Source: Streptosporangium sp. NBC_01495
GTDB lineage: Bacteria; Actinomycetota; Actinomycetes; Streptosporangiales; Streptosporangiaceae
DNA: 64,000 bases
Reading direction: 5' to 3'
NCBI RefSeq assembly: GCF_036250735.1
Contig: NZ_CP109430.1
Location: 2,604,001-2,668,000 of the forward strand
Below the pieces are notes generated by a model. The model was not told the origin of the DNA, did not search any database, and saw nothing but the letters and a program-made list of their open reading frames with translations. Numbering within the stretch: the stretch's first letter is position 1; each line of letters begins with the position of its first letter. The position numbers and the translations under genes were made by a program. Below are positions 1-64,000 of the stretch, piece after piece.

Positions 1-306
1 GCGCACGTCCTGAGCGGGGCCGCGCCGTCGATGACGGCGGCGACGGAGACGGCGATGACGGCGAGGCGTTCCCGTGCGGAGTGTTTCCGCGCGTGAGCGT
101 CTCCGCGCGTGGGTGTTTTCACGCGGGCGGTTTCGTGCGTGGGCGTTCCCGTGCGGGCGTTCGCGTGCGTGGGCGTTCCCGTGCGGGGCGTTCGTGCGGG
201 GCGTTTCCGTGCGGGGCGCGGTAATCCGGGAGGCGCGGCCCTGCCGCCGCCGCTACACTCGAATCCGGCTAGTAAAATTTGACTACTGCGCAGCCGGAGG
301 AGCCAG
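1..306. other. Low-complexity left edge without a supported gene
   Basis: Positions 61 to about 225 are built from imperfect repeats of a GC-rich phrase around GTGCGTGGGCGTTCCC, which leaves long open frames that look artefactual. On the minus strand a frame from a GTG at 122 to the window edge encodes a basic start followed by a hydrophobic stretch (LAVIAVSVAAVIDGA). It could be the first residues of a membrane protein leaving the window, but no ribosome binding site supports it. A ribosome binding site for the next gene lies at 296-300. Confidence 0.4.
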
Positions 307-1026
307 ATGGCCAACGAGACGACCGTGCCGGCACTGCCCTGCCGATCGATCGACGAGATCGAGGAGTTCTACACCGCGCTGGGTTTCACCAGGACCTATC
401 ACCAGGTTCGCCCGAACCCGTACCTCGCCCTACGGCGGGAGGACATCCATCTGCACTTCTTCACCATCCCGGGCTTCAACCCGGAAGACTCCTACGGCAC
501 CTGCATCATCACCGTCCCCGATACCGGAGCTCTCTTCAGCGCCTTCGCCGAGGGCATGCGATCCGCGTACGGCAAGCTCCTGATCTCCGGGATCCCCCGG
601 ATGACCAGGCCCAGGAAACGGAAGAACGCCGACAACCTCGCCGGGTTCACGATCGTCGATCCGGGAGGGAACTGGATCCGGATCTTCCCCTCGTCCAACG
701 ACGCGAGCCGGGAGGAACCCCCGGCCGGCCGGCTCGCCACGGCGCTGCAGAACGCCGTCGTCATCGGCGACTCCAAAGGCGATCACCGGCAGGCCGCCAA
801 GATCCTCGACGGCGCGCTGGCGCGAGCGGGGGACGCGCCGAACGCGGAGCTCGTCGAAGCGCTCCTCTACCGCGCCGAGATAGCCCTGACGCTCTCCGAC
901 CGCGATCGGGCGGGCGAGCTGCTGGCCCGCGTCCGCGCGATCCCCCTGGAGGCCGCGGAGCGGGAGCGGCTGGCCGAGGCGCTGGCCGGCGCCGACGACA
1001 TCGAGGCGGCCCTGTCGGCCGGCTGA
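307..1026 (+). CDS. VOC-fold (glyoxalase/bleomycin-resistance-like) protein with helical C-terminal extension
   Basis: The first 130 or so residues look like one vicinal-oxygen-chelate unit: an opening strand and helix (IDEIEEFYTALGFTRTY), a central strand (IHLHFFTIPG) and the closing DPGGNWIRIF motif usual in bleomycin-resistance-like proteins. Residues 145-239 are Ala/Leu/Arg-rich helices arranged like TPR repeats (KILDGALARAGD, EALLYRAEIALTLSDRDRAGELL). A GGAGG box at 296-300 precedes the ATG. VOC proteins bind or modify small molecules in the cytoplasm; the substrate cannot be read here. The added helices (239 residues against about 120-140 for a plain VOC protein) suggest a partner-binding function, by inference. 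It appears monocistronic. Confidence 0.75.
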   Translation: MANETTVPALPCRSIDEIEEFYTALGFTRTYHQVRPNPYLALRREDIHLHFFTIPGFNPEDSYGTCIITVPDTGALFSAFAEGMRSAYGKLLISGIPRMTRPRKRKNADNLAGFTIVDPGGNWIRIFPSSNDASREEPPAGRLATALQNAVVIGDSKGDHRQAAKILDGALARAGDAPNAELVEALLYRAEIALTLSDRDRAGELLARVRAIPLEAAERERLAEALAGADDIEAALSAG

Positions 1027-1129
1027 GCCTCCGCGGGATTCCGGCGCCTCACGGAGATATTCGGGTGTTTACGGGATCTTCACGGCGCGTTCGCGGGGGA
1101 AAGGAAGACCCGCGCGCCACGTCATCGCA

Positions 1130-1220
1130 GATCAAACGAATTTGATCATGGATCAAGGCAGTATCCGACCAAGCGTGTCCTGACTCGTCGTCAAAGCATG
1201 ACATTTCGGCGTTTGTCATG
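1130..1220. promoter_or_regulatory. Two inverted repeats upstream of the secreted nuclease
   Basis: GATCAAA-cgaa-TTTGATC (1130-1147) is a perfect 7-4-7 inverted repeat and CATGACA-N10-TGTCATG (1197-1220) a perfect 7-10-7 one. Both are AT-rich against the background and lie 80-170 bp before the start at 1303. They could be operators, or the first a weak terminator for the preceding VOC gene. Confidence 0.35.
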
Positions 1221-1302
1221 AGTTGAGACGTTCCGTCTGTCCTCCTCTCGCCGTGCCCAGACCCCCCGACTGGCCGAGGTGGAGCGACAGAAGGGGCCAC
1301 TC

Positions 1303-1935
1303 GTGAAACGAGTCGTCACCGGGATCTCCGCTGCCCTCACGGCAATTCTCCTCACCGTTTCCCTGACAGCAGGGACGGCGTCGGCGACCCCGCCCAACAT
1401 TCCCTCCGCGGCCACCGCCGCGAGCAGGCTCGCGACGCTCACCGTCGCGGCCGAGACCAACCAGTCCTCCTACAACCGGTCGCTGTTCAACCACTGGATC
1501 ACCATCAGCGGCGCCTGCAACACCCGGGAGACGGTGCTCAAGAGGGACGGTACGGGAGTGGTCGTCGACTCCAGCTGCGCGGCCACCTCCGGCCGCTGGT
1601 ACTCCCCGTTCGACGGCGCCACCTGGACCGCCGCGAGCGACGTCGACATCGACCACATGGTGCCGCTGGCCGAGGCGTGGCGTTCCGGCGCCTACGCGTG
1701 GACCAGCGCGCAGCGCCAGTCCTACGCCAACGACCTGGGCGGCCCCGAGCTGTGGGCGGTGACCGACAACGTCAACCAGACCAAGGGCGACCAGGACCCC
1801 TCGACGTGGCAGCCGCCGCTGGCGAGCTTCGACTGCACCTACGCCAGGGCGTGGATCCAGGTGAAGTACTACTGGAAGCTGACCCTGCAGAGCTCGGAGA
1901 AGAGCGCCCTGCAGGGCATGCTCGCGAGCTGCTGA
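1303..1935 (+). CDS. Secreted HNH (DUF1524/GmrSD C-terminal-like) nuclease
   Basis: Starting at this GTG, preceded by AGAAGGGG, the protein has a clean Sec signal peptide (MKRVVTGISAALTAILLTVS... to TASA). An in-frame GTG at 1279 would add eight residues before it and has a poorer ribosome binding site. The mature part of about 180 residues carries the beta-beta-alpha-metal core: DVDIDHMVPLAEAW supplies the D-x-D-H general-base region and LWAVTDNVNQTKGDQDP the Asn/Lys part, as in HNH nucleases of the DUF1524/GmrSD C-terminal group. Three of the four cysteines lie in the mature N-terminal half and may form disulfides. The likely role is extracellular non-specific DNA degradation for nutrients or competition (inferred). 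Monocistronic, followed by a strong terminator. Confidence 0.88.
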   Translation: MKRVVTGISAALTAILLTVSLTAGTASATPPNIPSAATAASRLATLTVAAETNQSSYNRSLFNHWITISGACNTRETVLKRDGTGVVVDSSCAATSGRWYSPFDGATWTAASDVDIDHMVPLAEAWRSGAYAWTSAQRQSYANDLGGPELWAVTDNVNQTKGDQDPSTWQPPLASFDCTYARAWIQVKYYWKLTLQSSEKSALQGMLASC

Positions 1936-1940
1936 CGCCG

Positions 1941-1975
1941 AACGTCCCGCCCCCTCGGAAAGGGGGCGGGACGTT
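1941..1975 (+). terminator. Perfect 14-bp hairpin after the HNH nuclease gene
   Basis: Arms 1941-1954 and 1962-1975 (AACGTCCCGCCCCC and its complement) enclose a 7-nt loop, 5 bp after the stop codon. There is no long T-run, as is common in actinobacteria. It could also act on the converging minus-strand gene that ends at 2114. Confidence 0.75.
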
Positions 1976-2113
1976 CGCCGCGCGCGTGACGGAGCGATCC
2001 CGGCTCAGGTTCCGCGCCCCGGCTCAGGGGTGGGGGCGAAACCTCCGCGACCTCCCGTCACGCCCCGGCCGCCGGTGACACCGGTCAGGCCGTACGGTCC
2101 GGGAAAGCGCGGG

Positions 2114-4891
2114 TCACGGGGCCGCGATGGTGTACGTCGCGCCCGCCTGGGTCGGGAAGGTGATCACGTTGCCGCTGACGGTGTGGGCCACCGTGCCGCC
2201 GCCGACCCGGTTGACCACGATCGTCTGGCCGGGCCAGGGGTGCTGCAGGCGCACCTGGCGGCCCGCCTCGCTGGTGATGTCGACGTAGGTCACGCGCCCG
2301 CCGGAGAACGCGCTGGAGACGACCAGGGCGTCCTTCTCCCGCAGCTTGACGAAGCTCGCGTTCCTGTTCGTCGGCCAGACGGGGAACACCCGCATGACGC
2401 CGCCGTCACTCTGCAGCATCAGGTTGTTGACCGCCTCGATCGCCCCGCCCTTCTCGGTCCCGTGGTTGGGGTCCCGGATGAGCAGGTTGGCGTCCATCTT
2501 GGTGCTGATCTGGTTCTTCAGCCTGTCGATCAGGCTCTGGGCCGGGTAGCCCACCCGCGCGGCCTGGGTGAACACCTTGGGGAAGCTGTTGTCCTGGCCC
2601 CAGGAGTTCATCGCGTCGAGCGTGTCGATCGCGGTCTGCCGGTCGGCCGCCGGGGAGTTGATCCCGAGGGCCTCGCCGGGATGGACGAACTCCAGGTTGA
2701 CGGTGTTGTCGCCCGGCCGGATGGCACGGCCGTCGCTGAGCGTGCCCGGGTCGGCCAGCGCGTAGACCTTCTTGCCGTTGTGGGTCGTGGTCGGGATCGG
2801 CGCCAGGCGCTGCAGGATGTTCGTCCAGGTGGCCCGGTCGCCCGCGTCGACGTTGAGCTCCGTGCTCGCCTCGATCAGCGTCGACAGCAGGTTCCGCAGC
2901 AGCCCGAGGTCGGCGCTGGAGTTGCGTCCCCAGGTGCCCTCGTGCGGCCCGCCGTAGAGGTTGTAGCGCTGCGCTCCGGCGTCGTACTCCAGGTAGTGCT
3001 GGAAGAAGGCGGCGACCTCCTTCATGAAGGGGTACGCCTTCGACGTCAGGAAGGTCCGGTCCCTGGTGTAGTCGTAGTAGGCGATGTACTGCGAGACGGT
3101 GAACAGCGAGTTGACCACCTGCTGGTGGTAGTTGTCGTCGGCGGTGGCGCCGAAGGGCGCGATGCCGACGGGGAAGAGCACGCCGCTGGGCACGCCGCCG
3201 CTGGGGAAGCGGGCGCCTATGTAGTCCGGCTTGACCCGCCTCAGGTCCTGCTGCGCCCGCCGCCTGGCCTCGGGCAGGTAGGCCTGCACCAGGTCGTAGT
3301 ACGGCAGGGCGAGGTCGGTCCTGTTGCTGGAGTAGACGCCGTAGAAGTTGGCCATCCAGTTGTAGTTCAGGTGCATGTCACCGCTGAACTGGGGCGAGTC
3401 GGTGGTGGCCCAGACGCCGTAGAGGCCGGGGGCCGTCTTGCCCGCCCGGCTGGAGGAGCCGATCAGGTACAGCGACCCGTAGTAGAACCTCTCCAGCACG
3501 TCGTCGTTGAGGTCGACGTACGACTTGAGCCAGTACTGCTTCCACCACTCGACGTGCGCGTTGTAGAGCGTGTCGAGCGTTCCGCCGCTCTGGCCGTCCA
3601 CCAGCGCGCGGGCGGCCGGTGCGGGGTCCGCCGGGTTCTGGCCGCCGCCGGCGACGGCCGTCACGACGCGGACGGTCTGGCCGGGGGCCAGGTCGAAGAC
3701 CGTCGTCGCCGCCGCGCCCGAGGCGGTGGGGCTGCCCACCGGGTTCGCGCCGATCAGCCGGGTGGCGAGGGAGGCCCGGGAGACCCACCTCGACCCCGAG
3801 GGGGTCTGGCGCGTCGCCCACGTCGTGCTGCCCGAGACGCCCGCCGTGTTGGTGAAGCCCGTCCTGGGGGCGGGCGATCCGGCGGAGGTCTGCGCCTTCA
3901 GCCGCACCGTGGAGGAGCCGAGCGACTGGATCTGGGTGACCACGAGGTTGTCGTTGGCGCCGGTCCAGGTCTTCATGGCCACCGGCACGCCGCCGATGGT
4001 CATCGTGGTGTCGACTTCGCCCTTGAGGATGTTCTGCTCCTCGAGGAACGGCCCGGACGGCTGGGTGGGCCCTCCGGCCCCGTAGAGCTCGATTTGGCCG
4101 ATGCGGGCGCGGGGGTTGGCGGTGGAGTCCGGTGTCGTGCCCTGGGTCGGCTCGGTGATGTTCAGCCGCACGTAGCGGGCGCTGACCGAGGCGATCGTCC
4201 GGTCGCTCACCCCGCCGGTGTTGCCGGTCACCGTGTCCACGGTGGACCAGGTGCTGTTGTTGGAGCTGACCGAGACGGTGAAGTTCCTGGTGTTGTTGGC
4301 CGTCTCGGCGGGCCGGGCGGCGGAGTCGTGCCTGACGACGTAGCGGGTGAAGGTCTTGGCGGATCCCAGGTCGAGGGTGATCGTCTGGGGCTTGCCGACC
4401 TCGGAGACCCAGCCCTCGTACCCGGAGCCCCACCCGCCGTTGACGGCCCGGCTCGGCGGGAAGCTCGGGTGGGAGCTCGACGCCGTCGCCGAGGCGCCCA
4501 GCGCGAGGTTGCCCGAGGAGCCCGTGCCGCCGTTGGGGGAGATGGAGACCGAGCCGAGGGAGACCAGGGAGGGGTTGGGGTTGCCCGCCCAGAAGTTCCC
4601 CTTGGTGATGTGGAAGGTCTTGAAACCGTCACCTCCGGCGGAGGTGACGCCGACGTCGCCGTTGCCGAGCAGGGCGGTGCTCGGCACGGTGTTCGACACG
4701 GCGCCGGTGTACGCCTGGTTGGTCCATCTGCCCTTGATGCCGGCGAGCAGCTGCTGGACCTCGGTCCACTGCTGGGCGGGGGAGGGGGTCGCGGCCTGGG
4801 CCGGGGTGGCCGTCACGAGCGTGGCCGCGAGCGCGGCGGCCAGCGCGGCGGCGAGGAGGTGTCTGAGACGGGGTTGCCTTGTTCCGCTCAC
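2114..4891 (-). CDS. Secreted GH95-like glycoside hydrolase with F5/8C (discoidin) domain
   Basis: The GTG start used here follows GAAAGGGA and gives a direct signal peptide (MSGTRQPRLRHLLAAALAAA... to PAQAA). An ATG at 4957 would add 22 residues ahead of it. After a short N-terminal segment (LLGNGDVGVTSAGGDG, typical of the GH95 N-terminal domain) comes a discoidin/F5-8 type C sugar-binding domain at roughly residues 150-290 (LDLGSAKTFTRYVV, SARYVRLNITEP). The rest is the (alpha/alpha)6 catalytic region with LYGVWATTDSPQFSGDMHLN and HEGTWGRNSSADLG. GH95 enzymes are mainly alpha-fucosidases, and related families act on other alpha-linked sugars. Exact specificity is not readable. It lies at the distal end of the mannosidase locus, 145 bp after the PpiC-like gene, so it may share its induction. 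Confidence 0.8.
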   Translation of the reverse strand: MSGTRQPRLRHLLAAALAAALAATLVTATPAQAATPSPAQQWTEVQQLLAGIKGRWTNQAYTGAVSNTVPSTALLGNGDVGVTSAGGDGFKTFHITKGNFWAGNPNPSLVSLGSVSISPNGGTGSSGNLALGASATASSSHPSFPPSRAVNGGWGSGYEGWVSEVGKPQTITLDLGSAKTFTRYVVRHDSAARPAETANNTRNFTVSVSSNNSTWSTVDTVTGNTGGVSDRTIASVSARYVRLNITEPTQGTTPDSTANPRARIGQIELYGAGGPTQPSGPFLEEQNILKGEVDTTMTIGGVPVAMKTWTGANDNLVVTQIQSLGSSTVRLKAQTSAGSPAPRTGFTNTAGVSGSTTWATRQTPSGSRWVSRASLATRLIGANPVGSPTASGAAATTVFDLAPGQTVRVVTAVAGGGQNPADPAPAARALVDGQSGGTLDTLYNAHVEWWKQYWLKSYVDLNDDVLERFYYGSLYLIGSSSRAGKTAPGLYGVWATTDSPQFSGDMHLNYNWMANFYGVYSSNRTDLALPYYDLVQAYLPEARRRAQQDLRRVKPDYIGARFPSGGVPSGVLFPVGIAPFGATADDNYHQQVVNSLFTVSQYIAYYDYTRDRTFLTSKAYPFMKEVAAFFQHYLEYDAGAQRYNLYGGPHEGTWGRNSSADLGLLRNLLSTLIEASTELNVDAGDRATWTNILQRLAPIPTTTHNGKKVYALADPGTLSDGRAIRPGDNTVNLEFVHPGEALGINSPAADRQTAIDTLDAMNSWGQDNSFPKVFTQAARVGYPAQSLIDRLKNQISTKMDANLLIRDPNHGTEKGGAIEAVNNLMLQSDGGVMRVFPVWPTNRNASFVKLREKDALVVSSAFSGGRVTYVDITSEAGRQVRLQHPWPGQTIVVNRVGGGTVAHTVSGNVITFPTQAGATYTIAAP

Positions 4892-5036
4892 GGGGGGTGT
4901 CCCTTTCGTGGGAGTGCGGGGGCTTTCTTGGTATTTCTGGGGTTTCCCGGGGTTCATCGCCGCCGGGCCGGTGGCGGTGTGTACGGGGCTGTGGCGGCTC
5001 CTGTCCGGGGTTCGGGGGACTTCGGGGGCTTGGGGG

Positions 5037-5999
5037 TCAGTGCCGGTGGGTGTGGTCGGGTTGCCGGATGTCGCCGGGATGCTCGAAGCCCGGCAGGAGG
5101 ACGGCCCTCGCGCACCGCGCGTCCGCCCACAGCGCGAAGCTCCGGCGGCGCCCGGCCTCCAGCAGGTCGGCCCTGATCCGCGGGGCGGCCCGCTGGAGCG
5201 TGACGGTCCCCGCCTGGAGCGGGCCCGTGACGAAGGTGTGGCGCTCGATCGGGCCCACGACGGCGTCCTCGGGCGCCGCGAACAGCGCCCTGTCGATCGC
5301 CTCGGCGAACTCGCCCTGGCGCACCAGGTAACGGCGGCCGCCGTTGACCGGCCGGTCGTCGTAGTGGTGGGTCACCATGCGGGCGGGACGGCCCCGGTAC
5401 CTGTCCTGGTTGGCGGCGTAGTAGGCGGCCACCTCGTGGTCGCCGACGGTGACGCCGGCGGTCATCTCCCGATAGAGGGCCTGCGCGAGCGGACTGGCCG
5501 CCAGGACGGCGGCCAGCACGCTTCCGAGCTCCAGCCGCGCGGTGGCGTCCAGCTCCAGCGGGGGCTCCGGGGGATCGCAGGCCGCCGTCAGGCCGCGCCG
5601 CGCCGCCTCGTCGGCGACGACCTGCTCGGTGACGAGCAGCTGGACGGCCCAGCGGCGCAGCTGGCGGCCCTCGGTCGTGCCGTCGGCGGGCAGCAGGGGG
5701 CCGCGCGGCCCCGCCCGCAGCAGCCGGACGCGCTCCTCGACCCGCGCCACCGTCACGGGCGTCTCCCCGACCCAGGCGGCGACCGCGGGCGTCTCGTGGG
5801 CGTGCGCGGCGGTCACGGGCCTATCTCCGGCGTGGGCGGTCACGGGCGTCTCGTGCGCCTGGTGGGTGTGCGCGCCGGTCGTGGACGTCTCTCCGGTGCG
5901 GGCGCCGGTCTCGTGCGTCTCGTGGGCGTGCGCGGCGGTCACGGGCGTCTTCCCGGCGCGGGCGGTCGCGGGCGTCCGGTGGACGTGCGCGGCGGTCAT
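5037..5999 (-). CDS. PpiC/SurA-like protein with a His-rich repeat N-terminus
   Basis: Its ATG overlaps the stop of the GH38 gene (ATGA), so the two are probably translationally coupled. Residues from about 85 to the end resemble a reduced peptidyl-prolyl isomerase of the parvulin/SurA type: a helical region (RQLRRWAVQLLVTEQVVADE), a linker (VGDHEVAAYYAANQDRYRG) typical of SurA-like chaperones, then a PpiC-like core with YLVRQGEFAEAIDRALF and VVGPIERHTFV. There is no signal peptide. The first 80 or so residues are unusual: imperfect copies of a phrase like ETPVTAAHAHET, rich in His and Thr, which look like an expansion of the domain's own opening (WVGETPVTVARVEER). The isomerase activity is uncertain. 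The DNA of the repeats resembles the low-complexity tract at 61-225. Confidence 0.65.
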   Translation of the reverse strand: MTAAHVHRTPATARAGKTPVTAAHAHETHETGARTGETSTTGAHTHQAHETPVTAHAGDRPVTAAHAHETPAVAAWVGETPVTVARVEERVRLLRAGPRGPLLPADGTTEGRQLRRWAVQLLVTEQVVADEAARRGLTAACDPPEPPLELDATARLELGSVLAAVLAASPLAQALYREMTAGVTVGDHEVAAYYAANQDRYRGRPARMVTHHYDDRPVNGGRRYLVRQGEFAEAIDRALFAAPEDAVVGPIERHTFVTGPLQAGTVTLQRAAPRIRADLLEAGRRRSFALWADARCARAVLLPGFEHPGDIRQPDHTHRH

Positions 6000-8900
6000 C
6001 CGTCCTCCCGTACGAGCAGTGGCACCGCCGGGGAGTACGAGAGCCTGCCGAACCACATGCACTTGAGCAGCACCCACCACGACCCCGGCCTGGCGCCCGG
6101 CGGCACGGCCACCTCGATGTGGAGTTCCGCGCCGCCGCCCGCCGCGACCGCGAGGGGATGGGCCGCCGTTCGCACCGCGTCCCACGTCCCCCACGGGCTG
6201 ATCACCTGGACCTCGCCCCTGATGTCGAAACCGGCGTGGTTGCGCAGCACGGCGGTGAGCCGCCCGCTCTGTCCCGGCGCGAGGGTCAGTCCCTCCCCGG
6301 CCGGCTCGACCTCCAGCAGCCCGGCCTGCCCGCCCGGCGCCGGTCGGCCGTGGCCGTCCACGAAGAGGACGTCCTCGTGGACCTGGCCGCCGTGGGTGAG
6401 CTGCGCGGCGATCACGTGCGGCCCCTCACCGGCGTCCGGGGCGGGGGTGACGTCCACCTCGAAGGAGGTCCAGCCGCCGGGACCCAGCAGCACCGGCCGG
6501 TCGCCGGGGTCGGCGTCCCAGCCGGGTGGGGCCGCGATCCTGAGGTGGCCCTCGGCGTCGGCGTCGACGAGGTCGGAGGCGAGGGTCACACGCAGCCGGG
6601 AACCGGCCCCCGGGTCGCCGGACGGCCGCAGGCTGACGCTCATCGGCTGGTAGCCCAGCGGCGCCGACCCCCTGTTGTGCAGCCAGTAGCGGGAGAAGAC
6701 CGGCTGCGCGGCCTCGGCCGAGGGGCCCAGCGCCCCGCCGGGCGCGCCCAGGTCCGCGGCCCGCGTCCGGAGCGCGGAGGCCAGGTCCGCGGAAGCCTCC
6801 GTGGAGACCCCCGGAGAGACCAGGTGTGACGCGGAGGCCGGATCGGGGACCTGCGGCTGCAGGGCGTACGTCGTGACGCCGCTGGGACCGAGTTCCCCGT
6901 GCAGGACGCCGTCCAGCGTCTTGGCCGCGCTGCTCTCGACCTCCAGCATGTCGGCGACGGCCGCCTGGACGAACGGGACGTGCGATCTCAGGCGCAGGGC
7001 GGTGTGGCGGCCGTGCGGCTCGTACAGCCGCGCGCTGACGCCCCGGCGGGGGTCGGCGGCGCGCCCGCTGCCGTGCGCGGTCGGGTTGCCGCCCGCCTTG
7101 AACGCGGCGAGGACGGCCGCGCCCTGGGGCTCGACCGAGAGCAGCGACGCGGAGGCGGGCAGGGTGCCGGGGTGCGCGTCCTCGACGACGGCCCGGAGCG
7201 GGTGGTTGAAGTCGTGCGCCCTGGCCACCAGGCCCGTGTCGCGCCAGTCGCCCCGGCCGCCGGCCAGCGCGTAGTCGAAGGAGTGGCTCCAGTGCTGGAG
7301 CTGGAACCCGCTGCCGTCGGGCGCCGTGCGCCTCGGCGGGTCGATCCAGACCCCGGAGGGCCAGCCGGTGCACGAGCGCATGAGCGACAGGTGCATCCGC
7401 CCCTCGGTGTCGACGGCGAAGCCGGGCACCCCCCGGTTCAGCACGGCCACGGTGTGGTTGTCGAGGAAGCCCTCTCCCGACAGCTCGCGCGGCTGCGTCA
7501 CCTCGATCTGGGAGTCGGCCAGATCCGCGACGACCCCGGCCAGCGCCTCCTCGACGTCGTGCGCCGCGATGACGAGCACCGGCAGGTCCGCGGGGGCCCG
7601 CAGGTCGGCGTCGGGCCGGAACAGCTCGGCAGGGCCGCGGCCCGCCGGGATCCACAGCAGCGCCCGCCCGCCGGTCGCGAGCTGCCGGTCGAACTCCTCG
7701 CGGTAGCGGTCGCCGGCGGCCTCCAGGACGGCCGCGGTGAACGCGTTCTCCTCCGGGCCGCCGACGGCTATCCGCACGTCCGGCAGGTTCGAGTCGAACG
7801 CCAGCAGGCCGTACCGGTTCCCGTCCGCGTACGAGCAGGTCGAGGTCACCCCCGACTGTGCGAGACCGACGGCCAGGGCCCGCCCGAGCCCGGCGGTGTC
7901 GTCCTCCTCGGGGACCACGATCTCGGCGATCCCGATGGCGCGCAGCCCCGCGGAGACCCCGTCGACGTCGCGCAGCGCGACCCTGGCCGCCGAGCTCAGC
8001 CCGAACCACTGGTAGGCCGGGTTGTCGAGGGTCCACGGGTGCCGGGCGGTGTCGACGTCGGGGTGGGCGAACGGGCGGCCGACGACGGCGTGCCCCACCT
8101 CGGAGACGGGGAGCGCCCCGGCGACGGCGCACGGCCAGCGCAGCCGCACCAGCTTGTCGTCGCCGTCGAAGGTGTCGACGTGGGTCACGCAGTCCACCCG
8201 GTCGATCCCGTGCCACAGCGTGACGACCTGGGTGTAGGTGAGCGGCCCGACCGCCCCGGTGACCGTGACGCGCCGCCCGGCCGGTGACTCCTCGGCGACG
8301 ACCGCGTGCGCGGGGGCCGAGGCGGAGCCGACGGACGTGCCGTTGGGCAGCAGGTGCCAGGGGCCTTCGCGGAAGGTCGGGTGCTCGGAGTACTCGTCGT
8401 ACACCACGATCTCGTTGCCCAGCCCGCCCGGGGTGAGCAGCTCGCGCCCGGCGGCCAGGTCGACCAGGCTCCGTACGGCACCGCCGCGCTCCGGGTCGAC
8501 GGTGAGCCGGTGGTACTCGTTGGCGATGGTGAGCGTGTCGACCGGTCGCCACCCCCGGGGCTCGTCGGCGTCGGTGATCCCGGCGGGCCCGGTGACCAGC
8601 CGGTAGGTGCGGTAGCCGACCGAGGGCACCCCGGCGGCGACGAACGCCACCTCGGCGGTGCCCTCCCCGAGGTGCTCGACGACCGAGGGCACGGCCTCGC
8701 CCGCGTCGTCGACGACGCCGTGGAACGGCGCGGGCACGGTGACGCGGACCACGTCGGTACGCGTCCAGGCCAGGGCGTTGAACACCGTGACGGCGCGGCC
8801 CTCGCCCCGGGTGTCGACGCGGGCCGACAGGTGCCGCAGCGCGGCGTCGTGGACGGTCAGCGACAGGTCGAACGCCTCGCGCCAGCCGGCCAGCAGGTCG

Positions 8901-10384
8901 AGGTAGACCTGGTCGGACTCGGTCCCGGTGATCGCGTCGTGGTGCGCGCCGTAGACGAGCTGGCGCCAGGCCTTGTCCAGCGCGGCCTCGGGGTAGGCGG
9001 CGTCCCCCGCCAGGCAGGCCAGCGTCGCGAACTTCTCCGCGTCGAGCAGCAGGTTCTCCGCGGCCCGCTGCGCGAGCTTGGTGTCGATGTAGGAGACGTC
9101 CTTGCCGGTATAGATCGGGTTCATGTCGCGCGTCTGCGGCGACAGCCGCCTGCCGGTGGCCGCCAGCTCCGCGGTGACCGCGGAGAAGAAGTCGCGGGGC
9201 AGCGCGCTCACGAACCTGGGCCAGGTGTAGCGGGCGTTCCAGTCGCGGTGGATCGCGGTGACCCACTTGTTCGGCGGGCTGTAGTCGGTGCCGACGGGCA
9301 GCAGGACGTTGCGCGTGGCGGCCACCGTCTTCATCCGCAGGAACAGCCGGTAGACCGACTCCTCGGCGTCCGGGAGGGTCTCCGCGGAGTCCATCGACCA
9401 TCCGGCGCTGTAGTGGGAGGCCATGTAGCTGGTGAGCAGGCCACGGCCGCTCGGCGAGATCCACTCGAACTCGCTGCGGAACTGCATGCCCGCGGGCTCC
9501 GCCTGCGGGGTGTCGTACGTGCCCATGGTCAGGCTGGGCCCCCACTGGTGGAAGGGGCCGCGCGCCCAGGAGCTCGACGTCAGCCCGGCGTCGGCCATCA
9601 GGCCGGGGAACTGCGGGTCGTGCCCGAACGCGTCGAGCTGCCAGGCGGTGGCGGGGTCGCCGCCGAGGATGTCGCGCTGGAAGCCCATGCCGTAGACGGC
9701 GTTGCGGATCGTGGTCTCCGCGCCGGTGAGGTTGGTGTTCGGCTCGTTGTAGGTGCCGCCCATGATCTCCAGGCGGCCCTCGGCGATCAGGTTCCGGACG
9801 ACCTGGCGGTTCTCCGGGAAGGTGTCCCAGTACGGCTTGAGGTAGTCGACCTCGGCGAGCACGAAACGGTAGTCCGGGTCGCGCCGGGCCAGCTCCAGGT
9901 GCGCGTCGATCAGGTGGAAGCCGGTGAACTGGAAGCTCATCCGCTCGGTCTGGGCGCCGGGCAGGGCGTCCCACTCGCTGGTGTATCCGGCCTGGGTGTT
10001 CCACCACACCGGGTCGTAGTGGAAGTGCGACACCATGTACACGGTCCAGCCGGGCTCCGCCACGGTCAGCGCGCCGGACGCCACCGCCCTCTCGCCTCCC
10101 GCCGCCACCTCCACCGTGACCTCGACCCGCGTGCCGGCCGGCGCGTCCGTGCGCACCGGCACCTCCAGGACCTCCGCGCCCCCGGAACCCGCCGCCGAGG
10201 GCGGCGTCGGCAGCGTTTTCAGCGTTTTCAGCGTTGTCAGCGTGCCGCGCGCCCCTCCGGTGACCGTCACCTCCAGCCGCTCGGACGGGTCGGCCCCGGC
10301 CGTGTGGACACGCAGGATCTGGCACGGATCGTCTTCCGGGCCGGTGAAGAGCTCGGTGGACTCCACGGAGCCAATCGTCAACAT
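5996..10384 (-). CDS. GH38 alpha-mannosidase
   Basis: This very large (1462-residue) glycosyl hydrolase of family 38 begins with a small beta domain and then the catalytic domain: VSHFHYDPVWW holds the zinc-binding His and Asp, WQLDAFGHDPQFP the probable catalytic Asp, and HHDAITGTESD the family's second signature. A middle and C-terminal GH38 beta region follows, and a late NEW3-like beta-sandwich (GLTLAPGQSGRLTAVLRNHAG). No signal peptide is visible, so it acts in the cytoplasm on mannose-containing oligosaccharides brought in by the upstream ABC system. It is about 98 bp after the permease gene and overlaps the next gene by 4 bp, so it sits inside the operon. The ribosome binding site is only AAAGG. 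It is longer than typical bacterial GH38 enzymes of about 870-1050 residues. Confidence 0.93.
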   Translation of the reverse strand: MLTIGSVESTELFTGPEDDPCQILRVHTAGADPSERLEVTVTGGARGTLTTLKTLKTLPTPPSAAGSGGAEVLEVPVRTDAPAGTRVEVTVEVAAGGERAVASGALTVAEPGWTVYMVSHFHYDPVWWNTQAGYTSEWDALPGAQTERMSFQFTGFHLIDAHLELARRDPDYRFVLAEVDYLKPYWDTFPENRQVVRNLIAEGRLEIMGGTYNEPNTNLTGAETTIRNAVYGMGFQRDILGGDPATAWQLDAFGHDPQFPGLMADAGLTSSSWARGPFHQWGPSLTMGTYDTPQAEPAGMQFRSEFEWISPSGRGLLTSYMASHYSAGWSMDSAETLPDAEESVYRLFLRMKTVAATRNVLLPVGTDYSPPNKWVTAIHRDWNARYTWPRFVSALPRDFFSAVTAELAATGRRLSPQTRDMNPIYTGKDVSYIDTKLAQRAAENLLLDAEKFATLACLAGDAAYPEAALDKAWRQLVYGAHHDAITGTESDQVYLDLLAGWREAFDLSLTVHDAALRHLSARVDTRGEGRAVTVFNALAWTRTDVVRVTVPAPFHGVVDDAGEAVPSVVEHLGEGTAEVAFVAAGVPSVGYRTYRLVTGPAGITDADEPRGWRPVDTLTIANEYHRLTVDPERGGAVRSLVDLAAGRELLTPGGLGNEIVVYDEYSEHPTFREGPWHLLPNGTSVGSASAPAHAVVAEESPAGRRVTVTGAVGPLTYTQVVTLWHGIDRVDCVTHVDTFDGDDKLVRLRWPCAVAGALPVSEVGHAVVGRPFAHPDVDTARHPWTLDNPAYQWFGLSSAARVALRDVDGVSAGLRAIGIAEIVVPEEDDTAGLGRALAVGLAQSGVTSTCSYADGNRYGLLAFDSNLPDVRIAVGGPEENAFTAAVLEAAGDRYREEFDRQLATGGRALLWIPAGRGPAELFRPDADLRAPADLPVLVIAAHDVEEALAGVVADLADSQIEVTQPRELSGEGFLDNHTVAVLNRGVPGFAVDTEGRMHLSLMRSCTGWPSGVWIDPPRRTAPDGSGFQLQHWSHSFDYALAGGRGDWRDTGLVARAHDFNHPLRAVVEDAHPGTLPASASLLSVEPQGAAVLAAFKAGGNPTAHGSGRAADPRRGVSARLYEPHGRHTALRLRSHVPFVQAAVADMLEVESSAAKTLDGVLHGELGPSGVTTYALQPQVPDPASASHLVSPGVSTEASADLASALRTRAADLGAPGGALGPSAEAAQPVFSRYWLHNRGSAPLGYQPMSVSLRPSGDPGAGSRLRVTLASDLVDADAEGHLRIAAPPGWDADPGDRPVLLGPGGWTSFEVDVTPAPDAGEGPHVIAAQLTHGGQVHEDVLFVDGHGRPAPGGQAGLLEVEPAGEGLTLAPGQSGRLTAVLRNHAGFDIRGEVQVISPWGTWDAVRTAAHPLAVAAGGGAELHIEVAVPPGARPGSWWVLLKCMWFGRLSYSPAVPLLVREDG

Positions 10385-10482
10385 TCAGAGCCTTTGCATG
10401 GTCGGGAGGGGGAGGGCCGGGAGGTTTCCGGTGTGCGGGTACGAGGTGCGAGGAGGGGCGGCGGTGCCGGGGGAGTGGTCCC

Positions 10483-11313
10483 TCAGCCCTTGATCGCCCC
10501 GCCGGTGAGGCCCTTGACGAAGCTGCTCTGCAGGGCCAGGTAGAAGACGAGGATCGGCAGCGTGGCGAGGAACATGAAGGCGAAGACCGAACCGAAGTCC
10601 GACTGATGCTCGCCGATCGCCCGGTAGACGCCGACCGTGACGGTGGTGCCGCTGTCCGGTCCCAGGACGATCAGCGGGGTGAGGAAGTCGTTCCAGATCC
10701 ACACGCCGAGGAAGATCAGGACACTGGCCGAGGCCGGGCGCAGCAGCGGGAAGACCACCTGCCAGAAGGTGCGGAAGGTGCTCGCGCCGTCGAGCCTGGC
10801 GGCCTCCTCCAGCTCCAGGGGGACCGACTTGACGAACCCCATGAAGAGCAGCACCCCGAACGGCACGTAGTAGCCGAGGTTGACCAGGATCAGCCCCGGC
10901 GCCGTGCTCATCAGGCCCAGCGTCCGCAGCACCATGGTGATCGGGGCGAGGATGACCGGCGAGGGGATGAGCAGGCCGCACAGCAGCGTGACCATCACCA
11001 CCTTGGCCAGCAGGTGCCTGGAGCGGGCGATGTAGTGGCCGAGCATCGCCGACAGCACCGTCAGGATGGTGATCGAGATCGCCGTCACCGCGACGCTGTT
11101 GACCAGGCCGTACACGAACAGGTTGTCCGAGCGCGACAGGACGGCGGCGATGTTGTCCATGGTCGGCGGCGACGGCAGGCCCGCCGGGTCGGGCACGATG
11201 TCCGCGCCGTGCTTGAAGACGTTGACCAGCACCAGGTAGAGCGGCATGAAGAACACCGCGCTGACGAACAGGGCGACCACCGGGCGCAGCCAGGGGACAC
11301 GGCCGTCGTTCAA
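10483..11313 (-). CDS. Carbohydrate ABC transporter permease (MalG type)
   Basis: A 276-residue integral membrane protein with about six hydrophobic helices. The cytoplasmic EAA loop that docks the ATPase is clear (LEEAARLDGASTFRTFWQVV, then FPLLRP). The first helix (VVALFVSAVFFMPLYLVLV) and the late LVFYLALQSSFVKGLTGGAIKG tail are typical of MalG/UgpE-type subunits. It overlaps the first permease gene by 4 bp, so synthesis is probably coupled. No ATPase gene is in the locus. As in many actinobacterial sugar importers, a shared MsmK-type ATPase encoded elsewhere is expected (inference). The substrate is probably a mannose-containing oligosaccharide, judged from the GH38 gene next to it. Confidence 0.93.
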   Translation of the reverse strand: MNDGRVPWLRPVVALFVSAVFFMPLYLVLVNVFKHGADIVPDPAGLPSPPTMDNIAAVLSRSDNLFVYGLVNSVAVTAISITILTVLSAMLGHYIARSRHLLAKVVMVTLLCGLLIPSPVILAPITMVLRTLGLMSTAPGLILVNLGYYVPFGVLLFMGFVKSVPLELEEAARLDGASTFRTFWQVVFPLLRPASASVLIFLGVWIWNDFLTPLIVLGPDSGTTVTVGVYRAIGEHQSDFGSVFAFMFLATLPILVFYLALQSSFVKGLTGGAIKG

Positions 11314-12308
11314 TGGGTCACCTCACGTCGTTGCAGCACGCGGAGCACGAGCACCGAGACGCACGCGACCAGCACGAGCATCACCGCGGCCATCGCCGAG
11401 CCGTAGCCGACGCGGTTGCCGTTGAAGGAGGTCTGCACCACCTGGAAGGCCATGGTGGTCGTGGTCCCCGTTCCCGGCCCGCCGTTGGTGATGACCTGGA
11501 TCTGGTCGTACGCCTTGAACCCGGTGATCAGCAGCATCACCGTGTTGATGGTGAGCGCCGGGGCGAGCATCGGCCAGGTGACGTTGCGGAACCGGGCCAG
11601 CGGACCGCACCCGTCGATGGCCGCCGCCTCCTGCAGCTCGCGCGGCACGCCCTGCAGGCCGGCGAGGTAGACCACCACGCAGAAGCCGAGCATCTGCCAG
11701 GTGATGACCCACGCGATCGTGTAGAGCGCGATGCCCGGGTCGGACAGCCAGCCGGGCGGATCCTCGACGCCCAGGCCGCGCAGCGCGGAGTTGAGCAGGC
11801 CGTCGTCGGTGAGAACGACCTGCCAGATGACGCTGACCACCACCGAGCTCAGCACCACGGGGGTGAAGAACACCCCGCGCAGCGCGACGTAGAGCCGGGT
11901 GGGCCGGTCGAGCAGCTGCGCGATCAGCAGGCCGCCCACGTTGGCCAGCACCATCACGATGACGGTCACCACGACGGTGTTCGCCAGCGCCTTGAGGAAC
12001 TCGGCGTCGCCCAGCAGCTCGGTGTAGTTGCGCAGCCCCACCCACTTGGTCGGCGGGTTGAACGGGTTGCGGTTGGTCAGGCTGTAGTACGCCGTCATGC
12101 CGATCGGCACCAGGACGAACAGCAGGTACGCCAGCAGCCCGGGAAGGGCGAACAGGGCGAAGGTGGTGATTCGGCCGCTCACCAGCCGTCGGCCGCGCGG
12201 CGGCCGGCGGCGGGCGGGGGCGGCCGCGAGGGTCAGGCCGTTCGGGGAGGGCGGGCGGTGCGCCGCGGGAGGATCCCCGCCGCGCACCCCGTGTCGCGTG
12301 TCTGCCAT
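11310..12308 (-). CDS. Carbohydrate ABC transporter permease (MalF type)
   Basis: This 332-residue membrane protein has a basic cytoplasmic N-terminus of about 45 residues, then six helices starting with ALFALPGLLAYLLFVLVPIG and the binding-protein-dependent transport fold. The EAA motif reads ELQEAAAIDGCGPLARFRNV with WPMLAPAL after it. It starts 4 bp after the binding-protein stop codon and its own stop overlaps the MalG-type start (ATGA). It pairs with that subunit in the membrane to form the channel for the sugar delivered by the lipoprotein. Confidence 0.93.
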   Translation of the reverse strand: MADTRHGVRGGDPPAAHRPPSPNGLTLAAAPARRRPPRGRRLVSGRITTFALFALPGLLAYLLFVLVPIGMTAYYSLTNRNPFNPPTKWVGLRNYTELLGDAEFLKALANTVVVTVIVMVLANVGGLLIAQLLDRPTRLYVALRGVFFTPVVLSSVVVSVIWQVVLTDDGLLNSALRGLGVEDPPGWLSDPGIALYTIAWVITWQMLGFCVVVYLAGLQGVPRELQEAAAIDGCGPLARFRNVTWPMLAPALTINTVMLLITGFKAYDQIQVITNGGPGTGTTTTMAFQVVQTSFNGNRVGYGSAMAAVMLVLVACVSVLVLRVLQRREVTH

Positions 12309-12312
12309 GGCG

Positions 12313-13599
12313 CTACTGCGTCGCCTTCGCCCACTGGTCGTCCAGGTAGGCCGTGAACTCGGAGGTCGGCTTCTTGCCGGTGATCAGGTCCTGGACCGCG
12401 ACGGCGGTCTTGTCGGCCAGGCCGGGGGGCAGCGAGCCGTCGCCGGTCTCCTGGGAGAAGGCGTTGACGATGGCGTTCTCCGCCATGCCCCGCTCGTAGA
12501 TCTCGACGGTCGCCTTGTAGACCGGGCCCATGTCCGCCGGGGGCTTGTAGCCCTTGATCGCCGGGATCGAACCGTCGGCCTTGACGAACGCGTCGTTGTT
12601 CTGCTGGTCCTCGTCGAAGGCGAGCGCCCACTTCTTGGCCAGGTCGACGTTGGCCGCGGTGGCGCTGACGGAGGTGCCGCCGCCGGTGAAGGTCGGCACG
12701 ACCAGGGAACCGTCGTCGGAGGGCCAGGGGAAGGCGCCGATCTCGAAGTCGGGCTTCTTGTTGTCGGCCGAGGTCGCGAACCAGGAGCCCATGGGGTACA
12801 TGGCGCCCTTGCCGTCGCGGAAGGCCTGCTCGGTGTCGGCGTACGAGCGGCTCAGGCCCGCCGGGTCGATGTAGCCCTTCTTCGCCAGGTCGGCGATCTT
12901 CTGGGCGGCCGAGGTGAAGGTGGGGTCGGTGAACTTCACCGAGCCGGCGGCCCGCTGCGTCAGCCAGTCGGGGGTCTTCTTGTAGACGTCCGTGGCGACG
13001 GTGCCGGTCAGCGGGTACATGTCCGCCCAGGTGTCCGCGCCGCCGCCGCCGACCACGAACGGGGTGATCTTCTTGGCCTTCAGCTTGGCGGAGATGTCCA
13101 GCAGCTGCTGGTACGTCGTCGGCGTCTCGGTGATGCCCGCCTCGGCGAACTGGGTCTTGTTGTAGTAGACCACCGGGATGACCTGCGTGTTGTACGGCAA
13201 CTGGTAGATCTTGCCCGCGACGGCGCCCGCGGTCGGCGCGACGAAGTTCTTGAGCTCGTCGGCGGTGAAGGCCGCGAACTTGCCCGCCTGCGCGAACCCG
13301 GCCGGGTTGACCGACTGGAGGATGTCCGGGAGGTTCCCCGAGGCGTCCAGCTGCTTGGCGTAGCCGGTCCGGTCCACGTTCGGCGTCACGAGCTTCTTGA
13401 TGGTCACGCCGGGGACCTTCGCGGACGCCCGCGCGATCGCCGCGTCCCAGAACGCCGCGTCGAGGTTCGGCGTCTCGAACACCAGGAAACTCAGCGTGAC
13501 GTTTCCACCACCGGCGGCGGGCTTCTCCGCCTCGGCACCCATGCCACACCCGCTCACAGTGAGTAGTGTGACCAGGCCAACTGCTATTGATCTACGCAA
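12313..13599 (-). CDS. Sugar ABC transporter substrate-binding lipoprotein
   Basis: A family 1 extracellular solute-binding protein of 428 residues. The lipobox VSGC (Cys at residue 18) marks cleavage and lipid attachment, so it is tethered outside the membrane. The mature protein has the expected ligand-cleft pieces, such as LPYNTQVIPVVYYNKTQFAEAG and AFRDGKGAMYPMGSWFA. The start codon is TTG, chosen because AAGGAGGG lies 7 nt before it. It is the first gene of the operon, with a perfect palindrome about 45 bp before the start codon, so its transcription is probably repressed by the divergent LacI protein until sugar is present. Confidence 0.93.
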   Translation of the reverse strand: MRRSIAVGLVTLLTVSGCGMGAEAEKPAAGGGNVTLSFLVFETPNLDAAFWDAAIARASAKVPGVTIKKLVTPNVDRTGYAKQLDASGNLPDILQSVNPAGFAQAGKFAAFTADELKNFVAPTAGAVAGKIYQLPYNTQVIPVVYYNKTQFAEAGITETPTTYQQLLDISAKLKAKKITPFVVGGGGADTWADMYPLTGTVATDVYKKTPDWLTQRAAGSVKFTDPTFTSAAQKIADLAKKGYIDPAGLSRSYADTEQAFRDGKGAMYPMGSWFATSADNKKPDFEIGAFPWPSDDGSLVVPTFTGGGTSVSATAANVDLAKKWALAFDEDQQNNDAFVKADGSIPAIKGYKPPADMGPVYKATVEIYERGMAENAIVNAFSQETGDGSLPPGLADKTAVAVQDLITGKKPTSEFTAYLDDQWAKATQ

Positions 13600-13643
13600 A
13601 GCGCAGCCCTCCTTGCTCCGGCTTCGAGTCTATGAAGCGGAGG

Positions 13644-13661
13644 CGAGATAACGTTATCTCG
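13644..13661. promoter_or_regulatory. LacI-type operator palindrome
   Basis: CGAGATAACGTTATCTCG is a perfect 18-bp palindrome with the central CpG usual for LacI/GalR operators. It lies between the ABC/mannosidase operon and the divergent LacI gene, close to the binding-protein start. Confidence 0.8.
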
Positions 13662-13876
13662 AAGGGTAGGGTGTTACCGCCAGGTTTCAAGAGGTGACTT
13701 CGCAACGAGTTAGTCACGTCGGGCGGATGAACGCGAGGGTGGCCGATCGGGCCGATCCTCCCGATGATGGGAGCCGGTGGAGACTCGTGGCAGGCTCGTC
13801 GGGGCGCGGAAGAGTCCGTGAAGGGACTGCCGGGGGCGCCGATGGCACTGATGGCACGGAGGGGATGGAGGTCACT

Positions 13877-14887
13877 GTGAACGGCAAGCGCCGCGGTCGC
13901 CGGCCGACGATGGTCGATGTGGCGCGAGAGGCGGGGGTGGCGCTGCGCACCGTCTCCCGCGTCGTCAACCAGGACCCCACGGTGGGGCCCGATCTGGCCA
14001 CCAGGGTCCACGCCGCCATCGCGAGCCTGGAGTACCAGCCGGACGAGCGGGCCCGCCAGCTGCGCCTGGGGGTCACCGGCACCCTGGGGGCGGCCGTCAG
14101 GCAGCTCTCGCACGTCAACCCCGTGCTCCAGGCGCTGGAGCGCGCGGCGCGCGCGGCCAAGCTCATGGTGCTCGCCGCCTCGACCGAGGACGACGAGCAG
14201 CTGGAGCGCGACGTCGTGATGTCGATGTGCCGGCGCCGCTTCGACGGGATCATCCTCGAACCCATAGGGAGCGGGCACGACTACCTGATCCCCGAGCTGG
14301 ACGCGGGCCTGTCGCTCGTCGCCGTCGACCGGCCCGTCCACGGCCTCGACGTCGACTGCGTGATCTCCGACAACGTCGCGGGCATCGAGCTCGCCTTCGA
14401 GCACCTCGTCCGCCACGGCCACGAGCGCGTCGCCTACATCGGCGACGACGAGCGCATCTTCACCGGCCACGAGCGGGCCGCCGCCTTCCGTGGCTGCCTC
14501 GCGGCGCACGGCGCCCCCGCCGAGGGGATGGTCCACCCCGGCAGGATCGAGCCGGGCCGGATCGCCGCGGCGGTCCACGCGGTCCTGTCGGGGCCGTCCC
14601 CGGCGACCGCCGTCGTCACGGGGAACGCCACCACCAGCGTCGAGGTGCTGCGCTGCCTCCGGGGCGGCTCCGAGCGCGTCGCCGTCGTCGGGTTCGACGA
14701 CTCCGAGCTCGCCACCAGCCTGCGCCCCGACCTGACCGTGGTCGCCCAGGACGCCGCGACGATCGGCGGCACCGCGATCGACATGCTCCTGGCCCGCATC
14801 GCCGACCCCGGTCGTCCGGTCCGCCGCGTGACGGTGCCGGTGGAGCTCATCGCCCGGGGTTCGGGGGAGTCGCCCCCCGGAGCGTGA
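13877..14887 (+). CDS. LacI-family transcriptional regulator
   Basis: The GTG start follows GGAGG with a 5-nt gap; an ATG 12 nt earlier is too close to its own purine run. The N-terminal helix-turn-helix is textbook (TMVDVAREAGVALRTVSRVV, then the hinge EYQPDERARQLRLG). The remainder is a periplasmic-binding-protein-like sensor of about 275 residues (FDGIILEPIGSG, VAVVGFDDSELA, ATIGGTAIDMLLARI). It is divergent from the mannoside transport operon and separated from it by a perfect palindrome, so it is most likely the operon's sugar-responsive repressor. The inducer is not deducible. After the stop codon the DNA turns into a 7-bp tandem repeat. Confidence 0.92.
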   Translation: MNGKRRGRRPTMVDVAREAGVALRTVSRVVNQDPTVGPDLATRVHAAIASLEYQPDERARQLRLGVTGTLGAAVRQLSHVNPVLQALERAARAAKLMVLAASTEDDEQLERDVVMSMCRRRFDGIILEPIGSGHDYLIPELDAGLSLVAVDRPVHGLDVDCVISDNVAGIELAFEHLVRHGHERVAYIGDDERIFTGHERAAAFRGCLAAHGAPAEGMVHPGRIEPGRIAAAVHAVLSGPSPATAVVTGNATTSVEVLRCLRGGSERVAVVGFDDSELATSLRPDLTVVAQDAATIGGTAIDMLLARIADPGRPVRRVTVPVELIARGSGESPPGA

Positions 14888-14915
14888 CGGCTCCGGCCCC
14901 GCCCCGCCTATCATC

Positions 14916-15060
14916 CCCGCTGCCCGCTGCCCGCTGCCCGCTGCCCGCTGCCCGCTGCCCGCTGCCCGCTGCCCGCTGCCCGCTGCCCGCTGCCCGCTGC
15001 CCGCTGCCCGCTGCCCGCTGCCCGCTGCCCGCTGCCCGCTGCCCGCTGCCCGCTGCCCGC
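14916..15060. repeat. Tandem 7-bp repeat (GCTGCCC) x about 20
   Basis: About 145 bp consist of nearly perfect copies of GCTGCCC with no interruptions, starting 29 bp after the LacI stop codon. Seven bases is not a codon multiple, so all three frames stay open and read a 7-residue cycle (LPAARCP), which creates false ORFs. The copy number probably varies between isolates or assemblies. Confidence 0.95.
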
Positions 15061-15148
15061 CGTCATCACGTGCCGTCCGGGGGCGGTGGCGCCGGGTGTC
15101 CGCCCTCGGGAGGCGCGACGCCGTCAGGGGGTGATCGCATTGGTTTCA

Positions 15149-15241
15149 TGACATTCGGCGACACCGCATGCCCGCCGAACTCCACACCGAATTGCGTTCC
15201 CCGCGAAAGGGCCGGTACCGAGACGGTACGGGCGAATGTCA
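15149..15241. promoter_or_regulatory. Nested inverted repeats before the ATPase gene
   Basis: TGACATTCG (15149-15157) is complementary to CGAATGTCA (15233-15241). Inside lies a perfect GTACCG-aga-CGGTAC (15215-15229). The block sits about 150 bp upstream of the ATP-binding protein start. It could be an operator pair or a folded 5' leader. Nothing else coding is visible between 15061 and 15394. Confidence 0.3.
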
Positions 15242-15394
15242 CGGGTCCTTTCGCGGTCGCGCGGAAAGCGCCCGGAAGCGCGCGCCCGGCGCGTGTCGAG
15301 CCGGACACGAAGGGTAGTCGTCCTTCGGAGGGATTCCCCGCGGGGACGGACGTGAAGACGGCGATTCGTGAAATCCAGGTGGAGGGCTTCGGGT

Positions 15395-15880
15395 ATGGAG
15401 ACGGGAAAGCTCACGGAGGTATTTCTGGACAGTGCCTACGAATCGGTCGGGCGGGCGCGCCGAGAGACGCGCGAGGCCCTCGGCCTGGACCACGTCCTCC
15501 TGCCGGATGTCGTCCAGGCGGTCTCGGAGCTGCTGGCGAACGCCGTGGAGCACGCCGACCGCGGCCTGGTGGGCGACCTGATCGGCCTGACCCTGACCGC
15601 CACCCTCGACTCCGTCCACGTCGAGGTATCCGATCCCGGCTCCGCCTCCCGTGCGCCGCACATCCCGCTGGACCAGCCTCCCGGAGCCAGGCGCGGTCGC
15701 GGCCTGCTCATCGTCGACCGGCTCTCCGGCGGGCGCTGGGGGACCCGCGAGCACGGCCGTGGACTGGGCCGGACGGTGTGGTGCGCCATCCCCTACGTGC
15801 GGCCGGAGTATGCCGGGGACGAGGACGACGAGGCGGAGCGATCCCTGCCCCGGGCACTTTCGGCGACCTGCCGGAACTGA
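15395..15880 (+). CDS. Anti-sigma-factor-type ATP-binding protein (RsbW-like HATPase)
   Basis: A single GHKL ATPase domain of 161 residues. The N box is VSELLANAVEHADRG, the G1 box VEVSDPGS and the G2 box GRGLLIVDRLSGGRWG, as in the stand-alone kinases of actinobacteria related to RsbW/SpoIIAB. Such proteins bind a sigma factor and phosphorylate an STAS-domain antagonist, but neither partner is encoded beside it, so its target is unknown. The ATG is preceded by GGAGG 10 nt away. A GTG at 15368 is in frame but less well supported. Monocistronic. Confidence 0.85.
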   Translation: METGKLTEVFLDSAYESVGRARRETREALGLDHVLLPDVVQAVSELLANAVEHADRGLVGDLIGLTLTATLDSVHVEVSDPGSASRAPHIPLDQPPGARRGRGLLIVDRLSGGRWGTREHGRGLGRTVWCAIPYVRPEYAGDEDDEAERSLPRALSATCRN

Positions 15881-15986
15881 GGCGATCTGGAACGTTCCGG
15901 AATCCGGAGGCCCAGGCCGGGCGGACGCGCCCAGCCTGGCCTCGGGGTGGAACGAGCAATGATCTACTTTGTAAAGGGCGAGGGCC

Positions 15987-17213
15987 TCACACCTGGCCCT
16001 TGATCTCCAGGCGGAGCAGGGCCTTGGCGATCGGGTGGGCGGTCAGCCCGATCTGCCACTCCCTGGCGCCCAGCTCGCGCAGCCGGGCGATCACGGTCTC
16101 GTCGTCGATGACCGGGGGTGGCTCCCAGGTCAGGCGGCGTACCGCGTCGGGCTGGATCAGGTTCTCCGCGGGCATGTGGTGCTCGTCGGCGAGCGCGGCC
16201 ACCGCGGCCCTGGCTGCGGCGAGCCGGCGGGCGGCCACCGGGTCGCGGTCCATCCACCGGTTGGCCGGTGGCGGCCCGTCGCCGGGGGTGCTGGGCTGCG
16301 GCAGCTCAGAGTCGGGCAGCGAGCGGGCGTTGCCGATCGCGGCCAGCCAGTCGCGCAGGTGCCGCCGGGCGCTGCGGCCGGTGAACGGGGGGATGTCGGT
16401 GAGCGCCTTGGTGGTGCGGGGCAGCTCCAGGGCGGCCGTGACGATCGCCGAGTCGGGCAGGACCCGGCCGGGGGCGACGTCGGACTCGCGGGCGAGTCCG
16501 TCGCGGAGCGTCCACAGCTCCCGTACCACCGCCAGCCCGCGCAGCGAGCGGACCTTGTGGATTCCCGAGGTGCGCCGCCACGGGTCGGAGCGCGGGGCGG
16601 GGGTCTTGTGCGCGAGTACGGCGGCGAACTCCTCCCGCGCCCACGCCAGCTTGCCGCTGGAGGCCAGCTCCTCGTACAGGATGTCGCGGAGCTCGATCAG
16701 GACCTCGACGTCGAGCGCGGCGTAGCGCAGCCAGTCCTCCGGCAGGGGGCGGGTGGACCAGTCGGCGGCCGAGTGGCCCTTCTCCAGCCTGAATCCGAGG
16801 ACGTTCTCCACCATCAGGCCGAGCCCGACCCGCTCGTAGCCGAGAAGCCGGCCGGCCAGCTCGGTGTCGAACAGCTCACGCGGGTGGAAGCCCACCTCCG
16901 CCAGGCACGGCAGGTCCTGGGAGGCCGCGTGCAGCACCACCTCCGCGCCGGCCAGTGCCGCGTCGAGCTCCGACAGGTCGGGGCAGCGTATGGGGTCGAT
17001 CAGGGCGCTGCCCGCGCCGGCGCGGCGCAGCTGGACCAGGTAGGCGCGGCCGCTGTAGCGGTAGCCGGAGGCGCGCTCGGCGTCGACGGCGACGGGGCCG
17101 GTGCCCTCGGCGAAGGCGCGCACCACGCGCGCGAGAGCGGCCGGGTCCTCGACGACGGGTGGGATTCCCTCGCGAGGTTCCAGCAGCGGGACTACGGTCG
17201 TCTCATCGGTCAC
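15987..17213 (-). CDS. rnd: Ribonuclease D
   Basis: The protein has 408 residues with the DEDD exonuclease domain first: Exo I AVDAERASGYRYSGRAYLVQ (D-x-E), Exo II VLHAASQDLPCL and Exo III LRYAALDVEVLIEL. An HRDC domain follows (SLRGLAVVRELWTLRDGLAR, with VLPDSAIVTAA). RNase D trims the 3' ends of structured RNAs such as tRNA precursors in the cytoplasm. Its GTG start overlaps the DUF3000 stop (GTGA), which fixes the start and implies coupling. The DUF3000-rnd pair is a conserved actinobacterial arrangement. Confidence 0.93.
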   Translation of the reverse strand: MTDETTVVPLLEPREGIPPVVEDPAALARVVRAFAEGTGPVAVDAERASGYRYSGRAYLVQLRRAGAGSALIDPIRCPDLSELDAALAGAEVVLHAASQDLPCLAEVGFHPRELFDTELAGRLLGYERVGLGLMVENVLGFRLEKGHSAADWSTRPLPEDWLRYAALDVEVLIELRDILYEELASSGKLAWAREEFAAVLAHKTPAPRSDPWRRTSGIHKVRSLRGLAVVRELWTLRDGLARESDVAPGRVLPDSAIVTAALELPRTTKALTDIPPFTGRSARRHLRDWLAAIGNARSLPDSELPQPSTPGDGPPPANRWMDRDPVAARRLAAARAAVAALADEHHMPAENLIQPDAVRRLTWEPPPVIDDETVIARLRELGAREWQIGLTAHPIAKALLRLEIKGQV

Positions 17214-17806
17214 GTTCTGAAGGGCTCCGGATCTTCGCGACGGCGCGGCGGCAGCGCCGCCACGTCGGGTGGCAGGGGTGGTATGCCCGCGGCGAGGCAC
17301 ATCAGGTCGCACCAGGCGGCGACATGGCCGGAGAGGTCCTCCTGCAGCGGCGACCAGGACGCGCGCAGCTCCAGCTCGGTGGTCACCGGATCCTCGGCCT
17401 TGTTGCCGAAACCCTCGGAGACCGCCCGGGTGACGGTGCCTCCGGCGGCGGCGTAGCCGGCGTCGTGCGCGTCGAGCGACTCGGTGAGCCAGCTCCACGC
17501 GACGGGGCCGAGCAGCGGGTCTTCGGTGATCTCCGGCTCCATGTCGGCCCGCACGTAGGCGACGAGCCGGAACTGGCCGTCCCAGCCGCGCTGGCCGTCG
17601 GGATCGAAGAGCACGATGAGGCGGCCGACCGCGAGCTCGTCGTCGTCGCGGTACACCGACGCGCCGATCGCGGCCGAGTAGGGGGCCAGGCGCTGCGGGG
17701 CCGGGATGTCCTCCAGCTCGATCTCGGGCCTGACCTCCGCGGGGTGCATGCTCGCCACCGCGCGCCTGAAGGCGGCGGGAGCGGGCGGCGCGTCACCGAC
17801 GGTCAT
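17210..17806 (-). CDS. DUF3000 domain protein
   Basis: A 198-residue actinobacterial protein of unknown function. The conserved core starts at AFRRAVASMHPAEVRPEIEL, with APQRLAPYSAAIGASV, LVAYVRADMEPEI and LGPVAWSWLTESL following. It looks soluble, without signal or membrane segments. I chose the ATG directly before the conserved part. In-frame starts at 17836 and 17866 would add 10 or 20 unmatched residues, and none of the three has a good ribosome binding site. It is the first gene of the two-gene operon with RNase D, overlapping it by 4 bp. Confidence 0.85.
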   Translation of the reverse strand: MTVGDAPPAPAAFRRAVASMHPAEVRPEIELEDIPAPQRLAPYSAAIGASVYRDDDELAVGRLIVLFDPDGQRGWDGQFRLVAYVRADMEPEITEDPLLGPVAWSWLTESLDAHDAGYAAAGGTVTRAVSEGFGNKAEDPVTTELELRASWSPLQEDLSGHVAAWCDLMCLAAGIPPLPPDVAALPPRRREDPEPFRT

Positions 17807-18505
17807 ATCGGAAGCGTAGGTCGAAACTGATCGCATGGGGACCACTGGGGTGTGTGTAGGAGCCATTGGAACCGATCAAGCCGCTGCCGGCGGCCTGCGG
17901 AGGGCGGAGGCGACCCCGCCGATGGGCACTCCCAGGAGGGGCGCGTGACCGTGCCCGGCGCGGACCCGTCCGGCACCGGCCCGTTCCGGGTGCTCGCCCC
18001 GGCCGTGACCGCCGGGGTGGGATCGTCGTTCGGGAACCCGCCCGCGGGCGCAGGAGGCACGGTGCTCACCGCGACGTTCGGGTGAACTCCACATGGTGGA
18101 CATCGCACGGGCCTTTCGTCGGGTCGTGGTCCGACGTTGGCACGTCGCGCCGACATTTCCGCGCAGCGTGCTCGGCGTGTCCCCAAAGTGGTGCGGGAAT
18201 CGATGCCGCGCGGTGACTTGGCGAACATTTGGACCAGCCGGGGGCCGGGCCAGGATCGCCGATGGGAGGAACTGTACCCGGAAACATGATCGCTTCGCTC
18301 CGCGTGATGTCACCTGCCGCGTGCCAACATCGGATTTCAGCGGACGAAGCTCTCAAAACCGGTAAGACACGATCATTATCATCACTTGGAAGTGTCTGGG
18401 TGGTGTGACGTGTCATCTCATTGAATAGCTGGTGATTTCGTATCGATCTTCTCGGCCGTCGGCCGTGGTGAACCGACCGGTCCGCCGACATGGCACCCTG
18501 GTGGG
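17807..18505. other. Intergenic region before hemE, with AT-rich promoter-proximal part
   Basis: Apart from one doubtful small ORF (17945-18085), no gene is supported in these 700 bp. From about 18350 the DNA becomes AT-richer. GATCATTATCATC (18371-18383) reads GATAATGAT on the other strand, the half-site of a Fur-type box, and GACAC/GTGTC arms flank it. This is the likely hemE promoter area; metal regulation is only a suggestion. Confidence 0.4.
17945..18085 (+). CDS. Possible 46-residue ORF with strong ribosome binding site
   Basis: AGGAGGGG lies 4 nt before a GTG that opens 46 codons (starting MTVPGADPSGTGPFRVLAP and ending TVLTATFG). The composition is Gly/Ala/Pro-rich and I do not recognise it. 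It may be a small protein, a gene remnant or chance. The ribosome binding site is the main argument for it. Confidence 0.25.
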   Translation: MTVPGADPSGTGPFRVLAPAVTAGVGSSFGNPPAGAGGTVLTATFG

Positions 18506-19543
18506 GTGACTTCCGAGCTCGCCGACTCCGCTTTCCTGCGCGCCTGCCGCCGCCGGCCCGTCTCCCACACGCCGGTGTGGTTCATGCGCCAGGCCGGTCG
18601 CTCGCTGCCCGAATACCGGGCGCTCCGCGAGGGGGTGCCGATGCTCACGGCCTGCGCCACCCCCGAGCTGGTCGTGGAGGTCACGATGCAGCCGGTCCGC
18701 CGCTACGGCGTGGACGCGGCCATCCTCTTCAGCGACATCGTCGTCCCGCTCAAGGCGATCGGCGTCGACCTCGACATCAAACCCGGCGTCGGACCGGTGG
18801 TGGCCACGCCGATCAGGGACGCCGAGGCGGTCAGGACGCTGCGCCCGATCGAGCCGGACGACGTCTCCTACGTCACCGAGGCCGTCCAGGCGCTGACGAA
18901 GGAGCTGGGCGCGACCCCTCTCATCGGTTTCGCGGGAGCGCCGTTCACGCTGGCGTCCTACCTCATCGAGGGCGGCCCCTCCAAGAACCACGACCACACC
19001 AAGGCCATGATGTACGGCGAGCCCGAGCTGTGGCACGCCCTCATGGACCGGCTGACCGAGATCACCCTGGGCTTCCTGCGCGTGCAGCTCGCCGCCGGGG
19101 CCTCCGCCGTCCAGCTCTTCGACTCCTGGGTCGGCGCGGTGTCGCGCGACGACTACCGCGAGTTCGTCCTCCCCTACACCAGCCGGATCTTCGAGGGCCT
19201 GGCCGGTCTGGACGCCCCGCGCATCCACTTCGGTGTCGGCACCGGCGAGCTGCTCGGCCTGCTCGGCCAGGCGGGGGCCGACGTCGTGGGCGTCGACTGG
19301 CGGGTCCCGCTCGACGAGGCCGCCTCGCGGGTCGGTCCGGGCAAGGCGCTGCAGGGCAACCTGGATCCGGCGATCCTGCTCGCCCCGTGGGAGGTCGTCG
19401 AGCGCCGCGCGGGCGAGATCCTCGCCCGCGCGGCCGGGACCGAGGGGCACGTGTTCAACCTGGGTCACGGAGTGCTGCCCGGCACCGATCCCGACCAGCT
19501 GGCCCGCCTCACCGACTTCGTCCACGAGGCCTCGGCCCGCTGA
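18506..19543 (+). CDS. hemE: Uroporphyrinogen decarboxylase
   Basis: It decarboxylates the four acetate side chains of uroporphyrinogen III to give coproporphyrinogen III in the cytoplasm. The 345-residue length is normal. The two family signatures are present: [16 protein letters not shown] near residue 24, with the substrate-binding Arg residues, and [17 protein letters not shown] near residue 138. The C-terminal part [20 protein letters not shown] belongs to the TIM barrel. The start is GTG. It begins a heme cluster: DUF4349 intervenes on the other strand, then cgoX and chdC follow, which together form the coproporphyrin-dependent route used by Gram-positive bacteria. Confidence 0.97.
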
Positions 19544-19577
19544 CCGGCTCACTGACCGGCCCGCGCACCCGGGGCGT

Positions 19578-20660
19578 TCACCCGGGGGCGCCGCTCCTCC
19601 CCGAGCTCGTGGGGATGGGCCCCTCGCCCGCGTCGTCGTCCGTGTCGTCATCCTCGTCGTCGTGCGGCTCGGGGTCCGCGGGAGCGGGGGCGAGCGGCCT
19701 GTCGCCGCGCCCTCCGCGGCGCAGGCGGAGCACGAAGGCCACCGCGAGCCAGAGCAGGCCGATCAGGACCAGCCAGGGGAGCAGCACGCCCAGGAGCGTC
19801 AGGCCGATCTTGACGGCGGTGACGAAGGCCCTCCACCCCGTCCGCAGGCCGCCGAGGAAGCCGGACGGTTCGTCGTCCTCCTCCTGGATCACCCTCGTCG
19901 GGCCGATCAGGTTCAGCGTCAGCGTCGCCACGCTCGTCTGCGAGGCGAGGGTCTTCTGCCTGGCCTGCAGGGACTCCAGCTCGCTCTCGCGGTTGGAGAC
20001 CTCCCGCTCCACATCGAGCACCTCGCCGATGGTGTTGGCCCGCTTCAGCAGCGTGCGCAGCGAGTCGAGCGCGGCCTTGGCCGACTTCAGCCGGCTCTCC
20101 ACGTCGGCCACCTGCTCGGTGACGTCCTCGGTGTTCTGCTGCAGCGACTCGCGGGTGCCCAAGTCCCTGCCCAGGAGGTCGAGCGTGCCGGGATAGTTCC
20201 CCGGCGGGATCTTGAAGACCAGCGTCGCGGAGCCCTTGCCGCCGGAGCGGGCGTTCGACCTCTCCATGGCCAGGTAGCCGCCCGCGGTGGTGACGATCTG
20301 CCGGGCCCTGTCGGCCGCGGCGGTGACGTCCTTGGCCCTCACCGTCATCTCCGCCGTGTAGATGATGGCCCGGTCCTGGGGGACCACCTTCACCTGGGCG
20401 GTCTTCTGGGAGTCGCCCTGGGGGGCCACCTTCACCTGGGCGGTCCGCTGGGACTTGCTCTCGGAAACGGCGTCCCTGCCCGAGGCGTCCTGCGGGGCCG
20501 TCTCGGGCAGGGCCGCCCGTGCGCTCGCGGCGGTTGCCGCGCCGCCGTAGGACGCGCTCTGCGTGTCGGCGCCGCCCCCGCAGGCGGACACCAACAGCGC
20601 CAGGCCCACCAGGGGAGCCGCCAGGCGCGGACCGTACCGGAATCTGCTCATGAACCTCAT
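19578..20660 (-). CDS. DUF4349 membrane-anchored lipoprotein
   Basis: The protein starts with a lipoprotein signal ([18 protein letters not shown], lipobox VSAC). A DUF4349 domain ([39 protein letters not shown]) comes next, then a long coiled coil ([20 protein letters not shown], then [20 protein letters not shown]). The C-terminus has a transmembrane helix ([20 protein letters not shown]) and an acidic tail (DDEDDDTDD). It probably sits at the outer face of the membrane with both a lipid and a helix anchor. Function is unknown. The ATG at 20651 or GTG at 20672 are alternative starts, with no strong ribosome binding site to decide. It is divergent from cgoX and convergent with hemE. Confidence 0.83.
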
Positions 20661-20797
20661 GACGCCGGGCACGGCGAAGAGGTTCGGCGGGAGGCAGTCA
20701 CGATGGCGTCACGTTCTCCGCGCCGCCGGGTCACGGGGCGCCAGAGGCGCAAGGCGGGATACGCGGGCGGAAGGAGGGGGCGATACGGTCGGGAGTC

Positions 20798-22240
20798 ATG
20801 GAAGGCAAGCGGAGGCATGTGGTGGTCGTCGGCGGCGGGATCGCCGGCCTGGCCGCCGCGTGGCACCTGCGGCAGCGCGGCGAGCACCTCAGGGTGACCG
20901 TCCTCGACGGCGCCCCGCGGGTCGGCGGCAAGCTCCACGCCACCGAGGTGGCGGGGGTCACGATGGACGCGGGGGCCGAGGCGATGCTCGCCCGGCGGCC
21001 CGAGGGCAGGGAGCTGGCCGAGTTGGCCGGCCTGGGCGACGAGCTGAGGCCGCCCGGCACCACCCGGGCGGGCATCCTGACCAGGGGCGCGCTGCGGCCC
21101 ATGCCGGAGGGGCACGTCATGGGCGTCCCCTCCGACGTCCTCGCGCTGGCCAGGTCGGGCGTCCTGAGCCCGGGGGGTCTCGCCCGGGTGCCGCTGGACC
21201 ACGTCCTCCCGGCCACGCGCGTCACCACCGACGTGTCGGTGGCGGCGTACATCCGGGCGAGGATGGGCGGGGAGGTGGTCGACCGGCTCGTCGAGCCGCT
21301 GCTCGGCGGCGTCTACGCGGGCAGGGCCGAGTGGCTCTCGCTGGACGCGACCATGCCGAGGATCGCCGTCGCGGCCAGGTCCGAGCGGTCGCTGCTCGCC
21401 GCGGCCAGGGAGATCGCCGCCGACGCCCCCAAGGACGCCGGGCACGTCTTCACCACGTTGCGCCGGGGGATGGGCAGCCTGCCCGGAGCCGTCGCCGCCG
21501 CCTCGGGGGCCGAGATCAGGACCGGCGTCACGGTCAGGGAGCTGCGGCGGACCGAGGACGGCTGGCTGCTGGTCACCGGTCCCGTCCCCGCGCCGGAGAT
21601 CGTCGAGGCCGACGCGGTGATCATCGCCGTTCCCGCCCCCGCGGCGAGCCGCCTGCTCGCCCGGGAGGTGCCCCGGGCCGCCGCGGAGCTGGCCAGGATC
21701 GAGTACGCCAGCATGGCCATCGTCACCCTCGCCTACCCGCGCGCGGCGTTCCCCAGGCCGCCGACCGGCAGCGGCTACCTGGTCCCGGCCGTCGACGGGC
21801 GGCCGATCAAGGCCGCCACGTTCAGCTCGGTCAAGTGGCCGCACCTGACCGAGGGCGACCCCGGCCTGGTCCTGCTGCGCTGCTCGATCGGCAGGATCGG
21901 CGAGGAGGCCGTGCTCCAGCGCGACGACGCGGAGCTGGTCGCGCTGGCGATGGCCGAGATGGTGGAGGTCATGGGCGTGCGCGGACTGCCCCGCGACTCG
22001 CGGGTGACCCGTTGGGGAGGCTCCCTGCCGCAGTACGAGGTGGGCCACCTCGACCGGGTGGCCCGCATCCGGGCGGCCGCCGCCGAGCAGCCGGGCCTGG
22101 CCCTGTGCGGTGCCGCCTACGACGGCCTCGGCGTTCCCGCCTGCGTCGCCACCGCCCGTACCGCGGCGGCCCGGATTCTCGACCACCTGGATCCCGCGAG
22201 AGAATGGCAGAACAGCACCGATTCGTTGACAAAGGGGTGA
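20798..22240 (+). CDS. cgoX: Coproporphyrinogen III oxidase (HemY/CgoX type)
   Basis: An FAD-dependent oxidase of 480 residues. The dinucleotide-binding motif opens the protein ([20 protein letters not shown]). [20 protein letters not shown] and the C-terminal FAD-contact region [20 protein letters not shown] match the HemY/HemG protoporphyrinogen-oxidase family. In actinobacteria this enzyme oxidises coproporphyrinogen III to coproporphyrin III, the second dedicated step of the coproporphyrin pathway; HemY is the older name. It ends 2 bp before the chdC start, so the two are one transcript. GGGAG precedes the ATG closely. Confidence 0.94.
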
Positions 22241-22242
22241 CG

Positions 22243-22944
22243 ATGACGGACGCGAACCCGCGGCCCAAGGCGCGCGACCTGAACCAGGTGATCCGCTACA
22301 CGATGTGGTCGGTCTTCAGGATGAAGGAGCGCTGCCCGGGCCACCGCGAGGGCATGGCCGCCGAGGTCGAGGAGCTCATGGCCCAGATGGAGCGCAAGGA
22401 CGTGGTCACCCGCGGTCTGTACGACGTGGCGGGCTTCCGCGCCGACGCCGACTTCATGTTCTGGTGGCACGCCCCGACGGCCGAGGACCTCCAGGAGACC
22501 TACTCGCGCTTCCGCCGCACCGGCCTGGGACAGCTGACCGAGCCGGTCTGGTCGGCGATGGCGCTGCACCGCCCGGCCGAGTTCAACAAGTCACACATCC
22601 CGGCCTTCCTGGCCGAGGAGGAGCCGCGGGCGTACGTGAGCGTCTACCCGTTCGTGCGCTCCCTGGAGTGGTACCTGCTGGACGACGCCGACCGCCGCCG
22701 GATGCTCGCCGAGCACGGGCGGATGGCCCGCGACTACCCCGACGTGCGGGCCAACACCGTCGCCTGCTTCTCGCTGAACGACTACGAGTGGATGCTGGCG
22801 TTCGAGGCCGACGAGCTGCACCGCATCGTCGACCTGATGCGCGTCCTGCGCGGCGCCGAGGCCCGGCGGCACACCCGTGTGGAGATCCCCTTCTACACCG
22901 GGGTTCGTAAGCCCCCGAGCGAGCTGATCGCGGCGCTGCCGTAG
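22243..22944 (+). CDS. chdC: Coproheme decarboxylase (HemQ)
   Basis: A chlorite-dismutase-fold protein of 233 residues that decarboxylates coproheme to heme b. The ATG is set by AAAGGGG 5 nt upstream and lies just after the cgoX stop. The conserved pieces are [26 protein letters not shown], the block with the proximal heme ligand [20 protein letters not shown] (His, then the catalytic-region Tyr), and [19 protein letters not shown]. It completes the pathway begun by hemE. The ferrochelatase is not in the window. Confidence 0.95.
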
Positions 22945-23164
22945 CCGCCGCGAGCTTCCGTCGCCGCGGGGCTCCGGCCCGGCGGCCTCGGAGGCGCCGC
23001 TCCGTGAACTCCGGGAGCCCGCGAGCTCCGTGGGTTCCGGGAGTTCCTGGAGTTTCGCGAGGTGAAGGACGTGTCTCCTGTGACGGCCCGGCGAAAAATA
23101 ATCCGGTGAAGGTCTCTTTACCTTCCCTTGGCTTTGCCATACTCGGGGAAAATCCCCCGTCTAT

Positions 23165-23839
23165 GTGAGGCCAAGGGTGAAAAGGGGCGAGGATCTGGCA
23201 CGGTCCAGGAGGCGTGCTCGGGGGCGCCGGAGAAAGAAGAAGTCTCGCTCACGCGTTCTCGAGGTCTCGGTGGCCGTCACCGCCTTCGCGGTGGGGGCTC
23301 TCGCGGTGAGCGGGTGGTTCTCCGGTGGGCAGGCCCCCGCGGGCGGGACGGTCCAGGCGCCGGTTCCCGGCGGCGTGGCCGCGATGGCGCCGCCAGGGGC
23401 CCCTGCGGGCGGCGCGGTGGTGGCCGCGGAGGTGGACGGGAAGGACGCGAAGAGCGAGGAGGCGGCCGCGAAACGGTCCAAGACCGAGAAGAAGCGCAAA
23501 AAGGACAGGGAGGCCGAGGCGTCGGGGCCGTCCAAGCACACCGACAAGAAGGCGGTGGCCTACTTCGAGAGCCGCAAGGTGACCAAGCGGGTCAAGGACA
23601 TCCGCATGGTCGGCGGCTATCTGCGGATATATACGGACCTGCCGGAGACGGCGGACAACTCGAAGCAGGCGATCAAGCTCTGCGAGGCGGGCGTCGACTA
23701 TCTCGTCGGAGAGCTCGGCGTGCCCAGCCCCGTGGTCTTCGTCCAGGCCGAGTTCGGGGAGAACGGCAACCCGGTCCTGGCCAACGTGCTCGGCCCCGAC
23801 GACTCCGACTGCCGCGTCACCTATCCGAGGCCGCGATAG
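23165..23839 (+). CDS. Single-pass membrane protein of unknown function
   Basis: The protein starts with a very basic tail (SRRRARGRRRKKKSRSR), followed by one transmembrane helix (LEVSVAVTAFAVGALAVSGW). After that come a Gly/Ala/Pro spacer, a charged Lys/Glu-rich linker (AAKRSKTEKKRKKDREAEA) and a C-terminal globular part of about 90 residues (GGYLRIYTDLPETADNSKQA, KLCEAGVDYLVGELG) containing two cysteines. The orientation is probably N-in with the small domain outside. I do not recognise the domain. A GTG at 23177 is an alternative start. Its last 19 bp overlap the 3' end of a small gene on the opposite strand. Confidence 0.6.
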   Translation: MRPRVKRGEDLARSRRRARGRRRKKKSRSRVLEVSVAVTAFAVGALAVSGWFSGGQAPAGGTVQAPVPGGVAAMAPPGAPAGGAVVAAEVDGKDAKSEEAAAKRSKTEKKRKKDREAEASGPSKHTDKKAVAYFESRKVTKRVKDIRMVGGYLRIYTDLPETADNSKQAIKLCEAGVDYLVGELGVPSPVVFVQAEFGENGNPVLANVLGPDDSDCRVTYPRPR

Positions 23840-23955
23840 TCGGCACGGCGTATCACCGAGATCACCCGGACCCTGGTCCTGCCGCAGACGGAGCAGCGCT
23901 GGGTGACCACCCGGCCGATGGTCTCGATGATCTCCCATTTGTGGCGGAGATGCAC
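23821..23955 (-). CDS. 44-residue CxxC protein
   Basis: A small gene with a strong ribosome binding site (AAGGAG, 5 nt before the GTG). It reads MHLRHKWEIIETIGRVV, then QRCSVCGRTRVRVIS, and ends with a basic tail. The CSVCG knuckle offers only one Cys pair, so metal binding would need a dimer or the His residues. It overlaps the tail of the convergent membrane-protein gene. A perfect palindrome lies 26 bp upstream. The family resembles uncharacterised short actinobacterial proteins. Function is unknown. Confidence 0.65.
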   Translation of the reverse strand: MHLRHKWEIIETIGRVVTQRCSVCGRTRVRVISVIRRADYRGLG

Positions 23956-23980
23956 GGGGGCTCCTTAGACGATCACGCTA

Positions 23981-23992
23981 CGGAGATCTCCG
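23981..23992. promoter_or_regulatory. Palindrome CGGAGATCTCCG
   Basis: A perfect 12-bp palindrome 25 bp before the start of the 44-residue gene, inside the presumed promoter area. It is a possible operator or short hairpin. Confidence 0.3.
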
Positions 23993-24075
23993 AATACTGT
24001 GCGTCATATCGCCCTGCCCCTCCTGGCGGCCCGCTAACCTGCCGGACGGTGTGACATGGCTGTCCGAGCGCGTGA

Positions 24076-24108
24076 AGGCCCCGCCGGAGGTGTGGTCCGG
24101 CGGGGCCT
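24076..24108. terminator. 13-bp hairpin downstream of msrB
   Basis: AGGCCCCGCCGGA (24076-24088) pairs fully with 24096-24108 around a 7-nt loop. It lies about 20 bp past the msrB stop codon and is a likely intrinsic-type terminator for that gene. Confidence 0.75.
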
Positions 24109-24127
24109 CCGCATGTCGGCCGGTAGC

Positions 24128-24529
24128 TTACTCGACGGGCTCCAGTTTCAGCGAGACGGAGTTGATGCAGTAGCGGTCGTCGGTGGGCGTACCGTAGCCC
24201 TCGCCGTGGAACACGTGGCCGAGGTGCGAGTCGCAGGTCGCGCATCTGACCTCGACGCGGGTCATGCCCATCGAGCGGTCCTCGATCAGTGTCACCGCCT
24301 CGGACTCCGACGGCTCGTAGAAGCTGGGCCAGCCGCAGTGGCTGTCGAATTTGGTGTCGGACCGGAACAGTTCGGTGCCGCAGGCCCGGCAGCTGTAGAC
24401 GCCCACGGTCTTGGTGTCGACGTACTCTCCGGTGAAGGGGCGCTCGGTCCCCGCCTGGCGGAGCACGCGGAACTCCTCGGGAGAGAGCTGGACGCGCCAT
24501 TCGGCGTCGCTCTTTACCACCTTGTCCAT
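24128..24529 (-). CDS. msrB: Peptide-methionine (R)-S-oxide reductase
   Basis: MsrB reduces the R form of methionine sulfoxide in proteins. The 133-residue single domain has the two zinc CxxC pairs (SCRACGTELF and RCATCDSHLGHVF), the substrate-pocket segment FDSHCGWPSFYEP, and the catalytic Cys in DRYCINSVSLKLEP. It is cytoplasmic, with no signal sequence. The gene is followed by a strong hairpin and preceded by a truncated AhpD-like gene on the same strand, so it may be read from that gene's old promoter. Confidence 0.96.
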   Translation of the reverse strand: MDKVVKSDAEWRVQLSPEEFRVLRQAGTERPFTGEYVDTKTVGVYSCRACGTELFRSDTKFDSHCGWPSFYEPSESEAVTLIEDRSMGMTRVEVRCATCDSHLGHVFHGEGYGTPTDDRYCINSVSLKLEPVE

Positions 24530-24538
24530 TCCACCAGC

Positions 24539-24748
24539 CTATGCGGTCGCCGAAGTGGGCGGAGGGGCGAGATCCGGGGCCCGGGCGGGGGCGTTCTTTT
24601 CCACCTCGCGCGGGTGGCGCCGGGCTCGGCGCTCGTCCAGGCCCTCGCGTGCGGCGGCGTCGAAGCCGATGAGGGCTTTGAACGCGCGCGGCGCGGCTGC
24701 GGCGAAGTTGACGCGTGAGGGGTGGGGGTCTGCGGGGGCGTGGGTCAT
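24539..24748 (-). pseudogene. Truncated carboxymuconolactone decarboxylase (AhpD-like) gene
   Basis: Codons 11-36 (SRVNFAAAAPRAFKALIGFD, then AAAREGLD) match the opening of AhpD-like/carboxymuconolactone decarboxylase proteins. The frame then runs into unrelated Arg/Pro/Ala-rich residues and stops at 69 codons. The CxxC-containing core that gives these proteins their peroxidase-linked activity is absent, and msrB begins 10 bp later. This is best explained by a deletion that removed the 3' two thirds. Such genes are often divergent from MocR regulators, as here. It could instead be a newly shortened protein, but no catalytic residue remains. Confidence 0.55.
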
Positions 24749-24794
24749 GGGGCTAGCCTAGGCACTCCAGAGACCGATCGAAGGGTGCAGTCAG

Positions 24795-26234
24795 GTGCCG
24801 GATCATCGGGTCAATTCTGCCCGTGAGGCGGGCTCTGACCTACATCTTGAGCTGTCGCCGACGGGGTCTCGACGTGCGGCGGTGGCGGCGGCCCTGCGCG
24901 AGGCGGTGCGCAGCGGGCGGCTCGCGGCGGGGACCCGGCTGCCACCGTACCGGTCGCTCGCCGTCGACCTGGGGGTCGCGCGCAACACGGTCGCGGATGC
25001 GTACGCCGAGCTGGTCGCCGAAGGCTGGTTGACCGCCCGGCAGGGCTCGGGCACCCGAGTGGCCGAGCGGGTCGCGGCCAAGCCACAGCGTGTCCCCAGG
25101 AAGGGGCCCGGCCGCGAGGCCGCCGCCCATGACCTCCGGCAGGGGCAGCCCGATGCGACATCCTTTCCCCGCGCCGCCTGGGCCACGGCCGCCCGTCGCG
25201 CGGTGACCGCCGCACCGCACGACGCCTTCGCCCCCGCGAACCCCCAGGGACGTCCCGAACTACGCCGCGCGCTCGCCGAGTACCTCGCCCGGGCGCGCGG
25301 CGTGTCGGCTTCACCGGAACAGATCGTTGTCTGCGCCGGGTTCGCGCACGGGCTGCGGCTGCTCTTCGGTGGCGGCGTGCTGTCCGGATCGCTCGCCGTC
25401 GAGCCGTACGGCCTGCCCTTCCATCGCGGCATCCTGGCCGATGCCGGAGTGCGCACGATCCCGCTGGGGCTGGACGCCCGCGGCGCGCGCACCGACGAAC
25501 TGGCGTCGCACCCCGGCACCTCCTCGCGGCGCGGCGCACGTGCCGTCCTGCTCACTCCGGCACACCAGTTCCCGACCGGCGGCCCGTTACATCCGACGCG
25601 TCGTGCCGCGGCCGTCGACTGGGCGCGAGGCCGTGACGGGGTGGTGCTGGAGGACGACTACGACGGCGAGTTCCGCTACGACCGTGAACCCGTGGGCGCC
25701 GTTCAGGGGCTCGATCCCGACCACGTCGTCTACCTCGGCTCGGTCAGCAAGAGCCTGTCCCCGGCGATCCGGCTCGGCTGGTTGGTCCTGCCGCCGCACC
25801 TGGTCGGCGCCGTGCTCGCGGCCAAGGGGTTGCGCGAGGCGTGGACGGGTGTGACCGACCAGCTCGCTCTCGCGGAGTTCATCGCCTCCGGGCAGTACGA
25901 CAAGCACATCCGTCGCATGCGGCAGCGTTATCGCGCCCGCCGCAACCTGCTCGTCATGGCGCTGGCCGAGCACGCCCCGCATATCAGGGTGACGGGCATC
26001 GCGGCCGGGCTGCACGCGGTCCTGCGTCTGCCGCCGGGCACCGAGGCGGCCACCGTCAAGGCGGCCACCTGGATGGGCGTGGCGCTCGACGGCCTGGCGA
26101 TGTTCCGCCACTCCGGCAGCCCCGAACCCCACCGAGACGGTCTGGTCGTCGGATATGCCACACCCCCCGAACACCGCTATCGACCGGCGCTGGAGGCGCT
26201 GTGCCGAGCCCTGCCACCCCTGCCTGACGCCTGA
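24795..26234 (+). CDS. MocR/PdxR-family regulator (GntR HTH + aminotransferase fold)
   Basis: The 479-residue fusion has a GntR winged helix at residues 15-85 (VAAALREAVRSGRLAAGTRL, LGVARNTVADAYAELVAEGW) and a class I aminotransferase-like domain to the end. The PLP site is intact: EDDYDGEFRYDREPVGA and the lysine motif VYLGSVSKSLSPAIRLGW. MocR proteins sense PLP or an amine-PLP adduct and control a divergent gene. Here that neighbour is the AhpD-like remnant, so the regulator may have lost its original target. The start is a GTG. The gene ends before a strong bidirectional hairpin. Confidence 0.92.
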   Translation: MPDHRVNSAREAGSDLHLELSPTGSRRAAVAAALREAVRSGRLAAGTRLPPYRSLAVDLGVARNTVADAYAELVAEGWLTARQGSGTRVAERVAAKPQRVPRKGPGREAAAHDLRQGQPDATSFPRAAWATAARRAVTAAPHDAFAPANPQGRPELRRALAEYLARARGVSASPEQIVVCAGFAHGLRLLFGGGVLSGSLAVEPYGLPFHRGILADAGVRTIPLGLDARGARTDELASHPGTSSRRGARAVLLTPAHQFPTGGPLHPTRRAAAVDWARGRDGVVLEDDYDGEFRYDREPVGAVQGLDPDHVVYLGSVSKSLSPAIRLGWLVLPPHLVGAVLAAKGLREAWTGVTDQLALAEFIASGQYDKHIRRMRQRYRARRNLLVMALAEHAPHIRVTGIAAGLHAVLRLPPGTEAATVKAATWMGVALDGLAMFRHSGSPEPHRDGLVVGYATPPEHRYRPALEALCRALPPLPDA

Positions 26235-26269
26235 GCCGTGCCCCGCGCTCGCCGGAGGGGGCCGGAATG

Positions 26270-26315
26270 CCGCAGCGTGGTGCCGCCCGGGGAAAGGGGC
26301 GGCACCACGCTGCGG
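26270..26315. terminator. Perfect 19-bp bidirectional hairpin
   Basis: Arms 26270-26288 and 26297-26315 are fully complementary around an 8-nt loop (GGGGAAAG). The element lies between the converging MocR and MFS genes, 35 and 22 bp from their stops, and can serve both. Confidence 0.85.
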
Positions 26316-26337
26316 ACTGTTTTGAGCCGGGTGTCGG

Positions 26338-27798
26338 TCAGACATGCACGACCGGGCGGCTGTCAGGCTGCGCTTCGCGCTCGGTGACCTGCTCGGTGTT
26401 CTGCCTGCGCAGGCCGAGTGCGACCAGCGCGGTCACCGCGATGCCCGCCGCCGCGATCAACACCGCGGTGCGCAGCCCGTCGTTCGTCGCGGTGCGCAGC
26501 GCCTGGCCGGCGAGTCCGTCCAGGCCCGTGTTGGCGGCCGCCACCAGCAGCGCCAGGCCGACCGCGCCGCCGATCTGCTGGCCGGTGGACGCGACGCCCG
26601 AGGCGATGCCCTGGTCCTCGGCGGCCACCCCGAGGGCGGCGGCGCCGAACATCAGGGTGTAGCCGGCGCCCTGGCCGATCCCGAGCACGAGGAGTCCGGG
26701 GATCAGCGCGGCGTACGAGGCGCCGGTGGCCATGGTCGCGCCGACGATCACCGCGCCGACGCCGCCCACCACCAGCGCGGCGACCAGCACCGGCCGGATC
26801 CCGTACCGGGTGGCCAGCCTGCCCGCGGTCTGCGAGCCGACGGTGATGGCGGCCATCGGCACCAGGAACGCCAGTCCGGTGGTCAGCGCGTCGTAGCCGT
26901 GCACGCCCTGGAAGTACACGCTCAAGAAGTACAGCAGGGTGCCAAAGGTGCCCATGTACAAGAACGTGACGACCGTCCCCACGCTCAGGTTGCGGTTGGC
27001 GAACAGGCGCAGCGGCATCAGCGGGTCGGCGCAGCGCCGTTCGATCGCGACGAACACGGTGAGCAGGACGGCGCCCGCGACGGCGGCGGCCAGCACGGCG
27101 GGTGAGAGCCATCCGGACTCCGGCCCCTGCACCAGAGCGAACACCACGGCCGTGACACCGATCGTCGAGGTGAGCGCCCCCGCGACATCCATGGAGCGGC
27201 CGGCGGCGCGCCGCGCGTCCGGTGAGATCAGCACGAAGGTGAGCAGGGCGGCGGCACCGGCGAGGGGCACGTTGACGAAGAACACCGACTCCCAGCCGAA
27301 CGCGTCCGTCAGCACGCCCCCGAGCAGGGAGCCGAGAATCATCCCGCTGCCGCCTGCCGTGCCCCACACCGCGAACGCCCTGTTGCGCTCGCGTCCTTCG
27401 GCGAAGCACGTGGAGACCAGGGTGAGTGTCGCGGGGAACAGGAACGCGCCGCCGATCCCCTGTACGGCCCGGGCCGCGACCAGCACGGTGGCCGATTCGG
27501 CCAGGCCGCCGAGCAGCGAGGAGGCCGCGTACAGCCCGAGCCCGACGGCGAACATCCGCCGAGGTCCGAGCAGATCACTCGCCCGTCCGCCGAGCAGCAG
27601 GAAGCCGCCGAACGCGACGGCGTAGGCGCTGATCACCCACTGCAGGTTCTGCGCGGAGAAGCCGAGGCCAGAGCCGATCTCGGGCAGGGCGACGTACACG
27701 ATGTTGTAGTCGATCGAGATGATCAGCTGGGCGAACGCCAGCAGCGCCAGGGTCGCTCCCGGGCGGCGCCGCGGTGCCTTGGGCATGGTCGAGGGCAT
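26338..27798 (-). CDS. MFS multidrug exporter (EmrB/QacA, DHA2 type)
   Basis: A 486-residue protein with about 14 hydrophobic segments. The DHA2 family's motif A appears as GGRASDLLGPRRMFAVG, and the proton-antiporter motif C region as ILGSLLGGVLTDAFGWESVF. The first helix is ALLAFAQLIISIDYNIVYVA, with the acidic residue common in drug/proton antiporters. It exports hydrophobic compounds through the membrane. It lies 76 bp downstream of a cupin gene on the same strand, so the two likely form an operon. The ATG used gives MPSTMPKAPRRR. The frame is open upstream, but that sequence belongs to the cupin gene in another frame. Confidence 0.92.
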   Translation of the reverse strand: MPSTMPKAPRRRPGATLALLAFAQLIISIDYNIVYVALPEIGSGLGFSAQNLQWVISAYAVAFGGFLLLGGRASDLLGPRRMFAVGLGLYAASSLLGGLAESATVLVAARAVQGIGGAFLFPATLTLVSTCFAEGRERNRAFAVWGTAGGSGMILGSLLGGVLTDAFGWESVFFVNVPLAGAAALLTFVLISPDARRAAGRSMDVAGALTSTIGVTAVVFALVQGPESGWLSPAVLAAAVAGAVLLTVFVAIERRCADPLMPLRLFANRNLSVGTVVTFLYMGTFGTLLYFLSVYFQGVHGYDALTTGLAFLVPMAAITVGSQTAGRLATRYGIRPVLVAALVVGGVGAVIVGATMATGASYAALIPGLLVLGIGQGAGYTLMFGAAALGVAAEDQGIASGVASTGQQIGGAVGLALLVAAANTGLDGLAGQALRTATNDGLRTAVLIAAAGIAVTALVALGLRRQNTEQVTEREAQPDSRPVVHV

Positions 27799-27874
27799 GA
27801 CGGAGGCTGCTTTCCTGAGAAGGTACGGGGAGTGGTGCCAGGCTGGGCCACGGGGGCGTGGCCCAGCCGAGTGC

Positions 27875-28378
27875 TCAGCGTTCGGTGAGTGCCTTTGACC
27901 AGACAGGGCTGTCGAAGTAGTGGTTGTCGTACTTCTGTGAGCTGTCGCGGATGTCCTGCACCGTGGCCTCGCCGCGATAGACGCGCTCCAGCAGCCGGTA
28001 GTAGTCGAAGCGGTGCAGGCCGGGGGTGAAGACCACCAGCATCTCGGCCTCACTGCCAGGGGCGGGCGCGAACGCGTGCGGCACGGTCGGCGGGACGGTC
28101 AGGAAGTCGCCCTTGCCCAGGGTCAGGATCTCGTCGTCCACGAGGATGCGCATCGTGCCGTCCAGGACGAAGAACATCTCGGTGGCCTTGGTGTGGAAGT
28201 GCGCGGGAGCGCCCGGCGAGCCCTTGCGGAAGGACGCCTTGTTGGCGGTGAGCGCGCCGCCGGTCGCGCCCGCGTCGGCGAGCAGCGTGATCAGGCTGGT
28301 GGCGCCGTCCTGCAGGGACTCGGCGTTCGCCGCGTGGACCAGAACGGGGGTGGTCGGTTGGTTCGTGACGGCGTTCAT
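27875..28378 (-). CDS. Cupin-domain protein (quercetinase-like)
   Basis: One cupin barrel in 167 residues. The metal-binding motif 1 is PAHFHTKATEMFFVLDG (His, His and Glu) and motif 2 is GDFLTVPPTVPHAFAP. Such single cupins include dioxygenases and sensor or binding proteins, and the substrate is unclear. The ATG is supported by GGGAGAA 5 nt away. It is the first gene of a probable operon with the MFS exporter, so it may process or bind the compound exported. Confidence 0.85.
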   Translation of the reverse strand: MNAVTNQPTTPVLVHAANAESLQDGATSLITLLADAGATGGALTANKASFRKGSPGAPAHFHTKATEMFFVLDGTMRILVDDEILTLGKGDFLTVPPTVPHAFAPAPGSEAEMLVVFTPGLHRFDYYRLLERVYRGEATVQDIRDSSQKYDNHYFDSPVWSKALTER

Positions 28379-29018
28379 GGATTCTCCCGGATGTCCGGCC
28401 CGACTTCTCACCAGGCCCTGCTTGCTGACACCGACGAACCTACGGCGCGTAAAGACCCATGAAATGGTTCATTCGATGGCAAGATTTGTGGGTCAATTAG
28501 CGCTCCTGGAGGGGCGTTGCGCACGGCCACCACCGCGTACGCGTGGCGCGCCCGGTCCCTGAGCGCGGACGCTTCCGGGTGCCGGCCAGTACTCCGGCTT
28601 GCGGCCGGAAAAATCTTTAAGGGTGAAGCATCCTATGATGACCGTTTTGGCGTCTTTAGAGGTATGGGGGGTGTTCCACCTTCCCGCTGAGGGGTGAAAT
28701 CACCTGTCGGCCGTTCCGCGCTCTGCGGGCCGGCCACGAGGCCACCGTCCGGGTGGCGCGCCAGCACCTGGACACCGGTGGGTACGACAGGTGATCATGC
28801 GGTCCGTCCCGTTGAGTGCCCGGTCCCGCCGCCGTGGCGGCTCCGGGGCGGACCCACCCGTTCCGTCCGTCGTTCCTGATCGACGGCCCCTGTGCGCGAT
28901 CCAGGGATGGGCGCGGCGGTCCCCGATCCCGCCGTGCGGCCCTGCTTCCGGGTGGCCTACGGTTGTTCCCGACCGGCGGGCGGGTGCCCGCGCCTCCCCT
29001 CACCCAGGACGGACTCCC
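28379..29018. other. Intergenic region, no gene recognised
   Basis: Between the divergent cupin and NUDIX genes I find no convincing coding sequence. Around 28600-28640 the DNA is AT-rich (AAAAATCTTTAAGGG), a possible promoter zone. Several frames remain open by GC bias only. Confidence 0.4.
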
Positions 29019-29507
29019 TTGAGCGACCGCGACGACGATCCGGCCCCCGTCGACCCCCGTCCGGCGGGTCGCTCCCACATCGGGGTCAGCTGCAGCTTCG
29101 TCTGCCACGACGGCAGGGGCCGCGTCCTCCTCCACCTGCGCGGTCCCGGGGCGAGGGACAGCCGCGAGGTGTGGGACTCCGGCGCGGGCGAGCTCGGGTT
29201 CGGCGAGGACTTCGAGGAGTGCGTCCGGCGCGAGGTGGGGGAGGAGTTCGGCGCCACCGTTCTGGACCTGGTCCAGGTTGGGGTGGCCAACGTGAGGCGG
29301 ACCTCGGGAGACCTGCTGACGCACTGGGTGTCCGTCCAGTTCGCGGTGCTGGTCGACCCGGGGGAGGTCACGCCGTCGGAGCCGGATCGCATCGGGAGCC
29401 TGACCTGGTTCGGCGAGGGCGAGCTGCCGGCCGCCCTGCACCCCGCGCTGCCGGGCCTGCTCACCCGCGCGGCACCCCACATCGGCTGGTCGGCCGCGCA
29501 CGCCTGA
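29019..29507 (+). CDS. NUDIX hydrolase
   Basis: The 23-residue NUDIX box is complete (GELGFGEDFEECVRREVGEE followed by FGA), fitting G-x5-E-x7-REU-x-EE-x-G-U, so Mg-dependent cleavage of a nucleoside-diphosphate-linked substrate is likely. The surrounding fold has HIGVSCSFVCHDGRGRVLLH before the box and HWVSVQFAVLV and RIGSLTWFGEGEL after it. The start is taken as a TTG with AGGACGGA before it, because no ATG lies near the domain start. The frame stays open further upstream, so the true start is not certain. The substrate is unknown. Confidence 0.83.
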   Translation: MSDRDDDPAPVDPRPAGRSHIGVSCSFVCHDGRGRVLLHLRGPGARDSREVWDSGAGELGFGEDFEECVRREVGEEFGATVLDLVQVGVANVRRTSGDLLTHWVSVQFAVLVDPGEVTPSEPDRIGSLTWFGEGELPAALHPALPGLLTRAAPHIGWSAAHA

Positions 29508-29580
29508 ACGGGGAACCTCCCGGGGCGTGTCCGCCTGGCGCGGGAGCGTGGACGGGAACGGGGGCGAGGCGAGGGCGGAG

Positions 29581-29952
29581 TCAGCCCTGGCGGCGCCGCC
29601 CGGCGGTGAACGTCACGTTCACGCCGATGACCCCGACCCACATGAGCACCAGGACGAACCCGAGGAGCGAGTCGCCCAGGCCGGAGTAGGACACCGCGAT
29701 CGTCCCCGGCACCCCGAGCGCGAGCGAGATGATCGCCAGGGCCAGCCGCTGCCCGGCGTCCACGGAGGGGCGGACCGCCGGGCTCTCCTTGCGGGCGCGG
29801 GCGGCGAGCCGGTCGTCCACCCGCTTGTCGATCTCCTGGTCCATCTTCTCCAGAAAACCCTCGACGAGGGAGTCTTCGTATTCCGGCCCGAGATGGCGGC
29901 GGGCCTCGAGCGAGGCGCGCAGGTCATCATCGGAGGAGGAGGTTCGTGGCAT
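29581..29952 (-). CDS. Two-helix membrane protein with charged N-terminal helix
   Basis: A 123-residue protein. The N-terminal half is a charged amphipathic helix (LRASLEARRHLGPEYEDSLV, GFLEKMDQEIDKRVDDRL), and the C-terminal half holds two hydrophobic segments (LALAIISLALGVPGTIAV and GFVLVLMWVGVIGVNVTF). Similar short proteins are common in actinobacteria, but no function is known to me. An ATG at 29988 is an alternative. There is no clear ribosome binding site, so a leaderless message is possible. Confidence 0.7.
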   Translation of the reverse strand: MPRTSSSDDDLRASLEARRHLGPEYEDSLVEGFLEKMDQEIDKRVDDRLAARARKESPAVRPSVDAGQRLALAIISLALGVPGTIAVSYSGLGDSLLGFVLVLMWVGVIGVNVTFTAGRRRQG

Positions 29953-30153
29953 ATTCGAGATATATCGTTTCTTCGATGGGATGTCCATACGGAGACCGGT
30001 CCGGCCTCGCAGACCGCTGGAACCCGCCGAACTCCGCCGCGGCGTCACGAGTCCCCGGTGTCACCGAGCCCCGGTTGTCAGGGTGTCTCGGTCTCTCGGG
30101 GGCTCCGGAGCCGGGGAGTCCCTGGAGTCCTCGGAGTCCTCGGAGCCCCGGTG

Positions 30154-30891
30154 TCAGACGGTCCCGGCCTCCTCGCGGTGCCGGACGTACCGGGTGAAGA
30201 GGAACCCCTCGTCCTCCAGGACGTGGGCCAGGCGCAGGCGCGCGAGCGAGGGCGGGCCGTCGAGGACCCTGGCGGCGTCCCCACCGATCAGTATCGGACT
30301 CACCGTGAGGCAGAGCTCGTCGACCAGGTCCGCGGCGGCCAGCAGGGCGTTGACCTTCGGGCCGCCCTCGCACAGCATCCGGCCCAGGCCGCGTTCGGTG
30401 AGCTCCCGCACCGCCAGCGCCGGATCCACCCGCTCGCCCCCGGCCACGATCACGTCGGCGTGCCTGGCGGCCTCCTCGCGGCGCTCCCTGGGTGCGGCCT
30501 CGCAGGTGATGACGATCGTCCGCGCGTACGGCTCCGCCTCGGCGAACAGCGGGCCCGACAGGTCGAGGTCGAGCCCGCGGGTGATCACCGCCACCGGCGG
30601 GGCGGCCGGGCGGCCCTCGCGCAGCCCTCGCCACGATGGCCTGGGCCGTGCCGGGCCGTATCCCTCGGCCCGTACGGTCGCCGCCCCGGCCACGACGACG
30701 TCGGCCAGCCCGCGCAGCACCCAGAAGACCTGGCGGTCGCCCCTGCCCGACAGCTCGCCCGACAGTCCCTTCAGCCAGGTCCCGCCGTCGGCGCTGGCGA
30801 CCATGTTGATCCTGAGGCACGGGCCGTCCGGGTAGGCGTAGGCCCGCGCGAGGTCGACCTCGGCGGAGGTTTCAGGATGGATGAGGCGCAT
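30154..30891 (-). CDS. Pyrimidine reductase family protein (RibD C-terminal/DHFR-like)
   Basis: A stand-alone RibD-C domain of 245 residues. The NADPH-binding fold opens with RINMVASADGGTWLKGLSGE, continues with DVVVAGAATVRAEGYGP and closes with LGRMLCEGGPKVNALLAAAD and LTVSPILIGGDAARVL. In RibD this domain reduces the ribosyl group of the deaminated pyrimidine intermediate of riboflavin synthesis. Single-domain copies in actinobacteria are usually annotated as pyrimidine reductases. No other rib genes are adjacent. Between its end and the preceding gene the DNA is a run of short CGGAGTCC-like repeats. Confidence 0.86.
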   Translation of the reverse strand: MRLIHPETSAEVDLARAYAYPDGPCLRINMVASADGGTWLKGLSGELSGRGDRQVFWVLRGLADVVVAGAATVRAEGYGPARPRPSWRGLREGRPAAPPVAVITRGLDLDLSGPLFAEAEPYARTIVITCEAAPRERREEAARHADVIVAGGERVDPALAVRELTERGLGRMLCEGGPKVNALLAAADLVDELCLTVSPILIGGDAARVLDGPPSLARLRLAHVLEDEGFLFTRYVRHREEAGTV

Positions 30892-31062
30892 TGCCCTACC
30901 TTCGCACGGAGGCCGCTCTGCCTTCGCGCGTAGGTTGCCCTACCTTCGCACGAAGGTGACTTGTGAACTTTCTCGGCATGGTCGATAACGGTTGTGATGG
31001 CTTGTAGTGACTTCGGACAACTCCCGATACATGATTCATCCCTGGAGACACGGGAGGGCTGT

Positions 31063-31467
31063 GTGGGGTTTGTCGCGATCGTGACATGGTTGATCACCGC
31101 GATGGTCGGGATCTACCTGCTGTACGTCTGGCTCTCCGGGGGAGGACTGCGCCAGCAGGCGACCAAGGTCACTCGCTTCCCGACTTTGCTGATCTTCGCT
31201 CATCCGGCTCTGGCGGTCTCCGCCCTGGTCTGCTGGGTCGTCTACGTGCTCACCCTGGATCCGCTCTTCGCCTGGCTGTCGTTCGGCGTGCTCTCGGCCT
31301 CCGCGCTGCTGGGCTTCACGATGTTCACCCGCTGGCTGGGCGGTGGCCGCCACGCCCGCGGCGCCGAGCAGCGCTTTCCCATGGTCGCCGTCCTGCTGCA
31401 CGGCGCCGTGGGCGTGGTGACGTTCGTGCTCGTCCTGCTCACCGCCGCGATCGCGTCCGGCGTCTGA
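31063..31467 (+). CDS. Four-helix integral membrane protein, unknown
   Basis: A 134-residue protein with four hydrophobic segments (IVTWLITAMVGIYLLYVWLS, LLIFAHPALAVSALVCWVVY, LFAWLSFGVLSASALLGFTM, MVAVLLHGAVGVVTFVLVLL). Two histidines sit inside helices 2 and 4 (IFAHPAL and LLHGAVG), a pattern seen in small heme-binding or cytochrome-like membrane proteins; that is only suggestive. The GTG start follows GGGAGGG with a good gap. It converges on glgX, with 16 bp between the stops. Confidence 0.75.
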   Translation: MGFVAIVTWLITAMVGIYLLYVWLSGGGLRQQATKVTRFPTLLIFAHPALAVSALVCWVVYVLTLDPLFAWLSFGVLSASALLGFTMFTRWLGGGRHARGAEQRFPMVAVLLHGAVGVVTFVLVLLTAAIASGV

Positions 31468-31483
31468 GGGACACGGAAGATCC

Positions 31484-33604
<2,121 letters not shown>

Positions 33605-33742
33605 GTAACCCTATTCTCCTCTGGTAAGGCTCCCTTTGTGCAGGGTGTTCTCGCCCCTGTCACTTTAAGGTGGTAGTGAGGAGTTTCGTATCCGGGGTAT
33701 GGCGTGCTTTCCGTACCTACCGTTTCCGTACACGCCACGTGA

Positions 33743-33770
33743 CCACGCGTGCCCGGCGGGACACGCGTGG
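33743..33770. terminator. 9-bp inverted repeat in the osmC-glgX gap
   Basis: CCACGCGTG and CACGCGTGG enclose a 10-nt GC-rich loop. It lies downstream of the OsmC gene and 140 bp before the glgX start, so it may end the OsmC message. The gap 33605-33901 otherwise shows nothing coding. Confidence 0.4.
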
Positions 33771-33901
33771 CCGCGAAGATGTCGTGACCGGGCCGCCGCC
33801 GGCCACCCAGGGTGACCGGTTCGAGGCGACCGCCCACCCGGGCGGGTGCCCGGCGGAGCGGGTCGATCCCGGTCAGCCCGATCGTGCGCGTACGGCCGCG
33901 A

Positions 33902-34330
33902 TCAGCTCAGCAGCTCGGCGTTGAGGCTGATCGTCGTGCCCGAGAGGGCCTTGCTCACCGGGCAGTTGGCCTTGGCGGTCTCGGCCGCCTCCTGGAACTG
34001 CTCGGCCGTCAGGCCGGGAACCTGGGCGCGGACCGAGATGACGATCCCGGTGATGCCCTCACCCGGCTGGAAGGTCACGTCGGCCTTCGTCTCCACGGTC
34101 TGGGGCGGGGTGCCGGCCTGGGCCAGCCCGTGGGAGAGGGCCATCGAGAAGCACGAGGAGTGGGCGGCCGCGATGAGCTCCTCCGGGGAGGTCTTGCCGT
34201 TGGCCTGCTCGGCGCGCGAGGGCCAGGACACGTCGAACGTGCCCACCCCGGAGGAGTCGAGGGAGACGCTGCCCGAACCGTCGAGCAGCGCGCCCTTCCA
34301 CTGAGTCGTCGCGGTACGTGTCGTCGCCAT
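33902..34330 (-). CDS. OsmC-type organic hydroperoxide reductase
   Basis: The 142-residue protein has the two redox cysteines of the OsmC/Ohr family: AAHSSCFSMALSHGLAQAG and AKANCPVSKALSGTTISLNA. The start of the protein (TATTQWKGALLDGSGSVSLD) matches the OsmC subgroup rather than Ohr. It is a cytoplasmic dimer in known relatives and detoxifies organic hydroperoxides. AAAGGACA before the ATG fixes the start. Confidence 0.93.
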   Translation of the reverse strand: MATTRTATTQWKGALLDGSGSVSLDSSGVGTFDVSWPSRAEQANGKTSPEELIAAAHSSCFSMALSHGLAQAGTPPQTVETKADVTFQPGEGITGIVISVRAQVPGLTAEQFQEAAETAKANCPVSKALSGTTISLNAELLS

Positions 34331-34464
34331 GGCGATTGTCCTTTCGATCATGAACCGTTGGCCATGACCGACCCTACTCGGCGCCGTCACCCGGCCGTGT
34401 CCCGGAGCGCCCGTTACCCCGGGCGCGCCACGGAAACCGCACGTCGGAAGACGGAAGCCGCACG

Positions 34465-36084
34465 TCAGAAGGAGGCGCGGTCGACGAGGACGTCCAGATC
34501 CAGGCCGGCGGGCAGGGTGCCGAAGGCGCGGCCCGCGTCGCCGGCCAGGCGGGAGACGCAGAAGGCGTCGGCCACGGCCGCGGGAGCCAGCCGCACGAGC
34601 AGGGAGCCCTGCAGCACCAGCGCCATGTCCTCGGCGACGCGCCGGGCGCGGACCTCGAAGTCGGTGGTGTCGTCCAGGGACTTGCGCAGGCGGTCGGTGG
34701 CGGCGTCCAGGTGCCGGTCGGCTCCGGAGGCGAGCGCTACCTCGGCGAAGAACGCCTCCCGCGCCTCGGGCTCGCGGCCCAGGGCGCGCAGCACGTCCAG
34801 CGCCGCGACGTTCCCCGACCCCTCCCAGATGCCGTTCAGCGGTGATTCGCGGAACAGGCGGGGCATCTGCGACTCCTCGACGTAGCCGTTTCCTCCCAGG
34901 CACTCCAGCGCCTCCGCCGCGTGGACCGGCGCGCGCTTGCAGACCCAGTACTTGCTCACGGCCAGCGCGGTACGGCGCAGCGCGGCCTCGGCCTGGTCAC
35001 CGGCGATGGCCCGGTCGGTGGCCCCGGCCAGCCGCGTCATCAGGACGGTCGCGGCCTCCGACTCCAGGGCGAGGTCGGCCAGGACGTTGCGCATCAGCGG
35101 CTGGTCGGCCAGCTTCCTGCCGAACGCGCCGCGGTGCCGGGCGTGGTGGACGGCCTGCGTGACGCCGTGCCGCATGCCGGCCGCGGAGCCGATCACGCAG
35201 TCCAGCCGGGTCATGTTGACCATCTCCAGGATGGTCCGCACTCCCCGGCCCTCCTCGCCCACCAGCCAGGCCGTCGCGCCGTGATACTCCACCTCGGCGC
35301 TGGCGTTGGACTTGTTGCCCAGCTTGTCCTTCAGCCGCATCAGGTGGACCGCGTTGCGGGTGCCGTCGGGAAGGACGCGGGGGAGCAGGAAGCACGACAG
35401 CCCGCCGGGGGCCTGGGCGAGGACCAGGAACACGTCGCACATCGGGGCGGAGTTGAACCACTTGTGGCCGGTCAGGGCATAGCTCCCGTCGCCCAGCGGT
35501 TCGGCGCGGGTGGTGCCCGCGCGCACGTCGGAGCCGCCCTGCTTCTCGGTCATCGCCATCCCGGCGAGCACGCCGCGCTTGCCGAGCGGCGGGCGCAGCC
35601 CGAAGTCGTAGCTCCGGGAGGCCAGCAGGGGCTCCCAGTCGGCGGCGAGCGCCGGGCTGTGACGCAGCGCGGCGATCGAGGCGTAGGTCATCGAGATCGG
35701 GCAGCCGTGCCCGGCCTCGACCTGGCTCCAGACATAGAACTTGGCGGCGCGGGCCACGTGCGCGCCCGGCCTGGCGCTCGACCACGGGGTGGCGTGCATG
35801 CCGTTGTCGACGGCGACGGCCATCAACTCGTGCCAGGCGGGGTGGAACTCCACCTCGTCGATCCGCCGCCCGTACCGGTCATGGGTACGCAGGACGGGCG
35901 GGTGCTCGTTCGCCAGCCGTCCCCAGTCCTGGGCCTGCTCGGAACCGGCGAGGAGGCCGAGCCGGTGAAGTTCCCCGGTGGCCCAGCCCGCACCCTCGCG
36001 CTCCACGCCGTCCATCAGGGCGGCGTCGGCGGACACGTCGTGCCCGGTGAGCGGGTGAGCCTGGTTGAAGACATCATGGGTCAC
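34465..36084 (-). CDS. AidB-like acyl-CoA dehydrogenase
   Basis: A 539-residue flavoprotein of the acyl-CoA dehydrogenase superfamily with the AidB-specific N-terminal extension (THDVFNQAHPLTGHDVSADA). FAD and active-site regions are visible: GMAMTEKQGGSDVRAGTTRA, the block YALTGHKWFNSAPMCDVFLV, and ECLGGNGYVEESQMPRLFRE near the C-terminal catalytic-base area. AidB proteins bind DNA and are tied to alkylation damage, while others may be true dehydrogenases. The GTG start is preceded by GGAGG with a 7-nt gap. An ATG 21 nt upstream would place that ribosome binding site inside the gene. Confidence 0.9.
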   Translation of the reverse strand: MTHDVFNQAHPLTGHDVSADAALMDGVEREGAGWATGELHRLGLLAGSEQAQDWGRLANEHPPVLRTHDRYGRRIDEVEFHPAWHELMAVAVDNGMHATPWSSARPGAHVARAAKFYVWSQVEAGHGCPISMTYASIAALRHSPALAADWEPLLASRSYDFGLRPPLGKRGVLAGMAMTEKQGGSDVRAGTTRAEPLGDGSYALTGHKWFNSAPMCDVFLVLAQAPGGLSCFLLPRVLPDGTRNAVHLMRLKDKLGNKSNASAEVEYHGATAWLVGEEGRGVRTILEMVNMTRLDCVIGSAAGMRHGVTQAVHHARHRGAFGRKLADQPLMRNVLADLALESEAATVLMTRLAGATDRAIAGDQAEAALRRTALAVSKYWVCKRAPVHAAEALECLGGNGYVEESQMPRLFRESPLNGIWEGSGNVAALDVLRALGREPEAREAFFAEVALASGADRHLDAATDRLRKSLDDTTDFEVRARRVAEDMALVLQGSLLVRLAPAAVADAFCVSRLAGDAGRAFGTLPAGLDLDVLVDRASF

Positions 36085-36304
36085 GTGCGGCCTCCGGTAA
36101 CTCATCCGGCTCGTCGCCGGTTTCTGCGCCTATCTCAACATCCCCCGGAGGGGTGCTGCCCTTTATTAGGTGCTATATCCGATTTTCGTCCACAGGTGGA
36201 CATCGGCCTCCGGAAGTTCACCCCGCCGTACGCGTCCGGCACCGGCCGGTCAGGTACGCGTACGGCGGTCCAGCCTCGACCGCGCCGAGAGGCCCGCGTC
36301 GTCC

Positions 36305-36509
36305 TCGACGACGCCGAGCGATCCGAGCTCTCGACCGCGCCGAGCGATCCGAGCTCTCGACCGCGCCGAGCGATCCGAGCTCTCGACCGCGCCGAGCGAT
36401 CCGAGCTCTCGACCGCGCCGAGCGATCCGAGCTCTCGACCGCGCCGAGCGATCCGAGCTCTCGACCGCGCCGAGCGATCCGAGCTCTCGACCGCGCTGAG
36501 CGATCCGCG
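36305..36509. repeat. Tandem 26-bp repeat, 7 copies
   Basis: GAGCTCTCGACCGCGCCGAG followed by CGATCC repeats seven times with period 26 (first GAGCTC at 36325, last at 36481). The last copy has a C-to-T change (GCGCTGAG). Half-units with the phrase CTCGACGACGCCGAG flank the array at both ends. The period is not a codon multiple, so every frame is open and the ORFs over it are artefacts. It lies between the AidB-like gene start and the ankyrin gene end. The region 36085-36648 holds no gene. Confidence 0.95.
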
Positions 36510-36558
36510 TCGGCCTCGACGACGCCGAGCCGGCCCGCACTCGCCTCGACGACGCCGA

Positions 36559-36604
36559 GGCGGGGGCGGGGGCGGGGGCGGGGGCGGGGGCGGGGGCGGG
36601 GGCC
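36559..36604. repeat. (GGGGGC)n run, G-quadruplex-prone
   Basis: About seven contiguous copies of GGGGGC on the plus strand, 50 bp after the 26-bp array and 45 bp past the ankyrin gene stop. Four or more G-runs with single-base loops can fold as a G-quadruplex. Confidence 0.9.
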
Positions 36605-36648
36605 GGGACGAGAAGCGGACGGCCGGGCGGGGTGCCCGGCCCCGCAGA

Positions 36649-38106
36649 TCACGGGTTCTTGACCAGATCGCGGATGTAGTCGTCGTCCTCGTCGCTCTCG
36701 GCGAGCACGCGGTCGGCGCCCCGCTGGGCCCGCGCGTCGCCCCGGGTGGCCAGGCCGCGGGTGGCCTCGGCGACCGTGTTCAGGTCCTCGTCGTCGAGCC
36801 TGGCGGCCAGCGCGTCGCGGATCCGCTCGCCGTCCTCCGGGTTCTCCGCCAGGCCCGCCAGGCCCATGGTGGCCCAGTCGCGCACCTCCGCGTCGGGGTC
36901 CTCGGTCATGGAGATGAGCAGCGCGAGCCCCTCGGCGTGGCCCGGGGGCAGGACGGCGGCGAGCGCGGCGGGGTCGGCCTGGGTGCGGGTCCAGCCGTCG
37001 GCGGTGATGATCTCCAGCACCTCGGGCAGGGCGCGCGGGTCGGCGTGGTGGCCGAGCGCGCCGAGCACCGAGCGCAGCACCCGCTCGTCGCCCTCGGTGG
37101 CCGCCATCCGGCGCAGGATCGGCAGCGCCTCCTCCAGGTACGGCTTCTCGTCCTCGGTGAAACCGAACTGGGCGATCACGTCGACGGCGAACTCGCGCTT
37201 GCGCGGATCCTCGTTCGCGCACAGCCGCGCCGCCGCGTCGAAGGTCTCACCGTCGCCGCGTTTGCTCAGCGAGCTCACCACGGTCCACCAGGTCTCGGCT
37301 TCCTCGTCGACGTCCCGGTACGGCATCGCCCGCTCGACCAGGTCGTCGAAGGGCAGCCGCTCGCCCGTGGCGTCCTCCAGCAGGGTGGCGACGGCCGCGT
37401 GCCCGCGCTGGCAGGTGAGCTCGGCCACGCGGGTCCCGTCGGGGCCCACCGCCGCGACGGTCACCAGGTCGGTGCCGTCCTTCGCCCTGCTGCGGCCCAC
37501 GACGAACTGCGAGTCCTCGGGGGCCTGCTCGGTGAGCTGCTCCAGGAGCGCGCTCTCCAGCTGGGTGCCCAGCCAGTCGTAGGCGATGGACAGCGGCGTG
37601 TCGCCGTCACCGTCGGGCCGGCCGGCCTCGACGCCCTCCTGCAGCAGCGCCTGCACGACGCCCAGGGCGCCGCGCCGGGTGGCCAGGGTGAGCGCGGTGT
37701 CGCCGCTCTCGTTGGCGTCCTCGGCGTTCGCCCCTGCGGCGAGCAGCGTGTGGACCGCGCCCGCCCGCCCGTTGGCGGCGGCCCAGAGCAGTGCGGTCCA
37801 CCCGCCGGCCTCCCGCCCGGACACGTCGGCACCGGCGGCCAGCAGCGCCTCCAGGGCCTCGACGCGGTCCCAGGCGGAGGCCGCGGACAGGGGCAGGCCC
37901 TCGTCCTCGCCGCCGCTGATCCGGTTGGGGTCGGCTCCGTGGGCCAGCAGCGCGCGCACGACGGTCACGCGGCCCCGGGTCGATGCCAGGTAAAGGGCGG
38001 TGGGCTCTTCCGCGCCGTCGGGGTCGGCGCTCGTGCCGCTCTGTAGCAGCCGCTCGGCCCGCTCGGCGTCGTTGGCCGCCACCGCGTCCAGGAGTTCTTG
38101 GTACAT
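36649..38106 (-). CDS. Ankyrin-repeat and HEAT-repeat protein
   Basis: The 485-residue protein is built of repeats with no signal or membrane segment. Residues 1-180 are about five ankyrin repeats (TALYLASTRGRVTVVRALLA, HGADPNRISGG, TALLWAAANGRAGAVHTLLA, TALTLATRRGALGVVQALLQ). After a middle region of about 100 residues, residues 280-480 are HEAT-like repeats (REFAVDVIAQFGFTEDEKPY, LRSVLGALGHHADPRALPEV, DPDAEVRDWATMGLAGLAEN). It is probably a cytoplasmic protein-binding scaffold. The partner is unknown, and the neighbours give no clue. It stands alone as a transcription unit, with a 26-bp repeat array behind it. Confidence 0.85.
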   Translation of the reverse strand: MYQELLDAVAANDAERAERLLQSGTSADPDGAEEPTALYLASTRGRVTVVRALLAHGADPNRISGGEDEGLPLSAASAWDRVEALEALLAAGADVSGREAGGWTALLWAAANGRAGAVHTLLAAGANAEDANESGDTALTLATRRGALGVVQALLQEGVEAGRPDGDGDTPLSIAYDWLGTQLESALLEQLTEQAPEDSQFVVGRSRAKDGTDLVTVAAVGPDGTRVAELTCQRGHAAVATLLEDATGERLPFDDLVERAMPYRDVDEEAETWWTVVSSLSKRGDGETFDAAARLCANEDPRKREFAVDVIAQFGFTEDEKPYLEEALPILRRMAATEGDERVLRSVLGALGHHADPRALPEVLEIITADGWTRTQADPAALAAVLPPGHAEGLALLISMTEDPDAEVRDWATMGLAGLAENPEDGERIRDALAARLDDEDLNTVAEATRGLATRGDARAQRGADRVLAESDEDDDYIRDLVKNP

Positions 38107-38249
38107 GCCTCCGGATCATATGGCGTGCCTCCCCGGCTCGGCCGTACGCGGCCCCGTGCCCCGGCGAGGAGGCGTCATCCGATTTGTTTATCAGGCTTCC
38201 TCCCTCTGAGGGATCCTCTATTCGAACAACTCGCGATATGTTGTGAGTT

Positions 38250-39035
38250 ATGAATGATCCCGGGGAAATGCGGGTCTCGGACGCAGAGCGGGAAGCCGCC
38301 GTCGAGTGGTTGCGGGTCGCCTCCGTCGAGGGCCGTCTGACCCTCGGGGAGCTGACCGAGCGCACCGAGGCGGCCTACACCGCGATCACCCAGGCCGAGC
38401 TGGCGGTGGTCACCTTCGACCTGCCCGGCGGTCGCCCGGTGCCCGCACCCGCCTACTCCCCACCCCCGGCGGCGCCGGGCGGCCAGGTGCGGCGCTGGTT
38501 CGTGGCGGTGATGAGCAGCTCCAAGCGACGCGGCAGCTGGCGGATCGACAAGCCGCTCGGCGCCGTCGCCGTGATGGGCGACGTCCTGCTGGACCTGCGC
38601 CAGGCCGAGGTCCGCACCGGGGGAGTGGTCGACATCATGGCCACCGCGGTCATGGGGAACGTGAAGATCATCGTTCCGGACGGGGTGGAAGTCGAACTCG
38701 ACGGCATCGCCGTCATGGGGGACAAGAAGGTCCAGGTCATCGAGGCGCCGCCGGGCACGAACGCGCCGCTCGTCCGGGTCACCGCCTACGTCCTCATGGG
38801 AGACGTCAAGGTGGTCGGGGACTCCAGGACCAAGCCCCTCAAGAAGGCCATCGCCGCCTGGCGGAAGCAGTGGGACGAGCTGCGCGGCGAGCTCACCGGC
38901 GAGTACGGCCACTACCAGGCCGGGCCGGGTCCCCACCGGATCCACCCCTCCCACCAGGAGCACCCGCACCCGTGGCCCCCGGCGCCGCCCCAGCCTCCCC
39001 ACCCTCCTCAGCCGCCCCAGCCACCCCGCTACTGA
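38250..39035 (+). CDS. DUF1707 (SHOCT-like) protein with LiaF-like C-terminal domain
   Basis: The N-terminal 55 residues are a DUF1707 domain (MRVSDAEREAAVEWLRVASV, GRLTLGELTERTEAAYTA). The middle part (GAVAVMGDVLLDLRQAEV, VDIMATAVMGNVKIIVPDGV) has the repeated VMG strands of the cell-wall-active antibiotic response (LiaF-like) beta helix. A Pro/His-rich tail ends the protein (PPAPPQPPHPPQPPQ). There is no membrane segment. Its role in the envelope stress response is suggested by relatives only. It is divergent from the ankyrin gene. Confidence 0.82.
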   Translation: MNDPGEMRVSDAEREAAVEWLRVASVEGRLTLGELTERTEAAYTAITQAELAVVTFDLPGGRPVPAPAYSPPPAAPGGQVRRWFVAVMSSSKRRGSWRIDKPLGAVAVMGDVLLDLRQAEVRTGGVVDIMATAVMGNVKIIVPDGVEVELDGIAVMGDKKVQVIEAPPGTNAPLVRVTAYVLMGDVKVVGDSRTKPLKKAIAAWRKQWDELRGELTGEYGHYQAGPGPHRIHPSHQEHPHPWPPAPPQPPHPPQPPQPPRY

Positions 39036-39438
39036 CGGTCGGCCGTCGCCCCCGGACACCGGCACGCCGCACACCCGCGCCCGCTGTCGTTCATCACCTG
39101 AGCCGGTCGCGGTCACCCCGTCTCCCTCTCGGCTCCCCCCGCCACTGAGGGAGGGCTGTTCCCCGCTGAGCAGGCCGCGCGGTCGCCCCGGCCTCATCCC
39201 CTCCCGGCTCCCGCCCCGCTACCGAGGGCCGTTCTCTTCACAGCCCCGGACGCGCGGTCGCTCCGCCTCATCCCCCTCCCACCCAGCCCCGCCCCGCTCC
39301 GGCGACGCGCCGCTGCCCGCGCGGTGGGCGCCTTCCACCTCCCGCCCCCCGGCGGGTGAGCTTCCGGGCACGTGCAACATTCCGGGATCTCCGGGGCGTA
39401 GTGATCGGTGACATACACCGAACAGTGAGGATCCCCCG
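39036..39438. other. Intergenic region with SigE-gene promoter area
   Basis: About 400 bp of C-rich plus-strand sequence without a supported gene; repeated CCCCGC phrases keep frames open. Near 39370-39395 the string GCAAC...GGCGTAG, with about 18 bp between, could be an ECF-type promoter for the sigma-factor gene. This is a weak match. Confidence 0.3.
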
Positions 39439-39936
39439 ATGCGCGATCGGGCTGACTTCGAGCACTACGTGGAGCAGCGCTCGGCCCGACTGTTACGGGC
39501 CGCCTACCTGCTGTGTCGCGACTGGGGCACGGCGGAGGACCTGTTGCAGACGGCCCTGGCCAAGGCGTGGCTCGCCTGGCGGAGGGTGGGCGACGATCCG
39601 GACCCGTACGTCTACCGCATCCTGGTCAACACCCACGCCACCTGGTGGCGGCGCAGGTGGCGCGGAGAGGTGCCGAGCGAGGTCCTCCCCGAGGCGCCGG
39701 ACGGCGACGCGATGGACGCGGTGGCCACGCGGGAGGCGGTCCGGCAGGCCCTGTCCGGGCTTCCCGGCAGGCAGCGGGCCGTGATCGTCCTGCGCTATTT
39801 CGCGGACCTGCCCGACCAGCAGATCGCCGAGATCCTCGACTGCTCGGTGGCGACCGTACGCAGCCAGGCCAGCCGGGCACTGCGCAAGCTGCGCGTCGAT
39901 TCGGCGGCCGTCGCCGCGATCACCATGGGGAGCTGA
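39439..39936 (+). CDS. SigE-family ECF RNA polymerase sigma factor
   Basis: A sigma-70 family protein of 165 residues with only regions 2 and 4. Region 2 begins DFEHYVEQRSARLLRAAYLL and includes CRDWGTAEDLLQTALAKAWL. Region 4 is VRQALSGLPGRQRAVIVLRY, then DLPDQQIAEILDCSVATVRS, the helix-turn-helix that reads the -35 element. It matches the SigE-like (Streptomyces-type) ECF group. GAGGAT precedes the ATG. The next gene, 1 bp after the stop codon, encodes its probable membrane partner. The likely role is transcription of stress or envelope genes. Confidence 0.92.
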   Translation: MRDRADFEHYVEQRSARLLRAAYLLCRDWGTAEDLLQTALAKAWLAWRRVGDDPDPYVYRILVNTHATWWRRRWRGEVPSEVLPEAPDGDAMDAVATREAVRQALSGLPGRQRAVIVLRYFADLPDQQIAEILDCSVATVRSQASRALRKLRVDSAAVAAITMGS

Positions 39937-39937
39937 G

Positions 39938-40741
39938 ATGACGATCACCGAATCCGAGTTGCGCGAGATCCTGAACGGGGACGAGGACGAAGGCCACAGC
40001 AGGGGCGTGGCCATCGCCGGTGTCCATCGGCGCGTCCGCGCGATCAGGCGCCGCCGCCGCTGGACGGTGGGCGGCGCGGTCGCGGCGGCCCTCACCGTCG
40101 CGGTGGCCCTCAACACGCCCGCGGGCGGCGTCACCGACGACCTGGACGTCTGGACCGGCGTGATGGCCAGGCCATCCCCCACCATGCCGATCACGTCGCA
40201 ACCCCAGGGAGCCCCATTTGCCGGGAGCAAGATCGCGGGCCGTGACTACGACGCGGGCGGGACACGCGAGGAGCTCAGGTTCGGGCCGGTGAGCGGCTCG
40301 TACGCGGTGGGCGTCTCCTGCTCGGGGCCGATGCGGCGGGTGATCGTCTGGATCGACGGAGAGGCTCCGCAGAAGCGGTTCTGCGGAGCCGGTCCCAGGG
40401 GATACCAGATGGACATGTTCATGTCGGAGTGGAGCATCCCGGCGAGCGGGAAGGGGAAGGAGACGGTGTTCGCGGCCATACTGCCCGGTGAGCTCGACGC
40501 GGGCGGCAGGGATATCGACGAGCTCCTCCTGAACGTGGACGATCTCTTCGACGGCTGGGAGGAGCGGCTCGCCAAAGCCGAATCGTTCCCCCTCGACTGG
40601 TCGGTGACCGTGCGGCAGATGCTCCCTCCGCCCTGCCGGGACGGCCTGCGCCAGGTGGACCGGCACACCGGGAAGGTGGTCGAGCTGGACTGCGCGGTCA
40701 ACGATGTGGCCACGCCCCTCGACCCCCTGAACCGCCCCTGA
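39938..40741 (+). CDS. Membrane protein paired with the SigE-family sigma factor
   Basis: The 267-residue product begins 1 bp after the sigma gene stop and so is co-transcribed. The first 30 residues are charged (SESELREILNGDE-like helix), then RAIRRRRRWTVGGAVAAALT leads into a single transmembrane helix. About 200 extracellular residues follow, with four cysteines (VSCSGPMRRV, RFCGAGPRG, LPPPCRDGL, VELDCAVND). No zinc anti-sigma HxxxCxxC motif is present. It is the likely regulator of the sigma factor by position, sensing something outside the cell; this is inferred. Confidence 0.75.
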   Translation: MTITESELREILNGDEDEGHSRGVAIAGVHRRVRAIRRRRRWTVGGAVAAALTVAVALNTPAGGVTDDLDVWTGVMARPSPTMPITSQPQGAPFAGSKIAGRDYDAGGTREELRFGPVSGSYAVGVSCSGPMRRVIVWIDGEAPQKRFCGAGPRGYQMDMFMSEWSIPASGKGKETVFAAILPGELDAGGRDIDELLLNVDDLFDGWEERLAKAESFPLDWSVTVRQMLPPPCRDGLRQVDRHTGKVVELDCAVNDVATPLDPLNRP

Positions 40742-40772
40742 ACGCCCTGGGCGGCTCCGTGCCCACGAGGGT

Positions 40773-41534
40773 TCAGGCGGTGGCCAGAGCCTCCCACCGG
40801 TGCGCGGCCCGCTCGTAGCGTTCGAGCAGCACCGCCGCGACCTCGGGGGCGGCGCCCAGCACGTCGGCGACGGCGTCGGCGCCCGCGGCCAGGGTCTCGC
40901 GGCGGATCCTGTCGGCGAAGTGGCCGGGGGCGAGCAGGTAGGGGGCGACCACGATCCGGGAGGCTCCCGAGCGCCGCAGGCGCAGCACGGCCTCCTCGGG
41001 GGTGGGGCCGGCGGCCGAGGCGTAGGCGGCGGTCACCGACCGCCAGCCGCGCAGCCTCGCCCAGTCCCCGGCGATCCCGGCGACCGTCGCGTTGGCCCGC
41101 GGGTCGCTGGAACCGGCCGAGACCAGCACCACGGCGGTGCCGGGCTCGCCGGGCCGCACGCCCGCCTCGGCCAGGCGCCGCTCCAGCGCGGTGACCAGCA
41201 GCGGGTGCGGGCCCAGCGTGGCGCCCGCGTGCACGCGCAGCAGGGGCCTGCGGGCCGTCGCCTCGGCCAGCGCGCCGGGGATGTCGACCCGGCTGTGGTA
41301 GGCCTCGGTGAGCAGCAGCGGCAGCACCGCCGCCTCGGCCAGCCCCGACAGCGCCATGGGAAGCGTCGGGGAGGCGTGGTCGAGATAGGCGGTGCGTACG
41401 AGGAGCTCGGGCCGCGCGTCGCGTACCAGGTCGAGCAGGTCCTCCACCGTCGCGGCGGCGCGCGGGTCACGGGACCCGTGCGCCACGGCGACCAGCGGTG
41501 TCCCGGGGGCGGTACCGGGGGAACGCCACGTCAT
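40773..41534 (-). CDS. Sirohydrochlorin ferrochelatase-like (CbiX/SirB)
   Basis: A two-domain chelatase of 253 residues. The N-terminal half holds VAVAHGSRDPRAAATVEDLL with the metal-contacting His, and the second half repeats the fold (VVLVSAGSSDPRANATVAGI, VVAPYLLAPGHFADRIRRET). It would insert iron into sirohydrochlorin to make siroheme, the cofactor of the sulfite reductase coded four genes upstream. The ATG overlaps the cysH stop codon by 4 bp. This gene ends the sulfur operon. Insertion of cobalt (CbiX activity) is an alternative that the operon argues against. Confidence 0.88.
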   Translation of the reverse strand: MTWRSPGTAPGTPLVAVAHGSRDPRAAATVEDLLDLVRDARPELLVRTAYLDHASPTLPMALSGLAEAAVLPLLLTEAYHSRVDIPGALAEATARRPLLRVHAGATLGPHPLLVTALERRLAEAGVRPGEPGTAVVLVSAGSSDPRANATVAGIAGDWARLRGWRSVTAAYASAAGPTPEEAVLRLRRSGASRIVVAPYLLAPGHFADRIRRETLAAGADAVADVLGAAPEVAAVLLERYERAAHRWEALATA

Positions 41535-42259
41535 ATATGGAGCCCGCACTCGGTCTTGCCCATGCCCGCCCAGCGACCGCTGCGCGGGTCCTCTCCCGGG
41601 GCGACCTGGCGGGTGCAGGGGGCGCAGCCGATCGAGGGGTAGTTGTCGTAGTGCAGCGGGTTGATCAGCACCCCGTTGTCGGCCATGTAGTTGTCGACGT
41701 CCTCCTGCGTCCACCGGGCGATCGGGTTGATCTTGACCATCTGGCGCTTGGCGTCCCATTCGACGACCTTGACGCCGGCGCGGGTGGCGGCCTCGTCGCG
41801 GCGGATGCCGGAGACCCAGGCGAGGTACGGCTCGAGGGCGCGGTTGAGCGGCTCGACCTTGCGCAGGTAGCAGCACAGGTCGGGGTTGCGGCCGAACAGG
41901 CGCGGGCCGAGGTCGCGCTCCTGCTCGGCCACCGTGCGGGACGGCTTCACGTCGATCACGTTCACGTCGTAGACCTGCTGGACGGCGTCACGGGTGCCGA
42001 TCGTCTCGGCGAAGTGGTATCCGGTGTCGATGAAGAGCACGTCCACGCCGGGCTTGACCCTGCTGACCAGGTCGATCAGCAGGGCGTCGCTCATGGAGGC
42101 GGTCAGGCAGAGCCGGTCGCCGAAGGTCGCCGCCGCCCAGCGGATGATCTCAAGGGCCGAGGCGTCCTCAAGGAACCGCGCGGCCGACTCGACGATCTCC
42201 TGCAGGTCGAGCGTCCCCCGCTGCTGACGTAATCCGACTTCGATGTCCACCAGTGTCAT
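41531..42259 (-). CDS. cysH: Adenylyl-sulfate (APS) reductase, [4Fe-4S] CysH type
   Basis: It reduces APS to sulfite with thioredoxin-type electrons. The PP-loop region is LCLTASMSDALLIDLVSRV, followed by LFIDTGYHFAETIGTRDAV. The Cys pairs CCYLRKVEPLNRAL and GCAPCTRQVAPGED bind an iron-sulfur cluster and indicate APS rather than PAPS as the substrate. The redox Cys is in the C-terminal GKTECGLHI. The ATG overlaps the stop of the 55-codon ORF upstream (ATGA). A TTG five codons earlier is possible. It lies in the middle of the sir operon. Confidence 0.94.
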   Translation of the reverse strand: MTLVDIEVGLRQQRGTLDLQEIVESAARFLEDASALEIIRWAAATFGDRLCLTASMSDALLIDLVSRVKPGVDVLFIDTGYHFAETIGTRDAVQQVYDVNVIDVKPSRTVAEQERDLGPRLFGRNPDLCCYLRKVEPLNRALEPYLAWVSGIRRDEAATRAGVKVVEWDAKRQMVKINPIARWTQEDVDNYMADNGVLINPLHYDNYPSIGCAPCTRQVAPGEDPRSGRWAGMGKTECGLHI

Positions 42260-42423
42260 CGCTCGTTCACCCAATCCTGATTCGCCGCGCGGGCAGGTCG
42301 TGCCTCGCGGACATCTGCGCTCGTCGTCGTGCCGGAATTCACCGTGCGGGCCGTTCGGGCCGCGGTGACCTCGCCGGTCGCCGCGGCCGTTTCGTTCGCC
42401 GCGTCGGATTCGCCGCGCGTCAC
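42256..42423 (-). CDS. 55-residue Ala/Thr-rich linker ORF in the cys operon
   Basis: This short frame begins at a GTG that overlaps the stop of the zinc-ribbon gene (GTGA) and ends overlapping the cysH start (ATGA), so both junctions have the 4-bp coupling overlap seen elsewhere in the operon. The product (starting MTRGESDAANETAAATGEV, ending NQDWVNER) is rich in Ala, Thr and Arg and has no recognisable domain. It may exist mainly to pass ribosomes from one gene to the next. Without the exact overlaps I would not call it. Confidence 0.5.
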   Translation of the reverse strand: MTRGESDAANETAAATGEVTAARTARTVNSGTTTSADVREARPARAANQDWVNER

Positions 42424-42563
42424 GAGCGCACCCCGATTCCGAGAAACTTCAGCTTGAAGGCGCGCACGCACGACCGGCAGTACCAGCCGCCGTCGCCCTC
42501 GTAGGGCTCCAGGTCTTCCTCGCCGCAGTACGGGCAGTGGAAGGGAACGGCTCGCTCGCTCAT
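42420..42563 (-). CDS. 47-residue zinc-ribbon-like protein in the sulfur operon
   Basis: A small protein with two CxxC knuckles: FHCPYCGEEDLEPYEGDGGW and YCRSCVRAFKLKFLGIG. The four cysteines at 17-20 residue spacing can hold one zinc ion, or perhaps an iron-sulfur centre. A very strong ribosome binding site (GAGGAGGGG) precedes the ATG. Proteins of this sort are found between the sulfite reductase and cysH in many actinobacteria. Its job is unknown, but co-location suggests help with electron transfer or assembly for Sir or CysH (inference). Confidence 0.8.
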   Translation of the reverse strand: MSERAVPFHCPYCGEEDLEPYEGDGGWYCRSCVRAFKLKFLGIGVRS

Positions 42564-42621
42564 CCGCCCCTCCTCGTCCCGCTCGTCCGGCCCGTGTGCG
42601 AAGGACCGGTGTACCGGCCGT

Positions 42622-44304
42622 TCACTTCAGGTCCGCGTCGTCGGCGCGCTGCACCCAGTCGGAGAAGGTCTCGTCCTCGTTCTTCAGCTTCTCGAAGTTG
42701 CGGAGCACGCGCTCCACGTAGTCGGGAAGCTCCTCGGAGGTGGCCTTCAGGCCGCGGACCTTGCGGCCGAAGCCGGGGTTGACGCCCAGCGAGCCGCCCA
42801 GGTGGATCTGGAAGCCCTCGACCTGCTCGCCCTTGTCGTTGACGACGAGCTGGCCCTTGAGGCCGATGTCGGCGACCTGGATGCGGGCGCAGGAGTTGGG
42901 GCAGCCGTTGACGTTGATGGTCAGCGGGCTCTTGAAGTCGGGCAGCCGCTGCTCCAGCTCGTCGATCAGGTTGGCCGCGGTGACCTTGGTCTCGACGATG
43001 GCCAGCTTGCAGAACTCGATCCCGGTGCACGCCATGGTCTGGCGGCGGAAGGTGGAGGGCTTGACCCGCAGGTCGGCCGCCTCCAGCTCGGCGACGAGGC
43101 TGTCGACCCTGTCGGGCGCCACGTCGAGGATGACCATCTTCTGCTCGACCGTGGTGTGCACCCGGTCGGAGCCGTGCCGCTCGGCGATGTCGGCGATCAG
43201 GTGCAGCTTGTCGCCGTCGAGGCGGCCGACCTTCGGGGCGAAGCCGACGTAGAAGTTGCCGTCCTTCTGCGGGAAGACGCCCACGTGGTCCCTGCGGCCG
43301 CCGCGCGGCTGCTCGGGCGCGGGGCCGTCGGGCAGGGTGTAGCCCAGGTATTCCTTCTCCAGGACGTCGCGGAACTTCTCGGGACCCCAGTCGTTGATCA
43401 GGAACTTGATCCTGGCCCGGTGGCGCAGGCGACGGTAGCCGTAGTCGCGGAAGACGCCGATCACGCCGCCGTAGGCGGGGGCGACCTGGTCGGGGGTGAG
43501 GAAGACGCCCAGCCGCTTGCCCAGCATCGGGTTGGTGGACAGGCCGCCGCCCACCCACAGGTCGAAGCCGCGCTCGCCGTTCTCGTTCACGACGCCCACG
43601 AACGCCACGTCGTTGATCTCGTGCACGGTGCAGTGCGCCGAGCACCCGCTCACCGCGGACTTGAACTTGCGCGGCAGGTTGGAGAAGGCCGGGTCGCCGA
43701 TGTAGGTGTCGTAGATCTCCTGGATCTGCGCGGAGCCGTCGAGGACCTCGTCGGTGTCGATCCCGGCCAGCGGGCAGCCCAGGATGACGCGCGGGGTGTC
43801 GCCACAGGCCTCGGTGGTGGACAGGCCCACCGACTCCAGGCGCTCCCAGATGTCGGGAACGGCCTCGATCTCGATCCAGTGCAGCTGGATGTTCTGCCGG
43901 TCGGTGACGTCGGCGGTGCCCCGGCCGTAGAGGTTGGAGATGTCGGCGATGACGCGCAGCTGGGCCAGGTTGAGCCGGCCGCCGTCGATCCTGACGCGGA
44001 GCATGAAGTAGCGGTCGTCGAGCTCCTCCGGCTCCAGGATCGCGGTCTTGCCGCCGTCGATCCCGGGCTTGCGCTGGGTGTAGAGCCCGAACCAGCGCAT
44101 CCGGCCGCGCAGGTCGGCGGGGTCGATGGAGTCGAAGCCGCGCTTGGAGTAGACGTCGATGATCCGCTGACGGACGTTGAGCCCGTCGTCGTTCTTCTTG
44201 TTCTCCTCGTTCTTGTTCAGTGGCTCACGGTAACCGAGAGCCCACTGACCTTCGCCGCGCGGGCGCTTGTGATGGCGGTTCGCCGACCGGGCAGGGGTCG
44301 TCAT
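42622..44304 (-). CDS. sir: Ferredoxin-dependent sulfite reductase (siroheme, 4Fe-4S)
   Basis: The six-electron reduction of sulfite to sulfide is the likely reaction. This 560-residue nitrite/sulfite reductase family protein has two ferrodoxin-like half domains (GRLNLAQLRVIADISNLYGR, ADVTDRQNIQLHWIEI) and the cluster/siroheme ligands TGIEFCKLAIVETK and NVNGCPNSCARIQ (C-x5-C and C-x3-C). Nitrite reduction is the alternative; the cysH and chelatase genes downstream support sulfite. AAGGAC lies 8 nt before the ATG but is inside a perfect hairpin, so translation initiation is probably controlled. A leader peptide with a Cys-Cys pair lies 150 bp upstream. Confidence 0.94.
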   Translation of the reverse strand: MTTPARSANRHHKRPRGEGQWALGYREPLNKNEENKKNDDGLNVRQRIIDVYSKRGFDSIDPADLRGRMRWFGLYTQRKPGIDGGKTAILEPEELDDRYFMLRVRIDGGRLNLAQLRVIADISNLYGRGTADVTDRQNIQLHWIEIEAVPDIWERLESVGLSTTEACGDTPRVILGCPLAGIDTDEVLDGSAQIQEIYDTYIGDPAFSNLPRKFKSAVSGCSAHCTVHEINDVAFVGVVNENGERGFDLWVGGGLSTNPMLGKRLGVFLTPDQVAPAYGGVIGVFRDYGYRRLRHRARIKFLINDWGPEKFRDVLEKEYLGYTLPDGPAPEQPRGGRRDHVGVFPQKDGNFYVGFAPKVGRLDGDKLHLIADIAERHGSDRVHTTVEQKMVILDVAPDRVDSLVAELEAADLRVKPSTFRRQTMACTGIEFCKLAIVETKVTAANLIDELEQRLPDFKSPLTINVNGCPNSCARIQVADIGLKGQLVVNDKGEQVEGFQIHLGGSLGVNPGFGRKVRGLKATSEELPDYVERVLRNFEKLKNEDETFSDWVQRADDADLK

Positions 44305-44351
44305 GTGCGCGTCCTTATTGTGGCTCGATGGAATGATTTCCGGACGCGCAC
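44305..44351 (-). promoter_or_regulatory. Hairpin sequestering the sir ribosome binding site
   Basis: On the transcript, GTGCGCGTCC (44351-44342) can pair perfectly with GGACGCGCAC (44314-44305), which directly abuts the sir ATG and contains the AGGAC part of its ribosome binding site. The loop is 27 nt. A stable 10-bp stem here should block initiation. It lies 100 nt past the stop of the Cys leader peptide. Confidence 0.75.
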
Positions 44352-44452
44352 AGGGGGCACCTCCCGCCTCATCGTCGAGTGCGGGGGTCGATTACTCAGA
44401 AGAGGACGCCTGTTACGCGGCCGAGCTGGGTGAAATCAGCAGGGGGCGACGG

Positions 44453-44536
44453 TTAACGGACGTCACAACAGATGGCACTGCGGACACGCAGAAGGTCGAC
44501 GTGGCGTCGCACGACGAGCAATGGGTCCGCTGGCAT
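44453..44536 (-). CDS. Leaderless Cys-Cys leader peptide of the sulfur operon
   Basis: The 27-codon ORF starts at an ATG 7 nt after a -10 box, so the message is probably leaderless. Its core RRHVDLLRVRSAICC is the conserved motif of actinobacterial leader peptides upstream of sulfur-assimilation genes, and tandem TGT TGT codons fall at residues 23-24, three residues before the end (DVR). Polycysteine leaderless ORFs of this sort act as cysteine-responsive attenuators in mycobacteria. When charged Cys-tRNA is scarce, ribosomes pause there and the fold of the downstream leader changes. A GTG at 44512 is the other possible start. Confidence 0.85.
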   Translation of the reverse strand: MPADPLLVVRRHVDLLRVRSAICCDVR

Positions 44537-44543
44537 GTCTACG

Positions 44544-44572
44544 ACGATACCTCGGGCTTCGTGGATGTCCAA
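44544..44572 (-). promoter_or_regulatory. Promoter of the sulfur operon
   Basis: TTGGAC (44572-44567), a 17-bp spacer and TATCGT (44549-44544) fit the housekeeping consensus. The A of the leader-peptide ATG at 44536 is at the expected start distance of 8 nt, which makes the message leaderless. Confidence 0.75.
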
Positions 44573-44654
44573 TGCCGGGTCCACCATCTGGACGCGGACG
44601 TGGTATCCGGGCCCGCGCCGGGACGCCGGAGAGGCCGGGGCGGCGGGATTTCGG

Positions 44655-44780
44655 TCAGCCCTGGCGGGGCCAGTCCAGTGCCGACTCCCGGGGCTCGGGG
44701 GCGGGCTGATGCTGGCAGTCGCACCACGAGCCTCCCCGGCACTTCTCGTGCCGCCGCTCCTTGCACTCCTCGCAAATCAT
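44655..44780 (-). CDS. 41-residue Cys-rich protein
   Basis: The product reads MICEECKERRHEKCRGGSWC, then DCQHQPAPEPRES and a short tail. Five cysteines and two histidines in the first 24 residues suggest one structural zinc site. I recall very similar short proteins across actinobacteria, none with a known function. Its stop is about 80 bp before the -35 box of the sulfur-operon promoter, on the same strand, so it might add read-through to that operon. The ribosome binding site is weak. Confidence 0.7.
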   Translation of the reverse strand: MICEECKERRHEKCRGGSWCDCQHQPAPEPRESALDWPRQG

Positions 44781-44852
44781 GGGTCCATTCTGCGCTGTTC
44801 CTTCTAGAATATTACTCGGTTACCCTTGTCTGGGCTGCGACAGGGAGGCGCC

Positions 44853-45644
44853 ATGAGCCTGATGGACGAGCTGCTGGCGGACCTGCGCGCCGAGACGGCC
44901 GAGTTCGACGCCATGATCGGAGGGCTCGGCCCGGACGAGTGGGAACTGTCCACCCCGGCCGAGGGCTGGGCGGTACGGGACCAGGTTGGCCACCTCGCCT
45001 GGTTCGACGACGCCGCCACCGTCTCCGCCGCCGACCCCGGGGCGTTCCGCGCCGCCCTGCCCGCGTTCCTCGCCCGCGGGGACTCCGCCGTGGACGAGCT
45101 CGCCGCCGCCTCGCGGGGGCTGACCGCCGCCCAGCTCCACGAGTGGTTCCGCGAGGCGAGGACCCGCGCCCTGGAGGCCTTCGCCCGGCTGGACGCCGGT
45201 GCCAGGCTGCCCTGGTACGGGCCGGAGATGTCGGCCGCGTCCTTCGTCACCGCGCGCCTGATGGAGACCTGGGCCCACGGGCAGGACGTGGCGGACGCGC
45301 TCGGCGTCGCGCGCGTGCCGACCGCCAGGCTCAGGCACGTGGCGACGCTCGGGGTGCGCGCCATGCCCTACGGCTTCGCGGTGCGCGGCCTGGAGCCGCC
45401 GTCGCGCCCGGTGCGGGTGGAGCTGACCATGCCCGGCGGGTCGCCGTGGGAGGCCGGACCCCCGGACGCCGCCGACGTGGTCCGCGGCACCATGCTCGAC
45501 TTCTGTCTCCTGGTGGTCCGGCGCCGCCACCTCGCCGACACGTCCCTGCTGGTGCGCGGCGAGACCGCCCGGACGTGGACCGCGATCGCCCAGGCCTTCG
45601 CCGGACCGCCGGGCAGGGAACGGGCTCCGCTCGGGCAGGGGTAG
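44853..45644 (+). CDS. TIGR03084/maleylpyruvate-isomerase-like DinB-fold protein
   Basis: A 263-residue protein with the DinB/mycothiol-dependent-isomerase fold at the N-terminus (LLADLRAETAEFDAMIGGL, TPAEGWAVRDQVGHLAWFDD) and METWAHGQDVADALGV, which carries a metal-binding His and matches the TIGR03084 family. The second half (MPYGFAVRGLEPPSRPVRVE) is its wHTH/beta tail domain. Relatives use mycothiol and a divalent metal. The substrate here is unknown. GGGAGG lies 5 nt before this ATG; a GTG nine codons upstream is less well placed. It is divergent from the small Cys-rich gene. Confidence 0.85.
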   Translation: MSLMDELLADLRAETAEFDAMIGGLGPDEWELSTPAEGWAVRDQVGHLAWFDDAATVSAADPGAFRAALPAFLARGDSAVDELAAASRGLTAAQLHEWFREARTRALEAFARLDAGARLPWYGPEMSAASFVTARLMETWAHGQDVADALGVARVPTARLRHVATLGVRAMPYGFAVRGLEPPSRPVRVELTMPGGSPWEAGPPDAADVVRGTMLDFCLLVVRRRHLADTSLLVRGETARTWTAIAQAFAGPPGRERAPLGQG

Positions 45645-45792
45645 GGGACCTGCCCCGCTCGGGCCGGAGACGGCCGGGCAGGGAACGGGTCCCGCTCGGG
45701 CCGGGGTAAGGGGTGGGCCCCGCTCGGGCCGGGGTCCGGATCAGGGGTGTTCCAGGGGGACGCCGGATGGAACCGGCCTTATCTGGCCTGAC

Positions 45793-46203
45793 ATGCTCGT
45801 AAATATGCGGACGCTGTTGAACGTCATCTGGCTGGTCTTCGCGGGAATCTGGCTGGCGATCGGCTATGTCCTCGCGGGAATCGTGTGCTGTGTCCTGATC
45901 ATCACGATCCCGTTCGGCATCGCGTCGTTCCGGATCGCCGCCTACGCGCTGTGGCCCTTCGGACGGACGGTGGTGCGCGACCCCGAGGCGGGCGCGCTGT
46001 CGACCATCGGCAACATGATCTGGTTCGTCGTGGCCGGGATCTGGCTGGCGATCGGGCACCTGCTGACCTCGATTCCGCTCTTCCTGTCGATCATCGGCAT
46101 CCCGCTGGGCCTGGCCAACCTCAAGCTGATCCCGATCTCCCTGCTGCCGCTGGGCGCGCGCATCGTCGACGCCGATGACGCCGAGGCGTTCTACCGCAGG
46201 TAG
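45793..46203 (+). CDS. YccF-domain inner-membrane protein
   Basis: The 136-residue protein has two copies of the YccF domain: LLNVIWLVFAGIWLAIGYVL, ITIPFGIASFRIAAYALWPF and the repeat TIGNMIWFVVAGIWLAIGHL, IGIPLGLANLKLIPISLLPL. Four hydrophobic segments place it in the membrane. Function is unknown. The ATG at 45805 (MRTLLNV) matches the usual start of the family equally well. The preceding 145 bp contain CGCTCGGGCCGGGG-like direct repeats and no gene. Confidence 0.88.
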   Translation: MLVNMRTLLNVIWLVFAGIWLAIGYVLAGIVCCVLIITIPFGIASFRIAAYALWPFGRTVVRDPEAGALSTIGNMIWFVVAGIWLAIGHLLTSIPLFLSIIGIPLGLANLKLIPISLLPLGARIVDADDAEAFYRR

Positions 46204-46296
46204 GTTTTGCCGCAGGTGGTCCGGGTAGCTGGGCGAGATTCGATCGTTGCCCGCCCGACTCGTGATCAAGCGCGGCTAGGAATACCGTTGTGTGGC

Positions 46297-47310
46297 ATGA
46301 CGTCCACTGATGCTCCGGCCCATCGGCCCGGGCCCGAGCGGCGCCCTCCGCGCGGGCCCGGGGTGCGGTTGCGCGCCGGTCTCTCGTGGATCCGCGATAC
46401 GGACGTCTGGGCCAGGCTGCGGGCGCTGCTCTCGTGGATCCGCGGCACCGACGCGTGGACCCTGATCGTCGCCACCACGAACGCGGGCGTCACCTACCGC
46501 GTCACCGGCCTGGCGGGCGAGGCGGCCTTCTTCGCGCTGCTGTCGCTGCCGCCGTTCATGCTCGGCCTGATCGGCGTGCTCGGCCAGCTGACCTGGGTGT
46601 TCGGCCCCGAGACGGTCAAGAACGTCAGCGTCTGGATCGACCAGCAGGCTCACCTGCTGTTCACCGACAGCGCCGTGGACACCGTAGTCACCCCCCTTCT
46701 CCAGGACGTGCTGAAGCCCGAGAACCAGGTCTCGCTGATCTCCCTGGGCTTCCTGCTCGCGCTCTGGTCGGGCTCGCGGGCGCTGTTCGTCTACGTCGAC
46801 CTGATCTCGGTCTCCTACGGCCTCGGCGAGGAGCGCGGCATCATCCGCACCCGCCTGATGTCCTTCGGGTTCTATCTCGCGGGCCTGCTGATCGGGCTGG
46901 TGGTGATGCCGGTGCTCGTCCTCGGTCCGGGCGCGCTGCGCGGGGCCCTGCCGGCCGACTACACCGTGCTGGTCGACATCCTCTACTGGCCGGTGGTGAT
47001 CATCGGTTCGGTGATCTTCCTCACCCTGCTCTACCACGTGAGCGTGCCCGTACGCACGCGCTGGTGGCGCGAGCTGCCGGGGGCGTTGCTCGCGCTCGTC
47101 ATCTGGATCGTCTGCGCCGCCGTGCTGCGCGCGGTCCTCGCCGCCTGGTTCTCGCCGGTCTCCATCTACGGCTCGCTCGCCGCGCCCATCGCCGTGCTGC
47201 TGTGGCTCTACATCACCGCGCTGGCCGTGCTCATCGGCGCCACGCTCAACGCCGAGGTCGACCGGCTCTGGCCTGTCGAGGGCGCAGGTCGCGCCGGGCG
47301 CGCGGCTTAG
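46297..47310 (+). CDS. YihY/BrkB-family membrane protein
   Basis: This 337-residue protein has a Pro/Arg-rich cytoplasmic start and about six transmembrane helices, beginning at TYRVTGLAGEAAFFALLSLP, where the AAFFALLSLPP element marks the YihY/virulence-factor BrkB family. Later helices are LISLGFLLALWSGSRALFVY, LAGLLIGLVVMPVLVLGPGA, LVIWIVCAAVLRAVLAAWFS and IAVLLWLYITALAVLIGATL. BrkB was first thought to be a nuclease (rbn), a claim since withdrawn. The real function is unknown. The ATG with AGGAA 14 nt upstream was chosen. It ends 17 bp before the glyA riboswitch. Confidence 0.88.
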   Translation: MTSTDAPAHRPGPERRPPRGPGVRLRAGLSWIRDTDVWARLRALLSWIRGTDAWTLIVATTNAGVTYRVTGLAGEAAFFALLSLPPFMLGLIGVLGQLTWVFGPETVKNVSVWIDQQAHLLFTDSAVDTVVTPLLQDVLKPENQVSLISLGFLLALWSGSRALFVYVDLISVSYGLGEERGIIRTRLMSFGFYLAGLLIGLVVMPVLVLGPGALRGALPADYTVLVDILYWPVVIIGSVIFLTLLYHVSVPVRTRWWRELPGALLALVIWIVCAAVLRAVLAAWFSPVSIYGSLAAPIAVLLWLYITALAVLIGATLNAEVDRLWPVEGAGRAGRAA

Positions 47311-47326
47311 TCCGCTATCGTCTAAG

Positions 47327-47398
47327 CCGCGACTGGCGCATAAGGTGGGAGAGACCACCGGGGAGCGGAAGGGCGAGAAGGCCGAGCGCCTGGGTCTT
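47327..47398 (+). promoter_or_regulatory. ZTP (pfl) riboswitch upstream of glyA
   Basis: The three conserved blocks of the pfl motif are present in order: CGCGACTGGCG, then AGGTGGGAGAGACCACCGGG with GAGCG after it, and GCGCCTGGGTC. This aptamer binds ZTP/ZMP, which builds up when 10-formyl-tetrahydrofolate is low, and switches on one-carbon genes such as glyA. GCGCCT (47386-47391) is complementary to AGGCGC (47429-47434) directly before the glyA ATG, so control is probably at translation initiation. Confidence 0.9.
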
Positions 47399-47434
47399 CG
47401 CGCGATGTCGACGATGACAGGGGAGTGAAGGCGC

Positions 47435-48691
47435 ATGAGCGCTCTTTCCAGCGTGGATCCGCAGATCGCCGAGCTCGTCAAAGCCGAGGAGCGGCGGCAG
47501 TCCGACACCGTCAAGCTGATCGCCTCGGAGAACTACGTCTCCAAGGCCGTCCTCGAGGCCACCGGCAGCGTCCTGACCAACAAGTATTCCGAGGGCTACG
47601 CCGGCAAGCGTTACTACGAGGGCCAGCAGATCATCGACCAGGTCGAGACCCTCGCCATCGACAGGGCCAAGGCCCTGTTCGGCGTGAACCACGCCAACGT
47701 GCAGCCCTACTCGGGCTCACCCGCCAACCTCGCCATCTACCTGGCCTTCCTGAAGCCGGGCGAGACGGTCATGGGCATGGGCCTGCCGTTCGGCGGCCAC
47801 CTGACCCACGGCTGGTCGGTCTCGGCCACCGGCAAGTGGTTCAACCCGGTCCGCTACGGCGTGCGGCAGGACACCGGCCGCGTCGACATGGACGAGGTGC
47901 GCGAGATCGCCCTCCGCGAGCGCCCCAAGCTGATCTTCTGCGGTGGCACCGCGGTCCCGCGGACGATCGACTTCCCGGCCTTCGCCGAGATCGCCCGCGA
48001 GGTCGGGGCCGTGCTCGCCGCCGACATCGCGCACATCGCGGGCCTGGTGGCCGGTGGCGCCCATCCGTCGCCGGTCGGCCACGCGGACGTCATCTCCACC
48101 ACCACCCACAAGACCCTGCGCGGTCCTCGGGGCGCCATGCTCATGGCCACCTCCGACGAGCACGCCACCGCCCTCAACAAGGCCGTCTTCCCCGGCCTGC
48201 AGGGCGGGCCGCACAACCACACCACCGCGGCCATCGCGGTGGCGCTCAAGGAGGCGTCGACCGACGAGTTCAGGGACTACGCCCGACAGGTCGTCCTGAA
48301 CGCGCAGGCGCTGGCCGAGGAGCTGCTGGGCAGGGGCTTCGACCTGGTCTCCGGCGGCACCGACAACCACCTCATCCTGTTCGACCTGACCCCCAAGGGC
48401 ATCGGTGGCAAGCCCGCCGCCCAGGCCCTCGACAGGGCCGGGCTGGAGACCAACTACAACAGCGTGCCCTTCGACACGCGCAAGCCGTTCGACCCCTCGG
48501 GCATCCGCATCGGCACCGCGGGCGTGACCAGCCGGGGCATGGGGGTCGCCGAGATGCGGCAGATCGGCGCCTGGATCGACCAGGTCGTCACCGCCCTGGC
48601 CAAGGACGAGGACGAGGCCAAGCACGTCATCACCCGCGTCCACGGCGAGGTCAGGGAGCTCACCTCCCACTTCCCGGCGCCCGGTCTGTGA
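47435..48691 (+). CDS. glyA: Serine hydroxymethyltransferase
   Basis: A PLP enzyme of 418 residues that converts serine and tetrahydrofolate to glycine and 5,10-methylene-THF. The signatures are ENYVSKAVLEATGSVLTNKY near residue 32 and DVISTTTHKTLRGPRGAMLM near residue 218 with the PLP lysine (TTTHKT). The C-terminal RIGTAGVTSRGMG is typical. GAAGG lies before the ATG and overlaps a segment that can pair with the ZTP riboswitch. It is monocistronic, with a terminator about 130 bp downstream. Confidence 0.97.
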   Translation: MSALSSVDPQIAELVKAEERRQSDTVKLIASENYVSKAVLEATGSVLTNKYSEGYAGKRYYEGQQIIDQVETLAIDRAKALFGVNHANVQPYSGSPANLAIYLAFLKPGETVMGMGLPFGGHLTHGWSVSATGKWFNPVRYGVRQDTGRVDMDEVREIALRERPKLIFCGGTAVPRTIDFPAFAEIAREVGAVLAADIAHIAGLVAGGAHPSPVGHADVISTTTHKTLRGPRGAMLMATSDEHATALNKAVFPGLQGGPHNHTTAAIAVALKEASTDEFRDYARQVVLNAQALAEELLGRGFDLVSGGTDNHLILFDLTPKGIGGKPAAQALDRAGLETNYNSVPFDTRKPFDPSGIRIGTAGVTSRGMGVAEMRQIGAWIDQVVTALAKDEDEAKHVITRVHGEVRELTSHFPAPGL

Positions 48692-48821
48692 CCGTGCCCC
48701 TCGAGATTTGGCCGCCGTCCGGGTGATCTCCTCGGGTTCGCGGCGCGCCGGTCCGCGAGGTCTCCGGGGCGCCGCGACACGCTGATCGGCGACCGATCGA
48801 CCACGTACAGGGCAGGACGAG

Positions 48822-48851
48822 ACGCCCGGCCGGGACACCCCGGCCGGGCGT
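48822..48851 (+). terminator. 12-bp hairpin after glyA
   Basis: ACGCCCGGCCGG (48822-48833) and its complement (48840-48851) flank a 6-nt loop and are followed by TCTCGT. It is the likely glyA terminator. Between it and 49068 nothing coding is seen; TAAAGT near 49005 could be the -10 of the rsgA leader. Confidence 0.75.
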
Positions 48852-49068
48852 TCTCGTGCCGCGCGGGAGATTCACCTCGGAACCGGGACCTCCCGCGCGG
48901 ACCGGGGGCGCCGGGCGGCGGCGGCGCCCGGGGCCGGCTGGAATCCCCGGCTTCGGCCGTGGGAAACACCGTAAATGTGTTTGCGCCGGACGGGAGACGG
49001 TGCGCTAAAGTCCTCCCCAAGACGCCGTTCGAGAGACGTGCGGCCACGAGGTGACAGGAGGTGGGGGC

Positions 49069-49122
49069 ATGCGGGTTGTTCTGGTGAGCCTGCCGTCCGT
49101 CAACCTCCGGGTGCCCGCCTAG
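49069..49122 (+). CDS. 17-residue leader peptide upstream of rsgA
   Basis: A strong ribosome binding site (AGGAGGTGGGGGC) precedes an ATG for MRVVLVSLPSVNLRVPA, whose stop codon lies in the loop of the following hairpin. The last codons overlap the left arm of that hairpin, so a ribosome that finishes this ORF must open it. I do not know the peptide from any described leader family. It is too short to be an enzyme, and its position argues for a regulatory role. Confidence 0.6.
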   Translation: MRVVLVSLPSVNLRVPA

Positions 49123-49161
49123 CCGATTCGCGACAGGGCACCCGGCCTTCCACAAGGGTGC
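49107..49161 (+). promoter_or_regulatory. Mutually exclusive hairpins controlling the rsgA ribosome binding site
   Basis: CCGGGTGCCC (49107-49116) pairs perfectly with GGGCACCCGG (49136-49145). Part of that right arm, GCACCC (49138-49143), can instead pair with GGGTGC (49156-49161), which contains the rsgA ribosome binding site AAGGGTG. Only one of the two can form. No T-run follows, so this looks like translational rather than termination control. Confidence 0.55.
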
Positions 49162-49166
49162 TTACG

Positions 49167-50285
49167 TTGTCTTCGCCAATCGTCTCCTCTTCATCTGTTC
49201 TCACCGCGCTCGGCTGGAACGACTCCCTCGCCGCCGAGCTCCCCGCGGGCCTGATACCCGCCCGCGTGTCCCGCGTCGACCGCGGTGCCGCCGAGGTGCT
49301 GACGGCCTCCGGTCATCTCCGGGCCGGCTACGCCGCCAGGGTGCGGCGCGCCGCCGCCGCCGACCCCGTGGACCTGCCCTGCGTCGGTGACTGGGCCGGG
49401 CTCCGCCGCCTGGCCGAGGGCCGCTTCGAGCTGGAGGCGCTCCTGCCCCGGCGCACCGCGTTCGTACGCGGCGGCGTCGGCAGGGTCTCCAGGGGCGGGC
49501 TCTCCGGCGACTCCCAGGGCCAGGTGCTCGCCGCCAACGTCGACGTCGTCTTCGTCGCCGAACCCGCCCTGCACGCCACCGACACCGCCGACCTGGGCAG
49601 GATCGAGCGGCTGCTCGCGCTCGCCTGGGAGAGCGGGGGCCGTCCCGTGGTGCTCGTCACCAAGTCCGACCTGATCGGCGAGAGCCTCGGCTTCCTGATG
49701 GACGAGGTCGCCTCGGCGGCACCGGGGGTGGACGTGCACCCGGTCTGCTCCGTCACGGGCGAGGGCGTCGACATCGTCCGCGGCTACCTCGAGGGCACGC
49801 GCACCGCGGTGGTGCTCGGCGCCTCGGGCGCGGGCAAGTCGACGCTCGTCAACGCCCTGGCGGGGGAGGGGGTCATGGAGACCCAGCAGGTCAGGGCCGG
49901 TGACGGCCGGGGCCGTCACACCACCGTGCACCGTGAGCTCATCCCGCTCCCGGGGGGCGGGCTCATCATCGACACGCCCGGTATCCGCCGCGTCGGCCTG
50001 TACGACATGGGCGAGGGCGTGGACATGGTCTTCTCGGACCTGGAGGAGCTCGCCGCGCGGTGCCGGTTCGGCGACTGCCGCCACGACAGCGAGCCGGGCT
50101 GCGCGGTGATCGCCGCGATCGAGGACGGCACACTTCCGGAGCGGCGGCTGGAAAGCTGGAACAAGCTCCAGAGGGAGGCTGCGTGGATGGCGTCCAGGAG
50201 TGACGCGCGGCTCCGCAAGGAGCTTCAGGGCAAGTGGAAGAGCATCACCAAGGAGATGCGGAAGCCGGGCCGCAGCAGGCCCTGA
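49167..50285 (+). CDS. rsgA: Ribosome small-subunit-dependent GTPase A
   Basis: RsgA is a circularly permuted GTPase that checks late maturation of the 30S subunit. In this 372-residue protein an OB-like N-terminal part (RVSRVDRGAAEVLTASGHLR) precedes the G domain, whose motifs come in the permuted order G4 (LVTKSDLIGE), G1 (VLGASGAGKSTLVNALAG) and G3 (IDTPGIRRVGL). The C-terminal zinc element is CRFGDCRHDSEPGC. The start is a TTG with AAGGGTG 7 nt before it; a GTG nine bases upstream would sit on top of that ribosome binding site. A short leader ORF and competing hairpins precede it. Confidence 0.93.
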   Translation: MSSPIVSSSSVLTALGWNDSLAAELPAGLIPARVSRVDRGAAEVLTASGHLRAGYAARVRRAAAADPVDLPCVGDWAGLRRLAEGRFELEALLPRRTAFVRGGVGRVSRGGLSGDSQGQVLAANVDVVFVAEPALHATDTADLGRIERLLALAWESGGRPVVLVTKSDLIGESLGFLMDEVASAAPGVDVHPVCSVTGEGVDIVRGYLEGTRTAVVLGASGAGKSTLVNALAGEGVMETQQVRAGDGRGRHTTVHRELIPLPGGGLIIDTPGIRRVGLYDMGEGVDMVFSDLEELAARCRFGDCRHDSEPGCAVIAAIEDGTLPERRLESWNKLQREAAWMASRSDARLRKELQGKWKSITKEMRKPGRSRP

Positions 50286-50352
50286 CCCGTGGGGGAAACC
50301 CGCCGTGCGGTCGCCCGTCCCGGGGGCCGCACGAGCGGGGCCCGACACGACG

Positions 50353-50389
50353 ACGTGTGATCTCGCAGGGGGTTCGCGAGATCACACGT
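50353..50389. terminator. 14-bp bidirectional hairpin between rsgA and whiB
   Basis: ACGTGTGATCTCGC (50353-50366) pairs fully with 50376-50389 around a 9-nt loop. It lies between two converging genes, 68 bp from the rsgA stop and 28 bp from the whiB stop. Confidence 0.85.
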
Positions 50390-50416
50390 GCGGGGGAAGC
50401 CGGGTGGAGGTACTGC

Positions 50417-50731
50417 TCAGGCGACGGCACTGATGCCGGCGCTGGCGGCGCGGCGCATACGACGGCGACGCTCGGAGGCGCGCTCGTCCTCGTTCAGACC
50501 GCCCCAGGTGCCGTACTTCTCCGGACGGGACAGCGCGTAGTCCAGGCACTCGGCGCGAACGGGGCACTGGGCACAGATCGCCTTGGCCTTACGCTCGCGG
50601 ATGTCACGCTCGGGCTGACGCTCGCCGTCGGGACCGAAGAAGAGCACGAGGTCCTCGCCCCGGCACGCGGCGTCATCCTGCCAGCCCCAGCTGGGCCGAG
50701 GCCGGGCGGTCTGCCGACGTACCTGAGACAT
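50417..50731 (-). CDS. WhiB-family iron-sulfur transcriptional regulator
   Basis: A 104-residue Wbl protein with the four cluster cysteines (WQDDAACRGEDLVLFF, AICAQCPVRAECLDYAL), the GTWGGLNEDER turn and a basic C-terminal DNA-binding tail (ASERRRRMRRAASA). WhiB proteins carry an oxygen- and NO-sensitive [4Fe-4S] cluster and work with the principal sigma factor. The loop FFGPDGERQPERDIRERKAK is longer than in WhiB1, and I do not assign a numbered orthologue. The ATG follows AAGGTGG. Monocistronic. Confidence 0.94.
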   Translation of the reverse strand: MSQVRRQTARPRPSWGWQDDAACRGEDLVLFFGPDGERQPERDIRERKAKAICAQCPVRAECLDYALSRPEKYGTWGGLNEDERASERRRRMRRAASAGISAVA

Positions 50732-50835
50732 GAGAAAACCACCTTATAGTGAGAGGTATTTCTGGTTGATGCCGCATTGGACGCTTGTGACGTCCCTGGG
50801 TCCAACGCCTGGATTGGCCGTGATGTTCCCTCAGG

Positions 50836-51783
50836 TCAGGTCAGCGCGGACGTGGCATACCGCACAGGGGTTACCCTGTCCAGCGTGACCAGCCGGTAGG
50901 TAGTGATCGTATCGGCGCAAGCCGTACCGCATGGCGTTGTCAGCGTCATGGGTTCAACCACTACCCGAAAACGAGCGCCACTACCGCGCACAAATGCCTC
51001 GGTGACGGCGCCGTCCAACCTGGAGGATTCCACGGCCACTCCGCCAACCGAGAGATCACCCGTATGAATGCGGATGAAATGCTCGGCGGCCTGCAGTGGC
51101 TCAGGGATGCCTGCGCGTCCCCGGAAACGGTCGAGGATGACCTCGCCGGACCGGTACGCGTTGGCTGCCGCGATCGCAGCAGCCTGAGACATGCTGCCGT
51201 AGTAAAGCCCGTGTGGCAAGCACACGAGGTTGGCGGCGTATCGATCGCCGCCAACATGTGATGTTTCCCATACTGTGTCCGGCAATGTTTTTGCCAAGGA
51301 CCGAGCTAGGGGTAGTCCAATGCGGGCGCAGCACGCGTTGCGCTTGGCATGCGTGCAGACCAGAAAAACCGGCTCACTCACAAGTATGCAGGACTCCGGG
51401 ACCACTCCGGCCACCACGCTGTCAAGGTTAAGATCGTCTGGACCTGCGATGACGCCTTCGGCGATCCATGGTTCGGCTGCCCCGGAGTCGGCGACCATGA
51501 CGTGAATGCCGGTTTCCACGAGGTTTCTGCGCCCTGGTCGGCGGATCAGCTGGGGGCGGATGCCGAGCCGCGTGGCCCGTTTGATAAGGGTGTGCACATC
51601 CGCGGGAAGGCTGCAGTCCTCCAGATGGGAGGCCCAGGGGCCGGGGTGCTCGATGAGTAGCCAGAAACGGGCTCCGACGGTCGCGCTGGCGTGGACCGGC
51701 AGTTCGCCGGTGTGACAGCCCGGCGGGTGCGTGCACCCTTTACCCGCCATATCCGCCCTGCCCACGACGCTCCCCGTGCTCAC
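50836..51783 (-). CDS. Sucrase/ferredoxin-like family protein, iron-regulated
   Basis: The 315-residue protein belongs to the sucrase/ferredoxin-like group with a thioredoxin-like ferredoxin C-terminal part. Conserved pieces are ARFWLLIEHPGPWASHLEDC, FLVCTHAKRNACCARIGLPL and ETSHVGGDRYAANLVCLPHG. The cysteines in THAKRNACCARIG probably help hold a 2Fe-2S cluster. The GTG start follows AAGGAG with a 6-nt gap. An IdeR/DtxR box lies 20 bp upstream, so it should be repressed in iron-replete cells, which fits a role in ferric-siderophore reduction or iron release (inference). The GC content is lower than that of the neighbouring genes. Confidence 0.85.
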   Translation of the reverse strand: MSTGSVVGRADMAGKGCTHPPGCHTGELPVHASATVGARFWLLIEHPGPWASHLEDCSLPADVHTLIKRATRLGIRPQLIRRPGRRNLVETGIHVMVADSGAAEPWIAEGVIAGPDDLNLDSVVAGVVPESCILVSEPVFLVCTHAKRNACCARIGLPLARSLAKTLPDTVWETSHVGGDRYAANLVCLPHGLYYGSMSQAAAIAAANAYRSGEVILDRFRGRAGIPEPLQAAEHFIRIHTGDLSVGGVAVESSRLDGAVTEAFVRGSGARFRVVVEPMTLTTPCGTACADTITTYRLVTLDRVTPVRYATSALT

Positions 51784-51802
51784 GCTCTCTCCTTGCTCGA
51801 AC

Positions 51803-51821
51803 TTAGGTAAGACTAACCTAA
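51803..51821. promoter_or_regulatory. IdeR/DtxR iron box
   Basis: TTAGGTAAGACTAACCTAA matches the 19-bp IdeR consensus TTAGGTTAGGCTAACCTAA at 17 positions and is centred about 30 bp before the sucrase/ferredoxin-like start codon. Iron-loaded IdeR is expected to block this promoter. Confidence 0.88.
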
Positions 51822-51834
51822 CAGGAGGATCGAG

Positions 51835-51867
51835 GTGGTGACGGGTAAAACGATCATAGGCGTGTGA
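51835..51867 (+). other. Ten-codon ORF with strong ribosome binding site after the iron box
   Basis: AGGAGG (51824-51829) and a GTG GTG start lie on the far side of the iron box and encode only MVTGKTIIGV before a TGA. The layout is that of a divergent iron-regulated gene whose body is missing. It may be a remnant or a tiny peptide. No gene follows on the plus strand up to the glpD end. Confidence 0.4.
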
Positions 51868-52002
51868 AGGCGATGCGCGAGCGGCTGGGCGGCCTTCCCG
51901 GCCACGGCGGACTTCCCGGCCCTGACGGTCTTCCGGCCACGGCGGTCTTTCCGGCTCCGGCGGACGGGCGCGGGCGTCAGTGGGCCGGCACGGGGGCGGG
52001 CG

Positions 52003-53559
52003 TCAGTAGGCCAGTGCGGCGCGCGCCAGGGGCAGGGCCGCGTCGCGGTCTCGAGGGACGAGGCCGACCCTGGTCCGCCGGTCGAGGAGGTCGTCCACGT
52101 CCAGGGCGCCCTCGTGCCTGACCGCCCAGACGAGCTCGGCCCCGGTGACCCCGGCCGGTCCGGGCTCGGCCAGCCAGGAGGCCTCCGCCATCAGGGCCCG
52201 TACGGCGCCCGCCTCGTTCCCGTACCGCTCCAGCAGCCGGTCCGCCCCCCGGACCTCCCCGCCCTCCCCGCTCTTGCGGCCGTCCGCGCCCCTCCCCGGG
52301 CCGGCGCCGTTCGCGCCGTCGGGGACGGCCCCGACGAGGGGAAGCTCCGCCGTGCGGCTCCGTCCCGCGCCGAGCCGGCCCAGTGACACGGCCCGGTCGA
52401 CCGCGTCCTCGGCCATCCGCCGGTATGTGGTCAGCTTGCCGCCCACGATCGTCACCAGTCCGTCCGGCCTGCTCAGCAGCGCGTGCCTCCTGGACAGGTC
52501 GGCCGGGCGGCCGTCGGCGGCGAGCAGTGGCCGCAGCCCCGCGTAGGTCCCGGCGACGTCCTCGCGCCGGACCGGTTCCTCCAGTACGGAGTTCAGGATG
52601 GACAGCAGGAAGGTCACGTCCTTCTCCGGCACCCTCGGGACGTCCGGGACGGGGCCGTCCACCGGTTCGTCGGTGAGGCCGACGTGGACCCGCCCGTCGG
52701 GCTGGGGGAGGATCAGGGCGAAGCGATTGCTCTCCCCGGGAATCGGCACGTGCAGTCCCGCGGCCAGGCCGGGCAGCGTCTCGGACCGCAGCACCAGGTG
52801 GGTGCCGCGCGAGGGGCGCAGCCGGATGCCCGGGTGCAGCCCGGCGGCCCAGACGCCGGTGGCGTTGACCACCGTCCTGGCCCGGATCGTGAAGGTGTCC
52901 CCGTCGAGCTCGTCGCGGACCAGCGCGCCGTCGCCGGACAGCTCCAGCGCCCGGCAGCGCGTCAGTATCCTCGCCCCGTGGGCCGCGGCCGTCCTGGCCA
53001 CGGCGACCACCAGGCGGGCGTCGTCGGTCAGGCGCCCGTCCCACGACAGCAGGGCGCCGCGCAGCCCGCGCGAGCTCAGTGGCGAGGCGAGGGCGAGGGT
53101 CTGCGCGGCGGAGATCCGCGAGGGACCTGGCAGGAGGTGACGGGGCGTGCGCGCCGCGACCCGCAGCCCCTCACCGAGGCGGTATCCGGTCATCAGCAGC
53201 GCCGCGTGGCGGCGGGAGATCTCCGGGACCAGCGGCAGCAGGTAGGGGTGGGCCCTGACCAGGTGCGGCGCGGTGCGCCCGAGCAGGTGACCGCGCTCCA
53301 CCGCGCTCTCGTACGCCACCCCGACCTGCCCCTTGGCCAGGTAGCGAAGCCCGCCGTGGATCATCTTGGAACTCCACCTGGAGGTTCCGAAGGCGAGGTC
53401 GTGGGCGTCGATCGCGGCGACGGAGAGGCCTCGGGAGGCCGCGTCGAGTGCCGCCCCGGCACCGGTGGCACCCAACCCCACCACCAGCACGTCCACCACG
53501 AGGTCGCGAACCTCGGCCAGTTCGCGTGCCCGGCGGGCGGCGTTGAGAGAGGAGTTCAC
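52003..53559 (-). CDS. glpD: FAD-dependent glycerol-3-phosphate dehydrogenase
   Basis: This 518-residue flavoprotein oxidises sn-glycerol-3-phosphate to dihydroxyacetone phosphate at the membrane. The FAD motif is VDVLVVGLGATGAGAALDAA, followed by the GlpD signature FGTSRWSSKMIHGGLRYLAK and PHLVRAHPYLLPLVPE. VTIVGGKLTTYRRMAEDAVD is the C-terminal FAD region, and the tail (VWAVRHEGALDVDDLLDRRT) is the family's DAO C-terminal domain. A Gly-rich linker near residue 415 (GANGAGPGRGADGRKSGEGG) is unusual. The GTG start overlaps the TetR stop (GTGA), so the two are co-translated. A divergent AGPS-like gene would use the same three-carbon pool. Confidence 0.93.
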   Translation of the reverse strand: MNSSLNAARRARELAEVRDLVVDVLVVGLGATGAGAALDAASRGLSVAAIDAHDLAFGTSRWSSKMIHGGLRYLAKGQVGVAYESAVERGHLLGRTAPHLVRAHPYLLPLVPEISRRHAALLMTGYRLGEGLRVAARTPRHLLPGPSRISAAQTLALASPLSSRGLRGALLSWDGRLTDDARLVVAVARTAAAHGARILTRCRALELSGDGALVRDELDGDTFTIRARTVVNATGVWAAGLHPGIRLRPSRGTHLVLRSETLPGLAAGLHVPIPGESNRFALILPQPDGRVHVGLTDEPVDGPVPDVPRVPEKDVTFLLSILNSVLEEPVRREDVAGTYAGLRPLLAADGRPADLSRRHALLSRPDGLVTIVGGKLTTYRRMAEDAVDRAVSLGRLGAGRSRTAELPLVGAVPDGANGAGPGRGADGRKSGEGGEVRGADRLLERYGNEAGAVRALMAEASWLAEPGPAGVTGAELVWAVRHEGALDVDDLLDRRTRVGLVPRDRDAALPLARAALAY

Positions 53560-54122
53560 GGTCGCAGGTACCTTTCCAGGAGCGTGGCGAGCTCGGCGTC
53601 CAGGTCGTCCAGACCGACGGGGTCGAGCATGGTCGGGCCGGAGAGCAGGAACGACTGGGCGGTCAGCAGCACGGCCCTGGCCATCCTCGTCGGGTCACCG
53701 GGCCGCACGGTGCCCCCCTCCTGCCCCCGGGTGATCGCCGCCTCGACGATCGTGAGCATGGCCTCGTGGCTGGCCCCCCTGCGGTCCAGCAGGTAGGGCA
53801 GGAGCAGCTCCGGGTCCACCTCGACGATCTTCCGCCAGAGCGGTTGGTCGCGCAGCGCCCGTACCACCGCCACCGTCGAGGTGACCGGGTCCCCGGTCGC
53901 GAACCGGTCCGCGACGCGCACCCACTCGCGGGTCATCAGGTCGGCGACGAGGGTGCGCACGTCGGGCCAGTGGCGGTAGATCGTCATGCGGGAGAGCCCG
54001 GCCCGGCGCGCCACGTCGCTGAGGGTGGTGCGCCGCACCCCCACCGCGAGGATCACCTCGCGGGCGGCGTCCAGCACATGACCTCCGCTTTCTATGTCCA
54101 CATTGTGACGAATAGACGTCAT
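53556..54122 (-). CDS. TetR-family regulator of the glpD/AGPS-like locus
   Basis: A 188-residue TetR/AcrR repressor. The helix-turn-helix is VLDAAREVILAVGVRRTTLS, then DVARRAGLSRMTIYRHWPDV. The C-terminal ligand domain is all-helical. It is the first gene of the pair with glpD. The ATG used overlaps the divergent AGPS-like start by 2 bp, leaving no room for a promoter. A GTG at 54101 (giving MDIESGGHVLDAAREV) would leave a 10-15-10 inverted repeat between the two genes and is a credible true start. The ligand might be an acyl or glycerol derivative (inferred from context). Confidence 0.88.
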   Translation of the reverse strand: MTSIRHNVDIESGGHVLDAAREVILAVGVRRTTLSDVARRAGLSRMTIYRHWPDVRTLVADLMTREWVRVADRFATGDPVTSTVAVVRALRDQPLWRKIVEVDPELLLPYLLDRRGASHEAMLTIVEAAITRGQEGGTVRPGDPTRMARAVLLTAQSFLLSGPTMLDPVGLDDLDAELATLLERYLRP

Positions 54123-54134
54123 GTGTCACAGTGT
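54100..54134. promoter_or_regulatory. Inverted repeat between TetR and AGPS-like genes
   Basis: ACATTGTGAC (54100-54109) and GTCACAGTGT (54125-54134) are complementary at 9 of 10 positions with a 15-bp spacer. It covers the start codons of both divergent genes and is the likely TetR operator. Confidence 0.6.
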
Positions 54135-55743
54135 AAAGGTGGAAAATCCGACGAGTACCGCCGACCCCATGCTCTGGTCCGGCTGGGGTGACCCCGGCAA
54201 GGCCGTAGACCTGCCGGAACCGGTCAGAAAGCTGCTCCACGACGTGCTGGGCGTACGCCCGGGGCAGGATCGGGCCGCGAAGCTCGGTGAGGTGCGGCTG
54301 CCCGCCGTGGCCCTCTCCCCGCTCGTGCTGGCGGAGCTGTGCGGCGTCGTCGGCGCCGATCACGTGTGCTCCGGCGACGAGGCCCGCGTCCGGCACACCC
54401 GGGGCAAGTCCACCACTGACCTGATGCGCATGCGCGCCGGGGACGGCTCCGACGCGCCCGACGCCGTGGTGCTGCCCGGCTCGCACCGCGAGGTGCTGGA
54501 GGTGCTGGCCGCCTGTGCCGCCCACCGGGTCGCGGTGGTCCCGTTCGGCGGCGGAACCTCCGTGGTCGGTGGCCTGGTCGCGACCCGGGGCGGGTTCGCC
54601 GGTGTCGTCGCGCTGGACCTGGCCCGCCTGGACCGGCTGATCGCCGTCGACGCCGAGTCGATGGTCGCGGAGATGGAACCGGGGCTCCGGGCACCGGGGG
54701 CCGAGCGGCTTCTGGCCGGGCACGGGTTCACCCTAGGTCACTTTCCGCAGTCGTTCGAGTACGCCACGCTGGGGGGTTTCGCCGCCGCCCGCTCCAGCGG
54801 GCAGGCCTCGGCCGGGTACGGGCGCTTCGACGACATGGTGGTCGGCATGACCGTGGCCACCCCGCGCGGCACCCTCGAGCTGGGCCGGGCGCCCAAGTCG
54901 GCGGCCGGGCCCGACCTGCGCCAGGTGATCCTCGGCTCCGAGGGGGCCTTCGGCGTGATCACCTCCCTGAGGCTCCGCGTCCGGCGCGCGCCCGCCGAAC
55001 GGGTCTACGAGGGGTGGCGGTTCGCGTCGTTCACGGAGGGGTCGGCCGCGCTGCGACACCTCGTCCAGGAGGGCGTCGTGCCCACCGTGCTGCGCCTGTC
55101 CGACGAGACCGAGACGATGGTCGGCCTGGCCCGCCCCGGCGAGATCGGCGCCTCGCCGACCGGCGCGGGCTGCCTGGCGATCGCCGGGTACGAGGGCTTC
55201 TCCGAGGTGCCCGCCCTGCGCGAGCGGGCCGCCGCCGTGCTGTCCGGGCTCGGTGGCGTCCACCTCGGTACGGATCCGGGGGAGTCATGGGTCCGCGGGC
55301 GCTACTCCGCGCCCTACCTGCGCGACTCGCTGCTCGCCGCCGGGGCGACCGTCGAGACGCTGGAGACGGCCGGGTTCTGGTCCAACCTGCCCCGCCTCTA
55401 CGACGCCGTACGGCTCTCGCTGCACGCCTCGCTCGGCTCGCCGCTGGTCATGTGCCACATCTCCCACGTGTACGGCACCGGCGCCTCCCTGTACTTCACG
55501 GTCGTCACGGCGCAGGGCGACGACCCCGTCGGGCGGTGGGAGGCGGCCAAGCGGTCGGTCAACGAGGCGATCGTCGCGGCCGGAGGCACCGTCTCGCACC
55601 ACCACGGCGTCGGCCGCGACCACCGGGAGGCCTACGCGACCGAGATCGGCGACCTGGGCGTGGAGATCCTGCGCGGGATCAAGGACCGGCTCGACCCCGA
55701 GGGCATCCTCAACCCCGGCGTCCTCGTCCCGCCGGGGAGGTGA
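54121..55743 (+). CDS. FAD-binding oxidase, alkyl-DHAP-synthase-like
   Basis: A 540-residue VAO/PCMH-type flavoprotein most like alkyldihydroxyacetonephosphate synthase. The FAD domain has VVPFGGGTSVVGGLVATRGG, and the next block reads LGHFPQSFEYATLGGFAAAR, followed by SSGQASAGYGRFDDMVVG. The C-terminal SHHHGVGRDHREAY is the His triplet that AGPS uses in catalysis. Human AGPS makes the ether bond of plasmalogen precursors. Bacterial relatives are common in actinobacteria beside glpD, with uncertain products. The N-terminal start is open: ATG 54121, GTG 54139 and ATG 54169 are in frame, and none has a clear ribosome binding site. Confidence 0.88.
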   Translation: MCHSVKVENPTSTADPMLWSGWGDPGKAVDLPEPVRKLLHDVLGVRPGQDRAAKLGEVRLPAVALSPLVLAELCGVVGADHVCSGDEARVRHTRGKSTTDLMRMRAGDGSDAPDAVVLPGSHREVLEVLAACAAHRVAVVPFGGGTSVVGGLVATRGGFAGVVALDLARLDRLIAVDAESMVAEMEPGLRAPGAERLLAGHGFTLGHFPQSFEYATLGGFAAARSSGQASAGYGRFDDMVVGMTVATPRGTLELGRAPKSAAGPDLRQVILGSEGAFGVITSLRLRVRRAPAERVYEGWRFASFTEGSAALRHLVQEGVVPTVLRLSDETETMVGLARPGEIGASPTGAGCLAIAGYEGFSEVPALRERAAAVLSGLGGVHLGTDPGESWVRGRYSAPYLRDSLLAAGATVETLETAGFWSNLPRLYDAVRLSLHASLGSPLVMCHISHVYGTGASLYFTVVTAQGDDPVGRWEAAKRSVNEAIVAAGGTVSHHHGVGRDHREAYATEIGDLGVEILRGIKDRLDPEGILNPGVLVPPGR

Positions 55744-55838
55744 CGGGTACGGGGCCCAACCGGGGAGCCGGCCGGAATCGCGGTCACGGCGCGCGTCCTG
55801 GGGATCCGGGTGCGCCTCCTTAAGATCATTGCCAAGAT

Positions 55839-57353
55839 ATGGTCATGGCTGACATAGGACAGGCGGCGGAGCACGGGCGTGAGGCCTCCTCCCGGGTGTC
55901 GAAGGAGGGCGCGGGCTGGTCCTGCGCCCAGACCGGCACCTTCAAGGACCTGCTTCCCAGCCAGGAGACCTTCTCCTGGCTGAACCCGCGCACCATATGG
56001 CGGTCGCGCAACGAGGTCCTCGCGATCCTGTTCGGAGACCCCTCGGGGCAGGTGCGGGCGCGCTGGGTGGGCTCCCAGCGGGACCGTGGCGTCGACCCCT
56101 CCTTCCGCATTCCGATGGACGTCGGCCCCGAGTTCTCCTTCCTGGTCCTCGGCGACACGGGGGAGGGCGACGCCTCGCAGTACGCCGTGGTGCCGGGCAT
56201 GCTCAAGGTCGGCGAGGACACCGCGTTCGCGGTCGTCGCCAGTGACGTGATCTACCCCACCGGCTCGGGCAACGAGTACGAGGACAAGTTCTTCCGCCCG
56301 TACCAGGACTACCGGGCGCCGATCTACGCGATCCCCGGCAACCACGACTGGTACGACGGGCTCGGCGGCTTCATGCGCGTCTTCTGTGACGCCCCGGCGC
56401 TGGCGGCCGAGAGCGAGGGGTTCAAGCTGTCGCCCTCGGGGCTGCGCGGCCTGCTCTGGCGCAGGCCGGAGAAGATCGACGAGGCCCGGCTGGCCAGGGC
56501 GCGCGAGCGGCGGGCGAGGCCGGAGCAGCGGGTCGTGCAGCCCGCCCCCTACTGGGCGATGGAGACCCCGGGGCTGCTCATCGTCGGCGTGGACACCGGC
56601 ATCCGCGGCGACATCGACAGGGAGCAGGCCGACTGGCTGCGCACGGTCTCCCGCGACCCCCGGCCCAAGGTGCTGATCACCGGGAAGCCCATCTACACCC
56701 GCAACGACCACAAGCCGTCGAAGCTGGTCGGCGGCGGCACCATCGACGACATCGTCACCGACCCCGCGCACAACTACGTCGCGGCGATAGGCGGCGACGT
56801 GCACAACTACCAGCGCTTCCCGGTCAAGGTCGGGGAACGGACCATCCAGTACCTCGTGGCGGGCGGCTCCGGGGCCTTCATGCACGCCACCCACACCACC
56901 CCGAGGGTCACCGTGGGCGGCGTGGACGAGGACGACTACCGCTGCTACCCGCTGCGCGGCGACTCGCTGTCGTTCTACAGCAGGCTCTACAGCGACCGGC
57001 TGCGCATGCGCTGGCTCTACCTCACGCCCGACGAGAGCGCGGCGCTGATGTCCCGCCAGATCGGCAACACCCCGGTACGGGACACCCCGGCCGTGCCGAT
57101 CACCCGGCGGATGAGGTGGGCGGCCCGGATCCTCGGCGGCTGGCCGATGCCGCTGCGGCTGCCCGTGGGCAGGACCTTCCACCGCTACCTGTCGGAGCTG
57201 TCGGACTGGGACACCCCGCCGTTCTTCAAGAGCTTCCTGCACGTCTCGGTGACCGCCGAGGTCCTGACGATCCGCTGCTTCGCCGCCACCGGCTGCCTGC
57301 AGCAGGAGATCGAACCCCCGATCGAGGACGAGATCGCCATACCGCTCGTCTGA
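55839..57353 (+). CDS. Calcineurin-like metallophosphoesterase
   Basis: The 504-residue protein has the five metallophosphoesterase blocks in adapted form: FLVLGDTGEGDAS, VVASDVIYPTGSGNEYEDKF (in place of GDxxY), YAIPGNHDWYDGLGGF, LITGKPIYTR and GGDVHNYQRFPV (GGHxH-like). No signal peptide is seen. The last 110 residues (RRMRWAARILGGWPMPLRLP) could lie on the membrane surface. Substrate unknown. The second metal-site block has D-V-I-Y rather than the usual G-D-x-x-D, which suggests a subfamily with altered metal use. The next gene follows after 35 bp and may be co-transcribed. Confidence 0.86.
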   Translation: MVMADIGQAAEHGREASSRVSKEGAGWSCAQTGTFKDLLPSQETFSWLNPRTIWRSRNEVLAILFGDPSGQVRARWVGSQRDRGVDPSFRIPMDVGPEFSFLVLGDTGEGDASQYAVVPGMLKVGEDTAFAVVASDVIYPTGSGNEYEDKFFRPYQDYRAPIYAIPGNHDWYDGLGGFMRVFCDAPALAAESEGFKLSPSGLRGLLWRRPEKIDEARLARARERRARPEQRVVQPAPYWAMETPGLLIVGVDTGIRGDIDREQADWLRTVSRDPRPKVLITGKPIYTRNDHKPSKLVGGGTIDDIVTDPAHNYVAAIGGDVHNYQRFPVKVGERTIQYLVAGGSGAFMHATHTTPRVTVGGVDEDDYRCYPLRGDSLSFYSRLYSDRLRMRWLYLTPDESAALMSRQIGNTPVRDTPAVPITRRMRWAARILGGWPMPLRLPVGRTFHRYLSELSDWDTPPFFKSFLHVSVTAEVLTIRCFAATGCLQQEIEPPIEDEIAIPLV

Positions 57354-57388
57354 TCGAGAATGTCGTACCGGCGTGGCAGTGTTGGCGT

Positions 57389-58993
57389 ATGCACGTGTCG
57401 GTCGCGGCGGCTCCCGGGGGCGGGGGCGTTCTGCGCGTGGACGGCGGGCCCGCCGGGGCCGTCGCCGATCTGCCCTCGGCCGTCCGCGAGCTGGAGACCC
57501 GGAGCCCGCGCTGGGTCTGGGCCGACACGCGGGAGGTCTACCCCGCGCTGCTCGCCGCCGGGGTGCGGCTGGCGCGCTGCCACGACCTGGCGCTGACCGA
57601 GGGCCTGCTCCTGGCCCACGAGGGGCGCTTCGGCGAGCCGAGGTCGGCCCCCGCGGCCCACGCCCGGCTGCACGGCCTCCCCGTGCCCGACGACCACCAC
57701 GGCCCCGCCGGGGGGCAGGCGCGGCAGGCGACCCTCTTCGAGGAGGAGGCGCCCCCGCCGGACGCGGACCTGGTCGCCGAGGTCTACGCCGACCAGTTGC
57801 GGCGGGTCGAGGCCACCGCGGACCCGGGACGGTTCCGGCTGCTGGTCGCCGCCGAGTCGGCCGGGGCGCTGATCGCCGCGGAGATGGCCCGGGAGGGCAT
57901 GCCCTGGCGGGAGGACGTGCACGACGAGCTGCTGACCGGCCTGCTCGGCCCGCGACCGGTGCACGGCATGCGGCCCGTCAAGCTCCAGGCCCTGGCCGAC
58001 CAGGTGGCGGCGGCCTTCGGCACGTCGTTCAACCCCGACTCCCCGCAGCAGATCGTCCGGGCGTTCAAGGCGGCGGGCGTGCCCGTCGCCTCCACCCGGG
58101 CCCACGACATCAAGCAGGTCGAGCATCCGGGCGTCGCGCCCCTGCTCGCCTACAAGGAGATGGCCAGGTTCTACAGCTTCCACGGCTGGGCCTGGGCCGA
58201 CCAGTGGGTGCGCGACCACCGCTTCCGGCCCGAGTACGTGGTGGGCGGCGTGGTGACGGGCCGGTGGGCGACCAACGGCGGCGGGGCACTGCAGATCCAC
58301 AAGCTGATGCGCAAGGTCATCGTCGCCGACGACGGCTGGACGCTCGTCGTCGCCGACGCGGCCCAGCTGGAGCCGCGTGTGCTGGCCGCCATGGCGGGGG
58401 ACGGCGGCCTGGCCAGGGCCGCCGGGCAGATCGACCTCTACCAGGCGCTCGCGCAGGCGTTCGGCGGCGAGCGTGACAACGCCAAGATCGCCATGCTGTC
58501 GGCGATGTACGGGGGCACCAGCGGAGACGCGCCCAAGCTGCTGGCCGTGATGCGCCGGCGCTTCCCCCGCGCCTACCGGTTCGTGGAGGACGCCGCCAGG
58601 GCGGGTGAGGAGGGCAAGGTGGTCCGCTCCTGGCTGGGCCGCGCCTCGCCCCCGCCCTCCGCCGGCTGGCGGGAGCTGGTCTCCGGCCCCGAGGGAGGCC
58701 GCGCGGCCCGCGACCGCGGCCGGTTCACCCGCAACTTCGTCGTCCAGGCGACCGCGGCCGAGTGGGCGCTCGTGCTGATGGCCGTGCTGCGCGGCCTGCT
58801 GCCCGACCCGGCCAGGCTGGTGTTCTTCCAGCACGACGAGGTGATGGTGCACTGCCCTGCCGAGCAGGCCGGCGAGGTCGTCGCGGCGGTCGGCAAGGCC
58901 GCCGAGGAGGCGACCAGGCTGCTGTTCGGATCGACCCCGGTGCGCTTCCCCATGCTGGCCGTCCCGGTCAGGTGCTACGCCGACGCCAAATGA
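57389..58993 (+). CDS. Bifunctional 3'-5' exonuclease/DNA polymerase (PolA-like)
   Basis: A short family A polymerase of 534 residues without the 5' nuclease domain of PolA. Residues 30-180 are a 3'-5' exonuclease-like domain (WVWADTREVYPALLAAGVRL). The polymerase part has motif A VVADAAQLEPRVLAAMAGD, motif B with the O-helix NAKIAMLSAMYGGTSGDAPK, and motif C FFQHDEVMVHCP (the catalytic HDE). Motif A has AAQLEPR where PolA has SQIELR. Actinobacteria often carry such a paralogue beside true PolA; its role is probably repair synthesis, not demonstrated here. The start is the ATG matching MHVSVAAAPGG; no ribosome binding site is evident. Confidence 0.9.
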   Translation: MHVSVAAAPGGGGVLRVDGGPAGAVADLPSAVRELETRSPRWVWADTREVYPALLAAGVRLARCHDLALTEGLLLAHEGRFGEPRSAPAAHARLHGLPVPDDHHGPAGGQARQATLFEEEAPPPDADLVAEVYADQLRRVEATADPGRFRLLVAAESAGALIAAEMAREGMPWREDVHDELLTGLLGPRPVHGMRPVKLQALADQVAAAFGTSFNPDSPQQIVRAFKAAGVPVASTRAHDIKQVEHPGVAPLLAYKEMARFYSFHGWAWADQWVRDHRFRPEYVVGGVVTGRWATNGGGALQIHKLMRKVIVADDGWTLVVADAAQLEPRVLAAMAGDGGLARAAGQIDLYQALAQAFGGERDNAKIAMLSAMYGGTSGDAPKLLAVMRRRFPRAYRFVEDAARAGEEGKVVRSWLGRASPPPSAGWRELVSGPEGGRAARDRGRFTRNFVVQATAAEWALVLMAVLRGLLPDPARLVFFQHDEVMVHCPAEQAGEVVAAVGKAAEEATRLLFGSTPVRFPMLAVPVRCYADAK

Positions 58994-59026
58994 CGCCCGG
59001 CGTCCCCGGGCGTCCCGGGCGGTCCC

Positions 59027-59079
59027 GGTGACAACCGGCCGCGGACCGGGGGTTCGGTGACAACCGGCCGCGGGCCGGG
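59027..59079. repeat. Direct repeat of 24 bp
   Basis: Two copies of GGTGACAACCGGCCGCGG plus six more bases lie 29 bp apart and differ at one position, in the short gap after the polymerase gene. Probably a recent slippage product. Confidence 0.8.
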
Positions 59080-59123
59080 CGCGGTCGAGGGTGAAGGGGG
59101 CCGAGGTGAGGGGCGGTCGCGGC

Positions 59124-60425
59124 TCAGGCGCGGGCCAGGGTCAGCCAGGCGCCGGTGACCGCCACCATGACCGCGACGGCCGCGCCGAGCACGCCGTACG
59201 ACAGGGTGCCGACGACCACCCCGGCGATCACGGTGCCGGTCGCGCCGCAGACGTTCATCAGCAGGTCCGAGAGGCCCTGCACGGGGGTGCGGTGTTCGAG
59301 CGGCACGGCCTCGCTGAGCATCGCCGAGCCGGAGATCAGCCCGCACGACCAGCCGAGGCCGAGCAGGACCAGCCCGACGGTCACCCGCGTGACGTCGTGC
59401 GCCCCGGCCCCGCCCGCGAGGACGGCCGCGGCCAGCAGCAGGCCCATGCCCAGCACCAGCACCGGCGTTCTCCCGGCCCGGTCGGCCAGCCAGCCGACCA
59501 CGGGCGACAGGGCGTACATCCCGGCGATGTGCAGGCTGATCACGATGCCGATGACCGTGTACGTCGAGCCGCCGTGGTCGAGGTGGACCGGGGTCATGGA
59601 CATGATCGAGACCATCGCGGTGTGGCTCACCGCGATCGCGACCAGCGCGCGGCCCGCCACGGGGGTGCCGCGCAGCACCCGCCAGGCGGTGCGGAGCGTG
59701 CCCCCGGTCTTCCCCGGGGCCGGGGAGGTGCCGGGCGCGGGGGACGCCTCCGGTGCCGGGTGCGTGGAGCGGGCCAGGAGCAGGGGGTCGGGGCGCAGGG
59801 CGATCACGATGATGCCGAGGGCGATCGCGAAGCCCACCAGGGCGATGGCGAACGGGCCGCCGCCCGGCGGCAGCCCGAGCCCGGAGCTGAACCGCTCGGC
59901 CGGTCCCGCCAGGTTCGGCCCGGTGACCGACCCGACGGTGGTGGCCCACACCACCAGCGACAGGTGCCGGGCCGAGTGCCCCGGCGGGGACAGGTCGGTC
60001 GCGGCGTAGCGTGAGGCCAGGCCGCCCGCGCTGGCCGCGCCGAACAGCACCAGCCCGGCCAGCAGCAGCGGCCACGAGCCCAGGCCGACCGCGAGCAGCG
60101 AGACCAGGCAGCCGAGCAGGGCGCAGCCGTAGGCCAGGACGAGCCCGGCCCGCCGGCCGCCCCTGCCGGACGATTTCGCGGTGGGCAGCGCCAGCAGTGC
60201 GGCGCCCAGCACGGTCGCGGTCCCGGCCAGCCCGCTGAGCGCCGTGGAGCCGGAGAGCTCCTCCACGGTCACCGAGCTGAAGGTGAGCCCCACGGCGACC
60301 CCGATCCCGCCGCTGATCTGGGCGGCGGACAGAACGGTGAGCGTCCGCCGCTGCACGGCGGCGATCCGTTCTCCGCCGTCGGGGGAGATGCCGGGGGCCG
60401 TGGTGTTCGGGGGGTTCGCGGTCAC
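59124..60425 (-). CDS. MFS transporter
   Basis: A 12-helix major facilitator of 433 residues. Motif A between helices 2 and 3 is degenerate (LALPTAKSSGRGGRRAGLVL), while the second copy is clear (PVVGWLADRAGRTPVLVLGM). The central loop of about 50 residues is Pro/Ala-rich (APEASPAPGTSPAPGKTGG). No particular substrate can be named; multidrug or metabolite efflux is likely. It converges with the exonuclease/polymerase gene. The DNA between 60426 and 60593, upstream, is a run of GACGGGGCCGGGGT-like repeats. Confidence 0.88.
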   Translation of the reverse strand: MTANPPNTTAPGISPDGGERIAAVQRRTLTVLSAAQISGGIGVAVGLTFSSVTVEELSGSTALSGLAGTATVLGAALLALPTAKSSGRGGRRAGLVLAYGCALLGCLVSLLAVGLGSWPLLLAGLVLFGAASAGGLASRYAATDLSPPGHSARHLSLVVWATTVGSVTGPNLAGPAERFSSGLGLPPGGGPFAIALVGFAIALGIIVIALRPDPLLLARSTHPAPEASPAPGTSPAPGKTGGTLRTAWRVLRGTPVAGRALVAIAVSHTAMVSIMSMTPVHLDHGGSTYTVIGIVISLHIAGMYALSPVVGWLADRAGRTPVLVLGMGLLLAAAVLAGGAGAHDVTRVTVGLVLLGLGWSCGLISGSAMLSEAVPLEHRTPVQGLSDLLMNVCGATGTVIAGVVVGTLSYGVLGAAVAVMVAVTGAWLTLARA

Positions 60426-60593
60426 GAGCGAAGTCTGCCATCACTCATGACCGCACCACGAGGTCATTTCGCGGGCGGCATGGCAGGACCGGCGTGACGG
60501 GGCCGGGGTGACGGGGCCGGGGTGATGGACGGTGGGACCGGGGGCGTGACGGGACGGCGGTGAGGCCGGGGGAGGACGGGACGGCGGACGAGG

Positions 60594-62699
60594 TCAGCCG
60601 ACCGAGGTGAAGGTGGCGAAGAACGTCTCCAGGATGTCCGAGTTCTTCTCCCAGTCCAGGTCCTGGACCTTGAACGTGATCTGGTAGGCGGTCCGGCCGT
60701 TGAGGGCGACGTAGCGCGTCAGCCCGTGCATCGGGACGCCGTTGGGCTGGACGTAGGTGTACTCCCAGTCCGCGGCCTTCCACGTGCGGTAGTTCACCGC
60801 CGTCACGCCGACCTCGGTGTACTCGTCCAGGCCCTTCTTGCTCGCCCCGCTCAGTGCCGTCACCGGATCCGTGACCGGCACCTCGACGACGACGATGCTC
60901 TGCCCGCCGCTCTTCGGCCCGGAGAAGGTGACCGCTCCGCCGGGGCTCTCCTTCACCGTCCAGTCGCCGGGCACCGCGCCGGAGACACCGGCGGCGTTCG
61001 CCAGCTTGAAGCCCTCGGGGATCTCCTCGCTCGGCGCGGCGGGGGGCACCGGCTCGGCCGCCGTGGAGGCCGGCGTGGACGGGATCGTGGAGACCGGGGT
61101 GTCGGAGTTTCCGCCGGGCAGGAAGACGAGCAGCCCGGCGACCACGATGGCCAGCACGCCGCCCCCGCCGAGCATCAGCAGGCGGACGTCGGGGCCGCCC
61201 CCGCCGTTTCCCTGGGCGCGGCGCGCGTTTCCGCGTGCCCCGTTCCGGCTGGGTGAGGTCATGGACTGCGAGTCCCGTACGGCGGCGCGGGAGGACGCCT
61301 CCCGCGAGGTGGGCGTGGGCCAGAGCGCCGCCTCGCGGGCCTTGGACGCCTCGCTCTGCCCGCGGCGCGGCGCGGCCGGTGGCGCTGACGGCGGTGCGGC
61401 GGGCAGGTCGCCGGAGAAGCTGGTCAGCGGGTCGAACGGATTGCCGTCCGGGCCGGTCGCCGGGATGCGCAGCGCGTCGTAGCCGCGCCGGTGCTCGCCG
61501 GTCAGACCGGTGATCGCGTCGAACTGCGGCCCGCCCGCCTGCGGGAACCCGCCGGTGCCGGTGGCGGGGAAGGACAGCAGGTCCGCGCGGTGGGACCCCG
61601 ACGGGCTGGAGAGCGCGTCGTAGGGGAGCGGGTGGCCGCCCGAGGAGTCGTTGGTGTACGGCACCCGGATCGGGCCCGAGGGCGTCTCGATGATCCGGGA
61701 GGGCATCGGTCCCGACGGCACGTCCAGCGGGGGCATCAGGTGGATTGGCATGGAGTCGCCCGGGACCGGCATCGACGACGGCGAGGGGCTGGGCGCGCGG
61801 TTCGGGGTGCTGGAGCCGTGGCTGCGCAGCACCCGGTCGAGCAGGTCCGACACCTGCGAGGCGCTCATCCGGTCGGCGGGGTTCTTGCGGAGCAGGCCCT
61901 CGATGACGGTGATCAGGGCACCGGCCCGCTGCGGCCGGCTGGGCTCCTGCGTGAGGATCGCGCCGAGCACGGCCACCGCGTCCGGCCCCTCGTAGGGGGG
62001 CCGCCCCTCGACCGCCGCGTACAGCGTGGCGCCGAAGGACCACAGGTCGGAGGACTGCGTGACCGGCTGGCCCGACAGCCGCTCCGGCGGGATGTAGGCG
62101 GGCGAGCCCATCATCAGGCCGGTCTGGGTGATCGCCACGTCTCCCTCGATCGCGGCGATGCCGAAGTCGGTGAGCACCACCCGGTCGGAGGTGAGCAGCA
62201 CGTTGCCCGGCTTGACGTCGCGGTGCATGATCCCGGCGGCGTGGGCGTGGCGGAGCGCGTCGAGCACCCGAACGCCGATCTCGGCGGCCTGGACCACCGG
62301 CAGCGGCCCGCTCTGCCGCACGGCCTGCTCCAGCGACCAGGCGCGGACCAGCTCCATCACGATCCAGGGGCGGCCGTCCTCCTCGACGACGTCGTGGACG
62401 GTGACGATGCCGGGGTGGCTGAGCCGGGCCGCCGAGCGGGCCTCGCGGAGCATCCGCCGGTGGGCTCCCTGCTTGCCCGCGTGGTCGAGCCCGTAGGGGA
62501 GGATCAGCTCCTTGACCGCGACGTCCCGGTCGAGCAGGACGTCGTGCGCGTGCCACACCATGCCCATCCCGCCACGGCCGACCGGCGACACCAGGCGGTA
62601 GCGCCTGCCCACCAGCCTGCCCTGGCCCTCCGGTGTTCCGCCGGCGGAATCGCCGCCCTCAGGCCCCTGGGGGTTTCTCCCGAGCAAGCGATCGGTCAT
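60594..62699 (-). CDS. Transmembrane serine/threonine protein kinase (PknB-like)
   Basis: The Hanks-type kinase domain occupies about residues 33-295: glycine loop SPVGRGGMGMVWHAHD, lysine VAVKELILPY, catalytic loop GIMHRDVKPGNVLL, DFGIAAIEGD and the activation segment GSPAYIPPERLSG. A long Pro/Ser-rich linker and a single transmembrane helix (LLMLGGGGVLAIVVAGLLVF, about residues 505-530) follow, then about 170 extracellular residues (GFKLANAAGVSGAVPGDWTV, WEYTYVQPNGVPMHGLTRYV). There are no PASTA repeats, so the external ligand is something other than muropeptides. The ATG (MTDRLLGRN) follows GGGGAA; an in-frame start at 62756 is less likely. Confidence 0.93.
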   Translation of the reverse strand: MTDRLLGRNPQGPEGGDSAGGTPEGQGRLVGRRYRLVSPVGRGGMGMVWHAHDVLLDRDVAVKELILPYGLDHAGKQGAHRRMLREARSAARLSHPGIVTVHDVVEEDGRPWIVMELVRAWSLEQAVRQSGPLPVVQAAEIGVRVLDALRHAHAAGIMHRDVKPGNVLLTSDRVVLTDFGIAAIEGDVAITQTGLMMGSPAYIPPERLSGQPVTQSSDLWSFGATLYAAVEGRPPYEGPDAVAVLGAILTQEPSRPQRAGALITVIEGLLRKNPADRMSASQVSDLLDRVLRSHGSSTPNRAPSPSPSSMPVPGDSMPIHLMPPLDVPSGPMPSRIIETPSGPIRVPYTNDSSGGHPLPYDALSSPSGSHRADLLSFPATGTGGFPQAGGPQFDAITGLTGEHRRGYDALRIPATGPDGNPFDPLTSFSGDLPAAPPSAPPAAPRRGQSEASKAREAALWPTPTSREASSRAAVRDSQSMTSPSRNGARGNARRAQGNGGGGPDVRLLMLGGGGVLAIVVAGLLVFLPGGNSDTPVSTIPSTPASTAAEPVPPAAPSEEIPEGFKLANAAGVSGAVPGDWTVKESPGGAVTFSGPKSGGQSIVVVEVPVTDPVTALSGASKKGLDEYTEVGVTAVNYRTWKAADWEYTYVQPNGVPMHGLTRYVALNGRTAYQITFKVQDLDWEKNSDILETFFATFTSVG

Positions 62700-62917
62700 C
62701 GTTCCCCGTTCCCCATAACCAACCCCTGTGAGGTGGACACGATATCGGGATGGCATTTGGTTATGGAAGTTTGCATGCTGAGAAGGCGCGTGACGGTATT
62801 TGTCAGGATCGGTCTCCTTCAGATCACTGAGCCTGCGTCCGCGCTCTGACGTCGCCGAATGCTACCGGCGGATGGAGAAATTGTCAGCTTTACCCAATCT
62901 TAATAGACAAAAGATCA

Positions 62918-64000
62918 CTAAGCCGACGCATGTTCATGATCGGCCGCCGCGGCCAGCGCGGCCAGGGCCGAGGTGAAGGCCGAGGCGGGCGGGCTGACCA
63001 GGCCCGCGCCGACCTGTCCGGTCCCCGCGACCCGTCCGGCGATACCGGTGTTCACGGTGGGCAGCAGGCCCGTCCTGGCGACCAGCGTGACGTCGACGCC
63101 GACCGGCGTGCCCCGGAAGTCCAGCCCCGGGATCTGGTACGCGGGGTGCTCGGCCAGGGTGATCTCGTACATGGACCGGGTGGCCGCCATCGCGTCCGAC
63201 ACGTTCCCGCCGACGAACCTCACGATCGCCGGGGCGGCGGCCATCGCGAAGCCGCCCAGCCCCGCCGTCTCGGTGATCGTCGAGTCGCCGATGTCGGGAT
63301 TGGCGTCGTCGGGGCCGTACGCGCCCAGATAGAGGCCGTCCGGCACGCCCGCGGGGCCGGTGAACCAGCGGTCGCCCAGCCCGGAGACCTGGACCCCGAA
63401 GTCCGTGCCGTTGCGGGCCATCGCGACGACCATCGTGGAGCCGGGGACGTCCCGCGCGGCGTCCGCGGCGACCTTGCAGGCGGCCATGCCCGCGTTGAGG
63501 AAGAAGTGGTCGTTGCCGTTGACGAAGCGCAGGACCTCGGCGGCGTGGCCGGGAGCGGCCTCCACCACGTCGGGGGCCAGCTCGCGCACCATCAGCGAGG
63601 TGGCGGCGCGGTTGCGGTTGTGCAGCTCGTCGCCCATCTGCAGGGCCTGCGCGGCCAGCGACCTGAGGTCGAGCGGCCCGCTCCGCTCCAGGGTGGCCTG
63701 AAGCACCGGGCCGAGCACCTCGGCCATCCAGCGCAGCCGCTCAAGCACCTCGGGGCCGTACGCGCCGTACCGCAGCACCTTGCCCAGGCCCTCGTTGAGC
63801 GAGCAGTAGGCGGTGCCGCCGTGCTCGGCGTCGCGTACCTCGAACATCCACATCGACGGGGTGACCACGCCCGCCATCGGCCCGACGGTCCGGTGGTGGT
63901 GGCAGGAGTCGAACCGGGCCCGCCCGGCGGCCAGCCGCTCCTCGGCCTCCTCGGCGTCGGCGGCCAGCCCCTCCAGCAGCATCGCCCCGATGAGCGCGCC
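62918..64000 (-). CDS. DUF1116 family protein (AllG/YahG-like), partial
   Basis: The frame runs off the right edge (the last codons before the ATG at 63982 already read GALIGA), so the N-terminus is missing and at least 360 residues are seen. It matches the DUF1116/YlbE-like family: FDSCHHHRTVGPMAGVVTPS, MGDELHNRNRAATSLMVREL and FVNGNDHFFLNAGMAACKVA, then the GDRWFTGPAGVPDGLYLGAY and GLGGFAMAAAPAIVRFVGGN blocks. In E. coli the related AllG works with AllF and AllH in oxamate carbamoyltransferase of allantoin breakdown. Other copies lie in purine or pyrimidine catabolic clusters. The partners would be outside the window. No obvious terminator follows. Confidence 0.87.
   Translation of the reverse strand, partial: GALIGAMLLEGLAADAEEAEERLAAGRARFDSCHHHRTVGPMAGVVTPSMWMFEVRDAEHGGTAYCSLNEGLGKVLRYGAYGPEVLERLRWMAEVLGPVLQATLERSGPLDLRSLAAQALQMGDELHNRNRAATSLMVRELAPDVVEAAPGHAAEVLRFVNGNDHFFLNAGMAACKVAADAARDVPGSTMVVAMARNGTDFGVQVSGLGDRWFTGPAGVPDGLYLGAYGPDDANPDIGDSTITETAGLGGFAMAAAPAIVRFVGGNVSDAMAATRSMYEITLAEHPAYQIPGLDFRGTPVGVDVTLVARTGLLPTVNTGIAGRVAGTGQVGAGLVSPPASAFTSALAALAAAADHEHASA

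Follow-up and report, generated by a model that had tools for sequence, protein, structure and literature searches.

The trp, his and leu attenuators of enterobacteria consist of four RNA segments that form the mutually exclusive pairings 1:2, 2:3 and 3:4 and are read out through ribosome stalling. The leu attenuator uses rare control codons. Outside the control codons, the peptides encoded by these leaders are to our knowledge not conserved. In mycobacteria, Canestrari et al. (2020; doi 10.1111/mmi.14498) reportedly described polycysteine leaderless short ORFs, and we know of no tests of cysteine attenuation by leaderless ORFs other than those in mycobacteria, with polycysteine runs.

The polycysteine leaders are cited in three articles (PMC9094748, PMC9031893 and PMC13236596). 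According to the citing passages, contiguous Cys codons could regulate downstream translation via the speed of elongation (PMC9031893), and the cysteine genes of M. smegmatis are under translation attenuation (PMC13236596). A 2005 paper described candidate Cys leaders of Mycobacterium, Propionibacterium and Bifidobacterium and, in its passage on them, called the mode of regulation unknown (PMC1262725). Shell et al. (2015) observed uORFs rich in Cys that were occupied by ribosomes, and suggested attenuation (PMC4633059). The portion of the Streptomyces lividans reannotation that deals with leader peptides gives eight of them, none as cysteine-dependent (PMC8079986). Finally, uORFC-8-2 is presented, in the sections that concern it, as the cysS attenuator of Rhodobacterales (PMC8632094).

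The sir locus and its promoter

We analysed a stretch of 64,000 nt (hereafter the window) of the 11.1-Mb genome of Streptosporangium sp. NBC_01495, in which a first-pass annotation had proposed a complete cysteine-responsive attenuator in front of a sulfite reductase operon. The locus comprises the following features.

44544..44572, minus strand: promoter TTGGAC-N17-TATCGT (from the sequence, a promoter scan and the -35 spacing across loci)
44453..44536, minus strand: predicted leaderless leader ORF of 27 codons, MPADPLLVVRRHVDLLRVRSAICCDVR followed by a stop codon (from NF042934, conservation at sir loci and amino-acid conservation)
42622..44304, minus strand: sir, sulfite/nitrite reductase family protein of 560 residues (NIR_SIR and NIR_SIR_ferr)
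42420..42563, minus strand: small ORF of 47 residues with two CxxC pairs (from the ORF list)
41531..42259, minus strand: cysH-like PAPS/APS reductase (PAPS_reduct, 153 bits)
40773..41450, minus strand: CbiX/SirB-like sirohydrochlorin chelatase (CbiX, 110 bits)

The sir protein is 94% identical in its best segment to that of Streptosporangium amethystogenes. None of the listed NCBIfam equivalogs is matched above its cut-off, and hence the name sir rests on the family and on the neighbouring genes. Pfam searches with the 47-residue ORF gave only weak zinc-ribbon-like matches, all under their cut-offs. The gene set that follows the leader fits a putative assimilatory sulfite reductase operon with sirohaem supply.

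The promoter and the 27-codon ORF with its tandem TGT TGT codons (44470-44465) are located where the first-pass annotation had put them. On the minus strand, TTGGAC (44572-44567) is followed by 17 nt, TATCGT (44549-44544), 7 nt and the ATG of the leader ORF at 44536. The promoter scan of positions 44250-44650 returned a single site, given as TGGACA, 16 nt and TATCGT, with a mean of 0.0 sites in 50 shuffles. TGGAC is present 34-37 nt upstream of the leader start codon in 79 of the 81 sir loci compared. A leaderless start needs such a spacing, and its recurrence thus provides comparative support for one; transcription would be expected to begin with the first base of the leader ORF, the A at 44536. 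A search of positions 44000-44900 against Rfam gave no match up to an E-value of 5.

Upstream of the leader promoter, positions 44655-44780 (minus strand) harbour a Cys-rich ORF of 41 residues, MICEECKERRHEKCRGGSWCDCQHQ..., with no match in a Pfam search. Its CxC-QH motif is present in the upstream flanks of 55 of the 80 related loci.

A conserved leader peptide family

The leader peptide matches the NCBIfam family NF042934 ('putative leader peptide', cis_reg_atten) with a score of 30.8 bits, above the curated cut-off of 27. Its scores against the Cys-rich families Ms4527A and Ms5788A, 20.6 and 16.4, are below their cut-off of 45. A leader with the motif R[RL]HVD[LFY]xRV was found upstream of sir in 80/80 related loci, these being the best 80 of at least 550 relatives and thus a sample skewed to close kin. 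They were drawn from Streptosporangiaceae, Actinomadura/Actinoallomurus and Nocardiopsis-type genera.

Of the 246 genomes of the class that were searched, 171 have an NF042934-type leader at E-values up to 0.001 (151 of them above the cut-off). None of 14 control genomes searched for the family had a match, and a phylum-wide draw at E-values up to 0.0001 gave matches in 12 of 198 genomes. Members of the family also precede other kinds of genes than sir. The genome of Streptosporangium sp. NBC_01495 itself has a further leader before a sodium:dicarboxylate symporter-family gene (locus L001) and another, MNSTTELLTKRRAVDFCRVTTALCRIS, before a DUF4395 and rhodanese gene pair (locus L003, 1-1600, minus strand). 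The latter locus resembles the mycobacterial cysA2-type locus.

Over codons -13 to 0 of the leaders, the first, second and third codon positions have diversities of 0.06, 0.04 and 0.34; low values at the first two positions with a high value at the third indicate that the amino acids are kept and the nucleotides are not. Eight residues (R, H, V, D, R, V, A and C) do not vary at their places in any of the 81 leaders, as counted in leaders retrieved with search patterns that demanded most of those residues, with no locus lacking a match. Judged by these sequence comparisons, the leader is a genuine and old part of the gene. At codon -3, where a Ser precedes Ala-Ile-Cys, 78 of the 81 leaders have AGC or AGT and two have TCT, which may be a further codon preference.

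An invariant TGT codon

One Cys codon of the leader is shared by all members of the set.

44468..44470, minus strand: putative universal sensing Cys codon, TGT (in 81/81 sir leaders and 56/56 further leaders)

The second TGT of the window (44467-44465) is not conserved. The first-pass annotation had singled out the tandem; across the set, this does not hold as a conserved feature, with a Cys directly after the universal one in 33 of the 81 leaders and absent there in 48. Since 40/81 leaders have a single Cys, we do not class the sir leaders as 'polycysteine', even though that of the window has two Cys residues.

The choice of codon for the universal Cys departs from general usage: the sir genes of the same 80 loci (the best 80 of at least 550 relatives) have 34 TGT versus 617 TGC codons, i.e. 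5% TGT. We aligned 56 further leaders of the family by profile position, namely the three other matches above the cut-off in the same genome and 53 newly returned loci, some near-identical and some perhaps sir leaders, from among many more matches listed. The Cys at the end of the motif is encoded by TGT in 56/56 of them, versus 5/34, 7/25 and 1/7 for Cys residues at profile positions 12, 17 and 18. As the leaders are akin to one another, these counts are not independent trials. A search with a protein profile is blind to the choice among synonymous codons.

ARAGORN, run on 60 of the 63 tRNA matches of the genome, identified tRNA-Cys with the anticodon GCA only, so that UGU must be read by wobble. 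Wobble reading of UGU would mean slower decoding. On the basis of this single anticodon, the all-UGU choice probably slows decoding. We interpret the invariant UGU as having been selected because it makes a slow and sensitive control codon, and the peptide may help the ribosome to stop. We also considered that TGT is kept to pair with an ACAG of the downstream RNA (segment 2, below) and rejected this explanation: segment 2 of Nonomuraea has no ACAG, and TGT is still there. Three tRNA-Cys(GCA) genes of the genome (L125, L127 and L128) are each clustered with tRNA-Gly and tRNA-Val genes.

Proposed alternative pairings of the leader RNA

The comparison of 78 leaders suggests a relay of four RNA segments, with pairings 1:2, 2:3 around a central hairpin, and 3:4. 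In the window they would correspond to the following positions.

44444..44464, minus strand: segment 1, starting right after the Cys codon; predicted to pair with segment 2 when free of the ribosome
44405..44424, minus strand: segment 2, GGGCGCGTGACAGGCGTC-like; predicted to pair with segment 1 (OFF) or segment 3 (ON)
44363..44385, minus strand: central hairpin between segments 2 and 3, CCCGC a CTC gacgat GAG GCGGG
44340..44354, minus strand: segment 3, with the GCGCGTCC arm, which holds the left arm of the stem over the ribosome-binding site (RBS); predicted to pair with segment 2 (ON) or the RBS (OFF)
44304..44314, minus strand: segment 4, the sir RBS GGACGCGCAC and the A of the ATG; right arm of the stem

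The sequestering fold (1:2 with 3:4) and the open fold (2:3) are mutually exclusive. By eye and uncounted, many leaders of Streptosporangiaceae and Nocardiopsis have a loop resembling GACGAY in the central hairpin (44376-44371, minus strand, in the window).

Helices were counted in 78 of the 81 leaders; L063, L087 and L091 were left out, as they are in none of the three alignments. We used an alignment-free test that sets the duplex energy of cognate segments against the energy obtained with partner segments of other lineages, with the hairpin arms trimmed (78 sequences, 11 lineages, 2000 permutations). Cognate versus other-lineage energies were -26.8 versus -21.8 for 1:2, -29.5 versus -24.2 for 2:3, -18.2 versus -16.4 for 3:4 and -17.3 versus -12.6 for the central hairpin, and in each case 0/2000 permutations were as good. 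The control pairings 2:4, 1:4 and 1:3 showed no signal in the 78 sequences (847, 699 and 562 of 2000). For Streptosporangiaceae alone, 0 (1:2), 2 (2:3), 1 (hairpin) and 51 (3:4) of 2000 permutations were as good; the supposed control 1:3 also turned positive (0/2000), which makes this subset less clean. The leaders have the conserved, exclusive alternative helices expected of a four-segment attenuator, 3:4 being the weaker one.

Pairs changed on both sides were counted in a MAFFT alignment of 33 of the 50 Streptosporangiaceae sequences, Nonomuraea being left out for its shorter spacer. The central hairpin has 21 such cells versus 6.2 in shuffles (0/500 as good) and 2:3 has 12 versus 6.2 (1/500), with 10 and 9 double changes when the partner in 2:3 is slid by -1 and +3 columns. 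A joint count of 2:3 and the hairpin (33 cells versus 12.4) was discarded because it overstates 2:3, 21 of the 33 cells lying in the hairpin. Splitting the counts weakened the alignment support for 2:3 and not the alignment-free test, and we therefore left the odds of the attenuator proposed below unchanged.

For helix 1:2, 94.6% of the cells are paired in the same 33 sequences, with one double-sided change and hence little covariation. The 1:2 duplex energy is -25.5 kcal/mol versus -17.8 with segment 2 shuffled. The 1:2 duplexes of nine example leaders have energies between -16.0 and -37.5 kcal/mol, and their 3:4 duplexes between -14.1 and -25.9 kcal/mol. The start of 1:2 adjoins the Cys codon in 78/78 leaders, but it also does so in 79% of cases with a shuffled segment 2; we therefore rejected this geometry as strong proof and kept it as weak support. 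When every pair of columns was scanned for covariation against a tree-based null, none was significant (best E-value 0.55), differences between lineages being dominant. RNAalifold predicted a near-structureless RNA for Streptosporangiaceae, the 2:3 helix for the Actinomadura group and a mixed picture for the Nocardiopsis group.

The stem over the sir ribosome-binding site

The first-pass annotation had described a perfect 10-bp stem, 44342-44351 with 44305-44314, next to the sir start codon. It is indeed perfect, and one more pair (44352:44304), formed with the first base of the sir ATG, extends it to 11 Watson-Crick pairs. When the stretch from the leader to the RBS was shuffled with dinucleotides preserved, stems with the RBS of at least 10 bp arose in 5/1000 cases and of at least 7 bp in 126/1000; in the genome of the window, the stem is thus probably not due to chance. 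A perfect stem of at least 10 bp is present in only 4 of the 81 leaders, with a mean length over the 81 of 6.8 versus 5.8 in shuffles.

The proposal had named covariation of the stem among its checks, and here the outcome depends on the range of genera considered. Within Streptosporangiaceae the signal is weak: 71.5% of the cells of 3:4 are paired in the alignment, and the number of pairs changed on both sides is reached by 440/500 shuffles, in line with the 51/2000 of the duplex test. It is clear only across the three groups of genera, in the alignment-free test. Moreover, both arms of the stem are located more than 100 nt downstream of the Cys codons, out of reach of a paused ribosome. The original proposal had only helix 3:4; for the signal to be passed on, 1:2 and 2:3 are required too, and the picture first drawn was thus incomplete.

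Predicted folding with a ribosome on the Cys codon

We predicted RNA ensembles for the 78 leaders with a ribosome masking the Cys codon. Compared with the ribosome-free state, helix 1:2 went down in 50 ensembles (the opposite in 2), 2:3 went up in 39 (the opposite in 3) and 3:4 went down in 30 (the opposite in 7). The predicted accessibility of the RBS did not rise, being up in 4 and down in 16 of the 78 with the ribosome on the Cys codon, and up in 10 and down in 24 when the 5' leader was cut away. In the RNA of the window itself, the 11-bp 3:4 stem is predicted with or without the ribosome, at odds with the earlier notion that ribosome pausing prevents the stem from forming. For the same RNA before the RBS is made, 2:3 has 10.6 predicted pairs in the ribosome-free state and 7.8 with the ribosome, and is thus not favoured. 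In these models, parking the ribosome at the stop codon instead of the Cys codon promotes 2:3 to a similar or greater extent.

Because the RBS stays unopened, we did not accept the ribosome-masked equilibrium folds as proof of a switch. Together with the persisting stem, this means that kinetic, co-transcriptional folding must be assumed, as in classical attenuators.

Proposed mechanism and alternative explanations

Building on the parts of the leader, their conservation and the comparative pairing signals of three exclusive helices, we infer a transcript start, a pause, a dependence on cysteine, an order of folding and a translational level of control that would combine as follows. Transcription would begin at the first base of the leader ORF. 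When cysteinyl-tRNA is plentiful, the ribosome would pass the TGT codon and leave, and segment 1 would pair with segment 2; segment 3 would then be left for the sir RBS in segment 4, and sir would be off. When cysteinyl-tRNA is short, the ribosome would wait at the TGT codon and cover the start of segment 1. Segment 2 would be free and, with segment 4 still to be transcribed, would pair with segment 3 across the central hairpin; the sir site would stay open. The leader would thus probably switch the gene on when cysteine is short. The leader is likely to be a cysteine-responsive, ribosome-mediated attenuator that acts on the initiation of sir translation through a relay of four segments. The core of the earlier proposal, a Cys-sensing leaderless uORF that controls sir, is well supported by the peptide family, its presence at 80/80 loci and the pairing evidence.

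The pause at the Cys codon might instead govern termination, intrinsic or Rho-dependent, rather than the RBS. A Rho-dependent mode was proposed in 2005 for mycobacterial cys leaders, and Seliverstov et al. saw polyY stretches in such leaders, in a passage that calls their own prediction weak (PMC1262725). The scan of 44250-44650 at the sir leader returned 0 terminator-like sites, so that the intrinsic terminator expected of a transcription attenuator was not found there. In addition, cognate partners form a better RBS-covering helix 3:4 than partners from different lineages do, and we regard transcription attenuation as improbable. We give even less credit to the idea that the leader merely couples translation or is a passive small ORF, with a stem arising by chance in GC-rich sequence. 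Shuffled sequences do reach a stem of 10 bp on occasion and equilibrium folding does not open the RBS, but such an ORF would not account for the conserved peptide and codon, nor for three helices with pairing signals across three groups of genera.

A further explanation complements the attenuator and does not replace it. The stretch DPxL..RRHVD[LF]xRVRSAI, once in the exit tunnel, could prime the ribosome for a stop at the invariant UGU; one Cys codon would then suffice, and the RNA relay would do the rest. The retention of the peptide at the amino-acid level, its eight invariant residues and the many leaders with a lone Cys speak for such a nascent-peptide-assisted sensor. So do the occurrence of the same peptide before other kinds of genes and in most genomes of the class, and the restriction of invariant UGU to the end of the motif. 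However, the coding stretch may be kept in part for RNA pairing in the stalled state, and we put this explanation forward as a tentative one.

Comparison with known systems

The finding at the sir leader is real and amounts to more than a stem beside an ORF, but it is less complete than originally claimed. All 81 loci compared have this kind of leader before sir, about half of the leaders with a single Cys codon, and the comparative RNA model specifies the bases to change. Polycysteine attenuation leaves the conservation of the peptide and the invariant TGT unexplained. These two features raise the question of whether codon speed and the nascent chain are read, and not only the number of control codons. 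It is conceivable, if rather doubtful, that the actinobacterial RRHVDLxRVxSAIC leaders are nascent-chain cysteine sensors, in which a tunnel peptide is combined with a wobble-read UGU at a fixed place. If so, a single Cys codon would be a sharp gauge of cysteinyl-tRNA, and one nascent-chain sensor would be common to many unrelated operons of the whole class, each with its own RNA switch.

In the open-access literature, we found no prior report of a relay in front of sir, of leaders with a single Cys or of an invariant UGU, and searches with the family names and for Streptomyces cysteine leaders gave nothing on UGU bias.

In the trp, his and leu attenuators, 3:4 is the terminator, whereas in the sir leader it would hide the RBS. 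The mycobacterial polycysteine ORFs and the sir leaders are alike in having a leaderless uORF with Cys codons before sulfur genes, and in a control of translation through the speed of the ribosome at Cys codons, as proposed in a passage of PMC9031893. They differ in that 40/81 sir leaders have one Cys and no run, that the sir RBS would be hidden by a segment more than 100 nt beyond the ORF via a pairing relay, and that the downstream gene is sir. As for NF042934, the peptide of the window is above its cut-off, and a protein profile is silent on RNA and mechanism. The Rhodobacterales uORFC-8-2 shares tandem Cys codons in a uORF and ribosome-mediated attenuation, but according to the sections that describe it (PMC8632094) it has a terminator with a U run and predominantly UGC codons, whereas UGU is invariant in the sir leaders. 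This kind of attenuator is already known.
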